A stretch of 64,000 bases of DNA from Darksidea phi (taxonomy: Eukaryota > Ascomycota > Dothideomycetes > Pleosporales > Lentitheciaceae), in NCBI GenBank assembly GCA_030770425.1, contig JASJFT010000169.1, positions 1-64,000 on the forward strand, given 5' to 3'. The notes under the pieces were generated by a model that searched no databases, was not told where the DNA came from, and saw nothing but the letters and a program-made list of their open reading frames with translations. Made by a program: the position numbers and the translations under genes. The number at the start of each line of letters is the position of its first letter. Position 1 is the first letter of the stretch. This document shows positions 1 to 64,000 of the stretch, in pieces.

Positions 1-299
1 TAGTTATTCTAGTAATAGAATTCGTTAACTTAATCTTAATCTATTAGAAACTAATAATATAATAAACGTTCTATTAGTCTTAACCCGGATTCCGTATAAA
101 GGTACGTATAATATATAATAAGAGTTCTATAAAATAGTATATTTCTTAATTTTAACTAGAGGATATATATAATATATTCTTTATACTCTATAAGCTCTTT
201 ATAAAAACTCTCGTTCTTTAGTACTTTAATCTAGTAAAATCTATAATAATTATTATTAATATCTTTAAATTTACTATAGTAGCTATCCTATTATAGCTA

Positions 300-650
300 T
301 AAATAATAATACTTTTAATAGAAAAATATTAGAAACTAATTATATTCTTTAATTATAAGTTTACTAGACTATAGATTTAATAGAATACTTATAATAAAGA
401 ATTATTTACTATTATAAAAATCTTTAGATAATAGTAATATTATTTTAAATATATTTTAGATACTATTTATATACTATATAACTATAATAATCTAAGATAT
501 TTTATAACTATAAAGGTACTCTTACTTAAGTAAATATACTAAATTAAAAAGTTAGTTTATTTTAACTTTAAAATCGAATATAAGCCTAGTATAAAAAATC
601 TAGCTAATATACTATTATAATAATCTAATTATACTAAAGACTTTTAGCTT
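300..650 (+). pseudogene. Degenerate RNase H segment of the Gypsy pol
   Basis: Read on the + strand, bases 481-640 keep the end of a Gypsy RNase H. Asn-Asn-Leu-Arg-Tyr-Phe stands at 487-504. A Phe-Lys-Ile-Glu-Tyr stretch follows at about 565-580, then positions matching the usual 'ADALSRR'-type end with arginines turned into stops. Bases 300-480 are too damaged to read with confidence. The substitutions are C-to-T or G-to-A, as RIP predicts. Confidence 0.65.
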
Positions 651-1248
651 AAAGAGGAAAAAGTACTAAAAAATATTATACTTTCTATACTTTAAAATAA
701 ATTTTAAATATAAGTACTCTAAAAGCCTATAACTTTATATACTAAAGATTAGATAGTATATAAATTTAATCTTATTAATAAGAATTTATAAGTAATCTAT
801 TAGGAATCTAAAGATAGTATAAACTATTCTATTATAAAATCCCCTAGTATAGTACTAGTTTTTAATAATATATTATCTATTAACCTCGACCTATTTATAG
901 ATAGGAATAATAAATTTAGAAAGTAATTAGAAGATTTAAATCTAGTTTTAATATTTCTTTAGTATTATAAAGTATTTTTTATCTTTATATTATATAAGTC
1001 TTTATTAAAAGTTATAAATAATAACTTATTCTTTAGCTAGAAAATCTCTAAGCTATTATTAAACTATATCTAGGAAGTATAAGAATATAATATAGTCTAT
1101 TATAAGAATATATAGTATATATAAAAGTTTAAAAGTAAAGAAGAATAAAAAGATATATCTTTATAGATTATAGATCTAAAGGATATTCTTTAAAGAGTAG
1201 AAAAAGTATAGATTCTTAATAATAAAGCTTTTTATTAAGCTATTCTTA

Positions 1249-1385
1249 TAAGAAATTACGATAATCTTTTAGAGAATTATTATAGAGTAGATAAGACTAT
1301 TAAACTTTTATAAAAAAAGTACTATTAATTAAAGCTTTAAGTAGAGATTAATACGTATATATAAGATTATATAGTATATTAAATA
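1249..1385 (+). pseudogene. Degenerate integrase zinc finger (HHCC) of the Gypsy pol
   Basis: The frame reads through as a chromoviral integrase N-terminal zinc-binding region. Val-Asp-Lys-Thr-Ile is intact at about 1288-1302, followed by Lys-Lys-Tyr-Tyr and an Ile-Asn-Thr-Tyr-Ile stretch. The zinc-binding His and Cys codons now encode Tyr (His CAC to TAT, Cys TGC to TAT), which are RIP-type transitions. Confidence 0.65.
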
Positions 1386-1499
1386 AATAAAGTATAAAGA
1401 TATAAGCTATAGAGATTATTAGAATTAATTCCTCTATCGTAGAAGCTATAATATAATTACTTCTTAGACTTTATTATTAATCTACTAGAATCTAAGAAT

Positions 1500-1790
1500 T
1501 CTAAGAGTAATATCTATAATATAGTACTAATACTCGTCAACTACTTTTTAAAGCTAGTCTAGTATCTACTTATAATAAAAAATATTATTATAAGTATATT
1601 AGCTAATCTATTATTTATAGAAGTATTTACTAAGGTTAGACCTCTATTATTACTAATTTCGGACTAGGACTCTATCTTTACTAGTAAATTCTAATTAAAT
1701 ATATACTTTTATTTTAATATTAAATAATAAATAAGTATAACCTTCTACTTATAGATAGATAGCTAAACTAAATACTAAAATTAAAAGTTT
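1500..1790 (+). pseudogene. Degenerate integrase catalytic core of the Gypsy pol
   Basis: The integrase core is legible through stop codons. A 'Phe-Ile-Glu-Val-Phe-Thr-Lys' stretch is followed by Ile-Ser-Asp-(stop)-Asp-Ser-Ile-Phe-Thr-Ser-Lys-Phe-(stop), matching the conserved SDR..FTS.FW block in which Arg and Trp codons became TAG/TAA. The following Tyr-Phe-Asn-Ile-Lys and the ruined region before 1790 fit the segment that leads into 'TDGQTER'. This places the element in Ty3/Gypsy rather than Copia or LINE families. Confidence 0.75.
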
Positions 1791-2399
1791 AAAGTATACC
1801 TATAGATATACCTAAATTATTAATAAAATAACTAGTATTAGTTATTCTTAATAATAGAATATATATATAACTTTAAGATTTATTTAAATTATAGTATATA
1901 CCTTATTAAGGTTATAATAGGTATTAAATCTAAGGATTTTAATAATATAAAAAATAAGTACTAGTTTTATTAACTACCTAATAACTAGAGTATAGATAAA
2001 AAGACCTTAAGTATATATTAAAGAATTATTAACTTTCTAATTAGCTAGATATAATAATTTTTTAATACTTAAAATATATTAATTTATACTTAAAAGAGCT
2101 AGTAATACTAGTATAACTTAAAGAAAACGAGTAAATATTTCGCTATTAGTAAAAAGATAATTTTAAAAGTTACTAATATTAAAACTAAGTACTCTTTAAA
2201 GAAGCTAGACGTAAAGTACTTAAAACTTTTTATTATTTAAACTAAGTATAAAAAGCTAAGCTATTAACTTAAACTATCTTTATTAATATTTTAATTATAT
2301 TCTATCTTTTATATATCTCTCTTAGAGAAATAGATAAAGTTAAGAGAAGATCTAAATTTTAGATTTAGACCTATATAGTATCTAGAGCTTAATAATAGT

Positions 2400-2545
2400 A
2401 ATTAATATAAAGTTAAAGTTATTTTTACTTATAAGATAATATATAATAAGAAACTCTTTTTTATAAAATAGCTAGATTAATTATATAAGAATAGTATATA
2501 AGAGTCTAAGACCTCTTTTAATAATTATAATAAGATTTTTATAAA
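2400..2545 (+). pseudogene. Degenerate chromodomain at the end of the Gypsy pol
   Basis: Downstream of a Tyr-Ile-Ser-Leu-Leu-Glu motif (about 2315-2332; the 'HVSLLE' box of Gypsy integrases), bases 2405-2545 read as a chromodomain. The frame gives Tyr-Lys-Val-Lys-Val-Ile, a Lys-Leu-Phe-Phe-Ile-Lys-(stop) matching 'FLVKW', then Leu-Asp/Tyr-Lys-Asn-Ser at the position of 'GY....STWEP'. This assigns the element to the chromovirus branch, known for targeting heterochromatin. Confidence 0.65.
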
Positions 2546-4689
2546 ATATTAAATAAACTTAAATAATTAAATATTAAATTACCTAAAATAAAAAGTTATT
2601 AGAGAAGTATTATAATTTCTATAAATAAATAATAATATATATAAGAAATCCTAAAGGAATAGATTATATAAGTAATATTAATATAAAGAAAAAACTAAGA
2701 GATCTAGTTAAAAGGTACCTTTAGAATCTTACTTAGGAATACTATATAAGTAGAATAATTAGTTAAGAAAGAAATACTATCTACTTTAGTAATAAGCTAT
2801 AGCTTAAAAGATTTAGTAAAGCTAGCCTTTATATATTATAATAATAAATAGACTAACTAGTAATAATAGTATTAGAATTAATAAGCTAGGTTCTTAATAT
2901 AGATATTTATTCTATCTATATATCTTAGTAATAGGAATCTTAACTAAGTACTATATAATCTATAAACGATCTAAGTAAGCTATATATATTAAATAAGAAG
3001 TTTTTAAAGAAGCTTTATAATATCTTCTTCTAAGAGATAATAGATATTATACCTCTATTAATAATATTCTTATTAGGAATATTAGAACTATAATAATATT
3101 AATAATACTTATAATTAGTAGTTCTAAGAAATATACTAGTTAAGAAGTTATACTTAATAAAGTAAGTCTTATAGATAGTAGAGGTTATAAAGTTAGTAGA
3201 TACTAGATAACTAATACTATCTAGTCTATACTAGAGGAATTAGTATAGAAAGTTATTAAAAAGATAATAGAATATATTTAATAGTACTAAAAGTTAAACT
3301 TATACGTCGTAGCTATAGTCCGATATAATTTTACCTTACTATTAATATTCTTAATTAAATACTTCTACTTAGTCTTATACTAGTTTTAATTAATATTAAT
3401 ATTAAAAGTATAAAACTATATATTCTACTAAATCTTCTTAAGTATATTAGAATTTATATTTTTATTATTATAAATAGCTCGGGCGTTATAATACTAGATA
3501 TACTTAATAATAAAAATAAGAAAGTTAAAGTAGTAGTAGAAAGTAGGTTTAATCTATACGAATTATTAATAGAACTATATTAATAAGAAAAAGAGGAAGA
3601 CTAGTATATACTACTAAGTAAATCTAATAATAAGCTTTATATCTATTATAAATAGTATAGATATTAATCTTCTAATACTAGTTACTTAAAGTAATTTAAT
3701 AAAACTTAGTTATATTAAACTTCTATATAAACTAAAGAAGATAATTTATATACTAATAGTATATAAGAGAAGACTAAGACTCTAGATAAATAGAAAGAGT
3801 ATAAATATACTTAAGAAGGGTAATATTACTATACTAATTAATAAAGGTAATTATAATAAGAAGTAGAATCTTAAAAGTATTAAGAAATAAAATAAAGAAA
3901 TTTAAAAGTAAATATATCTTCTTATACTTATATTAAAAAAGACTATTTTATACTTAAACTAATAATACCCTAGATACTTACTAGTAAAAGTTTAAAATAT
4001 AAAAATAAAGATATTTAAAGAGATATAATATATAATAATTTATTATTTCTTAAATAAATATTTATAAAGATATAAATAGAATTTCTCTTACTAGAGGAGT
4101 TATAGATAAATAAGTAATTTAATATAATTATAAATTATAATAGATAGTAGTTAGTAATTACTAAATACTACTAGGTTATATTATTATAATAGATATTAAA
4201 ATTAAATTAAATAAAGTCTAGATTAGTTCCGAAGTCTTTATAAAGATATTATAAGTAAATAAAGTAACTATAAAGATTATACTTAGTAAATAGCTTTTAT
4301 ATAAAGATAGTAAGTATTTATTAAATAGAAGTTACTAAAAATTATCTATAAGAGAAGTAGTAATATTATTACTACTAGTATAAGAACCTATAAGAATATA
4401 TATAGACTATAAGCTATAATAATAATAGATAAAAGTTATAAATATATACTAATAATAGACTAATACTTAAGTTATATATACTTTTTAATTAAACTAACTA
4501 TATATTATAAAGTTAAAATTAAGAGCTATAAGACTAGAAAGACTATAAAAACCCTCTATTAAGGTAGTAGGGTATAACGTAGATACTAAATACCTAAAAG
4601 ATCTTCTCTATAAAATTATTTTTTTCTTAGAAATAAGGTTTTTTAAGAGTATAAATACTTAGGTAAACTTTTTTAAAGAAAGTAAGGGG

Positions 4690-5340
4690 ACTAATAGAAT
4701 ATATTATAGTAAATAACTCTCTATAAGAGCTAGAATGGCCCTTAGGAAAGGAAGAGGCTATATTACGCCTACTTCTACCGGAGGACTCCTAGATTATTAT
4801 CGGCCTAGCTACGGTCACGTGCCGGACCCTATATAGTCCTACGTCCTACTATTACGTCTCCTTAAGGATTCGTCTTATCTCTATCCGAATATAACCCTTT
4901 TACTACCTTAGCGTTTCTATACCTACCTGCCTATACGTGCCTTATAATAGAATAGATATTACGGTTCGTTCCCTAGGGAATAAACCGTAACAGTCTTACA
5001 CTACTTATTCGATTAAGAATAGAAATATAGTATTATACTATAGTATTATACTATAGTATATACTATTAAAAATATAATAGAAGTCTCTATTAAATAAGAG
5101 TAGAAAGGGGCTATATGGTATAATAGGGTACGAGTCAAGATAGTAAATTAGTAGAAGGCGAGTAAATACGTTTCTTAACGTATAGATAAGGCGATATTCT
5201 AGCGTAGTAGGTATAGCGGGGGAAGCGTAAATAATATATTAATAGGATAGACGTAGGCCCAGTTTAGGGCTCGTTTAGTTATTATAGGGGTAGGACTTAG
5301 TACTTTAGGTACAAGTAGCCCTAAAAATGGAGTTAAAAGT
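4690..5340. other. RIP-affected, less AT-rich segment; possible LTR remnant
   Basis: Base composition changes abruptly near 4,730: CpA and TpG reappear and GC rises, but TA-rich words persist. A purine run ends near 4,693, as a polypurine tract before a 3' LTR would. A segment ending in ACA near 5,000 could be an LTR end. No second LTR copy is in the window, so this is a guess. No gene is visible. Confidence 0.3.
5027..5060. repeat. 13-bp AT tandem repeat, about 2.6 units
   Basis: The 13-base unit ATAGTATTATACT occurs twice in full and once in part. It is partly self-complementary (AGTAT/ATACT) and lies in the RIP-affected flank. Confidence 0.8.
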
Positions 5341-5344
5341 CCCT

Positions 5345-5620
5345 AGACATAGAGTTACTATAGTAAACTTATCTTGTACGTCGGCGGCAGTCACGCGGTA
5401 GGGGAGCTAGCAATGCACACACTTGTTGTCTTCCGGGGCGATAGTCGAGATGTCGACTTCCTCGAGAGAGCCTACGAAGGTGACAGTGTCGAATAGAGCC
5501 TGGGCTGTATCATTGTGCTCATCTGCCCAGTCCTCGTTGTTCGTTACAGCTACTCAAGCTATAGTTAGAGTAGCAAAAGATGTACTAGCTGCCAGTGGGA
5601 CTAAGCCAACAAAAATATGA
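5345..5620 (-). pseudogene. Broken RING-type protein gene fragment at the RIP border
   Basis: On the minus strand about 80 codons read as coding sequence in one frame: an acidic stretch around 5500-5560, then Glu-Val-Asp-Ile-Ser-Thr-Ile-Ala-Pro-Glu-Asp, then Cys-Val-His-Cys followed by a TAG and Leu-Pro. This matches the start of fungal RING-type proteins in which a 'DCPHCW.P' block follows an 'L.PDD' stretch. The stop replaces the Trp codon (TGG to TAG), as RIP would do. A TGA also interrupts the frame near 5545. The downstream part is lost in the RIP zone. Family assignment is from memory and not certain. Confidence 0.45.
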
Positions 5621-5631
5621 TGGTACGAGTC

Positions 5632-6475
5632 CTAGAAGCCTATCGGTAGACATGTGTTTACGAGTGTGCTTATCGGTATTGTCCATGATTGCAGACGTTG
5701 CATCGGTAATAATACATCCGAACTCGGAGAGAGAGTAGCTTTCCAGACGCTCGAGATAGTCGGTTGATTTTTGTCGTTAGAGATCTTGGTGGGGATAGCA
5801 GCTTGGGAAGGCTGCCTAGAGGCTTTCCCAATAATTGATGGTGGACGGGCGGAGTTGACATCAACAGGATGGTTGGTAAAGGGAACTAACCCCATCGAAC
5901 TTTGTGCATGCCTTTCATCTGCGTGCGTTTCTATTAAGTCAGTCATTGACGGATTCTCCCTTACTGCTTCGGTCGCCACAACCTGCGTCGCCTTTTTTGC
6001 CTCTAGCAAGTCCTTCTCGAAATGGGTCAAAATCCGCTCGATCCAGTCTATATTATCCTCGACGTTCAAGTCTTCGATCAAATGTACTGTGCTTGGTTCT
6101 TCGTTTAGCTAGCACACAATAGACATTCTCGAGGCCTTCATTTCCGCCCTAAAGGATTTGAGCACTTCTACTATGTGAACCGATTCTGTCGGCAATAACA
6201 CCAGCAAGTTTACGGCTCGATAATTATCCTTACTACCCTCTGCAGTAAGGTTCCGATTCGCTGCTTATAGCTGCAGCGAGCACTGGGTTGCGGTTTGCAA
6301 GACTTTGTAGTTGAAGATGTATTTGTCCAGCAATTTCCCGGAGCTGCTTCGCCTTCGTCACGAAATCATTGTCTTCGAAGATCCTGTGTATTGCGACAAT
6401 TCGTTGGAACGAGACACCAGATTGAGATTCGAGAGTGGCGGTGGCAAACCCTGTGGTTCGATCGTGTCGATCCAT
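5632..6475 (-). pseudogene. Degenerate protein-coding remnant, function unknown
   Basis: Two minus-strand frames look coding but are not joined. One covers 6,475-6,233 (80 codons, helical). The other runs from about 6,220 to 5,632, interrupted by a TAG near 6,105, with an Asp/Glu-rich amphipathic helix around 6,000-6,080. The frames differ by one base, so at least one frameshift and one stop break the reading. The helices recall N-terminal regions of fungal STAND proteins, but I do not recognise the family. There is no good ATG. Confidence 0.3.
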
Positions 6476-6479
6476 TGGT

Positions 6480-7400
6480 GCTATATTCTAGGTTAATGGC
6501 GGTCGAATCGCGCCCTCCGAGGTAGGTAGGTGATTCGGGAGCGTATCCAGAGGCGGCGGGTTGCGGCGTGATTTTTGGTTCTTCTGAGGGTGAGAGTTAT
6601 TGGTTTATATATGCTCGAATAACGGACTTGGCTAAGAATTGATGGTGATTATACTTGCTCATTGGGCATGAATAGCCACATACCAATACTCACACAAGGA
6701 CTTTAAAATTTAGATGGCTTCGGTTAGTGACGAATTCGGAGGCTTGATTTCACCTGTTAGATACTACACCAAGGAACACGATAACATGTTTTGATTTGTA
6801 GTCTAACTGCTCACGCGCCGAGTAGTATTCTAAAACGTATTCACGTATACGAGTCCGAACATTAGAAAGGAATGATCGAAGCTCACCATCAACCCCGCCA
6901 AGTCCGGAAGCATGATTCCACCTTTCAGAGAAAAATAGCATAAAATCTCGGCCATTATGAGATGTTGAAAGAGTATAAGATTTATTAACGCCCCATTCGT
7001 TATCTAATACGAAAGCCAAATAGAGCCATCTAACAAACCTTCAAACCTTATCACTCTACGCATATATTAAGCTTTACTATATCTCGTTTCCTGCGCCATC
7101 CTCTCGACCGCGCTCACCCTTACAAACCGGCCCAATGTGTTGGCCACGCGACTCGCCCGTCAGGTTCATTGCCTGCAACTAAGAGAAAATATGCAGGCAG
7201 AAAGCAATGTAACGGACAAACTACTGCATCGACTTTGCCGTTGGAGGAGACAAGCTCGCACTGAAGTGAAAGATGTAATCGCTATGATACCTATGCCGCT
7301 GGTACGTCGCTTTTCCTAATCAGCCCATCAACTAATAAGTCTGCTTATGCGAGAGAACAGGCTTTAGCAATCCGTTGCGCACCATGCCATGTCCGCTGCA
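6480..7400. other. Intergenic stretch without a supported gene
   Basis: One 89-codon minus-strand frame (6,750-7,019) begins with a TTG rather than ATG and matches nothing I know. I see no other convincing structure. The stretch lies downstream of the ankyrin STAND gene and probably contains its 3' UTR. Confidence 0.4.
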
Positions 7401-7406
7401 CTGAAT

Positions 7407-10400
7407 CTAAGATTCGATGCAATCCCATTCATGGCCCTTGTGTAGGTGATTCAAAAACGAATTACACATAAAACAATAATCGAGGCCTGGACAAGTACGA
7501 CAACGAAAGCGTGTCCCGTAAATCCCCTTCTAACGTTAGTTCTACTAAATTATTTCGAGCTGGGTACTTACATGAAAGCATCCATCGCACAGTATACCTA
7601 TATGATGTATACCGCACTGTTGTGCGGTTTTGAGATAGTCTGAATCAGTCCGTACTTCTAGCAGTTTTCTATGTGATGCTGATATGTTTTCTAGCATCTT
7701 CTCTTTTCCATGGAAGAACGCGACGGAAATAGGACTCCATGGTCTTTCTGACCCGGGAAGGGTTATGCATTCACTGCGAAACCCCTCCTTGAGCAGTCTT
7801 TCCACAACATCGGGGTTCCCTGCCCTAAATGCCCAATGAAGGGGGGTCCAATGTCTGCTCTGAATCGACAATGTAGCAGCATCATCAAGGACTGCATTGA
7901 GGATCTTCAGCGAACCTCCCGAAGAAGCATAATGGAGCAGGCCGTCCCCTTTCTCATCCACCGTTTCACGATCGATGCCTCGACTGAAGACATATTCAAA
8001 AGTGTCGACATCTGCACTTCTTGCGGCAAGATGAAGAGCGGTTCTCCCATGACGGTCCATACGATGTTGATTACTTTTGCCAAGAAGCAGCTTCGTGATG
8101 TCCCTATGGCCGTTTCGTGATGCATGAGTCAGAAGTGTCGATCCGGCATTATCGCGGACATCTACGTCTGCACGCTTCTTAAGAAGCAGCTTGGCCACCC
8201 CCTCACGCCCTTTTTCTACCGCCCACAATAGCGGCGTCCGACCATAGATGTCCTTAGAGTCCACCTCGACATCGTCCCGCTCGACTAGTAGCTTGACTAC
8301 CGCCTCGTATCCATTTTCTGCCACCCCCGATAGCGGCGTCCTATTATACTTGTCCTTGGAGTCCGCCTCGACGTCGTCCCTCTCGACTAGTAGCTTGACT
8401 ACCGCTTCGTGCCCTCTTACTGCCGCCCAAAGTAGCGGCGTCCGACCGTCGTCATCCTTGGAGTCGGCCTCGACGTCGTCCCGCTCGACTAGTAGCTTGA
8501 CTACCGCCTCGTATCCAATTTCTGCCGCCGCCGATAGCGGCGTCCGACCGTCGTCGCCCTTGGAGTCCGCCTCGACATCGTCCCGCTCGACTAGTAGCTT
8601 GACTACCGCCTCGCGTCCATTCTGTGCCGCGTACGATAGCGGCGTCCGACCACAGAAGTCCTTGGAGTCGGCCTCGACGTCGTCCCGCTCGACTAGTAGC
8701 TTGACTACCGCCTCGCGCCCTGTTCCTGCCGCGAACGATAGCGGCGTCGTATCATGCCTGTCCTTGGAGTCCGCCTCGACATCGTCCCGCTCGACTAGTA
8801 GCTTGACTACCGCCTCGTGCCCTGCTCCTGCCGCCCGCGATAGCGGCGTCCGACCGTCGTCGTCCTTGGAGTCCGCCTCGACATCGTCCCGCTCGACTAG
8901 TAGCTTGACTACCGCCTCGTGCCCTCTTTGTGCCGCGTACGATAGCGGCGTCATACCATACTTGTCGTCTTTGGAGTCCGCCTCGATGTCGTCCCGCTCG
9001 ACTAGTAGCTTGACTACCGCCTCGTGGCCATATCCTGCTGCCCACAATAGCGGCGTCCGACCGTCGTCGTCCTTGGAGTCCGCCTCGACGTCGTCCCGCT
9101 CGACTAGTAGCTTGACTACCGCCTCGTGTCCATTTTCTGCTGCCCACGATAGCGGCGTCCGACCGTTGTCGTCCTTGGAGTCGGCAAGTGCTACTTTTTC
9201 TTCCACAATTCGAGAAAGAAGCTCCTCAGATAGATGCAGCAGCCCTAACGAGGCAGCTAAATGCAGACCGGTCGCTTGCTTTGGAAAATACCGACTATAA
9301 CCCTCGGATTTATAGCTTTCGCTAGATATCCAGCTGGTTTGAACAGCACAGTCGACCAAATGATCCTCCTGAAGCAGACGTAACGCTAGTTCAGACACCT
9401 TCTCTTGAACATTGGCTGCATGTTGTCCCCAGTACCGAGCAGAGTAGTCTAGGAATATGTTCTGCTCAAGCCTGCTCTCGAACTCCGCGTCACTCGGACA
9501 GCTACCGCTCCTAAACGTCTTGAAGCAGAGGTACGTAAGACACGTGGACGCAATATCGTACGGAGCACTAGGGTTCCACTTCTCTCGGATCTCCTCTAAG
9601 TATTCTTGTGTAGTATAGTGGACGAGACGGATAACCTTACTTTCTTCGTCCACTGTAACAAGGCCAGCGCACACAGACACGATATCTTCGATACTAGGGA
9701 TATTATCCGGGTCAAGTTCCTCTTCTTCCAGCTCCACTGCCAAGGCATGGCAGAGCTCCCCAGTAGTTAGCGGCCTCTGAGCATACGAGATCCAGGATAG
9801 AGCGCTTTTTGCTCGCACCGCCCTCCCACGTAGTTGACTGTCTATTCTCTCGATCGCTCCATCATATGCTTCTTTGAGCGCTTCAGTGCCTCCAGAAAGG
9901 TTCTGCAGCGTGGTCTTTACACTCTTTTTCGTATCCTTATCGAGTAGCGAATCCACATGCAGGCGAGCAAGAAGAAACCTAGTAGCCTTGTAAGCTAATT
10001 GTTCGTGAGAGGGGTGTGCAAGAAACTCACATGCCATCTACTGCTTGCACGATCTTGCTCTGGACGAGTTCCTGAAGATTCTTATCGCGTTGCACGCACC
10101 CCGCCAGCCGTTCTGTTTGGCCAGCTACAAATCGTTTCACGTCCGCGTTGCTTGCGCGCACTTCCAACCGAGGTATGCCTTTGAACTTATCTACTATGTC
10201 AGAAATATGTCGTGACGTAGCCATTAAACGCAGGTCTGTTTGTCCTTGCAAACTGCGACAGAGTCTTAGGAGCTGGCTCCGAGTACCATCTTGGTCCGAA
10301 CACTCATCTAGAGCGTCTATAACAACGTACACCCTCGAGTAGTTCGTGAGCACAGACTTCAAAGCATTAAGTGTTTCCTCAACCGACGGTCTCGTTCTTC

Positions 10401-11344
10401 GAACTTCGTGGTGGTCGTACAGACTCGATAAAGGCTCCGCGATCGATGGTCGGTCCTGCACCAGCTGTTTAAGCATCGCCGCAAGCAGGCTGGAAGTGGT
10501 CTGATCCGCCTGCCTTTTGTAGCTGCAATACAGGTACGCAACTCCCACGTCAGGAGTTTGCACGGCCTTCTGGAGATGATCGACCGTAATCGCTGCCATC
10601 ATCGTCTTACCGGCTCCAGGAATACCGGGACAGAACAGCGTCTGGCTTGCACCACTGACCCATTCGGTGAACTCGTTGGAGCTGAGAAACCACAGGCCGG
10701 TCTCTTCTTGCCTGCGGGCAATAAAGTCGGACTGCTGAGCCGGAAAGTCGGCCGAAGATAGCCAGTTCATGATTCGGTGGTGTTTTCGACGATCTTGGTC
10801 TTGCTGTAAAGCGTCCACTCCTACCTTCAGGACCTTGTTGTCGTTGTGCATAGACGTCATACGGCTCTCGATCGCTTGTGACAGTTTACTGCAAGTGTGA
10901 GCGACGCAGCCTTTCCGTGTCTAGAAAGGATACAGACAAGTGGTCCATTTCCAGCGCAATCTGCACCAACGACTTTAGCCGCTCTATCCTCAACAGGATG
11001 CGTTCAGCATCGTCTTTGATATACTTCCACAAGAGGGTCTTCGCCATATTCTTTAGTCCGTGTCCATTCGAGATCTTGTCCTTCAGCTGCTCCAGCGCAA
11101 CTCGGTACTGGTAAACCAGCCCGTCTTTTCCGCCCAGCTCTCGGACCTTTGCATGCCATGGATCATCGGAGCTCTCGTCAACACGGGACAACAGAGTGAC
11201 AAGGAGATGCGAGAGATTCGACGTTTCGGTCGTGAACAGGCTGCCCTCTGTCGAGGCGTCCTTCGCATCGCGCAGGCACTCACCGACCTTCGCCGTCAGT
11301 TGCAATACAGCGATAATGCTGGCCGTGATGCTGAGCGGGTCCAT
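7407..11344 (-). CDS. NACHT-ankyrin STAND (NLR-like) protein with C-terminal ZZ zinc finger
   Basis: Four exons: 11344-10938, 10888-10031, 9978-7572 and 7529-7407, giving 1,264 aa with consistent phases. The start is the ATG of MDPLSITASI, the typical opening of fungal STAND proteins with a helical PigL_N/HeLo-like N-terminal domain (residues about 1-140). NACHT NTPase follows, with Walker A GIPGAGKT (about 224-231) and Walker B VVIDALDEC (about 324-332), then a winged-helix region. Next come ten near-identical ankyrin repeats (about 690-1000) and more divergent ones. After a 42-nt intron (GTAAGT..TTAG), exon 4 completes a ZZ finger: CDGC, then CRTC, C..C and two histidines. Such proteins act as intracellular sensors in allorecognition or anti-microbial response; the ligand is unknown. 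It is intact, unlike its neighbours. Confidence 0.85.
8240..9180 (-). repeat. 102-bp tandem array encoding ten ankyrin repeats
   Basis: Ten units spaced 102 bp apart (one is 105 bp, with an extra codon at about 8,968) code for 34-residue ankyrin repeats carrying the core HEAVVKLLVERDD. Units differ mainly at a few codons around the TPL..AA tip, while the rest is nearly identical at DNA level. This pattern suggests recent duplication or gene conversion and repeat-number variation, as known for fungal STAND repeat domains. Confidence 0.9.
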
Positions 11345-12500
11345 GGTGTGGCAAGTTCCTGCGACAAAGGCGGTCGGGCCTGCTATACAGGATACTGCAT
11401 TTGACAAGGCTTATGGGAGGGAGACGCAGGGCATCATCTTCTTTTAAAGCAATGGGGCACCGCCCCATGAACGGGCGAGCCCGAGGGTTTTCCCGAACGC
11501 CGCTAAATGCTCACGCTATGCCCATTTTCTACATACTAACTAGCCTAATTTACTACCTTGTACTATCTCTCTTAAATTCTTATTGAAAACGCTTAGATAA
11601 TAACGTATCTGATTCTCGCACCTTCCACCCAAAAGCGAGCTCACCCGTTCATGATACCTGTAGCAATGTCACGCCTATATTGGTTGTGCGCCTCGCTTCG
11701 GCTAGCGCCTCGCTTAGCCCCTCCCGATACATCCTTCGTATTAGTATATATATTATTCTATACTACCCTTAGTATCTATACCGATACTAAGTGCCATATC
11801 TTTTGGATGCGCGGCCTAGTGGTATAGAGCTAGCTCGTCACAAGCAAGGCATCAGCGCCCTGTCCCTTTCTCCAGTGTCCTGCTGAGAGGCCCCGTCAAA
11901 GTCTGGGTACATGTGACAGTGGCGCGAAGAGAGGGAGTGTACAGTGGTGCCGCGAGAAGTATTAGCAACTATTATGCCCAGTACACAGTATGGATCACGA
12001 AGAGCGACTTGCTGAGTTGTTGCGGATGCCCCGCATGCGCCAAGGCTGACCGGGGATAAGTGGCGAGAAGCCAGAGCGTTGCTAGCACCTACGTGCACGA
12101 GCCAATGCACACCGCCCCGCAACGGTTAGGATTCTGTGCAGTACCCTCCAGTGGTAGACATACAGTGTGCTTAAAACGACGATGCCTCTTCGCCGGACCA
12201 GCAAGGATCAACATGGACCTCACTTCACTCCATATAGTATCGGGCAGCGCCGCCAGCAACCCACTACCGAACCCCCTAGCCAAATCTGTCCCGACAGTTT
12301 TCACCAGTCCTACGACCGCTAGCCCTACGTTGCATCCAAGCCCTTAGGGCCGCATCCGATCATAAACCCACAAATACACGGTGGTGAGGGTGATATATTT
12401 ACGGAAAGTCGGCCGCCCGTGCTGACATTCTCAGTGCTGGACGACGGTGCCGATGGCATTGTGAAGGAAGAAATTGACCAAGACAGTTGCAGAAGAGCAG
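11345..12500. other. Intergenic, partly AT-rich, no supported gene
   Basis: This is the presumed promoter of the ankyrin STAND gene, followed by an AT-rich patch (about 11,690-11,790) with TA-rich words suggestive of mild RIP. At 11,809-11,835 a short stretch resembles a tRNA D-arm (CCTAGTGGTATAGAGC), without a B box behind it. Overlapping frames at 11,838-12,347 lack any recognisable motif. Confidence 0.4.
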
Positions 12501-12504
12501 ACCT

Positions 12505-12643
12505 TGGCGTAGCCAGTCTTTTCCTTGCCTGTACCGACTGCTAATTCACTGTACGTGACCTCTTGACCCTCGGCCCAGGTGTGCGATAGGATGGCATACT
12601 GAGGAATGTCATCTTCGTTGAAAAAGACCAGTTGGAAGTCGCC
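12505..12643 (-). pseudogene. HET-domain N-terminal fragment (truncated)
   Basis: About 46 codons match the opening of HET (heterokaryon incompatibility) proteins: a beta strand ending in FNEDDIPQYAILSHTW, then EVTYSEL and GTGKEKTGYAK. In family members 'IRFC..QA..DGL.YFWVDTCCIDK' should follow, but after 12,505 similarity stops and the frame ends at 12,431. No proper start is visible upstream. It is a gene fragment, probably left by rearrangement. Confidence 0.7.
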
Positions 12644-12839
12644 GCGCAGTTGTTCTCTCGGAGTACGAAACGCCGGTCGAGTCCAATCACGATACAAGCG
12701 TAGTATTGTGGAGGGGTAGGAAGCGCAGAGCAGCAGTACATGTCTCGATTCTATGCGTATTAATTGGTAATTTGAACAGAGAGTTGTTGATTCTTGGTCA
12801 GTAGCGGCGTGATGGGCAGAGCCTCCAGCCACTCTGCGA

Positions 12840-13600
12840 TGAGGCTCAAATTCGGGCGAGGTCTATCTAGCAATACAAGGGAAAATTCCATCGGACATAA
12901 GACCTCCACTGGAGACGGTCAGTCCGATACGGCATCGTATTCTAGAAGCATAGTCAACAACAAAGGGTGATGTTTCTTAGGCGATGGCTATTTCCCGTGT
13001 TTAAAGATGTAAGAGGACAACGGGACCAAGATATTGTATTCTCCGAAGAAGAAAACCGCCCTTGTCTCTATTATACCGGGCAGCCTTCTCTCTGCATTCG
13101 TTGCCAGTTTGTGAGATCACCCAAGACTCTACATATTAATTAATGACGATTGTGATGGAAGAGGAAGGGTCGAAAGAAACTCTTTAACTATCCAAGAAAT
13201 TATTGTGAGAGAGCCGAGGCCGCTTTATCGAGACCTCAGGATTTGCTGGATTTATAGTAGCGTTGGGTTATTAGAGAGCTATTTCCCTTGTGAAACATCG
13301 TGGGAGCGGAGACTGTTTTCGACGTGTATGTCTGTGATCGAGTGGGATTCCTGTATTCTAATTAGAATAGTTAAAGCGCCTGAGTTGTAATAGATGTCAA
13401 GTGTGCATCATTTGATGATATAGGTGTAAACGGATGCATGTGCACATACCGTTCGCAGAGCGTTATCAGCCGCCTTCAAATCAGTGAAATAATTCACATT
13501 AAGCCTCTGACCCCGGAGCATCGAGTTCCTTAAATTCATCCACCTTAATCCCGCGTGCGCTCGAAGGCACGCTCGTTGGCATTGAAATCGCCGCACTGCA
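12840..13600. other. No gene recognised
   Basis: This stretch carries only short frames on both strands, with no motif, intron pattern or repeat that I can support. Confidence 0.4.
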
Positions 13601-13627
13601 GCGTCAACGATGACGCTGTGAGAACTG

Positions 13628-13995
13628 TCAGTCTGGTGCCCAATCACCAAATTTCACCTTCGGTCCCATCGACGGACCATCACTGTCGACATCTTCCCCG
13701 GTCCAGAATTCTTTTTGGTTAAAGAAAAGGGATCTTACGACTGAAGTGGCGCCTTCTCGCGTTCCGCATCTCAGCTCGGTAACCTGGTCACGGCTGAGAA
13801 TGGTGCAGTGACAATCGCCTGCCATTCGGAAGTGCATTGGCAAAGAAGCGAATAGCCCTCAGGATGGTACTCCTCTGTTGTAGGAGTAGCGCGCAGCTGA
13901 GCCAGGTAGTACTGCAAGCTGCGGAAGTCAGTCATGATCTCCGCAATGCGGAGGGTGCGCGCCTCGTTAAGGCCGTCCGGGCCTTGCTTTTTCAT
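13628..13995 (-). pseudogene. Possible small degenerate gene, unknown function
   Basis: From an ATG at 13,995, a frame runs to 13,771 with coding-like content (IAEIMTDFRSLQYYLAQL). A second frame running to a stop at 13,628 continues with equally coding-like sequence ending in KVKFGDWAPD. The overlap near 13,840 suggests a single frameshift in one former gene, or an intron that I could not place. No family is recognised. Confidence 0.3.
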
Positions 13996-14179
13996 CTTTA
14001 GTTCGCTGTATAGTGGATGTCGAGGACTTTGAGGCGTCGAGGGCGAGACGGAGATATCGAGTACTCGAGCGGCAGCCGACACGCTTCGGGATCGGAGCAA
14101 GCGTGCAGCAGGACGTCCTAGTCGGAGATCTAGACCAAAGCGACTTCGGGGTTCATATAGCACTTTTGCGCGCAATGTT

Positions 14180-14895
14180 GTTAGTCGTTTTGCGATTGAA
14201 CGTGGATAGTATATGGTGATGATGTGGTTTAGAAGGTTAGGATTAGAAGTAGTCTTAATAACTATTAAGTGTTCTTAACGTAAAGCTTAGGTTGGAAAGA
14301 AAGACAGCCTATTAGTGATAATAGACTAGAAGAGCGTGGTTGTGACGAAGACAGTGACACTCATGTCATTTAGCTCGTACGCCACAACAGTGCCTAGAAG
14401 TCAGCTTACCCACGTTTCGTTCCAAGCCCAGCGCGACTTCAGATCTTTCCGCTCCTCACCGCCAAAACCGTCCAGAACGCAGCTCACTCGGAAGTCAGCG
14501 GAAGATCACATACTCTGGATAATTCAAGTAACATTTCAGGTTAATATTTGATTCTCTCTATCGTCATCAGCCTCAGCATGCCGGACAAGTAGCTGCCAAT
14601 TTCAGTCATCGCAACGTGGATACTTCATACGGAAGTGCTCAATAGGAAAGAAGAATAAAAGTTTTTAGCGGGGAGTAAGTCGATTAAGACTCTGGTTTAG
14701 GATCTTTAAGATAGTAATAAGTAATTAAAATTAGACATTAATTAGGCATAATTTTGGCGCTAAATGATTTAGGTTTTGTACTGATTCGTGATAACTCCTC
14801 CCAGTACGTTGCAATCATGATGGCTGTGACTAAAAAGCTAATGTTTCTGGACAGCACCACGACGTTTGATCCCCCGTAATGCTCCCTGCGGTGCT
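14180..14895. other. AT-rich spacer, weak RIP-like composition
   Basis: Bases 14,215-14,330 and 14,640-14,780 are TA/AT-rich with words such as TTAGGATTAG, like the edges of RIP-affected DNA. No gene is visible. The right end should contain the 3' UTR of the Goodbye-NACHT gene. Confidence 0.35.
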
Positions 14896-14899
14896 ATTG

Positions 14900-17800
14900 T
14901 TAACTCAAAGTCAACCGAAATTCGACAAAAGTGGCACTCACCTCTCCCAAAATATCCACCACACCATCCTGTCTTATCCAAAACTTCTCCCACGCTTCCG
15001 ACCACTTGACCTCCTTCAACTCCTTGATCCAGTTTGCCACAGTTTGTTCAGCCTCCCCAATCATCATCGTCCCATCTCTGACCCCCTTCCAGCCATCTAC
15101 AGGGCCCTTGATATACTTGTGATCTCGGCCGCAATACGTTTTCCAATATAACCATTTATCAGTCCGAGAGTATTGGCGAATCTTCCCGTAGCATCCTTGA
15201 CAGAGCTGTGTATCCGCGCACAGAATGCAGAGGTAGAGTGACCCATTGGCCCAGTCAACGTAGCGGGAGTTCTGCATATGTTCGCCGCTGCACGGAACTT
15301 TAGCTCCAGAGAGGTCTCCCCAGGTGTCGTCTTTTATCATTTCGCAGTCATCGCTGTCGCTGTCGCTCTCCGCTATGGCTGCAGCCTCGGTGCCTTTCTG
15401 CTCACCTTCCAGTGGGGTATCATCTTCATCATCTGATGAATCAGAGCTTTCGTAGGGATCTGCCTTCAACATCACCGCCGGATCAAGGGTAGAGTACTGC
15501 AACGAAAAGGCAATCTGAGCTTCTCTTTCAAGGCCACCGACCAGGGCCAAAACCTTTGCCAACAACCGGAGGCAGATGGTATCATTCCAGCCCTCGGCAT
15601 CCGTCAACGCGGCAATACAGAACTCGAAGGTATCATTCAGGACCTCCTGGAATGTCGTGGTAGAGCCCATTTTCCGAAGCATGCTCGCGTAGATGGTTGT
15701 TGTCAGATACTCGAATGCTTCTATTATCCGAGCATTTTTGAGTCGTTGGTCTTGTAACCGGCTCATTTCTTCCATGAAGCCTACCTTTTCGAGAGGGCTG
15801 GCGGTTGAGCGGAACTGTTCGTAGAGAATATCTGCTAGCGTGTTTCGAGCTAAAGATACGAGCTCCTCCTCTTCCATGATACCATATTCATCTCGTCTAC
15901 CGTGGATATCTAAGATCTATCCATATAGTCAGCAAACAGTAATTTGATGGCTGAGACCCATTCGTCTAGATATAAGTTTCGGACTTGAGAACTGAAAATA
16001 ACGCTTTTAAATCACATACATCGTAAAGCAGCCGTTTGGCCCTCTCCAGATCTGGTGAGACATTGATATGAAACTCAGCCAGGTTATATCTCATCTTCCG
16101 AGAGCCAAGCATGTTTCTCTGGTCCATGAAACGAATAATCTCCTCATACGCCTTGGTAACAAACTCGTCATTTTTAGCCAAATGACCGGCTCTGCCAAAT
16201 GTGGTGTTGGGATCTTCTGCGAGCGGGCCCGGGCCTTCCTCTCTGTATTCTTGATTGAGCCATGCCATCAATTCAAGAACGTTCCACTGGCGAAGGTTTT
16301 CGATCAGCTCTTGATATTTGTTTTGTTCCACGGCGAGAATACTGGGAAGTATCATAAGGCTGCCGCCGTCCAGTAGCTCATCTGGTTGCATTAATCGTGC
16401 TCTCACGAATGATGCCACGGCTTTTTCGAACAGACCTAGCTTCATCTCGCAAAATGATTGATTCATCAGTGATTCCTGGACCAGTTTGACAAGAGCTTCA
16501 TCGTTTGTTGGAGGATTTGTAGATGTGGTGGCTAGCAGCAAGTCGCACGACCTTTCAAAGTCTTCGAAGTAGTTTTCGTCATCCTCAGTATCCCCGCCAT
16601 CACCTTCATCCTGCCACTCGTCGTCCTGTGTAGGGTGGGATTCCTGGGCCTGATCCGGTCTGACTTTTCCCCAGGTGAGGACGATAGAAGTTTGGATCAT
16701 CAAATCCGAAATTTTCAAACGGGTCTTCACTTTGTCGACTTCGTTTTCCGCCAGGTTCAAGCTCTGGTAATAGTAATCTATGGCCGGTATATTGTGGTCA
16801 TTTTCGGCCAATAGATTTGCGATAGCTCTCAAGGCAGTGGAATCCAGATGGATGTCACCAAAAATCGACGCAACTGCTTTAATGAACTCGGGAGCATCGC
16901 TTCCTCCACCAAAGGAGTATTCCGCTGGCGCTAGATCCGTCTGCATTGATTCGTCAGCATTTTTTGATCGAACTCCCGTGGTCCTCTATTATGATGACAC
17001 TTTGAGGAAGGACGATTCCTTCAAGATAAGGGTACAGCCTGACTGTGACTTACGAGGTCCAAAAGTTCGACTGCAAAATCGTAAGACTTGCTCTCATCTT
17101 TCGAGTCCTCCAACCAGTTCACAATATGGCCTTTCACCAGCGGAGCCATCAACTTGAGTGGCTCATGCATCGATTTGCCAATCCACTGTTGTGTGGCTTC
17201 ATCAACTGCGTCGGGAGAAATTGCCGACGCACGTTTCATCCAGAGCATTAATGAATCCATGAACTCCTTTCCCTCGCGCTTTGTGATGCCCAAACTCCCG
17301 ATGTAGAAAAATGTACCACCGTCAGTTTCGCTATGGGCCTCAATGAATTTGGCAGCATCGTTGCAGTTAGTCAATATGCATCTCATCAGCTGAATGATTG
17401 ATGCAACTTCTTGATCAGAAGTCTTCTGCAAGTCGATCTCTTGAAAGTGTTTTCCCCAGTATGTTGCGGCGTATCTGTTTAGTGCGGAACCGCCGTCTCT
17501 CGCCAACTGTGGATCAAGCGAGCAAATCAACTTGATTGAGAACTCAAAGACCATGATGTGGCAACGATTAGTGGGAATCCGCAGGTTTGGCGATTCGGTG
17601 CTATTTGTACGCAAATAGTCCCTCAACGGCCGATTTAACACTTTTACGAGCGAAGCATCCCCGTCGTAAGGTTGGAATACCTCAAGGCCGCTGGCATCAG
17701 GTATTGTCTCGTTTTCACTTGCGGGTGTATCTTGTTCGCCATCTTCGTTGACTCCGGCGGCTCCGACAATGTCCAAAAAGGCACCGGATCGAGTCAAGAC

Positions 17801-19806
17801 TTCTTCGGCAATGCTAAACGCTTGATCGTGGCCACAAGCCTTCGCTACTCCATTGATTTCTCCCACCACCAGTGGGCGGTGCGAGAATCTCAGCCAGGCA
17901 TACACGTTCTGGAGAGCAAATAGCTGTGCTTCCGTTCTCCTGCTTTGGATATCTGTTTCTGTAGATTCCAGTAGACTCGTGAGGCTTGATGGCGCATTTC
18001 TTAACTCTTCCAGAATTGTTTTCTCGTCCTGTCTTTTGTTGAGACGCCTGAGCATATGCTCTACGTACAACATGCAGTCGGCCTTCTGAAGCAGGGTCGA
18101 CCTGATAATCCTCTTCATCGGCATTCGGGCTTTGTGAAGACGCGAAAACGTGTGGAGTCGTGCATCAATAACCATGCGCATATCATTCAGTAACGATTCC
18201 TTTGTCAACGTTATTGTTGAGAATTTCTGATCCAAGACTCCCAGATATGATTTCCAGCTTGGTCGGCTTAGTATCATGACGCGAATCGACAGTTTTAGCT
18301 CAACAATTTCCTTCAGCATGCGTTGCAGGCTTTGGTTAAACTGCCTCTCGATATGTACCGTTTCATTGATCTCGTCCGGTCCATCCAGAACGAGGTAAAG
18401 ACGGGCCTTAGAGTCGGCGGAGAATTTTGACATGATCAATTTCTTCCAGAAATAACGGGCCCGCTTTCCCAGAGAGAATGTGGGCCCGACACGGGCCATT
18501 TCTGTTGCAACTTCGTTACAGTAAGCGGAGTCACGAGACGTAACCTCGGTGACGATTGATTTCATAGCGCTGGCCAAGGGATCCATTTCTTTGAAGCCTT
18601 CTCTCCAGTAAAAATGTCCGACAAAGGTTTTCGATTCACTGGCGGTGGATCTCGCAAGATCTTTCGTGGCAGAGTACGCGAGACATGACTTTCCGGCTCC
18701 AGGGTCTCCAGTGATCCAGAGCAGCGGGCTCGTCGACGATCCTTCTCTCCATGAGACGTATTCTTCCCGTTGGAACATCCAGGAAGCTGTTCCCTCAACA
18801 AAGGAGTACCCAATCTCGCGATCTACGATACCCGGATCATCTTCGGTGAAAAGCGCTGCCTTGACAGTGGACAGAGTTGACTGCCTACTTTCCCCAACTT
18901 CTGCCTGTTGCGCATCTGCTGCAAACTCTTTCTTCACTCTGGTTTGCGCAAGCATGAACGAATCGAAGTTTGCCAACATCTTCTGGTTGAGTTCATATAG
19001 CACCGAAACTTTATCGCTGACATCTTGATGGCCTTCTTTCAGATCCGAGGCGGCTTGCTTGATCTGATTGGTATTGTCGAGATTCGCATATCCAACAGCA
19101 AGATTCGCGAAATTCGTGGCAGATTCCAGACGGGCAAAGGCTGTCACCAAGCCCGAATATGCACCTGCTAGCTCATCGTCACCCCCGCCTCGTAGAATCG
19201 TCTTTCCAAATCTCTTAAGTCTACCTTCTCTCGTGGCCTTGGTAGCGAGACCAAGGATTTTCATGATTACAGTGAACACTTTCATCAAGTGCAGTCTGTA
19301 ACCTGTAAACTTGGGTACGGTTTTCTCAATCATGCTAACTCGTTGCAAGAATTCGTTCAGCTCCTCGAAAAAAGTTTGTATCTTGTCGTAGTCTTTCGAC
19401 ACGCTCTCGGAGGCTTTCATAACCCAAGTCAGCGCCGTGAGAATGGCCGAGCTAGGCGGAAAGGCCGCAGATGCTGAATTTGCAAGAAACTCTGCTCCCT
19501 TGAGAATGTATTCGCAATTCTCAACGATGAGATGTCTCATCTTCGCCACCTTTTCCCCAGCGAGGGTTCCTCCATAATCTCTCCACTATTCCGACACGTC
19601 AGAAAATGTGGTGTAATGTAAAGCAGGCGATTAAATACCTTTTGGAAGTTGTTTTGGATGTCTCTGTCTTCCAATATCTCATTCACGCTTTTGAATCGTT
19701 TGAGATCTGTGGGATTCATCTTGATGGTGTTGTAGTACTGTATGCTAGCCTCCTCCCACATGAGTGCCAGATCAGTAACATCTTCTTCCTCCAGTTTCCT
19801 CTCCAT
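14900..19806 (-). CDS. Goodbye-NACHT-TPR STAND (NLR-like) protein
   Basis: Four phase-0 exons: 19806-19639, 19585-17054, 16985-16020 and 15916-14900, about 1,560 aa. Introns are 53, 68 and 103 nt. The N-terminus (W.EAS.QYYNTI, then MRHLIVENCEYILKGAEF) matches the fungal 'Goodbye' helical domain of STAND proteins. The P-loop GDPGAGKS lies at about residues 349-356, with LVLDGPDE as the Walker B region. TPR-like helices occupy exon 3. The C-terminal part has an acidic Ser/Asp stretch and a Cys-rich module (C..C....C..C, later C...H, then GPVDGWKG) that looks zinc-binding. A predicted donor (GTGAGT at 14,940) suggests a short last exon beyond the written stop, so the C-terminus is uncertain. It likely acts as a cytoplasmic surveillance or incompatibility protein; the ligand is unknown. 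Confidence 0.8.
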
Positions 19807-20930
19807 GATCGTGATTACTTTCCTATTGTTTGCAGGTTAGAACACTGAAGATTATCAGTATCTCCCAGGACAAGGTCGAGAAATAAAAACAAGCGTTGGC
19901 TAAGACCGTGGCCACGACCAGGTCATAACGTTAGCCATATAGATATCTTTGGTGGCCTAGACGTTTTCAGGTGCGGCTGAATTTCTCATGGTGCAGCATT
20001 AATGCAAGCCTCATGCATGGACGGCTCGGCTAAAAATGACGTGGAGCAATGAAGGTGGTTAGCTTAATTCAGACACTAAATCTGGGCTTAAGGAATGTTA
20101 GAAACTTTTCTAGCTAGAAATCCCCTGCGCGTATGTTCTTGAAAAGATATTAAGTATGGCTTGATGTTCTATGCCCTTCTGAATGTTTTGAAACTATTGT
20201 CATCATGCTTTCACATGTAAGCTGCACACAGACTAAACTTTACTTAGTCGACCCCGCAGAGATCGAAACGAGGCTATAAGCGCCTCGTCAGTCTTGGTTG
20301 GATGGAAAATCCCGTGTGTAGACGTGCCGAGCGCCTACTGGGAGACGGTTGCTGAGGTCTGGCTCGTCCATCCTAAGCCTAGGCTGCATCACAATGACAT
20401 TTCCCCCGCACATGCTAGAATTCCATCAGTGCTAGCTGTGCCCCTTCCGGAAACGATAAATTCGAAAGGGAGACGCCTCGGGATCACGATTTTGCGTGGT
20501 CTTGTGAGGAATCGGCACAATGCGGATATTATGCTGGCAAACACAGGAGAAGGGACGGGCTTCTCGGTTGCGACCTAAGATGTTCGACTGCAACATGAAA
20601 AAGCTATAAGTACCAAGAGTAACCACGGGACACCCGTTCTTGGGGTCGGGCTATGCGATCGTGATACAAGGGCTGAATGTGCGGATTAACCAGGTCCAAG
20701 TGCCTCTCATAGAAATTCAGCGCATTTCTATAGCAGCGAGCACAGAACTGGATAACTCGCACAGGATCATCCCTTGTAAGCAAGCTGACGTGATGCAAGT
20801 CATTGCGGGGATGATCGTCGATCCAGTGCAATCCAGTTGGCTGAAGGAAAGATCTGCATTGCGCCAAGGTCGCAGTGTCATTTGCATTAAAGTTCTACTG
20901 AGCTATTGGGTACCATTAACTATTACAGGA
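19807..20930. other. Intergenic, no supported gene
   Basis: This is the upstream region of the Goodbye-NACHT gene. Frames at 20,294-20,578 (+) and 20,604-20,867 (-) overlap other frames and match nothing I recognise. They could be relics belonging to the neighbouring HET remnant. Confidence 0.35.
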
Positions 20931-21382
20931 GTTTCATGATGTGCAGATATGGCGGCATGGGTAGACCTTACAGGAATTGATCGCTCCGAGTGTGGTTGAA
21001 TTCAGGCTGGCAAGAGAATGGAACCAAGATTAGCATCCAGGAACAGGTTACTAAGATAACTGGAATCCAAGAAAGCTTTCTTCGGGGTGCTGACCCTCTC
21101 TGAATGAACGCCGCCGTAAACATGTCTTGGGCTGCTCAGCGGGAAACTAGTCGGACGGAGGATCGAGCGCACTGCCTGATGAGATTGTTTGGTATCAACA
21201 TGCCACTGCTCTATAGAGAAGGAAATCGAGCCTTGATCAGATTGCAGGAAGAAATTATGCGAGCTCGGAAGGGTTACACCTTGTTTGCATGGTCTCCTGA
21301 TGTCATCCGATCCGGCCGAGCCACATTACTAGAAAGGCCTACTTCCCAGTTCACCCTCCCACTTAGTAAATTTCAGGGATAA
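20930..21382 (+). pseudogene. HET-protein fragment (C-terminal side), broken
   Basis: Plus-strand sequence around 20,950-21,000 reads TLQELIAPSVVEF, the 'RGWTLQELIAP' block of HET proteins, with its Trp now TAG. After a frameshift, bases 21,035-21,100 give ISIQEQVTKITGIQESFLRG and then a TGA. The third piece (21,104-21,300) gives MSWAAQRETSRTEDRAHCLM and FGINMPLLYREG, the strongly conserved 'SWAA.R.TTR.EDRAYCLMG' and 'N.PLLYGEG' motifs. Two stops and at least one frameshift show that it is dead. The N-terminal HET part is absent here. Confidence 0.75.
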
Positions 21383-23970
21383 TTTGGCCGCTTTATTTAG
21401 GATAGAGACGAGTCGTTGGAAAAAGTTATATCATCGCGAGATTTTAGCCATCTACTCACGGATTGTTCCTGGATGTTAATTCCGCCAATTGAGCACGCAC
21501 CTCCGTACCTAACTAATCCTGCTTTACGGGTTGCTCTACCATTGATTGAAGGTGGTGCGGCCCGGAGTATCTCGTATGCATCACATCGCTGCGCATACGT
21601 GAGGGACAAAAGTTCATGCTTTGCATCGTTTTTAATCGCTTGAGCCCCAAGTTCGAGAGCTCCAGCAAGAGCTTCGAATACAAGTCGATATAAGTTATGC
21701 AACCGCTTTGGCATCTCGACTTCGTCCAACCGTAGATCCTATCCTTGGGGTATCTCCAGCCACTTCTCTCATCATGGTGAAGATGACTGCGCATTGAGGT
21801 CTGCCACTTGGGTGCTATAAGTCATCTTCGATCAACACTGACCGCGCCATCTCTGCAAGATTCAGAACGGAGCCACAAGCTGATTTATCAGCTTCTTTTG
21901 TTAGCACTGTCTCCGAATTCAGCTACGCAGAGGATGGCGGTCTGTATACAAACTCGACTATGAGGAGACACTTGCACTCACTCTGGGAGATTAGCCGGTT
22001 CTTTGATGATTCTACTGATGTTGAGACTCGCACACTTAGCAGACGACTGGCGTTTAAGGCGTGTTGGGGCATGAATGAGTCCGCTCGGAACTTTTCGCAT
22101 CTATGGCCAATCTCTATCTCGGCCATAGCTCATCGTAACCCATCCCTCTGCGTCGATGTCACTGGGAGAGGTGGATCTCCTATTGATATTCGTCGGCATC
22201 GATCCAGGAGAAGATTGCGCCAAGGATTTCGGGGCCCAGGAGAACATGCCAATTGTGCTCGGTCCCGTCGCATCCGCTCGAAGACAGTATCGGTGCGCGA
22301 AGATGACCGTTCTAAACATCTGTTGTCCTAAAATATACCTCATGGAAGTCGATTACGGCGAGATTTCCCAACCAGCCAACATTCAGGAACACGTTATATA
22401 TGAGCGTGGTTGACCGGCGTCGACTGTCGGGCATGGGTAGCGTTCCAGCTTTCCGAGAGCACTCGCCACAGCGGCGCACCACCATCAGTTCGTCTTCCAT
22501 TCCCGACAACATCTACGCCCAACAAACGATAGACGAGCAGCCCGCAATTAGCGGACGGATCGAAGACGACGTGCCTGGATCATCTAAGTGCCAGAAAGTG
22601 TGCGCAAAACACGCACTCAAGGCCTAGTGAGTGCCGCGACCGTTCCGCGACCCATTTGATGCTAACCGGTAATTCCATCCATCAACCTGTCGTGTCATCG
22701 CTCAAAGTTCCAAGGTAGATGCACATCCGCCGCCCATGCAATCGCGAGTTGAAAGGCTAATGGAAAACGGTTTGTGAATCCATGCCAACGATATCCCGAT
22801 AATGGTAGACAATCTTCTACTTCGAAGACCAGACTACGGCCGAGACTCTACAGAATCTGAGTCGACCCACGCCCGTCCAGCGGCCTGCCACCCTCGGTGC
22901 AAACGGAAATGGCGTCTACCGACGAAATATATTGCTGCGACACGAGGGTGTTATTGAACGGAGGGCGAGCGATCCCAGCGTCCCCGGGATTTCGATCGAG
23001 GCACTCATGGCTAGGATATAGGGCACGATAGAGGGCTTTGATCTAAGAGCGCGGCGCTGTGATAACACCACGAGGGAGCATAGAGCGAGAAGAGGCTATT
23101 AGTGATAGTCCACGTATCGATCCTGCATTCATTGCGTCTAGTAAGCCTTTGGGTGCGAATCTGGCACCCTTAAGGCCAGAACCCGCTCCTCCGTATTAGC
23201 CGCCTGAAGTGCGTACGAGACATTCAATATCTGGCGTCAGCCTATCGAACAAGACCAAGTTGATGTCCACCATTCGCGTTGGTTTGCGTAATCTCTCCTT
23301 CAGCACTCCAGCAGACTACCAGAAATATTTCGTCAACGTCAGCCTATACCATCCTTGCGTTAGTGAAGCTGAGTTCGAAAGCGCAGCGAATAGATGCTGA
23401 TATCGAGTGTCGTCCATGCGAGCGGGACCAGCTTTTTGGCACTCAGCTATATAATCTTCGCCTGCATAAGTATCTTATTCGATACTATGCTCTCATGAAT
23501 AAGCAGTAAACCTCCCGGAGGGCACTGGGTCTATACCCCTCACGGGTGCCATACTCGAGCTTGAGCGTCTTATTGACTACAACAACACAACCGGAGAGGT
23601 GCTCTTAAGGATAGCCACTTATCTTTGCGAACAATCGGAGATTATTGAAACCCTTGAGATTGCAGGCATTGGATATGAAAATGTGGCCCGTGAAAGGGCT
23701 GATGACACTATCCCTTCCTAGGTTGCCAATTGGACCGTGAGTCGGCCGCAACGAACAGTACTGGGCCAACCTCGACATTCGCCGCCGACACAGTTCTCTT
23801 TGATGCGAGGAATTTGATACGATTCTTCGACTATTTTGGCTTGGTCTACGTATACTGGATCGTTGGCAAGCGAGGCAAGCAAGTCTGTCCTCGGTAACTC
23901 CTTGGCTTACCCTTACGCAGCGTAAACTACAACATAGCGGATTGTTTTTGCGGTTAAAGCCATAGCAGGT
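21383..23970. other. 2.6-kb region of degenerate or unknown sequence
   Basis: Many mutually overlapping frames of 60-125 codons occur (for example 21,960-22,331 and 22,156-22,413, both +), some with coding-like composition, none with a recognisable domain or intron signals that join them. The region may hold remains of one or more accessory genes. I cannot assign any. Confidence 0.3.
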
Positions 23971-23975
23971 AAAGC

Positions 23976-26225
23976 TTACACCAAGATAATCGTCTCCCAC
24001 ACTGGATTTGCCCTGTCCCAGAGCCTCGCTTCAATATACCCTATACCCAACCTCTCACTCACGCCCTTGCGCTGCTGCACCATCATGACAATCAAGAGCC
24101 ACGGAGTCTTATCATGATCTTCCAGATTGAAAATCTGTGCGACGTGTAAGTCCCTTCGTTTACTTTTGGGGAGTATTCCTGCGCATAGAACGATGAATAT
24201 CTGCTCTTGTTTCAGATTCACCTTCGCATCCATCCATGCACGATCGATCTGTATGTTGCCTATTTTGCCTTGGAACGGCGAACAAATGTCTAGTGATATG
24301 GTATCGGGGTCTTCGTTGGACGCAGCATTAGGACGGAGAGAGAGTACTGCGGTCGTTGTGTTGAAGACCAAGCTCCCAGGGTATTTCATAGCGGTCTGAC
24401 ATGCTAATTGACTGAGAGTCAGGTGATTTCTTGCTTCCCATGGGTTGTGTGGGCATTTACGCCAGACCTCTTCTGTAATCTTGGGATCGGGGATGTATCT
24501 ATGTCTCGTCTCCTCTAGGATCTCGTGGCTGAAATTGATGTGCTGTCCGAACCAGCCATCATCTGCATTCAACCGACGTAGACTTCGGTCCAGGTTTTGA
24601 ATATGAAAAGCGACCAGCGTACCAATATCTGTCGCCATGACATCCATAGAGAAGGGACCCTCGTAATTTATTGCGCCAGACCAGCCCGCCCAGCTCCAAC
24701 TGGGGATTTCTACCGCGTCTTTCCTTCGCATGGTTGGATGAGCGATGCTATGCCACAACAAGGCCGTTGTAAAGTATTTCTCAGGCAAGCAGAACAAAAA
24801 GGAAGTACGCATTTCAGCAGCGAGAACATTGCTCACTCCGGTAAATGCTCTCTCGATGTCAGACTCGTAGGACAGTATACGAGCAGTGTAATTACGAACG
24901 TAATCTAAGTACGAATGTTCGGTAATTAGATCGTGTACGCTGGGCACACCGAGGTGTCCTGGTGGGCCGATGTTGTACCTATTCTTTCTCGAAAACTCTC
25001 CTACTTCTTCCTGAACCAAGGCTTGCGGACAGGTAAAGTACGTCTGATAGTTGGTTATGTAGATACACCGCGTTGAGAGGACTCGCTCCTGGAAAGTCCA
25101 GCCACGTGTGTTCCAGGCCGACTTATCGACAGTGACAAAGAAGTTCAAGTCAATGTTGCAGCCTTCGTAATGATATAAACGCGTTTCGTTCTCCAAAAAA
25201 GATGCTCTTGGTCGGCCGCGAACGCCCGGTAGGCCGATAGCTTTGGCTGTGTCAACAGCTGCCACGAGAGTAAAAGCCGCAATTCTGTAGATAGTATCCA
25301 TGGCACTGATCTGTACCCCTTTAATGACCGGATCATCCTGTACAATACCGAGTCTATCGATCCAAAGCCATTTTTCGCCCAGTTCTCTGCAAAGAATGAT
25401 TGCGTCGAATATCAGCTCCGGTACCTGATGGAGCTCAAGTCTACCAGGCTGTGATAGTTGGCCGACATTCGATTGCATCAATTGTAAGTCTTTGCCGCTT
25501 CCATGTACAGTCCACATATAACTGAATGCCACGAAACGCTGGGATTCAGAAGCATCGACAATACACAGCTCGTCGATATTGATCAGTTTGAAATGTGCTG
25601 GTAGGCCTTTGGTGATGCTCTTTTGACATTCGCTCCCATGCTGAGACTCGCAATTTGAGATCCACCTCTTCATTTCCTTTATATCAAAATATCTTTCATC
25701 CCAGACATTTGCCTTTGCTAGTCGGATGGGATTTCCATCATATTCAAGCAGAAGCTGTAAGCCCAACGTTGGCGCGGACCACCAGCGCCATGTCCGCTTC
25801 TTGAGACCTGTTTGGGGAGCCTCCCTTTGATTATAGATATCTAGATAAAGAACGCATTTAATGCATTTGGGTGGGACCTTCAATCGTTCAGAAGCCGTAG
25901 TAAACTTCATTGTTGTCGTCCCCGCCTGCATCTCCTGTCGAAACACTTCGAAGGCGGTTCCCACATGGATTTGAACATCTCTTGAATCCGTCATTGGCCA
26001 ACTGAGACATTTAACCTTAGCTTGTACCGCAGAAGAGATAACCCGACATATCATACATCCATGTTGTTGAAGCATGCTTTCGAGAGAGGTGGTCCTGACG
26101 GGTTGAGCCTGCATATAGGCGAAGACATCTTGAGTATTGTTCCAATATTGGCAGTCATTGCAGAGTCGACCATTCTTCCGGGGGGCGATCCGCAGGTCGG
26201 ACAGCCGTGAAGTTTGGCTACCCAT
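23976..26225 (-). CDS. HET-domain protein (heterokaryon incompatibility family)
   Basis: A single uninterrupted exon of 749 aa. The ATG at 26,225 (MGSQTSRLSD) is chosen because the more upstream in-frame start is not ATG. The N-terminus has Cys pairs (LCNDC; later CMIC). The HET core starts at FVAFSYMW and runs through the DAI.LCRELG helix, WLWIDRLGIVQDD, the M..IY..A..TLVAA strand and TRGWTFQERVLS. The later EIPSWSWAGWSG is the usual 'P.WSW....G' block. HET proteins trigger cell death when incompatible partners meet. Oddities: the usual SLCI.QDD cysteine is Gly here, and Trp-Gly of 'SY.WG' is Trp-Thr. It is the only intact HET gene in the window. Confidence 0.88.
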   Translation of the reverse strand: MGSQTSRLSDLRIAPRKNGRLCNDCQYWNNTQDVFAYMQAQPVRTTSLESMLQQHGCMICRVISSAVQAKVKCLSWPMTDSRDVQIHVGTAFEVFRQEMQAGTTTMKFTTASERLKVPPKCIKCVLYLDIYNQREAPQTGLKKRTWRWWSAPTLGLQLLLEYDGNPIRLAKANVWDERYFDIKEMKRWISNCESQHGSECQKSITKGLPAHFKLINIDELCIVDASESQRFVAFSYMWTVHGSGKDLQLMQSNVGQLSQPGRLELHQVPELIFDAIILCRELGEKWLWIDRLGIVQDDPVIKGVQISAMDTIYRIAAFTLVAAVDTAKAIGLPGVRGRPRASFLENETRLYHYEGCNIDLNFFVTVDKSAWNTRGWTFQERVLSTRCIYITNYQTYFTCPQALVQEEVGEFSRKNRYNIGPPGHLGVPSVHDLITEHSYLDYVRNYTARILSYESDIERAFTGVSNVLAAEMRTSFLFCLPEKYFTTALLWHSIAHPTMRRKDAVEIPSWSWAGWSGAINYEGPFSMDVMATDIGTLVAFHIQNLDRSLRRLNADDGWFGQHINFSHEILEETRHRYIPDPKITEEVWRKCPHNPWEARNHLTLSQLACQTAMKYPGSLVFNTTTAVLSLRPNAASNEDPDTISLDICSPFQGKIGNIQIDRAWMDAKVNLKQEQIFIVLCAGILPKSKRRDLHVAQIFNLEDHDKTPWLLIVMMVQQRKGVSERLGIGYIEARLWDRANPVWETIILV

Positions 26226-27589
26226 AATCAGGCTGGGTAGCCTCACTTTGTCTACAAAAGACAGCACAGCAAACAGGCGGTCAAAGCGATGAGCTTGGCG
26301 AACCTTTAAGGTAGAAGAGTCACCTGATAATGAGTGCTTGGTTGAGATAATGAGCTTTCTGGGGTATCGGTTTGGAAGGATCGTTGCGAAATCTTGGAAG
26401 GTGACGACTAATTTGCGCTAGCCCCAACGCAGGTAGGTTTTCGCTCAAAGGGCTGGTGACAAACACCTTTGTGGTGCAAGATGTAATGCGTTTAATCCAA
26501 GAGAATGCAGTTTTGCAAATAGGGATGAGCGAGAAACCTTTCGCGCACACCGCGCCATACGTATGTATAGACTCACTGTCTGTACCCTAGAGAAACTCGA
26601 AAGCGCCCCAACTAAAGCGGAGGTCGCAAGCCCCCGCACCCAATGCCCCGCCACAGCCCAACATTGCGCAATACTTCCTCGCAATCTGAGCAAATCATAG
26701 ACTGCTTAGACCCTGCAGCTTTATATAACTGGGGAGGCCGCAGGTATGCATTCAATGTCGCTAGAGGGATGCGTACGGCGAGGCGTGGCGAGGCGTCGCG
26801 CGACAAGGTAGGGCTGGTTAGCAGCGAGGCGGCACGGCGCCCGCCAGGAACAATGACCTCCAAAAGCCGACCCAAGAGTAATCAGACTTGCAACGACGAC
26901 GGCTCGAGGACTTGTGGCTCATATATGCGGCCAAACAGTGCTCAATAGTAGATCAAAGACCACACCTGGTTTAAGAGCGTAGACAACTAAGTGATAGGTG
27001 CTTAGAAAAGACACGTCTTTGATGGCATATATATGCTGTTGGGGATAGCGCCAAGCTCTCAGTGGCTCGGACTTCACCTTGCACATCAGTGGTGCTCGCC
27101 TTGCGCCTCCTATTCAAACCCTAAGTTTCTTATGGGAGAAGGTGCATCACAGAGGAGAAACGAACTGTTAGCTTAAGTGAGGACGTCGATGGGAAGTGGG
27201 TAAATGCGGGCGGGGGATATGTTTGGTTCATGATGAAGTAGGAGTCTAAAGAGGTGATTTATGGTCTAGACGTGTAATAGATGGTAGCAATTGGAGGTAA
27301 AGACGACATGGAGATGTAGTGTTTGGTATTGGTATTCATGTTCATTCATGTTCATACATAGAGCGCCCTAGGGTTTCCGCGCCTCGTAGATCCTTGTGTC
27401 CGATCCCGCGGCCCTGGTGCTCAATCCTCCTGAGCGAGTGTCTGGGGTATATTCTGCGCTCGTTCCTTGGTATGCTTCCCAGCTAGTGGTACATGCGCTC
27501 AGGGTGTCCATCGGACTCTTCAAATGTACCATACAGCCGATTTGCCATCGAAGCCGTGATCGTTATTCAGTCACTCCATCTTTCATTCT
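26226..27589. other. Intergenic, no supported gene
   Basis: This contains the presumed HET-gene promoter. Bases 26,770-26,800 carry a short GC-rich imperfect repeat (GCGAGGCGT). A 101-codon frame at 26,643-26,948 (+) has low-complexity Arg/Ala/Ser content and no motif. Nothing else is evident. Confidence 0.4.
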
Positions 27590-28180
27590 TCATTGCACTT
27601 CATATATCTCCATCGCCCTCCTAACATGCTTCAAGCTACTCCGATCACCATACGCTTCCTCCAATCTTCTCCTCCTCTCATGAGGTCCAGCGGGCTTTGC
27701 GTTGTTCTCATATCCTGCAATAGCCTTCTCCATATCCTCCAAGCTAGACCGATCGCCGAACCAGTTCAGCATCGCCTGGTTGAGCTCTTCTTGTGTGGGC
27801 TGGTTGGCCTGTTGACTGTGGTAGCCGAGTTGGTTGGCGACACCGAGGCTGATGCGGCGGTTGGCTTCGCCAAGGGTAACGGTTCGTTTGGCGGGCTCAT
27901 GGAAGAAGTCGTCGGGGATGGCGGCAATTCCGAGGGCTACTGCGGTCATGGTGGGGAGGTACCTTGATCCGTCAGTAGTGTTGCAGGCGGGGAATTCAGT
28001 TCTGGCTTACCATTTTGCGACTCTTCCGAGATTGGGATTTCGTGTTGCTGCTGCTAGTGTAGCTGTTGCAGTAGCGACGAGCAAGGGTGCTACGGCGCGG
28101 TTCATGTTGAAGGAGGCTGGGAGTCGGGGCTGTGCGACTGTTGAGGCAAGACGCCGTTGGGCTGGTCCGGTGGAAGGCAT
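27590..28180 (-). CDS. Small protein with probable mitochondrial leader, unknown function
   Basis: Two exons, 28180-28011 and 27962-27590, with a 48-nt intron (GTAAGC, CTGAC branch, CAAG), give 180 aa. The first ATG in frame is at 28,180; a second Met 25 residues on is an alternative. The N-terminus is rich in Arg/Ala/Ser without acids (STGPAQRRLASTVAQ), as in mitochondrial presequences. A hydrophobic Ala/Thr/Leu segment and WYLPTMTAVALGIAAIPDDF follow, a likely membrane span. The C-terminal half is charged and helical and repeats a GDRSSL..... motif twice. I do not recognise the family. Confidence 0.55.
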
Positions 28181-31092
28181 GGCTGGATGTGGTTGATGGG
28201 GCGTCAAGAGGTGGTTGTTGGTAACGCAAGTGGTTGTTGTCTAGTAGGGGTGGTTGTTGTCTCTTATATGACCGCGTCCGGACGGGGTTGAGATATAAAT
28301 CGGCAACGCGTAGAAAACGTTTCGTCGAAGGCGTAGAGACGTTTCGTCAAAGGCGTGAGATGGCAAGCATCAGGAAAGTATCCCAAACAGGAGGGGAGGT
28401 GGAGATATACACGGCCACCGTCGCCGCATCGCCCAACATCACGATCGTGTCTCCCCACCAAGACATCTCCGCATCCCAAAGCGTCAGCCCACCTATCACA
28501 ACACCTCTATGTCCAACCACCTACCGCATGAGGCGACCGCCCCACAGCCTATCCGATACATTCTCGCGTCGCAGCCCTCGCCCAAGCAATCTCGGCGTAT
28601 TGCTACCGCCATATGAGACGCTGCGACGTGCCGCGGCGTGAGGCTGTGTTTGCTTCTCGGCCGCGCATGGAGCGCGGCAATGGAGGGCGGAATGCTGGAA
28701 TATATTAGCCTGAGGGCGGACGCTACCGAGGCCCGCTTTCCACTGGAGCCCGGCGAAGCGGAAACAGGGCAGGCCAGATTGACGACATGCTGCAGCGCGT
28801 ATCAGCAGAGTGGTGTGCAAAAGAGGCCGTGGTGGAGTGACCGGCCGGTTAAGGTGCCCAAGGCTATCCAAAAGTGGTCTAGCGTCGGCCCAGTTCACGT
28901 GAGGCGGGTTTCACACATGTGACCGCCCAATGTTTGAGCATTCAGACATTTGAAGACAGTATCGGACACTTAACGCAGTGTCAAGGTAGTTACTCCGAGA
29001 AGGTTGAGGAATGCACAGGGCTTTGAGCGTCTGGTAGCCGCGAGGAAGTGATGGTGAGTATTTCACTTGTCCGCGAGCACGCCGCGTTTGGGTGGACCTA
29101 CCAGGAGCACACCATCAAGAAGCAGACATTGTTGTTTTCCGAACGAAGTACGCAACGGAGACGATGTCGTTGATAGCATTCACCAGAATAAAGGATAGTC
29201 CCATCGCACCTCTTCCCAGGATGACGCAAACGCACTGATCTCTCCCGCGAAACCAAGCATGTAATGGAGGTACGAAAAGCATAAGACAATAGCTACCCCG
29301 TAGCACATAGTGAAGTTGAGATGCGTTGCTGATATGTAAACCGCGCGTCCGGGAGAAGCCTCTTATATACTAAGTTCCTCAATTCGTGCGCCATAGTCAG
29401 AAACAACCATGGCCGGATTACGATGCATTATACCTTTCAACAATGCTCAGCTTGCAGTGCACTGAGTAGCAAGTCTCACCACTAATGTCTGATGTTTGCT
29501 TGGCAAATTCACACGACTGGCTATTTCATGGTTAGTTTGATAGTGACTTTGAAGAAAGATGTAGTACACAAGTTACCCGACATTTCTTTATCTTTCTCTA
29601 TACCCTTCTCCGCGCTAAAGTAGGACGAGCAACACGACTGCAACACAAGGGCTCCAGATGCAGTCTATTTTATCGTAGAAGGGTTCAGTTAACCCCGCCA
29701 TGACTGCTTCTCAGGAACTTAACGGGAGCAGAATCAACGACGAACAGGTTCTCGCGCATTTTGGAAAGCGGCAACAGTTTCACGAAACTTTAGTTTAATC
29801 TCCATCATAGGGCTAGGGCGCACACTCAGTACGTACACTAGCAAGTGCTAGCCGACAGTGGCTAATTATTATCAAGTACGCACATTGGAGCATATTAGTA
29901 TACTGTGGATTTTTAGTTTTGAGCATGCTCTATTATCTACTACTGGCGAGGGAAACATACACTGGACTGAAGGTGGGGTTGTGGAAGCAGTAACAAAGGA
30001 AGGTGTTAGAATGTAAAGCCATAGCATATCTTACTAGCAACCGTGGGGCATTACACAGGCCTTGGCGAACCCTATACGCTACTACAAGGATGCCTACTGG
30101 TAGGATAGAAGCGATGCTAACGTTATGTTATGGGCAAAGGGTGTGCCCAATTCATCTGATGTTCTGGTGGGAAAAAAGGTTTACGACCGAAGGAGAGCAG
30201 AAACCCTCAAGGGCATAGAAGCGCAAGCGCAGTACCTGCAACAGTAGCAAAACTTGTCCGGAAAAGAACAGGTATTGCTAGGTTCATAGTTTGTCAGCCC
30301 GGTAACGGTTACGGATGTTTCAGCTTCCGGCTTATCTTTTGCAGTCATCAAGGAAGCTTGCTGACTCAACTCTACAGCACTGGGAAAATTTAAGGATCAC
30401 GGAATATTTCAATATCCGAGCCGGGAAGTGACGGTAATCTGGACACCTGATCATAATCATTCTTATCCTAGGACGAAAGTTAGTGCTAATGTCTTCTAAA
30501 TCTTTATCGTAGCAAGCATAAGGCCCACTTTAATTTCTATCGAGCAAACATAAAGCGGGCGTTATAGAGGTCAAGACCGCCTTAGAGTGGAGTCACTCGC
30601 TGAGATGGCATACTGGTTTGCAAGTGCGCTAACCAATGTACCCATCATTAATTGAGGTATATGAAAGATTTTGAAAGAACTGGGGATCATTTTCGTGCAC
30701 TGAGGGGGTCCAGCTTAGCTCGTACGGTTTTCGTCCGATTTCCTGAGTTTAGGGCACTGGCCAACCACCACGGTGCACAATCCTTAGCGGGTATGACCGC
30801 GCAGTACTGAAGCGATAGACGAAGTTCAGTTTACGGAACCTTGACGTTTTCAGCCATGGCTAGGAGCAGTACTCCATGAACGTGCCAACCACGAGTCAGG
30901 AATGGGTTCCCGGACGAGATGCGGAAACTAGACTAGTTACTCCATAGTCAAACATGCCATGGACATGCTTTCACGCCCTACGTAGCACTGTATCGTGCAG
31001 TATAAGTACACAAGGGTGGCCGGACAATGAACATTCTCAACCACAATTGACGTCTTTCCACTTCATTATTTCCTCAAGAATATTGAGCCAAT
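28181..31092. other. 2.9-kb intergenic region, no supported gene
   Basis: Frames at 28,234-28,641, 28,521-28,898, 29,098-29,306, 30,003-30,218 and 30,181-30,369 are short and lack motifs. Bases 30,960-31,092 should be the promoter and 5' UTR of the NmrA-like gene. Confidence 0.4.
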
Positions 31093-32132
31093 ATGTCTGA
31101 TGTCATTGCGATTGCTGGTGGTTCGGGAGGACTAGGTCGAGCTCTCGTAGAAGCCTTGAAGAACGATGGTCGCTATAAACCCCTTGTTCTAGCCCGCAAA
31201 GTATGCCGCGACCCCATCTTCGGGACAGTCGCTAATGACGGCTTTTCAGGTCAACCCAACTCTACAAAGGGACATTGGTGCTCCTATCTTGGAGGCCAAC
31301 TACTCTGATCCGGACGCTCTTGTTCAGCTGCTCGAAGACAACAAAGTCGATACCGTCATTTCTACTATCATCACTGCGAACATGGATCAGACTCCCGAGT
31401 TGAATCTCATCAAGGCGGCAGACCGGTCTACAACTACTCGGCGCTTCATCCCAAGCATATGGAGTGGTTTCGACTATACGCCAGAGTGAGTAATCCGCGC
31501 TTTTTGAGCATACTCTGTTAACATCTGAGAACAGACATGCAAAGGTCAGTCCTTTTGCGATGGCAAAGCTGACGCTTCTGGATGCCATGAGCACAACAAG
31601 TCTCGAATGGACCGCCATCTACCCGGGGATCTTCCTCGACTTCTATGCTTTGGCGATCCCCTCGCACGTCAACAAGATGGCGCTTGCCGTCGACATTGAC
31701 GCGAATGTCGCTGCAATCCCGGGTTCAGGCACATATCCTCTGGCCTTCACCCACACCATCGACATTGCAAGGTACACGGTCGCTCTTCTTGGTTCAGAGA
31801 AGTGGGACAAGAAATATTTCCTTGTCGGAGACACAAAAACGTGGAACGAATTTATTGCAATTGTAGAAGCGGCCAAGGGTGTCAAGTTTGGCGTGACGTA
31901 CGACTCGATGGAGAAATTGAAGGGAGGTGAGATCACACAGCTTCCGGGGCATGCGGCTGCGTACGAGATTTATGGTGGAGAGGCCGCGAAGCCATTTTTC
32001 CAGAAAATGATGGCGCAACTTTCGGTTTGGATGGCAGAAGGTCAGCTGGTGTACAAAGGCCCTCTCTTGAACGACATGTTCCCTGACATCAAGCCGGTGA
32101 CGGTCCATAGGGCATTTTCATTGAATTCTTAG
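31093..32132 (+). CDS. NmrA-like / isoflavone-reductase-like NAD(P)-binding protein
   Basis: Three exons, 31093-31200, 31250-31485 and 31535-32132, with two 49-nt introns, give 313 aa. The N-terminal IAIAGGSGGLGRAL is the glycine-rich Rossmann motif. VDTVISTI follows as the fourth strand, then RRFIPSIWSGFDYTPE, the 'RF.PS.FG.D' block of the NmrA/isoflavone reductase family. It continues with KLTLLDAM and WTAIYPGIFLDF. The family comprises NADP(H)-dependent reductases of small aromatic or phenolic substrates and redox-sensing regulators; the substrate cannot be read from sequence. At about 310 aa it has normal length. It lies in the same orientation as the PLP-enzyme and transporter genes downstream. 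Confidence 0.85.
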
Positions 32133-32654
32133 AATCAGTGCGTCTAGTCGTCAACCGATGGGCTCCCACAATGCCTTTTATCTTTCTTCCGGATCGACAT
32201 ATCACTTAAAAAAGAAAGATTGGTATGGATGGCGTAGCCATTGAGAATCTACCATACTATTTTTAGTCTTTACGAGAATCATTTCCCATACTTGCTCGTG
32301 AACTCCAATTCCTCAAAGAGCAGAACTTTCTTGGGGTACATATTCGCATATGCACCATTTTCACTTATTAGTAATCGTTTAGTGTAGGCTAAGGTATATT
32401 TAGATTTTCCTGAAGCTTAGGTATGGTTTTATGTATCAAATATACTCGCTCCATTCACGTACCTCATGCGACTATTCCTCTATCCACCTTTACCTTTACC
32501 TTGGCCATGTGCCTTAAGCCGCTAGCTTCCCCGTCCCATATTTCTAACGCCCATTACTTTGCAATTCAAGATCTCGTCTTAACACCTCAGCAAAGGATTG
32601 CCACTCATTACTTTTCGTGCACCGTCCTTCGATTCATATATTGGTGGTCTCCAG
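32133..32654. other. Intergenic region between NmrA-like and unknown gene
   Basis: It holds the 3' UTR of the NmrA-like gene and the 5' side of the next one. I see no gene. Confidence 0.4.
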
Positions 32655-33348
32655 ATGGTATATTCCAGCTATCTCCCGAAACATACGTTTGACGCTGACC
32701 GTTCAGGCACATCCTACGCTCAAATGGGACAAGGCCTCAATGAGGCTCCGTATCGGCTACACCGACATGGGCGAAGAGGCCTGGCTGGCCCTAAGGCCTT
32801 CACTTAGTGCTGGTCTCAATGCTAGCAAGGACGGTCATTTCGAGCTTAGAGGACTCTTTTATAAGAGCAAGAATAGCACCCAGGCCATCCCTGAAGGCAC
32901 AATAGACACCGAACGTCTCGTGCCAGAGCTTATTGAAAGCGACGATTGGAGGGGTTCGGCTGTGAAGCTTTGGACTGAGTACATGGTTCAGGAGCAAGAG
33001 AAAGATCATCGGCTTCATGATCAAATAAACACAGGCACGCGCGCCCTTGGATCCAACACTTCTAGAATTCATTCAGATTATGAGATCATTGATGCGGATG
33101 CCATATCTTCCCAGGAAGCACCTCCGAAGTACACTCCTCGACACGACAAGCATTTTGGGATCGCTACATCCAGAGAGACTAGAGCCGCCAGCGATCTAGA
33201 GCCCGGGCAAACAACCCTAAGACCTTGGATAAATCAGACTACGTTAATGTCAACCAAACGCAAGAGCAAGCGCGGTGCGCCATTGAGTATCGACATTCAT
33301 CCGCACAAAAAGCAGAAGACTCTTAACTCTTGGATTACCCATCCTTGA
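32655..33348 (+). CDS. Unknown protein with nuclear-type basic tail and two QxxLxxWI motifs
   Basis: The open frame to 33,348 has no in-frame ATG until 32,740. A 49-nt intron (32658-32706; GTATAT, CTGAC, TTCAG) would join an ATG at 32,655 directly to GCA CAT CCT, giving 214 aa. The alternative start at 32,740 gives 202 aa. The N-terminal part looks globular (LRIGYTDMGEEAWLALRP). The C-terminal third is low complexity, with basic clusters (TKRKSKRG; HPHKKQK) and two copies of Q-x-T-L-x-x-W-I, the second six residues from the end. These resemble PIP-like or other short docking motifs. I do not recognise the family. Confidence 0.45.
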
Positions 33349-34152
33349 GACCAACGATTTGAGCAAAGATACTCTATCAATGATATCGGTTTTTGGGGAT
33401 GCTCTAGGGGCTATTGAATCGAAGAGATTTTGGGAAGGGGCCCGTAAATCCTTCGTTAGAAAGAGTTGTGGACCTGAATATCTAGGTCAAGCGTTTGATA
33501 TCAAACTTGGAGGCATGACGAAAGACAAGGCCTTGCGAAGCAAAGGTGTGAAAAGAGAAATGATCATACATAAGGGTGGTGCATTTCCATGTTTGGGAAA
33601 TGAAAGCGGGTGGTGGTTTTGCAGGATCGTAGGTTTCACTCGCCTACGTTTAGCTACTTGAGGTAGGAAACTTTGATGTGCCAGACGGCCTCCTCTCTCA
33701 TATAGCTTCGGAGCAGATTACCAAGATCAAAGCAAGTCGACAAATTACGGAATTTCCAAGCTTCTTGTGCTGAGATAGGGCTAGTCGGCATCTTTACGTT
33801 TCCTAAGCTGAAATAAAGGAAGCAGTTGCCTAAATCGCGCAAGTCGTAAGTGTTGCTCTTATGCCAAACTCCCATTATTGGCTATACAGGACTAGCGCAC
33901 AATGAGTAAATTTCTCTATCAGTTGCTAATTGTGGAGACATCTTACCTAAACGCGACTTGATGAGGGGGGTAGTTGGTATCTTCCACAGGTCGTTGTCCT
34001 AGTCATGCCAGTAAGAAATCATCTTACGGGAGATGAAACTTGACCAATAGGCCTAAACTTATCCTTGTCTCTGTGGTTTAAAGGGGGCTCACAAGAAGCG
34101 CTGAGCGAGTGGGTTCTGAGAGCTTCTACTAGTCACAAAAAATTCATAGAAC
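33349..34152. other. Intergenic, no supported gene
   Basis: A 100-codon frame (33,359-33,661) follows the previous stop but lacks motifs and is probably 3' UTR. Bases 34,070-34,152 are the likely promoter and 5' UTR of the PLP-enzyme gene. Confidence 0.4.
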
Positions 34153-35279
34153 ATGTCGTTCTACGCCCTCCCCTCCCTTCGATGCGTTGACGAAGCTGCT
34201 CGCCTCATCTCGGAAAAAATCTTAAGGACTCCAGTCTTCACGTCACATTCACTATCAAGCATAGTCTCGTCGAACGTGCAAAGTAATTGCGCTAAAACTG
34301 TGCACGCACCTGTCGAACTATTCTTTAAGTGTGAAAACTTCCAGCGCACAGGTTCCTTTAAATTTAGAGGTGCAAGCCACTTCATAGCCCGACTTGAGGA
34401 CCATGAGCTGGAGAAAGGTGTGGTGGCGTATAGCACAGGTAGGTTTCCAATCCTGTGTCGTAGTGCATCCCGCTCAACTGAACAGGAAATCATGCACAAG
34501 CGGTTGCACTCGCCGCTCAACAAGCGTCCTGGGACCGCGGGTTCTCCATACCCGCTTTCGTTGCTGTGCCGCACGATTGCTCCCCAAAGAAGATCGATGC
34601 AACAAGGGCTTCCGGCGGCATAGTCTATTTATCTGGGCTTGAACCGGAGTCCCGACTGGAAACTGCAAAAAAGATTCACAAATCGACGGGCGCAATTATT
34701 GTGCCGCCCGCGGACCATTTGGACATTGTCCTTGGCCAGAGCACTGCAGTGTCCGAGCTCCTGGAACAGGTCCAAGAAATGCGAAAGGTTCTGCTTGATG
34801 CAGTCATAGTTCCAAGCGGAGGAGGCGGATTACTCGTTGGGGCTGTAGCTGCATGTAAGCCCCGAGGGGTTCTTGTATTCGGGTCGGAGCCTGTACACGG
34901 CGGGCCTGGGCTTGCGAAAAGCCTCAGCGTAGGCAGGCGCGCACTTCAGTTGGAGCCGAAACGCACGATCGCAGACGGACTACGTACATTGACTGGCGAA
35001 GCAAACTGGGAACATATCAAGAGCAAGCAGAACGTGGATGGCGTTTTAACGGCAAGTGAAGATCAGATCAAGGAAGCAACGCGACTCGTGGTTGAGACTT
35101 TGGGGTTCATTATCGAACCGAGTGCCGCTATTCCTCTTGCGACGGCTCTTTTCAGCAAGGACTTCCATCAGAGGATCGTGAACAAGAAGGAATCAATCAG
35201 GATTGGAGTGGTATTGACGGGAGGCAATATTGGTGTCAAGGAACTGCAAGCCATAATACCGGGGATTGACCTCGGGTGA
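34153..35279 (+). CDS. Fold-type II PLP enzyme: serine racemase / serine-threonine dehydratase-like
   Basis: Two exons, 34153-34438 and 34486-35279, with a 47-nt intron splitting the Gly codon of STGNHAQ, give 359 aa. Lys70 in SFKFRGA is the expected Schiff-base lysine. STGNHAQ binds the substrate carboxylate and PSGGGGLLVG holds the PLP phosphate. TGGNI closes the C-terminal part. The length and the absence of C-terminal ACT-type regulatory domains separate it from biosynthetic threonine deaminase (ILV1). The family catalyses L-serine/L-threonine deamination, serine racemisation or 3-hydroxyaspartate cleavage; which one cannot be told. Its neighbour is an MCT-type transporter in the same orientation, which could move the keto acid product, but that is inference. 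Confidence 0.88.
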
Positions 35280-35728
35280 TTTGTTGACATTGACATTCCT
35301 TTTGAGAGACTTTGAGCTTCAGTATGGGTGGAGGAGAGGACCCATGAGGGTATGGGCGCCTTGTAGCTGACCACCCGTCAGCTCATAGTCAGACCGAGTA
35401 ATCCGCTTAAGTGCGAAAGGTCCAATCCCCGCATAAGCGTAGCATTTAGTTCAGTTGTGGGGCTGCGGTGAGACTACGCCCTGTGGTGGAACAATATTTG
35501 ACTTGACCATGCCTCCGAAAATGCATAGGCCGATTACCCGAGACGACTCAGCCACGAGTCTCAGACACTACAATACGCACGTTTATGCGAAGATGGCTCG
35601 CTCGTTCGACCGAAATGCTATTTAGACTACAGGGGCTGAGATGCAAAATCTTTATTTAAGCGCGTTGCCGTAACTTGAACTTGTAGCTATGCAGCTCTTT
35701 CCTACACCCACGATAAACATCACGCAGC
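35280..35728. other. Intergenic between PLP enzyme and transporter
   Basis: No gene is seen. It presumably includes the promoter of the transporter gene. Confidence 0.4.
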
Positions 35729-37244
35729 ATGCTCAATTTACAGGATCAAAAGTCAGGTGGTATAGTCCACATGAGCAGTGAAATCCCAACAGGGAAGTCC
35801 AGTATATTAAAGGAGTCTTCAAACAAGCCTGAAGATGCCAAAGTTCAACAAGACGGAGGTGTGACGGCATGGCTGCAGGTCTTTGGATGTTGGTTGCTCT
35901 TCATGAACACATGGTGAGTACAGTCACGATCTTTGACCAAAGCAATAGCTTAGAAGAATGAACAGGGGTCTTACAAATTCTTTCTCCGTTTTCGAGACGT
36001 TCTATGCCGACACGAAATTCCCGCACGTGCATCCCTCAAACATTTCTTGGGTAGGCTCTGTGCAGCTCTTCCTCACACTTTTTGTCGGCATCTTCGCAGG
36101 ATGGCTCCTCGACGCAGGACATCTTCGCGTTGTCTTGGTTACTGGGACGACTTTAATGTTCTTGGGCATGTTAGCGACCAGTTTCTGCAACGAGTATTGG
36201 CAAGTGCTGCTTGCACAGGGAATTTGCGTTGGACTTGGTAGCGGAACTTTGGCCTTTACGTCTGCTGCCATCATTCCGTTCTATTTCACTAAGAGGAGAA
36301 TGCTGGTTGCCGGCATCGTTAGCACGGGTAGCAGTGTTGGTACGTTAGAACCTTTCCGTATGTCATGATAAAACTCAGCCGCTAATACTCCGCTGAAAGC
36401 CGGTACCGTCTATCCGCTGATGTTGCGCGAATTGTTCAAGAAGGTGGGATTCGGGTGGGCGGTTCGTGTGCTCGCGTTCGTTATGCTCACAGGACTCTCG
36501 ATCAGCTTAGCTGTGCTGAGGGCCCATGAAAAGAGCAAGAAGCACGCCCCTTTCTTCGCCGCTCAATACCTTCGAGACGTCCCGTTTACGCTGTTCATCC
36601 TTTGTACGCTTCCCACCCAATCTCCGTGCCCATGACCATCATTGACCAATATAGCGTACGCTTTCATGGTCATGGGTACCTACGTACCGTACTTTTACAT
36701 CCAAAAGTACGCCCTCGAGCTCGGCATCAATGAGCAGACGACTTTTGTCATTGTTAGCGTCATGAATGCCGCCACATTTATTGGTCGCTTTCCTTACAAC
36801 TACCTCGCGGACATGTACGGCGGCATCGCAGTCCTTGTCCCTTGTTGCTTCTTCACCTCACTTATCCTCTTCCTATGGCGGTTTGTCCATACGCTCAAGG
36901 GCCTGTTCGTCATTAGCGCGACCTTTTGCTTCGTCACTGGAGGCTTGGTATCTTTACCCGCTGTCACAATTGCGAACCTCACAGTCGATAAGTCCGAGTA
37001 TAGGACGAGAATGGGAATGGGTTATACGGTGGCAGCCATTGGTGCGCTAGTGGGGACACCCGTCGCTGGCGTGCTTAGGCGTGGTGCGAAAGGTGTCGTT
37101 CCATATTCTGGTGATGCAGCCGAAGTGATGGCGAGATGGCAAGGAACATGGTTTTTTGCAGCTACGGCGCTGTTGATCGCAACATTCTTGATGGTATGGG
37201 CGCGTATTTTGCGGGGAGGATTGGACTTTAGGCTGAAGATATAG
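35729..37244 (+). CDS. MFS transporter, monocarboxylate-transporter-like
   Basis: Four exons, 35729-35913, 35966-36339, 36400-36603 and 36655-37244 (introns 52, 60 and 51 nt), give 450 aa. A 50-residue polar N-terminus precedes TAWLQVFGCWLLFMNTWGL, the typical first helix of fungal MCT-type MFS proteins. About twelve hydrophobic helices follow, with GSVQLFLTLFVGIFAGWLLD in helix 2, GLGSGTLAF in helix 4 and FGWAVRVLAF, then YVPYFYIQKYALELG and FIGRFPYNYLADMYGG in the second half. It probably sits in the plasma or organelle membrane and carries small carboxylates, but related fungal proteins have varied substrates. It lies 450 bp downstream of the PLP-enzyme gene. Confidence 0.87.
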
Positions 37245-37553
37245 ACGTCCTACAATCTTATAATATTGTAGTAAGGACAGTATTGTTCCACCGAAATGTT
37301 GAACGGTTGAAGCAAAGCAAGAGAATATAGCTCAAATCTTTCGCTAATCACCAGCTACAAATACAGCTCATGATTATAGCTACCGTGAGTCGAGCGTACA
37401 CCTCTGGATTCAGAGCTTTGGGCAACAGAACTCCGCATTTGTGGCATCGGTAAATAGTGGTCACACGGGGCTGCAAATGATATAACGTAAATTTTTGAAT
37501 CTAATAAAACAGAATCAATAACTTTGCTCCTTGAACCAGATATGCAATTCATA

Positions 37554-37654
37554 GTGTATAAGGTGTGGGTAGAGCACCTCTACTGTGTACAAACTCCGAC
37601 TGTGTTTCGTGCGGACCTTTTACAGAGACTCCCACTATGCAAATCCAAATCAAA
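37554..37654 (+). mobile_element. Short retroposon-like dispersed repeat, copy A
   Basis: This 101-bp segment matches 62,679-62,779 with no gaps and about five substitutions (roughly 95% identity). It includes a tRNA D-arm-like hairpin (GGTG, loop GGGTAGAG region, CACC). No clear target-site duplication is seen around this copy, so it may be older or truncated. Confidence 0.75.
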
Positions 37655-38475
37655 AAAATCAAGCATCACAACTACGACTTGTTCTTTGGATCTTACAAGT
37701 TCAGGCTGGTTGCTTCTTTGCCTTTAGATATTAGTACTAAAGAAGTATACTTTGGGAATGGGAAAGCGAGAGAGCGCTTTGTCACTGTCTTTCATAATTA
37801 GTCCGACCCCCTATCTTGTTCTAAATTATATTTTACAGTGGGATATTAAATGCTGGTATTAACCATTATGGCACGCGCCACGCCCTCTTTCATGAGGCTC
37901 GGGCCGTTGCCCTCGCAGTCATGCCGTGATGTGAGCCTCAGGCAATTACAGCTAGTGACTGCAACCAACAACCTTCTTGCGTTTTAAAGTATTCGGGACG
38001 AAATGCCTTTTTGTGTCCCCTTTTTGGGTTCTTCCGCGAGTTTAACGACGCGATGGCTGCTACTCATTTGATACTAATATTAACTATAAAAGGTAAATAA
38101 CCCTACCCAGAATAAAAGTGTTACTCTCAAGGTTAGAAGTCCCACATTCCTTACGGTACGGCGGTCGCACACCTGGGAAGTATTAGAGCTAAATTTGCTT
38201 CAATATCTCTTTTACTCTTCTTGTGCAAGAACATATGCCTCTTGCGTGCTAAATGTAAGCGTATTATTTATTTACAGACTAATGGTCTGGATGCGCAAAA
38301 CCCTTGTAGCTCTAAAGCTACCTTATTAACAATGACTAGAGTCATGATTCCTATTGAATCCACTTAAAACCGATAGCAAAAAGCATGTATGCTGCCCAAA
38401 ATGAACCTCACTTGCTCAGATCAAGAGGAAGTGAGGTAAAAAAATCCTACCATGCTCCAGTGCGTCACTGGATCC
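37655..38475. other. Intergenic, no gene
   Basis: Moderately AT-rich DNA between the short repeat and the tRNA gene. No ORF with a recognisable motif is present. Confidence 0.4.
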
Positions 38476-38480
38476 AAAAA
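38476..38480 (-). terminator. Pol III oligo-T terminator of tRNA-Val
   Basis: TTTTT on the minus strand begins at the base right after the discriminator A of the tRNA gene. Confidence 0.8.
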
Positions 38481-38602
38481 TAGTCCCGCCGGGGATCGAA
38501 CCCGGGACCTGCCGCGTGTGAGGCGGACGTCATCTGTTGCATGTTAGAGAGATACTTTTGACGAGCAAGGTGGCAGAACTTACACCACTAGACCACAGGA
38601 CT
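38481..38602 (-). tRNA. tRNA-Val (anticodon CAC) with a 50-nt insert in the D-loop
   Basis: Removing bases 38,583-38,534 leaves 72 nt that fold as a normal tRNA. The 5' AGTCCTG pairs with 3' CGGGACT (one T-G wobble), followed by discriminator A. The D-arm has A14, G18-G19 and A21, the anticodon loop is CTCACAC (anticodon CAC, valine GUG), and the T-arm is CCGGG-TTCGATC-CCCGG. Pair 27-43 is a T/C mismatch. The A box (TGGTCTAGTGG) and B box (GGTTCGATCCC) are intact. Five Ts follow the 3' end directly, a Pol III terminator. The usual tRNA intron site after base 37 is uninterrupted. With the insert left in, no canonical D-arm forms. Confidence 0.85.
38534..38583 (-). other. Spliceosomal-type intron-like insert inside tRNA-Val
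   Basis: The 50-nt insert starts with GTAAGT, has CTAAC with its branch A ten bases before the end, and ends in CAACAG. Its length and signals match the mRNA introns of this window (42-68 nt in most genes). It lies between bases 20 and 21 of the tRNA, just after the A box. Canonical nuclear tRNA introns lie at 37/38 and lack these signals. Confidence 0.75.
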
Positions 38603-40030
38603 TGTATCTTATCAGATTCAGATATTTTTACAAAGTTTTCAGATAATTTAATTTATATAGCGAGAACATGACGTATTGTGTGGATGAAGCATTATCCCGG
38701 AAGAAATTTCGAGCTATCTGTGTGGGTAAAAGAGGGGTACGTGGGGTTGACGAACCCACCAAATTTCCCACCGCAGATCCCAATCACGACCTCAAATACC
38801 ACCCTCCAAGGCCCGCATGCGATAGAAACTATTTTATTCACGAAAGAATCCCCACCGATCAGTATAAGCTATGTTCTCAAGTATCGAAATTCAAGCGGCT
38901 GAACGATTCTATCTATACCTAGCTACAGCGCCATACCACAAGCTCGCAGCCGCTCAGATTATTTCAATCAAAGGGACTGCCCAGCAAAATTATGGAATAG
39001 ATGCACCCGCTCACTTAGGCGCACCTTACTCGTCTTAAGGACTGAGCGCATCACACGAGGCACGCCCGCTGTTGGAAACCTCTCAGAACTGCCTACGACC
39101 CAAATATCACTTGGACTCATGCTATGATTGTCAAACAAAACGCTCCTTTCCATATTTCAAAACTGTAGCTTAGTAACACACCCATAACATGCTTATATCA
39201 AGGTAATTGCGCTCTTGTCCCAACGTTGGCTGCTTAATCCAGGACAGACATCGCGAACAAAGCAACCTTAACTAAACGCAGTTGTTTTGAATATTCGATC
39301 ACCGAGACTCCGCAACATATGCAACAATGGTGATGGCTACGAGGCGTGGCTTCCCTCCATGACGTGCCAAGGGTGCTTTATTTCGACCTCAGCGAAAACC
39401 TCCGGTATCGCAAATACATTACCTCAGGACGGTCAAACACAAGCCGAGAATGCTTCAGTATTGGTCCATACACACATTTCGGCACTAACTGGAGAATTTC
39501 AACCCACCAGCGGCATCTTCGGCGAGCTGCAAACCCAACCAACCGACTCCACTTTCAACATCTCCTCTCATCAATACCACGTCTACGGCCACTCTAGGCT
39601 ATGAATGCTTTTCCTAACCGTAGTAAGTAGCATGGCATGCATGGCTTGTTCTCTTTTGATCGCTTTCAAGTTCCACCCCCATGCACGGCGTAACACGGCC
39701 CGCCTACAATACCTTGCACAAGAGCGGGCCCGAGGAGGAAGTCAAAAGCAGGCTTCGGTTTCTTGGCACGAGGCTATACAGACAAAATTCTATTGCAGTA
39801 TTAGAGTTGTTTCACACTCTGTATTTTTGTATTCCTCCTATAAGACATTTTGATGGCATTGACATTATCTAGGTGGAAGGTGTTTGGCGATCCGTCTCAG
39901 GCATGTCAGTTGCGACAGGATTCTGCGCTCCACTAAACACCTCGTCATCCCCATTGCACTGGTTTTGCTCCGACTGGCAAGCTCTTACATCGTCCCCAAA
40001 ATCCGAATCAGGGAGCTCTGAGCCACGCCT
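38603..40030. other. Intergenic with unassigned short frames
   Basis: Plus-strand frames at 39,287-39,604 and 39,605-39,853 have some coding-like composition but no recognised domain and no convincing start or splice pattern. The rest shows nothing. Confidence 0.35.
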
Positions 40031-41077
40031 CTACAGTGACGAAACCCTTTCTCTGGATATCTGTTGCGAACCGTACAGCTCAAACGCCAACACTAGTCGA
40101 CATGCCAAGCTAGCACCCAAAAACTTGCCAACAATCTCTAGCGACGTCCAAAGAGATATAAAAAGGGTACTCGACAAAACGAACACCCCATAGATGACCT
40201 GCGCCCAGACAGATACCTTGAGGACCCATTGCAATCCTAGTAGCCAATAGCTCGACCTGGCTTTATCCGTCAGAGATACATGTTCGCCATATGCGCAGGG
40301 CGTAACTTCTTGAACAATCCAGGCTTTAAGATATTTTGTGAGACGCAAGCGTAAAGTACCATCTGGTGTAGCCCGTAGCGTGGATGAAGAAGGCATTCTG
40401 TACGACCGGGCGATCAGGAAGCCGAGTATATGTATAGGTATAGAACAAAAGACCCAAAGCAGTGGGGAAAACGCTTCCAAGGTGTGTCCGTATTTACCGA
40501 GGTAGGTGGTTATGAGCGTAACGGCTTCGAAGCTCAAGTGGTAACCGAAATAAACTGAGTTGAAAGCCGCTATTCCGACTAGACCGAATTCGATCCCAGA
40601 GATGAGAATGTTTACCCACGCCCTCTTCTTCTTCATAAAAGGCGGCCATAGAGGATTGAGCTGCAGTTCCGGTTCTAGCTCCTTCCAATCCAGCACCAGC
40701 GTTGCACACGGCGATCCAAGGATCATCAGCAACGCCAACAGTGGTCGATGCAGAGCAAGGACAGCAACGTCGTTTACTCTAGGTCCGATCATCTGGAGCG
40801 CACTAGGCAGCAGGCCCAGAATCACGGAGGAGACCGCCATTTCAGTCTTTGCCATTTCGGAAAGATGCTCCAAAATGCACGCGAGAGTTGCGACACCACC
40901 TTCTGCAGGGTCAGCGCGCAGTGTGGCCAATTTTTCGGAGCAATTTTGTGCTAGTATAACGTCGATTTGTAGGCCCACATCGCCGAAGAAGCGGTAGTAT
41001 TGGCCATTGCTGTAGGCCCTGACGGTGCTTGCTGAGAGGAGGAATAATATAGCATAGGGGACGGTTGTGGTATTCAT
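40031..41077 (-). CDS. Unknown secretory-pathway multi-span membrane protein
   Basis: A single exon of 348 aa. The N-terminus (MNTTTVPYAILFLLSASTVRA) is a good signal peptide. A short luminal region with Cys (QNCSEKLATL, later TLACIL) follows, then about six hydrophobic segments. These include VSSVILGLLPSALQMIG, LALLMILGSP, FGLVGIAAFNSVYFGY, FSPLLWVFCSIPIHILGFLIA and VIYGVFVLSSTLFISLW. It resembles an uncharacterised membrane-protein family widespread in filamentous ascomycetes with a luminal N-terminus. I cannot name a function. It is oriented away from its neighbours. Confidence 0.7.
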   Translation of the reverse strand: MNTTTVPYAILFLLSASTVRAYSNGQYYRFFGDVGLQIDVILAQNCSEKLATLRADPAEGGVATLACILEHLSEMAKTEMAVSSVILGLLPSALQMIGPRVNDVAVLALHRPLLALLMILGSPCATLVLDWKELEPELQLNPLWPPFMKKKRAWVNILISGIEFGLVGIAAFNSVYFGYHLSFEAVTLITTYLGKYGHTLEAFSPLLWVFCSIPIHILGFLIARSYRMPSSSTLRATPDGTLRLRLTKYLKAWIVQEVTPCAYGEHVSLTDKARSSYWLLGLQWVLKVSVWAQVIYGVFVLSSTLFISLWTSLEIVGKFLGASLACRLVLAFELYGSQQISRERVSSL

Positions 41078-41528
41078 GCTAACAGCGCGAGTGCTAATCA
41101 GCGTGGTCGGAGGAGGGAAGTGAACTGTGCTGAACGAGCGGCGGGACTTGAGACCATTGTGAAGAAGTGGAATGCTGATAATGAGGGTACGTACCTACGT
41201 GTCTAAGCACGCGGCTTGACGATTGAGCCAGGTCATTAACCTAAGGCCGTAGTAAGCGTCTTGTTTGGCCAAGTAGAGGCTTCATTTGATTCGATACTGG
41301 CACAGGGCTGATCCATAATTTAGCAAGGCGCAGAGGGGAGTTCACGGGCTCCCCGATAAGTAATAACAGACACCCCTATAAGACTAATTGTGTCTGTGCG
41401 CCTGGGGAATAAGCTTAGCCCTTAGCTAACCCCGGATAGGGCCTGAACCTTTAAATCCTGTATTTTTTGGTACCAGAGAAGCTATCCTCATGCCATTCCC
41501 TCATGTTACCCAATAGAGGTATAAAACT

Positions 41529-41561
41529 GTTCAGAAATCTTTCAGAAATCGTTCAGAAAAA
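41529..41561. repeat. Short direct repeat, TTCAGAAA core, three copies
   Basis: TTCAGAAATC recurs at 11-base spacing three times with small changes, a minor tandem repeat. Confidence 0.7.
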
Positions 41562-41640
41562 CTATTCCACATCATCCGGAGAGCCCTCAGGCCGAGAATC
41601 AACATTAAATATACATAAAAAAATATCCAAAAATGTAAAA

Positions 41641-41680
41641 ACACGTCCAAAAAACACGTCCAAAAAACATGTCCAAAAAA
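41641..41680. repeat. 13-bp tandem repeat, three units
   Basis: The unit ACACGTCCAAAAA is repeated three times, the third with C-to-T giving ACATGTCC. A fourth, looser copy lies upstream near 41,624. Confidence 0.75.
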
Positions 41681-42052
41681 CGCACGATACTAATCACTGC
41701 TTATTGCTAGCTGTGGCGTTACCTTTATACTCAATCAGGCCATCGGCGTCTCCGTTGTGGCTTATTGGGGTGCACGTGAACAACCCCCGGCGGAGAGAGC
41801 TAAGCTAGATGTGCGAGCTAGTGTGCACGAAGCATGTCCTGATTGGTAAGCACACGGGCGAGAAAACGCGGCTGAACATGAAGGGCCATGCTTTTCTATC
41901 AGCCTCGCTCTGATATACCGCATCTGCTCGCTCAGACTAACCCTTTGTGCAAATTTCGAGCTCGTGAATCGCCCACATAAACCAACAAGACGTGACTCCG
42001 CCCCCATACACGCGTCCTCCGCCCCCATGGCTGTGCCCATCGCCGCATTCCC

Positions 42053-42532
42053 TCACTCCTCACCCACCTCCACCAAATCCCACCAAAACCAAATCTTGTC
42101 TTTCGGTAATCCATCATCCGTCTTCTCCTCCTTCCCCCCTTTCCCCAATTGGAAAAACCAAGTCTTCTTCGCCTTCACAGTCTTATCCGCCTCTTCCACA
42201 ACCACCCAGTGTCGCGTCGCTCCCTTTGTGAAGCTTGACTTTTTGCTAATGCCCTTGTACCCGTATTTACCGACATTTTCCCAGAAATGGTCGCAATCCT
42301 TGCGGGCAATGTCCTGGGCGGTGGGGGCATCGAAACTCCACGCTTCGACGTTGATTCCCAGTCCAAGATCGTGCTTGATGACGAATTGAAGGGGCATCAA
42401 GATGTCGCTAGTGGAGAAGGAACGTGCGGTGGCGGGTAGAACGCCGGTATCGATATGGACTGTGTAGAAGGGCTGTGCGGAGGAAGTGGTGGCGTACTTG
42501 ACAAGGGCGTAGACCTTGATAGATTGAGACAT
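42053..42532 (-). CDS. Small unknown protein
   Basis: A single exon of 159 aa. The ATG at 42,532 (MSQSIKVYAL) is preferred because the longer frame begins with a non-ATG codon. It looks like a compact alpha/beta domain: a strand SIKVYALVKY, a Tyr-Thr-Val-His-Ile strand, FVIKHDLG, a helix TAQDIARKDCDHFWENVG, a strand RHWVVVEEAD, and a Trp-rich end (KIWFWWDLVEV). No signal peptide or membrane segment is visible. The coding-like composition and intact frame suggest a real gene. I do not recognise the family. Confidence 0.55.
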   Translation of the reverse strand: MSQSIKVYALVKYATTSSAQPFYTVHIDTGVLPATARSFSTSDILMPLQFVIKHDLGLGINVEAWSFDAPTAQDIARKDCDHFWENVGKYGYKGISKKSSFTKGATRHWVVVEEADKTVKAKKTWFFQLGKGGKEEKTDDGLPKDKIWFWWDLVEVGEE

Positions 42533-43020
42533 GTTGTTGGGTGAGTGTGGCTGTTCGATGCACCAGTGGATTGAGGTTGGCACATCAAACTATCAAAATG
42601 CGACTTGTGCTCGAAAGCGCTGCGCACACAGGGTGAGTCACATTCACTGCGCGTTGACATCTGATCGCTCGCAAGCGTCAGACATTCCTCTCTTTCACCG
42701 CAGCTATGTTCATCGACGGCGGTCGCACCAGACAAAAGCACCAAGTCCATCAGCCTCAGTAGCGTCTGAGATGTATCTGATAGAATGCAGTTTCGTACGA
42801 CGGTACGGGAAGTTTATGTTTTGAGTCCCCTTAATATACGCACGGCCCCTCTGGATAGCCTTCAGTAATCTCTCCAATGAGCCCGCTCCTTGCAAACGCT
42901 CATCTAGAAAGCCTTTCGTGGGTTATCTCCACAAAACATTTCCCACCGTGCACACTCCACAAAGCCCTATCAGATAACCTTCAACCAGCGATCCATACAA
43001 GCCCAAATCGTCACACAAGC
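42533..43020. other. Intergenic, no supported gene
   Basis: Only overlapping frames without motifs. This includes the promoter side of the small unknown gene and the 3' flank of the acidic protein gene. Confidence 0.4.
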
Positions 43021-43022
43021 TC

Positions 43023-43221
43023 ACTGTTCAGTCCATCTCTCGCTCAAGACCCGCTCCAGAATCCGAAAAGCCGCCGAATCCAAACACGTAGGATCATACC
43101 TCCGGATCGCAGCTCCTAGCCTACGCAAACCCGCAATCTCAACTAAGCGCAAGATGACGACAGCGGCGAGTAAAACGTGGAAGAAGAAGGCGGAGTTATC
43201 TTCGCCAGGTGGAATATTGTC
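43023..43221 (-). pseudogene. In-frame continuation after TGA: predicted single transmembrane segment
   Basis: Sixty-six codons follow the TGA at 43,222-43,224 without any other stop. They give a short polar linker, one hydrophobic helix of about 16 residues, then LRRLGAAIRRYDP and a helical end. The layout suits a tail-anchored or single-pass protein whose cytosolic part is the upstream acidic exon pair. Whether it is translated is unknown. Confidence 0.4.
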
Positions 43222-43562
43222 TCAGACATCCTCGATTCCTTCATCGTTTTCGTCGTTCTCTGCGATGAAGAGGAGATCTGGATCTGGTGGTGCCTCGTGA
43301 GGAAAGACCGGCTCCGCAGCTAGAGCGCCATCATTAATGGCCGAAGATACGGAGCTTGAAGCGGAATGATGGACGCTCGATGTTGATGCATCCTTAACAA
43401 GTACTCAGTGATCCCGTATATCGCTTCCCCAGAGAGTTGACTACGTACCTGAACTTGAGCAGCGGAGCTACCTTTGGATGATGAAGCTAAACCAGCTTCG
43501 GCGGGCGATGAGACGAGAGCAAACGGCTCATCGTCGGAGAAGTCAGCTTGAGCTGGATCCAT
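43222..43562 (-). CDS. Small acidic protein; frame continues past a TGA into a tail-anchor-like segment
   Basis: Exons 43562-43449 and 43392-43222, with a 56-nt intron (GTACGT..TTAAG), give 94 aa, rich in Asp/Glu/Ser, ending in ENDENDEGIEDV-TGA. The same frame then stays open for 66 more codons to a TGA at 43,021. That extension encodes a hydrophobic stretch (FFFHVLLAAVVILRLV) and a basic tail, ending at Trp-Thr-Glu-Gln. The extension looks like genuine protein, so this is a recent nonsense mutation, a readthrough gene, a sequence error, or an intron I could not find (the only GT nearby, GTCTGA, gives no good product). I do not recognise the family. Confidence 0.5.
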
Positions 43563-45046
43563 GGTGTATTTTGATCGGTAGTATAGATACTCTATAGTTG
43601 TCCGACCTTTTTTGAAAATGGGGGCGAGACGGAGTGACCTTTCCAGTAAATATATGAGAGGTGAAATAATAATCTTATCTGGTCTTCTAGCCCAGTAAGC
43701 CCACCTATAACAACTTATGGGTTTGTGGAGCTGTCATTTGTATCTCCCCTCCTTTGCAAAACGTTATTTTGGACATCGTGTCTCCGCAAATCATCCGATG
43801 TCAAGAAAATTATGCGAAAAGGAAGGGGTGAGGTTATTTTGCCATGAACCTGATCTTCTCTGTATCCTCAACCACAGGATAGCCTTCCAGAAGTGCATTG
43901 TCACATATCGCGCATAACCCGGCTTCCGATAACTGAGTTTCTAGGCTGTAGTTCATGAGCTGTCAACTCTGGTTTTCCCTTGTAGGAACAGCGAGAGTTG
44001 TCGGTACCAATATGCATCATACAGAAAACTAGCGCGGCTTGGACCATTTTTTAGAACCATGTGTCTACGCACAAGTACTTATCAACAGCTACATACCTCA
44101 TGCCTAACTGTCCGAAAGACCCGACACTTGTACCCACGGACCAGACCGCGAAGCCATCTCCCCCGACAGCCGCTCAACCCCCTACCGACTCACATGCAAA
44201 CTTCTCTCCAGCACGCTCCATGCCTGCCTCTGCACTGTAACCCCACAACACGATAACTAGCCCATAGATGCGGCTCCTCGCTTGACCGATCAACCAAGAT
44301 TTCGGGGCAGCCATTCTTCGTCTTCAACCCAACAGTTTTGAATATTGCATCTCGACCCATAAACCTGGTGTACCGAAGCCGCTCACATGGCAATTTGGTT
44401 CGCGCGTTCCTTACACATGTATCATTTGACATACACTGCGATCTCCGGATCCTGCATTCCATGAGATAGCAATGCTGTCGTCTTGACGACTACATGGATG
44501 AGATCCGCAGGCGAAGCGGGGCCGGACGTGGCCGCCGTACCAGTATCACTAGTTGTAGCGCGACCACCTTGCGAAACTTGTAGACTTTTGATAGTCTCGC
44601 ATCGTTTGAAGTGCAAGGCTCTGCACTATCGGGCGACTAATGATGACCATGGAATGCGCGGTTGAATCAAGAGGTTGCGGGTTAGCACCATGAGCATGGC
44701 GGCTTGTTCGTAGAACCGTTGCGAAGTCGCTGGCGCTATCGGTTGCAGTTGTCAAATTGCTATAGGCGCTTATGTTTACAGTCGGTTTATAATACGGTTG
44801 CATGTTGCTTTGGTTGTGGCTCGTTGTTGAGATGAGTAGATAGGGAGGTTCTACAGGCTTTGCGCGAATGATGTCGCATCATCATATCGGGCTCAAGTTT
44901 GTTACGCGTGAAGCGGACAGTCCGAGGAGCGATAAGCTAGTGACTGCTAACATTGAAAGGACATTGTCTCCGGAGGATTGCCAGTCATGCATGTCGGGAA
45001 ACGTGATGCACGAGCACGTTGTTATGGCACAAGCATCGCCGCGCGA
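43563..45046. other. 1.5-kb intergenic region, one doubtful small gene
   Basis: On the minus strand, frames at 44,803-44,549 and 44,616-44,422 (the latter with SDTGTAATSGPASPADLI) have coding-like composition and could be exons of one small gene, but I find no convincing join. Nothing else is recognised. Confidence 0.3.
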
Positions 45047-46975
45047 TCATTTGGCTCGGGGAATGCGCAGCGGGTGCGCCTCCGTGTTACTATTTGCACA
45101 TTAGCACTTGCTCGATTCATTCAACTCTTCCAAGCGCCCGTCTGACTTACAAAACATATTCATCCAAGCTCACAAGCCCCGGATCAGAGAAGACCAAGTA
45201 AAAGTACTTCAGCGTCTCCGCCATCCAGAAACTCTCGCACTCATCCAGCTTGCGAGTTTGTTGCCCTTCCGGACACATGACATCTGCTATGGCCGAATGC
45301 GAGATATCGGTTTTGGTTGCGTTGTTAATGGCAGTGAACATGCGCCAGGCGGCGTCTTGAAGAGCAGTGTCGCCGGTTATGCGGTAGAGGGTGAAGATAG
45401 ATTCGATTGTTTCGGGGCTGCTCTTGTCAGATGGGAGGATGAAGGGTGCGATGGTGCATACCGGAGCAGAAAGCGCTTGTCTGCAATTTTCGTAAAGCCA
45501 GGCCGCAATCCGTCCTCGCGGATGATGTCTGGAATATCCAACAGTCGGCCGACTCCACTTTGTACTTTTACACCTTCGTGCCAACGCTCCGTATCCCAAA
45601 GGCAATCGTCCGGATCCTCACACGGGACGAGGTGAAACATCTCAGGCATAATGCCCGTTGGAGTGGCATCGGACGCCCAGATGCAGCCTTCCACAAGCTT
45701 TCGCGCAATGTCGAGATCGTCGCTGCGGTTGAAGATTTGAGCACCAATAGCAACCATACCGCCCGCAAAGCATGCAAGTTGTTGGCCTTCCGGCTCCAGC
45801 TTTACCCTGCCCAAGGCGGTTTTCCGTGCGCTACCTGGAACGAGTATGTCCTGGTTTTCCGGATTCAGTGGTCGGAAGAATAGATGATCTTTCGCTGTGT
45901 CGACGGCATACTGGTAAAGATCGCGGTATTGCTCGACGAGGCCCCCCAGGAGCATGTATTCCTTAAGAAAGTATTCGTACAACGAATCCGCGCAACCACC
46001 AAAGCTATAGGAATGGTAGGAACTAAAGTCATCTTCGGCTGGACGTACCGTGATCGGAAAGAGACCAGGAACCGATGTCTTGTTCTGTTGTTCGGTGAAG
46101 AGGTTGGAGATCCGCTGCACGGCGTCATAATACTTGGAATCGCCGGTCAATTGCGAAAGACGTGTGAACTCGAGACTTAAGGTACCGAGTTCGGCGCTGA
46201 AGGCGTTGGTAAGCGCATGCTGCTCTCCACTCAAGGCGGCTCTACGGCTTGTTAGCATCATTGTTCTAGGCTCGACAAAAGCAGAGACGTACTTCTGCCA
46301 ATCCCATCTGGTGACGGGCAGTCGATTCGGGGTATCGAAAGCGCTGTATAGCATATCCCCCAGCTGCACTGCCTTATCTAACAGAATACGGTGTTTCTTC
46401 TCGCTCAAATCATACGCGCTCAATAGGCCACCCAGATAACGAATGTTCGTCTCGAAAACGTTGAGTATAGGCTCCGCCGAAGTGCTGAAATCGATCCTCT
46501 TGACCTCCCTGAGTGCCTTCTTGAAATCGTCGTCTAATCCCATGATAAGAAGGGTATCTAAAGAATCAATCAATGTCGCGCCGCGATTCCCCAACGAATT
46601 TTTGAACCCTCCGGAAACCGGCATAACTTCGTCGTGCAACCAGGCATGCTTCCTGTATCCGTCCCACGAGTGTATGAAAGCATCCTTCACAGCCGCCTGC
46701 CGCTGTAGTCGTTGCTCCTTGGTGTGCTCCGTCTCCACGCCGAACGCGTGCTGTATGCGTGGGAGGGGAATGGGGGTGCCACTCGGTAGAGCGATCGTCG
46801 AAGAGACGGGGTACCGCTGAGGGATGTCATTCCACTTGACTGGACGCGTAATTGGACTCGGTGAGGTTGCGCTCGGTAGAGTGGAGTCATTTCGAAGGGT
46901 GAGCCGGCGGTATGCTAAGATAGCGAAAGTTGCTGATATGAAGACGGCGAAAAGACGACGCAGAATGAAGCCCAT
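45047..46975 (-). CDS. Class I alpha-1,2-mannosidase (GH47), type II membrane protein
   Basis: Three exons, 46975-45462, 45417-45151 and 45089-45047 (introns 44 and 61 nt), give 607 aa. The last 14 residues, with the invariant NTEAHP, come only from the third exon. A cytosolic RR tag and one hydrophobic helix (RLFAVFISATFAILAY) anchor it in the ER/Golgi lumen. GH47 landmarks are GGFKNSLGNRGATLIDSLDT, YLGGLLSAYDLS, SYSFGGCADSLYEYFLKEYM, CFAGGM, RPETIESIFTLYRITGD and ESFWMAETLKYFYLVFS. The Thr of NTEAHP ligates Ca2+. The enzyme trims alpha-1,2-mannose from N-glycans. It shares a 557-bp divergent promoter with MED20. Confidence 0.93.
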
Positions 46976-47532
46976 GATTGAGGCAGAAGCGACTGGGATT
47001 TAATTACATTTATGTGATGTATGAAGCTAAAGAAGCGTCTATATCGCAGAGGATTTCCAAGAGTTTGCGCCAGACGCCGTAGGGGGAGTGGAGTCGTCTG
47101 AACAACGACGAGCTTGGGGAGCGGGCAATTGAGACCCAGTCTAAGGCAAATTCGATATCGCAGTAGCGTTAGGAAAAGAAGGGAATGAAGGCAAATAAGA
47201 TGAGACGGAGCGAGGGATAACAGCCATCAAGGCCAAAGCGTGTTGGAGGGAATGCCCGAGGACTCATTTGGCATCCCCCAACGCTGCATGTGCATTATCG
47301 ATAACGCCGGGACACTAGTGAGCTTCCCTGCGGCGATCCCTTGATTCCTCATGTCAAGTTACCCATCTTCCTTCACCAATTACGGTACAATTGCAGCCAT
47401 TCTTATTGTGCATAGTCGCAAGTCACGGTGCCAATAAAGGAAATATAACACTTGCTCCTCCCCACCGTCTATATATCCTTTACACCATCACTAACCTGCC
47501 TTCCAACTTAGACTCTCACATCACCACTCACC
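46976..47532. promoter_or_regulatory. Divergent promoter of GH47 mannosidase and MED20
   Basis: A 557-bp head-to-head spacer contains both 5' UTRs. A TATATA-like stretch at about 47,470 lies about 60 bp before the MED20 ATG. I see no recognisable operator. Confidence 0.5.
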
Positions 47533-48398
47533 ATGAGATACAGCTGGTATGCGCCCCCTCTCCCACACAGCTCGCATCTGCTTACGACCCTAGCGTTTTC
47601 TTCATCTCCAACCCTGGGGCGCAACTCGACGTGTCCCGCAAGCTCGCCGGCTCCATCGTGCACAGCATCGAGACCAACTCCCGAGCCGCCAACCGGCAGA
47701 CGGATCCTTGGACCCTCACCCACCGCGTCCTCCGCGATGTGCCGCCACCGCCAAATCAGGGAAGCAATAATGCCCCAGCACACGCACACTCGTACCAGCA
47801 TCTCCTCCACGTTTCGTACCTGAACCCAGACCACACATACACGTTTATGCAGCGCCCTTTGCAGAATCAACTGGTGCCCCAGGAAGGAGCTCCTCCGCAG
47901 GCGGCAGCCTCAGCATATTCTGCGAGCGAGATGGTTCGGATTCCTCAAAAGCAGAGTGATTCGCACTATAGCATGCTCGTCAGTTCATGGACGCAGCTGT
48001 GGACTCCGCAGCGCACCATCGAGGTTCCCCACGGCATCGTGTACAAGATTAGAGACGCCACCGTTCACATCGGCGAACTGCACGCTAAGCGGCAAGGTCC
48101 ACAGTCCTCCAATGTCCTTTCCCCTGGCGTGGTCGTCTGCATCACACTTCCCTGCGGGTCAGGCGACCGCGACCTTGACCTAGGTCTGAGCATTCAGGAA
48201 CGCCTTAGTCCTGAGGACTTCGAAGACGTGCAGGTCGACATACGCGGACTATGGGCACACTTGAATAAGGGTGTCGACTTTGGCAAGAGCGAGACCCGTG
48301 AGTTCATGCAGATTGCAGAAGACTTCGACGGCAAGAAGGATGAAGAGCGGGAGGCGGTAATACGGACGTGGTGCGAGGCGTTGAGGCCGCGTGGGTGA
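47533..48398 (+). CDS. MED20: Mediator complex subunit 20
   Basis: Exons 47533-47546 and 47594-48398 with a 47-nt intron give 272 aa. The splice joins ATG AGA TAC AGC TG to C GTT TTC TTC, producing MRYSCVFFISNPGAQ, which restores the family's 'V.F.P.PG' N-terminal strand. The unspliced frame lacks this and carries non-conserved residues. Landmarks follow: WTLTHRVLRDVPP, LLHVSYL, then a segment with SSWTQLWTPQRTIEVPHG, the strand DATVHIGELHAKR and VVVCITLP, ending in IRGLWAHL.KG and EREAVIRTWCEALRPRG. MED20 lies in the Mediator head with MED18 and MED8 and acts in RNA polymerase II initiation in the nucleus. Length is as usual. Confidence 0.85.
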
Positions 48399-48498
48399 GC
48401 CTCGAGTATAGCAGTATGGCTGTATTGAGGCGCTCGCATCTTCAACTTCGCTCATCGCATCTGTTCTGCCAAGGTGCTCACATCTACCTGCCCACTTA

Positions 48499-48500
<2 letters not shown>

Positions 48501-48545
<45 letters not shown>
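48501..48545. repeat. TACCCA hexanucleotide microsatellite, about 7.5 units
   Basis: A perfect TACCCA array just downstream of MED20. It differs from the TTAGGG telomere unit. Confidence 0.95.
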
Positions 48546-48669
48546 ACGTTTCAAACCCCTCTTACTCTCTCCTTTTTCAGGTGCCCACTCTTCAACCTTT
48601 TGGTCTGACGTGTTATGTGCGACGAAAAAGCGCTAATCGGCCGGTTTAGAAGATTGGACGGGGGGTGGT

Positions 48670-48718
48670 GGGGAGGAGGGAGGAAGAAGGGAGAGGAAGG
48701 GAAGGGAAAGGAAGGAGG
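48670..48718. repeat. 49-bp purine-only (G/A) tract
   Basis: The + strand carries only G and A here, in GGA/GGGAA-type words. It could form triplex DNA and lies between two convergent genes. Confidence 0.8.
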
Positions 48719-49594
48719 TGGAAGTGCGAGAGTAACTAAGATGAGGAGAGTGTATACCAAATATATCAATTAATTGTACGATTTCCAATGATGAGTTTTA
48801 TGTTTCTCGAGGCGTATTACGCTGATATCATGTCTTTGATACCCTATATTTTTCCTGCATTGCACACCCTACGCAAACTCACCCACTCACCCAGCCATCC
48901 ATCCTCCCACCTCACCCCACCTACCTACAAAAAACTGAGTCCCACCCATCACCGCACCACGCCCATACCAAAACACCAACCTCACCACAGCGCCCATAAA
49001 CCGCGGAGAAGAGTAAAAGAGCCGAGTATGAGTAAACAGATTTGATTATTTCCCACATTTCCTATTCCGATTCCCTTCACCTATGCCAGCCCAGCTACGC
49101 CCAGCATCAACATCAGATGCCCATATCCCCATCCTTCCTTCCATCCCTACAAGTCTCTATCCAGAACTACAAGTGTAGCATCCACATGCACCCTCAGCAA
49201 AGAGGTACAATTCTCATCGCCTCAACAACAGCAACAGCACCACCAGCACCAGCAAAAGAAAACAAGCAAGAGAATGAAGAAAAGCAAGCGGTGGTAGAAC
49301 AGGGACCTTAGTGAGTATTAGAGAGTGTGTGTGATATAACGTGCAAATTTGAATATCCAAGATTACAATAAGATATTGCAAACACAATGACGCCCTATAT
49401 CCAAAAACCCCTAAAGAAAACCCGAACAGCAATGCAAAAAGGGATATAAAGGGAAAGAATACAGGTTAAAGAGAAAGAGTCAAGACAAATTGGGAGTACC
49501 CAAAAACGCACTACAAGGTGGTTAAATGGAGTCAATATCGCACAGTGAAATGGAAGATAGAAAGGTCAAGCTCGAAAAGATCCACATCCCTCTT

Positions 49595-52081
49595 TTACTG
49601 CGCACCGACCTCCTCTTCGGCCCATCCGGGAAGACCGCCGTCGCCCTGGATAGCAAGACCGTAGCCGCCGTTTCCGCTGCCGAAACCGCCGATGCCGGAG
49701 CTCAGGCTACCGAAGGAGTTTTGCTGTGACGCTTGGGACTGTTGCGCGGGCTGCGTGAAGGGGCCCTGTGTGAAGACCGGGAGGCTGACAGCGCGGGAGT
49801 GCTGAGCGCGAGCGTTCAGGTTCGAAGGTGCGAGGAGGCCGCCGACGGTAGTGGCGCCGGACTGGCCGGACGACCCATTGATGAAGCTAAAGCTCGAGGT
49901 GCTGTTGTGCGCCGTATGTGACGAGTGAGGTTGGGGAGACGGGTTCATATCAGCGCTGTAAAAGGCAGCTTGAGGGGAGGGGTAAGCCTGCTGCTGCTGT
50001 TGCTGTTGCTGTTGCTGTTGAGATTGTTGTTGTTGGTAGTTGCCTTCCACCTGTTGCTGCTGTTGGTTCTGCTGAGCCTGGAGGTACATCATCAGCGGGT
50101 TGTTGGCACCGCTGTTGAGGATGTTCGCAGGGGCAGGCGCCTGAACGCTCGGGAAGTGCCCGTTGGTGCTTCCGCCAGAGTTGGGAGCGACGGAACCAGT
50201 GGGCGAAATCGAGGGTCCAGTATTGCTGCGAGTGGGCTGCAGGCCATTGATGGGAGACGGCGACTGGACACCATCACTGCCGGCTTGCTGGGACTGACCC
50301 TGCTGATTGTTCATCTGGCGAGGCGGGTTACCACAGCGATCTTTTCCAAAGTTGACCTTAAATCGCTTGTACTCTTCGCGACCGCGTACAGCTTCGATGG
50401 CCTTGATAGCGTTGGCAATGTTGGTGAAATTGACGAAGGCACAGCTCTTCTCGCGGAGGGTGTTCACCAGCTCGATCTCGCCATACTCGGAAAAGTCCTG
50501 CCTCAGCCGGTCCTCCGTCCAGGACTCGTCAAGGTTACCAATATACACATTACGGGATGCTCCACCGCTGACAGCCAGCGCAATCGCAGGAGGAAGGGCA
50601 CCTGAGTGCTTTCCCCAGCCAATCTTGAGGCGACGGTTGTGGATCATCAATCCCTGAAGGTTGCTCAGAGCGTAAAAGGACGCCGCCGATGTGGGGTCGA
50701 TGAAGGTAACGAAGCAAATGTGCTTGTCGGGAATGTAGCGGATGTGATGGAGCAGACCGCCTCGAACGACGTTGCAAATTTCTTCGATAGTCGTCTCGGG
50801 ATGTATGTTTCCAAGGTATACAGTCCGGTTGCCTAGGTTGTTGACTCCTCCAGCAGAAGTGGCAACAGCAGCGGCGGCCACAGACTGCTGAGCGAGAGCA
50901 TTCGAGATCATGTCACGATCAGCACCGTTCAGAACATGAGCGTATCCAGGCGCGATGCCGAGGTACTGGGCGGCATTTTGCTGCTGCGTCTTGGAGACGT
51001 AAGCGCATCGGTCCTTGCCATAGTAGACACGCCTAGGAGCTTGCCACTTAGGCTCTTGGGGAAGCTGTGCAACGGCCTTGATGGCATTTCCGATAGACAG
51101 AAAATGCACGAAGCCGATGGCCTTCTCGCGCACAATCTTGACTGTGTCAATAGGACCAAACTTGCTAAGATCCTCACGCAGCTCATCTTCCGTGACATCC
51201 TCGCCCAGGTTGCCTAGGTAAACGTTTCGGGACGCACCCGACTGTTGCACCGCCAGCGCCACAGAGGTCGGCACCTGCGACGGCTTTCCCCATCCAATCT
51301 TGATATCCTGTCCACGGATTGACAACTTTTTCAAGATTGCGTCTGAGTGGAAATGGGTAGCAGAGCTACTGTCAAGGAAGGAGATGAAAGCACAGTTCTT
51401 ATCTGGCAACAACCTGACCGACTCGATTTGGCCACTTCTCACATGGCCAAGGATCTCCTCGGCGGATGTCTCAGGAGGGATGTTGCCTAGGTAAACGGTC
51501 CTACTCGTACCAGATACCAGCCCAGGGGCAATAGGCATCGATGCACCGAGTCCACCGAGGCCCTGTTGACCATAGCCAAATCCCGTCGGAGATTGCGGCC
51601 CCCCAAAGAAGCCGTGCCCGTTCATACTCGTGGGAGAAACAAGGCCTTGGTAAAGCTGGGGCGAAAGCGGCTGCTGCATCTGGACTGGGCTGCCCATGTT
51701 CTGCTGGTTTTGCTGCTGGGACTGGTTCTGAGCCGCGAAGCTCGCAAAATTCTGGAACTGCGGCGAGGCAAATGCCGAGGGCGAGCCCGGCTGGAAGGGG
51801 CTGCCAAGGAGCAGTTGTGAGGGGAGCAACGGTGTGAAGTTCATGTCAAACCCAGTTCCTGGAGTCTGCAAATCGGCAACACCGTGGTTGCCCGGTGCAA
51901 GCCTGCCCGTGTTGATGGAGGGAATGTTGGACCTCTCGGGGTGCCTGTCAGCATAGCCCGTCTGGTTGGTGTTGAACGCTCCGTGAGAGAAGCCAGTGTT
52001 TCCTCCGTTCATGTGCTTGTGCAAATTCTGTTGCAGGCGAGGCCCGCTCGGAGCGTTCGGGGCGCCGTCGTGGTGCTGCAT
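49595..52081 (-). CDS. Four-RRM RNA-binding protein, NRD1/MRN1 family
   Basis: A single coding exon of 828 aa. Low-complexity N-terminus (about 1-190), then four RRMs in two tandem pairs: RRM1 from [13 protein letters not shown] (about 194), RRM2 from [13 protein letters not shown] (about 287), RRM3 from [13 protein letters not shown] and RRM4 from [13 protein letters not shown]. Each first RRM of a pair ends in the conserved IGWGK and each second in GKDRC. This arrangement is that of S. pombe Nrd1 and S. cerevisiae Mrn1, cytoplasmic mRNA-binding proteins in differentiation and stress granules. The C-terminal 230 residues are Gln/Asn/Ser-rich with a polyGln run (about 49,985-50,070). The 5' UTR seems to contain an intron (52121-52325). 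Confidence 0.88.
49985..50070 (-). repeat. Polyglutamine-encoding CAA/CAG repeat in the NRD1-like gene
   Basis: A mixed CAG/CAA run (CTG/TTG on the + strand) encodes glutamine blocks interrupted by a few other residues. It is a likely length polymorphism. Confidence 0.85.
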
Positions 52082-52120
52082 TCCGAGGAGATGCGGGGGC
52101 AGGAAGCTGTCCCGCGCGTT

Positions 52121-52325
52121 CTGAGAAAGGACAGCCGTGGCGACGGTGTATTACTGCGTCCGGTCCTGAAAGAACCCCGGACGGCGAAATATGTAGCGTG
52201 GAAGGTATATGGCTCGCCTGCGCAGGCGGTTGCCAGGGGTGGGAATCGAAAAGGTATTAAATCCCGTAGAGATCAATCTGACGGGCTTAGCACACAGCTG
52301 TGGCGGAAGTGACATGCATACTCAC
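52121..52325 (-). other. Probable 5'-UTR intron of the NRD1-like gene
   Basis: On the minus strand GTGAGTATGC (donor at 52,325) and CTGTCCTTTCTCAG (acceptor at 52,121) enclose 205 nt upstream of the ATG. The frame into the upstream exon meets a stop with no ATG, so it is a leader intron rather than a coding one. Confidence 0.5.
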
Positions 52326-53517
52326 ATCTGGCAACTCGATGAAACGTAATCCAGGGGAGAAGGACAAGGAGCCCAGCTGGTCGGTCGTTTGTCAATAGAG
52401 GGGACAATTCCCAGGCCGGCGACAAGGTCGGAGAATGCGGGCAAAATCAGGGCAATACAAGAACAGTACGTCCTGAGAGATGAATAGCTGCAGTGGCTTC
52501 CGTGGCACTCGCAGGGGGTCCAATTACGGGCGGGCGAGCTGGAGGCGCAGAGGGAGAGGCTTGTTTTGAAGATGCCCACGGGGGTGAAAGAACGACGACA
52601 AGAATAATGAAGGGCGCAGAGAAGGCGTGGTGGTCAGCACGCTCAATGCAAGAGAAGGGTAGAAAAGGAGCGGAGGTGTCGAAGAAGAGTGACTGGACTG
52701 CGAGTAGAAGTAGGTGGAGGTGGAGCCGTGAGAAAAGCGAAAGAGGAACCTCCTGTCTCTGCAGCGCAAATGAGCGGCCCGTAAGCGGCCTAGCGGCTTT
52801 TGGTATTTTAAACGCGCGTGCCCCCATCTGTCTTGAATCATCCGAGCCACAAGTCACGACCGGCCAGCGCCGGCGAGCCCTGCAAGACGGCCTGAGGCTG
52901 CCGGAGGGGGACAGACGCTTGTGCGAGGTGGCGTCGCATTGCGTGCAGATGGTCTCCTGAGGCAGACGCAGCGAGGACGCCGCCGTGGCACCCGCGACTT
53001 TTCTGGGAGCGGCTCGCCATGGCAGCGTGCCCTGGCATGCGCCGGGTAATTGCAGCGCTGCTGGTGTTCCTGACTAGGCTCTCGCTTCTGCGCATCCAGC
53101 GCCCGTTTGAGCCAGCGCGGCCGCATCGTCAGTGTCGGAATAGGGACGGCGCTTGGCGGCCTGGGCCAGCCATGATGCCCGCTGTCAGGAGCCCTGTTTC
53201 AAGCCGCTGCACGTGGAGCCGTGGCCTGCGGGGGGTGCCATTGGCGCGAAACATGCAAACGCCCGCGAGTTTGGGATTCTGTACGGGGCCTCCGTCCGGT
53301 GCGTTCTCACGCTGCTGCTACACACACAGGGGCACATGTGTATGACAGCTGTCCGTCGGCCGTATTTGCTTTGTCAGAGGCACGCCCCAGCCCAAATCCG
53401 TGCACCGCAGCTTCGAGAGCCGCTCCGTCCAATCACATCCCCCGCCTGCCCTCGCTTACGCCAGTCACGTGCTCCTCAACCTCAGAACTCGCCAGATCTG
53501 ACGCTTTCTCGCGTCCC
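52326..53517. promoter_or_regulatory. Divergent GC-rich promoter region of NRD1-like and ALG8 genes
   Basis: A 1.2-kb spacer containing the NRD1-like leader exon and the ALG8 5' UTR. Frames here on both strands are GC-driven and mutually overlapping. No specific factor site is claimed. Confidence 0.45.
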
Positions 53518-55359
53518 ATGCCACCACGTCCAGCCAATGTCGCCATGTCGGAGTTGTATCCATCCATCGCCCAGTGCGCCGTCGTGGCCACGGCACTGAA
53601 GGTCCTGCTTTTCCCCGCCTAGTATGTGCAATTGAAGCCTTTTGGCGCACATCGCAGACTGCATGGCTCACTATTTCCGGCAGCAAGTCAACCGACTTCG
53701 AAGTCCACCGGAACTGGCTAGCACTGACGCACTCTCTGCCGGTCAACGAATGGTACTACGAAGTATTGAGCCCACAGGTCAACGCAGCGGACGATACCCG
53801 CGCTAATCTCGCCACCCAGAAAACGTCGGAATGGACGCTCGACTATCCGCCCTTCTTTGCCTACTTTGAATGGCTCCTCTCACAAGCCGCGGCCTACTTC
53901 GAGCCTGCACTGCTCAACGTCAAGGCCCTTGGATATGACAGCTGGCAGACCATCTATTTCCAGCGCGCAACTGTCATTATTACCGAGCTGGTCTTGGTCT
54001 ACGCCTTGCATCTGTATGCACTAGTCGTACTTCACTTTCGGACATGTGACTAACCTGCTTAGCTATGTGAGGGGCTCTAGAACTAAGGCTACAGCTCATG
54101 CCGCTGCGCTCTCTGTGCTTCTATCGCCGGGCCTTCTCATCATTGACCACATCCACTTCCAGTACAATGGCTTCCTCTACGGCATCCTCGTTTTATCCTT
54201 GGTGCTTGCCCGCGACAGTTCCACCATCCTCTTGAGCGGTCTGCTTTTCGCTGCTGTACTCTGCTTCAAGCACATCTATCTATACCTCGCGCCTGCATAT
54301 TTCGTCTACCTGCTGCGAGCGTATTGCCTAGGAGAACGGGCCTCGTTCCCTTACTTTCGAATCCGATTCTGCAATTGCATCAAGTTAGGCGTCGGCATCG
54401 TCGCAGTATTCGCGAGCGCGTTTGCACCCTTTGCGCTCTGGGGTCAGCTTGAGCAAGTGTTTCGTCGGCTGTTCCCTTTCTCTCGAGGCCTGTGCCACGC
54501 TTATTGGGCGCCCAACGTCTGGGCCATATACTCATTCTTCGACCGAGTTTTGATTTACTGTAGGCATCCCGTGATGTTGCGTAAAGCTGCTTCTGACTAG
54601 CACAGTGGCCCCATACCTCGGACTAGATGTTGACCGCGAGGCCGTCAACAGCGTCACACGTGGGCTTGTCGGAGACACGTCTTTTGCTGTGCTTCCAGAC
54701 GTAGTGCCTCTCACATGCTTTCTCTTGACGCTAGGCTTTCAAATTGTACGTCACTGGAGTGGACAGCGAAATCCGCGCTAACTTGCATAGCCCTTTCTCG
54801 TCCGACTCCTCTTCAAACCGACTTGGGACAATTTCATCGGCGCCGTCACCCTTTGTGGCTATGCATCCTTCCTGTTCGGCTGGCACGTCCATGAAAAGGC
54901 CATTCTTCTTGTCATCATTCCATTCAGCTTGATCGCTCTCAAAGACCGGCGATACTTTAGCGCTTTCAGACCATTAGCCGTGTCAGGCCATGTGTCACTT
55001 TTCCCTCTTCTCTTCACTGCAGCCGAATTTCCGGTCAAGACAGTCTACACCATATTATGGCTCGTAGCCTTCCTGATGGCGTTCGATCGCCTCGCTCCAG
55101 CGTAAGTTGTGAACGTCCATCAGTGGAATTTCGTTAACCACGCTACAGCTCGCCGCACATTAGGGTGTTTCTCTTTGATCGCTTTTCTTTCTTCTATATT
55201 GCGCTATCGATACCCTTGATCGCTTATTGCTCGTTAGTACACAGGATTGTTTTCGGCAACAAATATGAGTTCTTACCGCTCATGTTTACGAGCTCATACT
55301 CCGCTATCGGAGTGGTGAGCAGTTGGGTTGGCTTTTCTGTGGTATACATGGATTCGTAG
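53518..55359 (+). CDS. ALG8: ALG8, dolichyl-P-Glc:Glc1Man9GlcNAc2-PP-dolichol alpha-1,3-glucosyltransferase
   Basis: Seven exons: 53518-53621, 53684-53762, 53820-54013, 54063-54559, 54606-54745, 54791-55101 and 55149-55359, giving 511 aa. A second start at 53,545 ([10 protein letters not shown]) would give 502 aa. Introns are 45-62 nt. The 57-nt intron 53763-53819 has no stop and keeps frame; removing it restores the conserved [20 protein letters not shown] block. Other ALG6/ALG8-family signatures are [78 protein letters not shown] and [13 protein letters not shown]. It is an ER membrane enzyme with about a dozen spans that adds the second glucose to the lipid-linked oligosaccharide. Confidence 0.92.
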
Positions 55360-56443
55360 AGTACCCAAGCTCAAATCAAATGACACTGCAAGTTTTCCAG
55401 GAGGTTTGGTGGCTTGTTCCCACAAAATTTCTTCGTGGGAGGTGTTGGGTTTGCGAGAGCAACTCACTTGAGCTCTTGCTTATATGTTGAGAGCATTCCA
55501 TCCCATGTCGTTTGCGCCGAACGGCCTCTGCAGTTGCTTATGGTTCGAAGGTGTTTACTGTCATCAGTCGTCGCTTGGTGATGTCGCGGGTGCTCTAGCG
55601 AACGTCGGTCCTGGGAGAAGCTTGGTGGGCTACAAGGTCGGCGACATAGAACAAACATGGAGATGATCCAATTACCCCTGAGTGCTTCTGATAATGCGCA
55701 ATAGTCGAATCAACTCAAAAATGATGTTGACTAACTTTATTACTTCAGACGTGGGCGAATGCGGGCTGAAAAGTGAGAGTCGTGGTTCCTTAGGGTAAGT
55801 GGGTCAGGCCATTGTGCCTGGGGTGGCTCAAGGCATGGAGGCGTCATGTGTGGTATACCCCTCGCGTAACACACCCAGAACTCTAGTGAACGTTTAGAAA
55901 GCGAGCCGGACCGATTATACTCATCCTAGGGATTTTAACGAGTCCAAATACGTTGGTGTCGGGTGTGCAGTGCTGCGCGTACTGTCAAGGTAAAGAAGGA
56001 GCCGTTTGGGGTGCTTGCCGACTAGGGCCTAGTTCCGAGAGACGTCCGCCTGGGCATTTTTGAACGCTACCTTTCTTGACCCTCCATTCATCGCCTGGCC
56101 TCTCACTCTCTCCTTCTACCACCCTGCCACCCTTCCGTCCCCCACCACATCCACAAACGCCCCCGCATCCCAAAAGACACGCACAGCGCCAACTTGACGC
56201 GTCTCGGAACGGTGCTCGGATTGCTTGCGGAAGACTACGACCTTTGCCGGGACCTCCTCTGACGCGCGAAATAGCTCGAACCCGGGCGAAGAGCATTCCG
56301 GAGGGTTCATCGCTCTGTCCATCAGGAGCAGTCGCCCCAATTCCCCCGTCACTGCGCGAAAACGTCTCCGCGACACTTCCGAAGCTTGCGACGCGAGCCC
56401 TCAGACCACGGGGAGCTCCAGATGAGCTAGCACTCAAGGCAAT
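55360..56443. other. Intergenic between ALG8 and ITC1
   Basis: ALG8 3' side, then a pyrimidine-rich ITC1 upstream region (about 56,085-56,160, CTCTCACTCTCTCC). The overlapping frames at 55,985-56,489 are low-complexity and not supported. Confidence 0.45.
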
Positions 56444-59400
56444 ATGGTGCGGAACGCGTCCCGGAAGCTCCAACCGCTTCACCGGCTAACAGTATCAGGT
56501 ACAATACAAGCGCAAGCCCGTCAAACTTGAACCTCGACCCCCCTTCCTTGAGGACCACACCGAGGTGCGCCCAACTATTCGCACACTGGGGAGGAGGCAT
56601 ACTAAGCGTGTTGGATAGGTCTGGGTGATTGATGCGACCGGTGAAGTCTTTACAGACTATGAAAAATATCTCAATCGGTATGGATTCGCTAGTGGTGGCG
56701 GGCGAGTGAGGTGCTAACTCGAAAGCAGGCGCGACTTCTACCTCCAGGCAAGCTCTCCACACAACTTGGACCCTACCGCCCACTGGCGTATTAGCACTAA
56801 CCGTTGTGTAGAAAAACTTCACATGCGAGTCAACCGGACACACGGGATACACATACTTCGAAGCAATGGAGAGTGAGGTAGGTCGGCCCCAGGATATGGT
56901 CCAGCGCTGGCAGAGGGCAGAGATTGATACCAGTTTGACAGACCGAAGCTGTGAAAGAGATCGACAGCATATTTCCCGAGGGATTGCGGTCCCGGGTACT
57001 AGAATTCGTTCAATTTCGCAATACGGCACGTATGGATGACTTGGGTAAGTTGGCAGCCCATCCCTCTACCTGTGACTGGTTACTGACCTGAGACCTAGTA
57101 AACTGTGTTTTTGATGTATGTGGATATGCTTCTCCGCATTCCCGTGGTATTAACATGTTCGATAGCATTTCCGCGAGCATTTTATGGTCGGCGACCGAGT
57201 ATCCGTCGATACAGAAAATGGCCGGCGTTATGGCGTGATCGCCCGGATGACAGACACCTCTAAACTGCACAGCATCTTTCATGGGCAAGGTACGGATGAT
57301 CAATTCCGCTCCTTCACCTACACGATCAATATGGAAGACAATGGTGAGGAAGTGACTCGATACAAAGCGTCAGAGCTTCAGCGTGACCGGAGAGTATACT
57401 CGAAATTAGTTCTCAAGCAGTTCTTGCGCAGCGCTGTTTCACGAGAAGCTTGGAATGGCGCACCGTGGATGGTCAAGGACCGCCTGGCGAAACGCTACAA
57501 CATCTCCACCATGGTCCCAGAAGCCAAAACCCGAGACGCGGTAATAGCTGCAAAAAGGGCCGCAAATGCTGTTGCCAATGGCACGCACCCTGCAATGAAT
57601 TCGTCAGAGGTGGGATACCCCCATGCCAACGGTGCGAGGCCGCCAGGCATGCCTGGGCCGGGAGGACAGACTACCTTTGTCAACTTTGCAGCAAACGGCC
57701 ACCCGCTTCCTCCTGGCCATAATGGCCCACCCATGATGCCACCGTCGATGAATAGGCTCCATGTACCGTATACATATTCTGGACCCCAGCCTATAACTTA
57801 CATCAGCGGACCATCGCCATTCCCCCCGAACATGCCTCCGTCTCAGATCGGCCACCATCAACTCCCGCCGCACCTCGCTCAGATGGCCCAACAACTGCCA
57901 CCACCCGGTTCGGGTCTGCCCATCAGTCTACCTTTCCAAAACAACTTCATGCAGTACCAGACGTTGGCACCTACTAACTCACCTCAGCAATTTGCCGCAC
58001 CTCTCGCTAAGGCGTTTGAACCCATCAAATACCCTATTGACGACTTGCGGATTAAGCAGCCGCGGACTACTGTTACGCGGCCAGCGCTGAAGTTCTTTTC
58101 AGATGATGTCCCGGATGGCAATGAGCCACTTCCAGAAGAGAAGCAGAAAGGTATTCTCATGAAGAGCATGGGGCCACTGTTGTGCACGTGGGAGACACTA
58201 AACGTACACGACACAATCTACATGCTCGACTCGTTCACATTCGACGACTTTGTAGAAGCAATGGGGTTTTCTTCCAGCGAAGTAGAATGCGAGCTACTGG
58301 TTGAAGTTCATTGCGCTGTCTTGAAGCAGTACGTCAACGCCTCTGGTAAAATACAAGTCCCCTTACCAAACATGTCCGATGAGGACGATTCGGAAGAGGA
58401 GGGGTCCAGTAAAGAGACCACCCCAGAGCCCGAACCCAAGCCACCAGTCCGGACAACGCGTAGCAGCCTACGGAAATCTGAAGCAAACCAAATCGTCGTA
58501 AAACAGCGCACACCAACACCGGAACCACCAAAGCAACTTCACAAGGCTGCTGAATTCCTAGCAGACTTTGACTGGGTCGAACAATGTAAGATTCGAAACT
58601 TCCGAGACGGTGGATGGCAAGCAATTCTCGTGGGCTTGTTGCATCGCTTGTCGTTCAACCCAACTCACAAGGAAGCTTGTGACGAGGTTCTTGCCAAGCT
58701 GGTACCTCCGGACGATGATCCTACTATCGAAAAGATTGCCGAAAACTACATATACTTAGATGTCAACCTGAGGATATCTGCACTCGAGATGGCCTTACGT
58801 CTTACTGTCACGACCGAGCACTTCCGCGACCAGCTCGTTGCTGCTTCTCAAGAGATGACGCGTCTCCGCAAAGAGAAGATTGACTTTCAGAAGAAACGGA
58901 AAGAGCTGTACGTAGATTCTATTAATTCTCCACATTCCAGCTAACATGATTCATTAGGGCCGATGAGCTATTCAAACTCGACATTGAGCGAAAAATCCAG
59001 CTACCTCTCAATACACCAGCCTCTCCAGGTAACGCGAAGGAAAACCAGGACGTGTCTATGACCGGTATCGATGAAGTCGAGGAAGAGGTAGACGAGGAAG
59101 TTGATATGGAGGAAATGCAAGCGCGCAGTCGCAAGCAACGAAATGCCGCAAAGCAGACCAAGCGCAAGCGAGAGAGTGAAGCTGCAAAGAAAATGAAGGC
59201 GAAAAAAGCAAAGGCCGACGCTGCCAAGACAAAACAACAGAAAGAGTGGGAGAAGCTTTTGGATTCGATCGAGAAGAAGAAAGAAGAGCTAAGGAGCTGC
59301 GAAGCAAGTATCAACGAGCTAGATGACGATCTACGCGAGACCCTTGTACACCGTTCGAAGATTCTGGGTAAGGACCGCTTCCTGAACAAGTACTACTGGT

Positions 59401-59993
59401 TCGAGCACAACGGCATGCCGTTCGGCGGCGTGCCGACCAGCTCCACGGCGGAGTACGGCTACGCCAATGGCCGTATCTGGGTACAGGGACCGGATGAGTG
59501 GGAGCTTCAACCTAATCTAGAGGAACCTGCCCTATCGTCAGACATGGCAGAGTTTGGTTGGACAGTCCCCATGCGCAAAGAGAACGAGGAAGGCCCAACG
59601 CACCTTGCCAGATCCACCGACTGGGGCTACTATGACGATCCGTCCGACATCGACATGCTCATGGACTGGCTCGACGAGCGCGGCATTCGCGAGAAGGCGC
59701 TCCGCAAGGAACTTCTCCTCTTCCGTGACCGTATTTCCGAGTACATGAGTAAGATGAAGGAGCATCTTGAGGAGGCGGAGAAGTCGAGAATGGATGAGGA
59801 AGAGAGTGTAACGAGGATATCAACGCGTAATAAGTCATACAAAGAGACAGATGAGAGTAAGGCGAGGTGTTTGCTCTGGACGAACAGCATTATGCGCGAT
59901 GAGGTGGGGCATAGCCATGCAGAAGAGTACGAGCCGCCGAAGAGGGGGAAGAAAGGGGTTGCGGTGGCGAAAAAAGGCAAGGGAAAGAAGTAA
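56444..59993 (+). CDS. ITC1: ITC1-like subunit of the ISW2 chromatin remodeller (WAC, DDT, WHIM)
   Basis: Nine coding exons: 56444-56446, 56499-56564, 56619-56677, 56729-56747, 56812-56877, 56942-57044, 57099-57115, 57166-58907 and 58958-59993, giving 1,036 aa in phase. The WAC domain (about 1-125) is assembled from the first eight exons: VQYKRKPVKL, VWVIDATGEVFTDYEKYL, CESTGHTGYTYFEA, VFDHFREHF. The DDT domain (about 430-505) has LLCTWETLNV and DSFTFDDFVEAM. WHIM1 (about 575-660) contains GGWQAILVGLLHRL. WHIM2 (about 830-880) contains KDRFLNKYYWFEHNGMPFGG. Long basic coiled coils lie between. ITC1/ACF1-type proteins pair with the ISWI ATPase to space nucleosomes. The 64-nt intron at 56748 uses GC..AG. 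The ATG-only first exon is the least certain part. Confidence 0.85.
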
Positions 59994-60625
59994 GGAATCA
60001 ATCGACAATTCCGCAATACTCCTGGAGGCCTCCCACTTCAATTCACGACTTACGACAATTTCGGGATGGTTCGGCGTTCACGGCTCCCTCAACTTTTAGA
60101 ACTCGTCATCTTACTTCGCAACACAGCAGCGGCATGCCATCTGACTACTGTGCATTCTCGGAGTTGTACAGGAACGGGGTGAATATATTAGAGGTTACAG
60201 GTCTGCCCATCTACGGTGTTTTCGTTGAATATTACTTCTATGGTAGGCGGTGCTATGGTCGTTCGGGAACAAGTGTGCATGGCGGCGTGGCTAGTCGTAC
60301 GGTATCCATTGCATGGTGGTCAAGTATTCTGTTCTTCGTGTGCGTGTGTAAATATAATCTGTAGAAAATCCACTTTGTGGTATCCTTAAGCTCAGAAACA
60401 ATCCATCCTTTGTCGGCTCAACTGGGCTAGCTTGCACGTGATCGCCTCAAACTGAGAACGCCAAGGGAGTGCCGCCATCATGCGCCTGAAGGCATCACCA
60501 CCGACACTCCCTCATCAGTACACGTTTCTTGGAAGCCTGTACCCTATTCACGACGCCTTGCAAAGCTTTTCAACCCGGTTCATATACCACAGACGTCCTC
60601 AGCAAGTGTTTACGCCAACCCAGTC
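59994..60625. other. Intergenic between ITC1 and SGF73
   Basis: ITC1 3' UTR and SGF73 promoter. Short frames have no motif. Confidence 0.45.
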
Positions 60626-62008
60626 ATGGCTGCGAATGGGGTTGCCCGCAAGGTGCCTCCAGCCTCGGCGAAAGGCGGGCTCGTGGACGCAAGTACCGTG
60701 AGAGAAATTCTGGGTGAGAAAGAGAAGAAGGGCGTTATCTTGAAGATCAAAAAGCCGGCGCCAAAGCCATCGATTGCAGGAAATTGGAAAGAGAGCGAAA
60801 CTATCAACGTCGATAGCAAGACCAGTGCGGCTGCCAGCACTTCGCCAATCATTAATCCACTGGAAGAAAGGACCCTCGCCGGATTCGCGACCGGCCGCCC
60901 TCTTGAAGACAAAGTAGACGTCGTCCAATGCAAACATTGCCGCCGCCCTGTTCTCCGTGTCTCTTCCGCAACCCACATCCGCGACTGTCTGAATAAGAAG
61001 CAAGAGAAGCTCAAAAAGAAGAAGGAAGCGAAGGAAGCTAAGGATGCCGCGCTTCGGAAAGAGAAAGGCGAGGACGATGATAACGGCAAGAATGCTAGGA
61101 AGTCGGCTGTGAAGGGCGCGGTCATGGATGGCGAGGGTGCGAAGAAGGGCAAGAAGAGGAAGCTTGAGGGTGACGATGGGAAGCCGGGCGCAAAGAAAAA
61201 GAAGAAGGATGAACCAAAAAGACCGCAGGCCAAGCCTAAGGGACCGGTCGATGTGGAGAAGCAGTGTGGTGTTGCATTGCCGAATGGCGGATTCTGCGCG
61301 AGAAGCCTGACCTGCAAAAGTCATAGTATGGGGTTGAAGAGGGCGGTGCCCGGCCGAAGCTTACCGTATGATATGCTATTATCGCAGTACCAGAAGAAGA
61401 ATCAAGCAAAGCAGCAGCGTAAGTATTTCCCTTAATTCCCACCAAACGTCCGTATTAACAAGTGTGCAGGCGCCGCAATCGATGCCAATGCCCCCCTCCC
61501 CGAAGACCTCGAACCCTCGGGCGCCGTCGACTCCGACGAAGAAAAGGAAGCCATCATGGCTGCTCTCGCTCGCTACCGTCCTCGCCCCGCCGCTACCTTC
61601 ACACCCGTCTCGCAACGCTCAAAATACCAATACATCCGCATGAAAGATATGCTACGGTCCGCGCTTGGCGTGCCACCCGGTGGCGGAGGCGGCGGTATGT
61701 ATTCTGCCGTTACCCCTTCCGAGTCTATAGGCTCGGCAAGAGGTCTGGCGATGGGCATGATGGGCGCACCCAGCAGTGCCACAGCGGAAAGCTTCCCGGG
61801 AAGCGCTGGAGGCATGGGATTCGGGGCGCCGTTGAGTGCGGGATTAGATGGCGCCAGTGGAATGGGTCCAGGCAGTAGGCGGCAGAGCTCCATCGCTATG
61901 CAGGGTGGTGGAGGACCGAGACAAATCCTCCCTGGACAATTGCCTGGGCCCGGACCGCAGCAGAGAAAGGGCAGTATGGCTAGTGTGGCTAGTGTGGGGG
62001 CGTCTTAG
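60626..62008 (+). CDS. SGF73: SAGA complex subunit Sgf73 (ataxin-7-like, SCA7 domain)
   Basis: Two exons, 60626-61418 and 61470-62008, with a 51-nt intron (GTAAGT..TGCAG), give 443 aa. An N-terminal zinc finger C102-x2-C105-x11-H117-x3-C121 corresponds to the Sgf73 finger that anchors the deubiquitinating module. A strongly basic Lys/Glu helix follows. The SCA7 domain (about 207-262) has QCGV......FC.RSLTCKSH with the zinc-binding Cys/His set, then MGLKRAVPGRSLPYDMLL. The C-terminus is Gly/Ser/Pro-rich. Sgf73 links the Ubp8 H2B-deubiquitinase module to SAGA in the nucleus. The start MAANGVARKV is the first ATG in frame. Confidence 0.92.
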
Positions 62009-62660
62009 GAGCATGCGCTTAAGTCCAAGCTACAGCATATGTTTGAGTGTGGCTTTGAAGATGGTGCGGTGAATGGGATGGATGTCAATCTATTGGGCGA
62101 TCGGATTGATCTTGAATTGCACTCGGAGTATGATTCTGATTGGCCGTCTGACTACTTTGAGAAATAGGAGAGTGGAGTGATGCAGGTTGGTCTGTTTGAA
62201 GATTCAGGGATGGAGGGGTTTTTGGAGTGGCGTCGTGGAGTTATATTGCTCCGGATGATATGGGGTTCTGGGCTTAGGTCAGGTTTAATGATACCCTCTT
62301 CCACTTCTTTTATAGAAGTGGCTTATGTCTTGGTTTGTTCGGTGATGGATACGGTGTGTGATTGCTCTTTCTATGATTGAATCTGGCTGTATATCCACCC
62401 GCGACTCGACGGTACGTTTTCCACTCCTGTAGCCGGTACAGATCAGCCGTCGTCCTTGCTAGTGGTAGCAAGGTCAAAGTATTCCACGCTTTTATTACCA
62501 ACTCTAAATATCGGTAATCGTGCCGGCACTAACCAGCAGGACCAAACATTAGTAAAACTACGTATGAAAAGTTAGTGCCTGAGGACCTCAATCTTGACCA
62601 GCCTAACATCTTGCTTCTGTCCTTAATTTCAAAGCCGCTACATTTGTAAACCACTACGAA
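62009..62660. other. Intergenic, no gene
   Basis: SGF73 3' UTR and spacer. Nothing is recognised. Confidence 0.45.
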
Positions 62661-62662
62661 TT

Positions 62663-62790
62663 ATAACTTCCGACTATCGTGTATAAGGTGTGGGTATAGC
62701 ACCTCTACTGTGTACAAACTCCTACTGTGTTTCGTGCGGACCTTCTAAAGAGACTCCTACTATGCAAATCCAAATCAAATAACTTCCGAC
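62663..62790 (+). mobile_element. Short retroposon (SINE-like) copy B with 12-bp target-site duplication
   Basis: A 104-bp element (62,675-62,778) is flanked on both sides by the same 12 bases, ATAACTTCCGAC (62,663-62,674 and 62,779-62,790). The element is about 95% identical to copy A at 37,554. It has a GGTG..CACC hairpin with GGGTATAGC in its loop, like a tRNA D-arm and A box, and a GTTTCGTGCGG stretch at B-box distance. The 3' end is A-rich (CAAATCCAAATCAA). It encodes nothing, so it would need proteins from another element to move. Confidence 0.7.
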
Positions 62791-62991
62791 ACGCCCGGCC
62801 TAGAGAAAAGTATATAAGAGAGTCGTCGGTAACGGAGGGTGGCAAGGGGAGGAGATCAAGGAAAGCTTCGAGAGACGAAATCCATAAATGACACTCGACC
62901 AGGCGAGTATCTGAAATCGATGATACTTCCTGTAGATAATGATGTTTGTTGGGCGATCTAGGGAGTCATACAACGTCTTCAGTAGTAGAAC
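62791..62991. other. Spacer next to the short retroposon
   Basis: No gene is supported. The minus-strand frame of the next entry could reach into it through a 38-nt intron-like gap, but that is speculative. Confidence 0.3.
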
Positions 62992-63306
62992 TCACCCACT
63001 ATCCTTCACATAAACAGAGGGTGGAAATTTTGGCCAAGATACAGCTTCTCCCTTAGAAAGAAATGTGCCACGTAACGGCCCCTTATTAGTCTGGAAGAAA
63101 GTCCCATCATCATAGAACAAAAGGGTGATCAAGGCAACGGCGCCAACTCCAGCGTCCGCAGCGCCGCTCCCAAAATGGCGTCCCACAGCCTTGCCGGTTC
63201 GGTTGTACGATACCGACACCAACACCTTGCCATCCAGCGAGAAGGCCACGGCGATAAACAGAACTAGAGTTGTTGGCATGAGGTGGCAGCATCGCGAAGT
63301 TTCCAT
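62992..63306 (-). CDS. Doubtful ORF, possibly 5' exon of an unknown gene
   Basis: From the ATG at 63,306 (METSRCCHLM) 104 codons are open. The sequence alternates strands and turns (FIAVAFSLDGKVLVSVSY, ALITLLFYDDGTFFQTNKG), reminiscent of a beta-propeller or lectin blade, but I cannot assign it. A GTGAGT donor overlaps the stop at the 3' end, so the gene may continue toward 62,900. Copy B of the short retroposon lies there and may have disrupted it. Confidence 0.3.
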   Translation of the reverse strand: METSRCCHLMPTTLVLFIAVAFSLDGKVLVSVSYNRTGKAVGRHFGSGAADAGVGAVALITLLFYDDGTFFQTNKGPLRGTFLSKGEAVSWPKFPPSVYVKDSG

Positions 63307-63402
63307 GGCGCTCACGAAGATTTGTCGTCGAGATTGAGAATATTCCTATCCCTATCTCTATTAGTTGTTTTAGGGTTTGGACGGGGGTTTGGTAATGACA
63401 TT

Positions 63403-63434
63403 ACCTACCTACCTACCTACCTACCTACCTACCT
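63403..63434. repeat. ACCT tetranucleotide microsatellite, 8 units
   Basis: A perfect array of ACCT (AGGT on the other strand). Confidence 0.95.
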
Positions 63435-63455
63435 CACAATTGATTTAGAAAATTC

Positions 63456-63749
63456 TTACAGTCCTAGACTATCGGTAGGTAGGTCCTTGGCACGGGGTGC
63501 TGGCTTAGCGGTTAATCTTCTTCGTCTTTGTGCGCATTTTGGAGTGTTTCTGCGATATGCTTCGTCGCTATCGTATGTACGGACACGAGCCCGCCCGTTT
63601 CGGTATGTCATGCTTTTCGGATCGAGCCTTGATCTTTTTGGGGCTGTAGTTTGACCTTTTTTAGCTGGCGCCCGAACCTCGTCATCGTTATCTTTGCCAG
63701 AACTTTCATCCGCAAACCCGCCGTCGCCGCTTGACTTCACTGTTCGCAA
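63456..63749 (-). CDS. Doubtful basic ORF, possibly an internal or last exon
   Basis: An open frame of 97 codons without an ATG near its 5' end. It has an acidic start (GKDNDDEV) and a strongly basic Arg/Lys end (QRRRRLTAKPAPRAK). A GTAAAG/AG context upstream may be an acceptor, so a gene could extend toward the window's right edge. I recognise no domain. Confidence 0.25.
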   Translation of the reverse strand: MRTVKSSGDGGFADESSGKDNDDEVRAPAKKGQTTAPKRSRLDPKSMTYRNGRARVRTYDSDEAYRRNTPKCAQRRRRLTAKPAPRAKDLPTDSLGL

Positions 63750-64000
63750 TATCCTTTACAGACAATAGCCTCCTCGACTTCTGACAGCTCCTATACGTCA
63801 TCCTAAAGGTGTCATATGGGCCATTCAGAATATCTTTCTCTGGTTCCCATTTCCAGTGATTATTGGTCATAGATCGTTGTTACTAATCAGATTCTACGGC
63901 TACCTTTTGCGTCCCTCTAAGCGCGTCGTTGCCATGACAAATATACCACTGCCAGTAATAATTTATACACGCCGACACAATAACGCTTACGTCCGTCCGC
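63750..64000. other. Window edge, nothing recognised
   Basis: No supported feature. Confidence 0.4.

Follow-up and report, generated by a model that had tools for sequence, protein, structure and literature searches.

Candidate U2-type spliceosomal introns in nuclear tRNA genes of the ascomycete Darksidea phi

A nuclear tRNA-Val(CAC) gene of Darksidea phi is split in its D-loop by a 50-nt segment, and the best explanation on the sequence evidence is that a U2-type spliceosomal intron was gained by the gene; in all we found 14 introns of this kind, in 12 tRNA genes of this genome. It is likely that these are functional tRNA genes with U2-type introns, which would be transcribed by RNA polymerase III (Pol III) and spliced by the spliceosome. 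In the proposed pathway, Pol III would transcribe the whole gene from its internal promoter, and the spliceosome would then excise the intron from this precursor, a step known from fission yeast U6; end processing, together with removal of the intron at position 37/38 by tRNA endonuclease where such an intron is present, would then complete the tRNA.

The tRNA-Val(CAC) locus

The gene occupies positions 38602-38481 of the window, i.e. of the whole 64,000-nt stretch of contig JASJFT010000169.1 that was analysed (contig C78 below). It lies on the minus strand; the initial annotation had stated no strand, and the letters of the minus strand match its description. The 5' exon (38584..38602; 19 nt, bases 1-20, delimited from the letters and the R2 alignment described below) holds the 5' strands of the acceptor stem and the D-stem and the start of the D-loop, and within it lies an intact box A, TGGTCTAGTGG (38585..38595). 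The intron of spliceosomal type (38534..38583, 50 nt) interrupts the D-loop at position 20/21. On the minus strand, from 38583 to 38534, it reads GTAAGT...CTAACATGCAACAG, with GTAAGT at 38583-38578, a branch-point-like CTAAC (38543..38547) 9 nt ahead of the 3' end, and a terminal CAG at 38536-38534. The 3' exon (38481..38533; 53 nt, bases 21-73) supplies the 3' strand of the D-stem, the anticodon arm (CAC), the T-arm and the 3' strand of the acceptor stem; it contains an intact box B, GGTTCGATCCC (38492..38502). A run of five Ts (38476..38480), resembling a Pol III terminator, stands directly 3' of base 73. All of these features are on the minus strand. Box A, box B and the T-run had been described as intact, and the consensus matches of both boxes and the letters of the run agree with that description.

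The proposal that removal of 50 nt between bases 20 and 21 restores a 72-nt tRNA-Val(CAC) is upheld by two readings of the locus. ARAGORN names tRNA-Val(CAC) in the insert-free sequence, and a covariance model (R2), made from 15 further nuclear tRNAs of this genome with Val and Gln left out, aligns with 38602-38481 from end to end (54.9 bits, E 1.2e-15), with the insert placed in the D-loop. The fold alone locates the boundary only within a few bases, because D-loop length varies; the GT..AG register gives back the loop AGTGGTA, as in the Ala(AGC) genes of this genome. The stems hold a single non-standard pair, T27-C43, pair 13-22 being left out of the check.

With the insert retained, default ARAGORN reports no tRNA at the locus, and the only Rfam match at E 1 is to tmRNA, over 18 nt of the T-arm. 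On these results we rejected the alternative raised at the outset, a tRNA fold in which the 50 nt are retained. When introns are permitted, ARAGORN reads the unspliced locus as Ala(TGC) with a 47-nt intron; this reading was rejected as a poorer fold with an A-C mismatch in the anticodon stem.

Elsewhere in the window, two large ORFs (7545-10860 and 17021-19549) have, by eye, the look of NACHT/ankyrin-type NLR genes, and the ORF at 23976-26267 appears HET-like, likewise by eye. A class I mannosidase of the window has pleosporalean fungi as its best hits among NCBI-named proteins (Kalmusia 65%, Bimuria 65% and Clohesyomyces 64% identity), two further proteins being closer at 77% and 74%; these hits point to a pleosporalean genome.

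Census of interrupted tRNA genes

The genome searched comprises 51.35 Mb in 477 contigs. An Rfam tRNA search gave at least 54 matches, a lower bound because 63 of 1,735 candidates were scored. Among these matches, 18 were judged mitochondrial by their tRNA content (contigs C304, C417 and C382) and four doubtful ones were set aside (C51, C119, C187 and C425), with a nuclear remainder of at least 32. In two of the nuclear genes, Gln(TTG) on C149 and Ala(AGC) on C79, a GT..CTAAC..AG insert breaks up the T-arm. Two box-B patterns, both blind to introns, gave 30 and 15 places, and by reading, 28 of these 45 places (18 and 10) are nuclear tRNA genes, 11 of them interrupted (8 and 3). The two routes united recovered 45 confident nuclear tRNA genes, 12 of which are interrupted, by 14 introns in all; spliceosomal-type introns are present in about a quarter of the recovered tRNA genes. 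Outside the 45 stand the 18 mitochondrial and the four doubtful matches and 17 other pattern places, which comprise one mitochondrial place, one of the doubtful matches, repeats, and non-tRNA places including a lone T-arm on C90.

A CTAAC upstream of an incomplete tRNA drew attention to Leu(TAG) and Leu(AAG); the other split genes were recognised by their tRNA halves. The pattern CTAAYN{3,20}AGGTTCGA occurs at 60 places, against 53 in a backward control; three of the 60 are the known Ala gene and two Glu genes, and no tRNA was seen in the 10 that were read among the other 57. Two scans of viral contigs found nothing.

The doubtful matches and several pattern places have features of their own. 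A Thr(TGT)-like sequence (C51:47971-48038) and a Cys(GCA)-like sequence (C119:9624-9693), so named by eye, have T-arms that look shortened by a few bases and may be decaying copies or odd tRNAs. Two sequences that look Ser(GGA)-like by eye (C187:3187-3278 and C425:82584-82677) have similar flanks and CCA after both, and may represent the head part of a tRNA-derived repeat. SINE-like sequences about 200 nt long, similar to one another, lie on C22, C390, C405 and C103 and end in a tRNA-like T-arm; the end of the C103 copy resembles the 3' end of tRNA-Ile. The lone T-arm-like hairpin on C90, GTGGGTTCGACTCCCAC, lies near 191804; some 250 nt were read upstream of it and showed no 5' half of a tRNA.

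Positions and splice signals of the introns

The 14 introns, positioned by hand from the spliced sequences, occupy twelve different positions, and none is at 37/38. Proceeding from the 5' end of the tRNA, Leu(TAG) on C190 is interrupted at 9/10 and Leu(AAG) on C34 at 15/16, in the D-loop; Arg(TCT) on C432 has introns at 19/20 and 24/25, on either side of the 20/21 position of Val(CAC) on C78. Ile(AAT) on C177 follows with 25/26 and Lys(TTT) on C436 with 28/29. Leu(CAA), on the reverse strand of C85, has one intron at 34/35, inside the anticodon between its bases 1 and 2, and another at 49/50. The remaining introns are those of Glu(TTC) on C445 at 51/52, of Ala(AGC) on C79 and the two Glu(CTC) genes on C440 and C335, all at 52/53, and of Gln(TTG) on C149 at 53/54. 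An ordinary 37/38 intron is also present in nine of the 12 interrupted genes (it is absent from Val, Lys and Ile): ARAGORN places it at 37-39 in seven genes, and in Gln and Ala it was taken from the anticodon-loop insert of the Rfam alignment and by hand. Leu(CAA) combines two spliceosomal-type introns and a 28-nt ordinary intron within one gene.

The introns are 47-57 nt long. Thirteen have GT-AG ends and one, that of Leu(AAG), has GC-AG ends; a YTRAY motif lies 8-11 nt upstream of the 3' end in every one of the 14, and a G precedes the intron in 11. When the boundaries are slid so that the spliced product stays unchanged, exactly one GT/GC..AG register exists for each intron (14/14). Of 399,489 random segments of the window with matching lengths, 83 (2.1e-4) satisfy the splice-signal criteria when a slide of ±2 nt is allowed, the criteria having been chosen after the introns had been seen. 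As for U2-type introns in particular, the extended 5' splice-site consensus was found (in Val, GTAAGT..CAG), as was the branch-point motif near the 3' splice site in all 14. This uniform GT/GC..YTRAY..AG anatomy would fit removal by the spliceosome. An assembly error as the cause of the inserts was rejected because the same arrangement is seen at loci on 12 contigs. The suggestion of the initial annotation that the Val gene holds an intron-type insert is strongly supported, because 13 similar introns sit in 11 other tRNA genes.

For comparison, 19 putative mRNA introns that join long open frames were collected, against 2 in a reversed-sequence control. They are 44-80 nt long with CTRAY 6-18 nt from the end, and their likeness to the tRNA inserts is no independent match, because these very signals, with a length range of 44-81 nt, were used to choose the set. 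What the set shows is that such segments apparently serve as mRNA introns of this genome. TTTT is present in none of the 14 tRNA introns and in 3 of the 19 inferred mRNA introns, a difference that is not significant; with a sample this small, avoidance of TTTT cannot be claimed.

The same signals bear on the alternative that these are ectopic tRNA introns cut by tRNA endonuclease at bulge-helix-bulge motifs, as in Cyanidioschyzon merolae and archaea, with the GT-AG ends and the branch motif being coincidental. PMC3978253 does describe ectopic introns in the D-loop, at the anticodon and in the T-loop, and the presence of ordinary 37/38 introns in nine of the 12 genes would likewise suit this explanation. 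It is nevertheless hardly credible in view of the GT or GC, AG and YTRAY at 8-11 nt in all 14 introns. Letters 2-5 of the intron are, by inspection, TAAG in 7 of the 14 irrespective of the 3' exon, so that these letters cannot all pair with it. A bulge-helix-bulge with a 4-bp central helix was found at none of the 14 junctions in strict register and at one (Lys) when both bulges could shift by 1 nt, both counts coming from a scorer run without a positive control.

Origin of the introns

Introner-like elements are families of similar copies in protein genes, and whether the Val insert belongs to an introner family had been put forward as a point to check. Such an origin is not supported by the sequences: a genome search with the Val insert found its own locus and no second copy, and in an all-against-all comparison of the 14 introns the best local score was 19 (shuffle median 18, 95% point 23), i.e. 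the introns are no more alike than shuffles. Target-site duplications were rejected as well, because the shared ends measure at most 2 nt. According to passages of PMC4457414, introner-like elements account for spliceosomal introns gained in numbers in Dothideomycetes; the word 'tRNA' does not occur in the main text of that paper. The introns found here are alike to these elements in being of spliceosomal type and in belonging to the same fungal class, but introner-like elements form families of similar copies, whereas the 14 tRNA introns are not alike and the genome search with the Val insert found no other copy.

Promoters, terminators and folds

Box B can be read in the unspliced DNA of all 12 interrupted genes, in 10 by the consensus test and in two Leu genes by the box-B pattern. 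Box A is exact in nine of the 12; Glu(TTC) has no exact match, and the introns of Leu(TAG) and Leu(AAG) interrupt box A and leave a one-mismatch version in each. At the three 52/53 introns, the terminal AG and the following G recreate the GGTTCGA of box B. Four or more consecutive Ts occur within 60 nt downstream of every gene, and the run starts within 14 nt in 11 of the 12, figures given without a random control; in Leu(AAG) on C34 the first such run is 37 nt downstream. Boxes and T-runs of this kind are what Pol III genes able to accommodate the insert would be expected to have.

It has also to be considered that Pol II might make longer, mRNA-like transcripts, which would be spliced before the tRNA is cut out of them. 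The spliceosome usually acts on capped transcripts of Pol II, which speaks for such a route; on the other hand, the T-run behind each gene and the internal boxes A and B point to Pol III, and the Val gene is overlapped by no ORF of at least 70 aa, with short ORFs on both flanks. We regard the Pol II route as very improbable, and transcription by Pol III remains the preferred reading.

The spliced sequences have the attributes of nuclear tRNA genes, namely a cloverleaf, boxes A and B, and a T-run. ARAGORN names a tRNA in all 12 of them, although it takes Ala(AGC) for Arg(ACG) in a reading that spans the 37/38 intron of that gene. On the unspliced DNA, the intron-permitting ARAGORN reports some tRNA in five of the 12: Ala and Lys keep their isotype, the 50 nt of Lys being taken for its intron, whereas Val comes out as Ala, Leu(CAA) as Val and Leu(AAG) as Gly. 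Among the 11 distinct interrupted tRNAs, seven have no non-standard stem pair and four have one (pair 13-22 excluded): Val T27-C43, Lys A12-C23, Ile C50-T64 and Leu(CAA) a T-T in the anticodon stem. Of 15 uninterrupted tRNAs, 10 are without and five with a non-standard pair; among these five, Gly and His are alignment artefacts and Asp is probably an artefact in part. In Ile(AAT) on C177, two base changes relative to the intact paralogue together break a T-stem pair, and this copy may be decaying, because the intact paralogue is paired at 50-64.

Copy number and uninterrupted paralogues

A different explanation accepts a spliceosomal origin of the inserts and holds that the interrupted genes are dead or dying, the work being done by intact copies elsewhere. 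Uninterrupted paralogues do exist for four isoacceptors. Glu(CTC) on C198 matches the interrupted copy on C440 in 94 of 97 columns and that on C335 in 94 of 102; Leu(AAG) on C334 matches C34 in 96 of 99, and Ile(AAT) on C101 matches C177 in 72 of 74. Ala(AGC) on C429 matches C79 in 89 of 106 columns, with the differences in the 37/38 intron. Since such near-identical uninterrupted paralogues are found for four isoacceptors, some introns would have been gained (or lost) in genes that have barely changed, and we infer intron gain or loss from these presence/absence pairs. The introns of the two interrupted Glu(CTC) genes, on C440 and C335, occupy the same T-arm site and match in 27 of 51 columns; the exons are the same. 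Further points in favour of dead genes are the T-stem mismatch that the Ile copy has gained and the fact that the assembly may be incomplete and the tRNA search is incomplete.

The search for further copies weighs on the other side. A whole-genome DNA search with the 72-nt spliced Val tRNA returned only the two exons of its own locus, the interrupted copy thus being the sole Val(CAC) gene found. The same search with the spliced Lys(TTT), Gln(TTG) and Glu(TTC) tRNAs yielded the interrupted locus and no other close copy, with only the 5' 37 nt located in the case of Glu(TTC). That the search can detect close paralogues follows from a control with Glu(CTC), which recovered each of the three known loci, one of them intact and two interrupted.

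By the wobble rules, Lys AAA, Gln CAA and Glu GAA codons require tRNAs with the anticodons UUU, UUG and UUC. Splicing of the Lys, Gln and Glu(TTC) genes would therefore be essential, barring a divergent or unassembled copy, and these three isoacceptors weigh most clearly against dead genes because their sister isoacceptors cannot read the same codons. The Val gene alone is less compelling, because a Val(UAC) tRNA might decode GUG. The single-copy isoacceptors may also have intact copies that are divergent or unassembled, and such copies may be missing from our tRNA catalogue, because it is incomplete: genes for Phe, Tyr, Trp and Pro were not recovered.

The absence of non-standard stem pairs from seven of the 11 distinct interrupted tRNAs argues in the same direction as the copy number. 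So does the persistence of the genes, their box B and their T-runs, though the insertions do not look recent, because the introns share no sequence beyond what shuffles share. The initial annotation had left open whether the inserted element killed the Val gene. Its intron-type part stands, whereas death of the gene is unlikely as a general answer, because four isoacceptors were found only as interrupted copies; we prefer the reading of functional, spliced tRNA genes.

Comparison with known introns

Ordinary nuclear tRNA introns sit at 37/38 and are removed by tRNA endonuclease. Introns of this kind are present in this genome too, and the 14 introns differ from them in position and, on the preferred reading, in removal route. 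The earlier statement that nuclear tRNA introns sit at 37/38 proved too strict as a rule, since ectopic ones are known from the red alga Cyanidioschyzon merolae and the nucleomorph of Guillardia theta, as passages of PMC3978253 describe, though they belong to the bulge-helix-bulge field. Introns in the D-loop, anticodon stem and T-arm are reported there in addition to those at 37/38, with several per gene, and the same holds for the genes found here. In those passages of PMC3978253 they are treated as bulge-helix-bulge introns, many of the nucleomorph ones without a defined motif. In contrast, all 14 introns described here have GT/GC-AG ends and a branch-point motif.

In fission yeast U6, removal of a spliceosomal intron from a Pol III precursor is established. 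In 1989 Tani and Ohshima reportedly described an mRNA-type intron in Schizosaccharomyces pombe U6, and Canzler et al. are said to have found in 2016 that fungi gained U6 spliceosomal introns on several occasions. What U6 of S. pombe and other fungi would share with the genes found here is that a small gene transcribed by Pol III holds a short spliceosomal intron; the host of the U6 intron is an snRNA, whereas here many tRNA genes are interrupted, at many positions. U6 of D. phi itself gave one match of 100 nt (C179:23388-23487), which is uninterrupted and followed by a long T-run; its lack of an intron counts against the preferred reading.

Spliceosomal introns have also been reported in ascomycete rDNA. 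Fungal U3 snoRNA genes carry normal spliceosomal introns according to passages of PMC5832005, and thus likewise have them in a structured non-coding RNA; as presented in those passages, however, U3 introns are found almost only in one 5' stem-loop, whereas those of the tRNA genes span the D-arm, the anticodon arm and the T-arm. Our literature search, in which most subscription papers and all preprints were outside the scope, found no description of a spliceosomal intron in a nuclear tRNA gene, and for this reason novelty is not proven.

Conclusions

Spliceosomal introns of mRNAs and endonuclease-ligase introns of tRNAs are taught as separate worlds. On balance, the gene set described here makes it probable that in D. 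phi the spliceosome is an obligatory machine of tRNA maturation, with essential isoacceptors, the Lys UUU, Gln UUG, Glu UUC and Val CAC tRNAs, encoded only by intron-bearing Pol III genes. On that reading, some genes would add a 37/38 intron, Leu CAA would have to lose an intron from within its anticodon, and mRNAs and tRNAs would share a splicing step. In genomes of this kind, essential tRNA genes would then be liable to escape the standard tRNA finders. If our interpretation is true, short uncapped Pol III transcripts would be routine substrates of the spliceosome, protein synthesis would be tied to spliceosome function, and the tRNA genes of this fungus, whose exact products are known base by base, would serve as a natural archive of intron gain.
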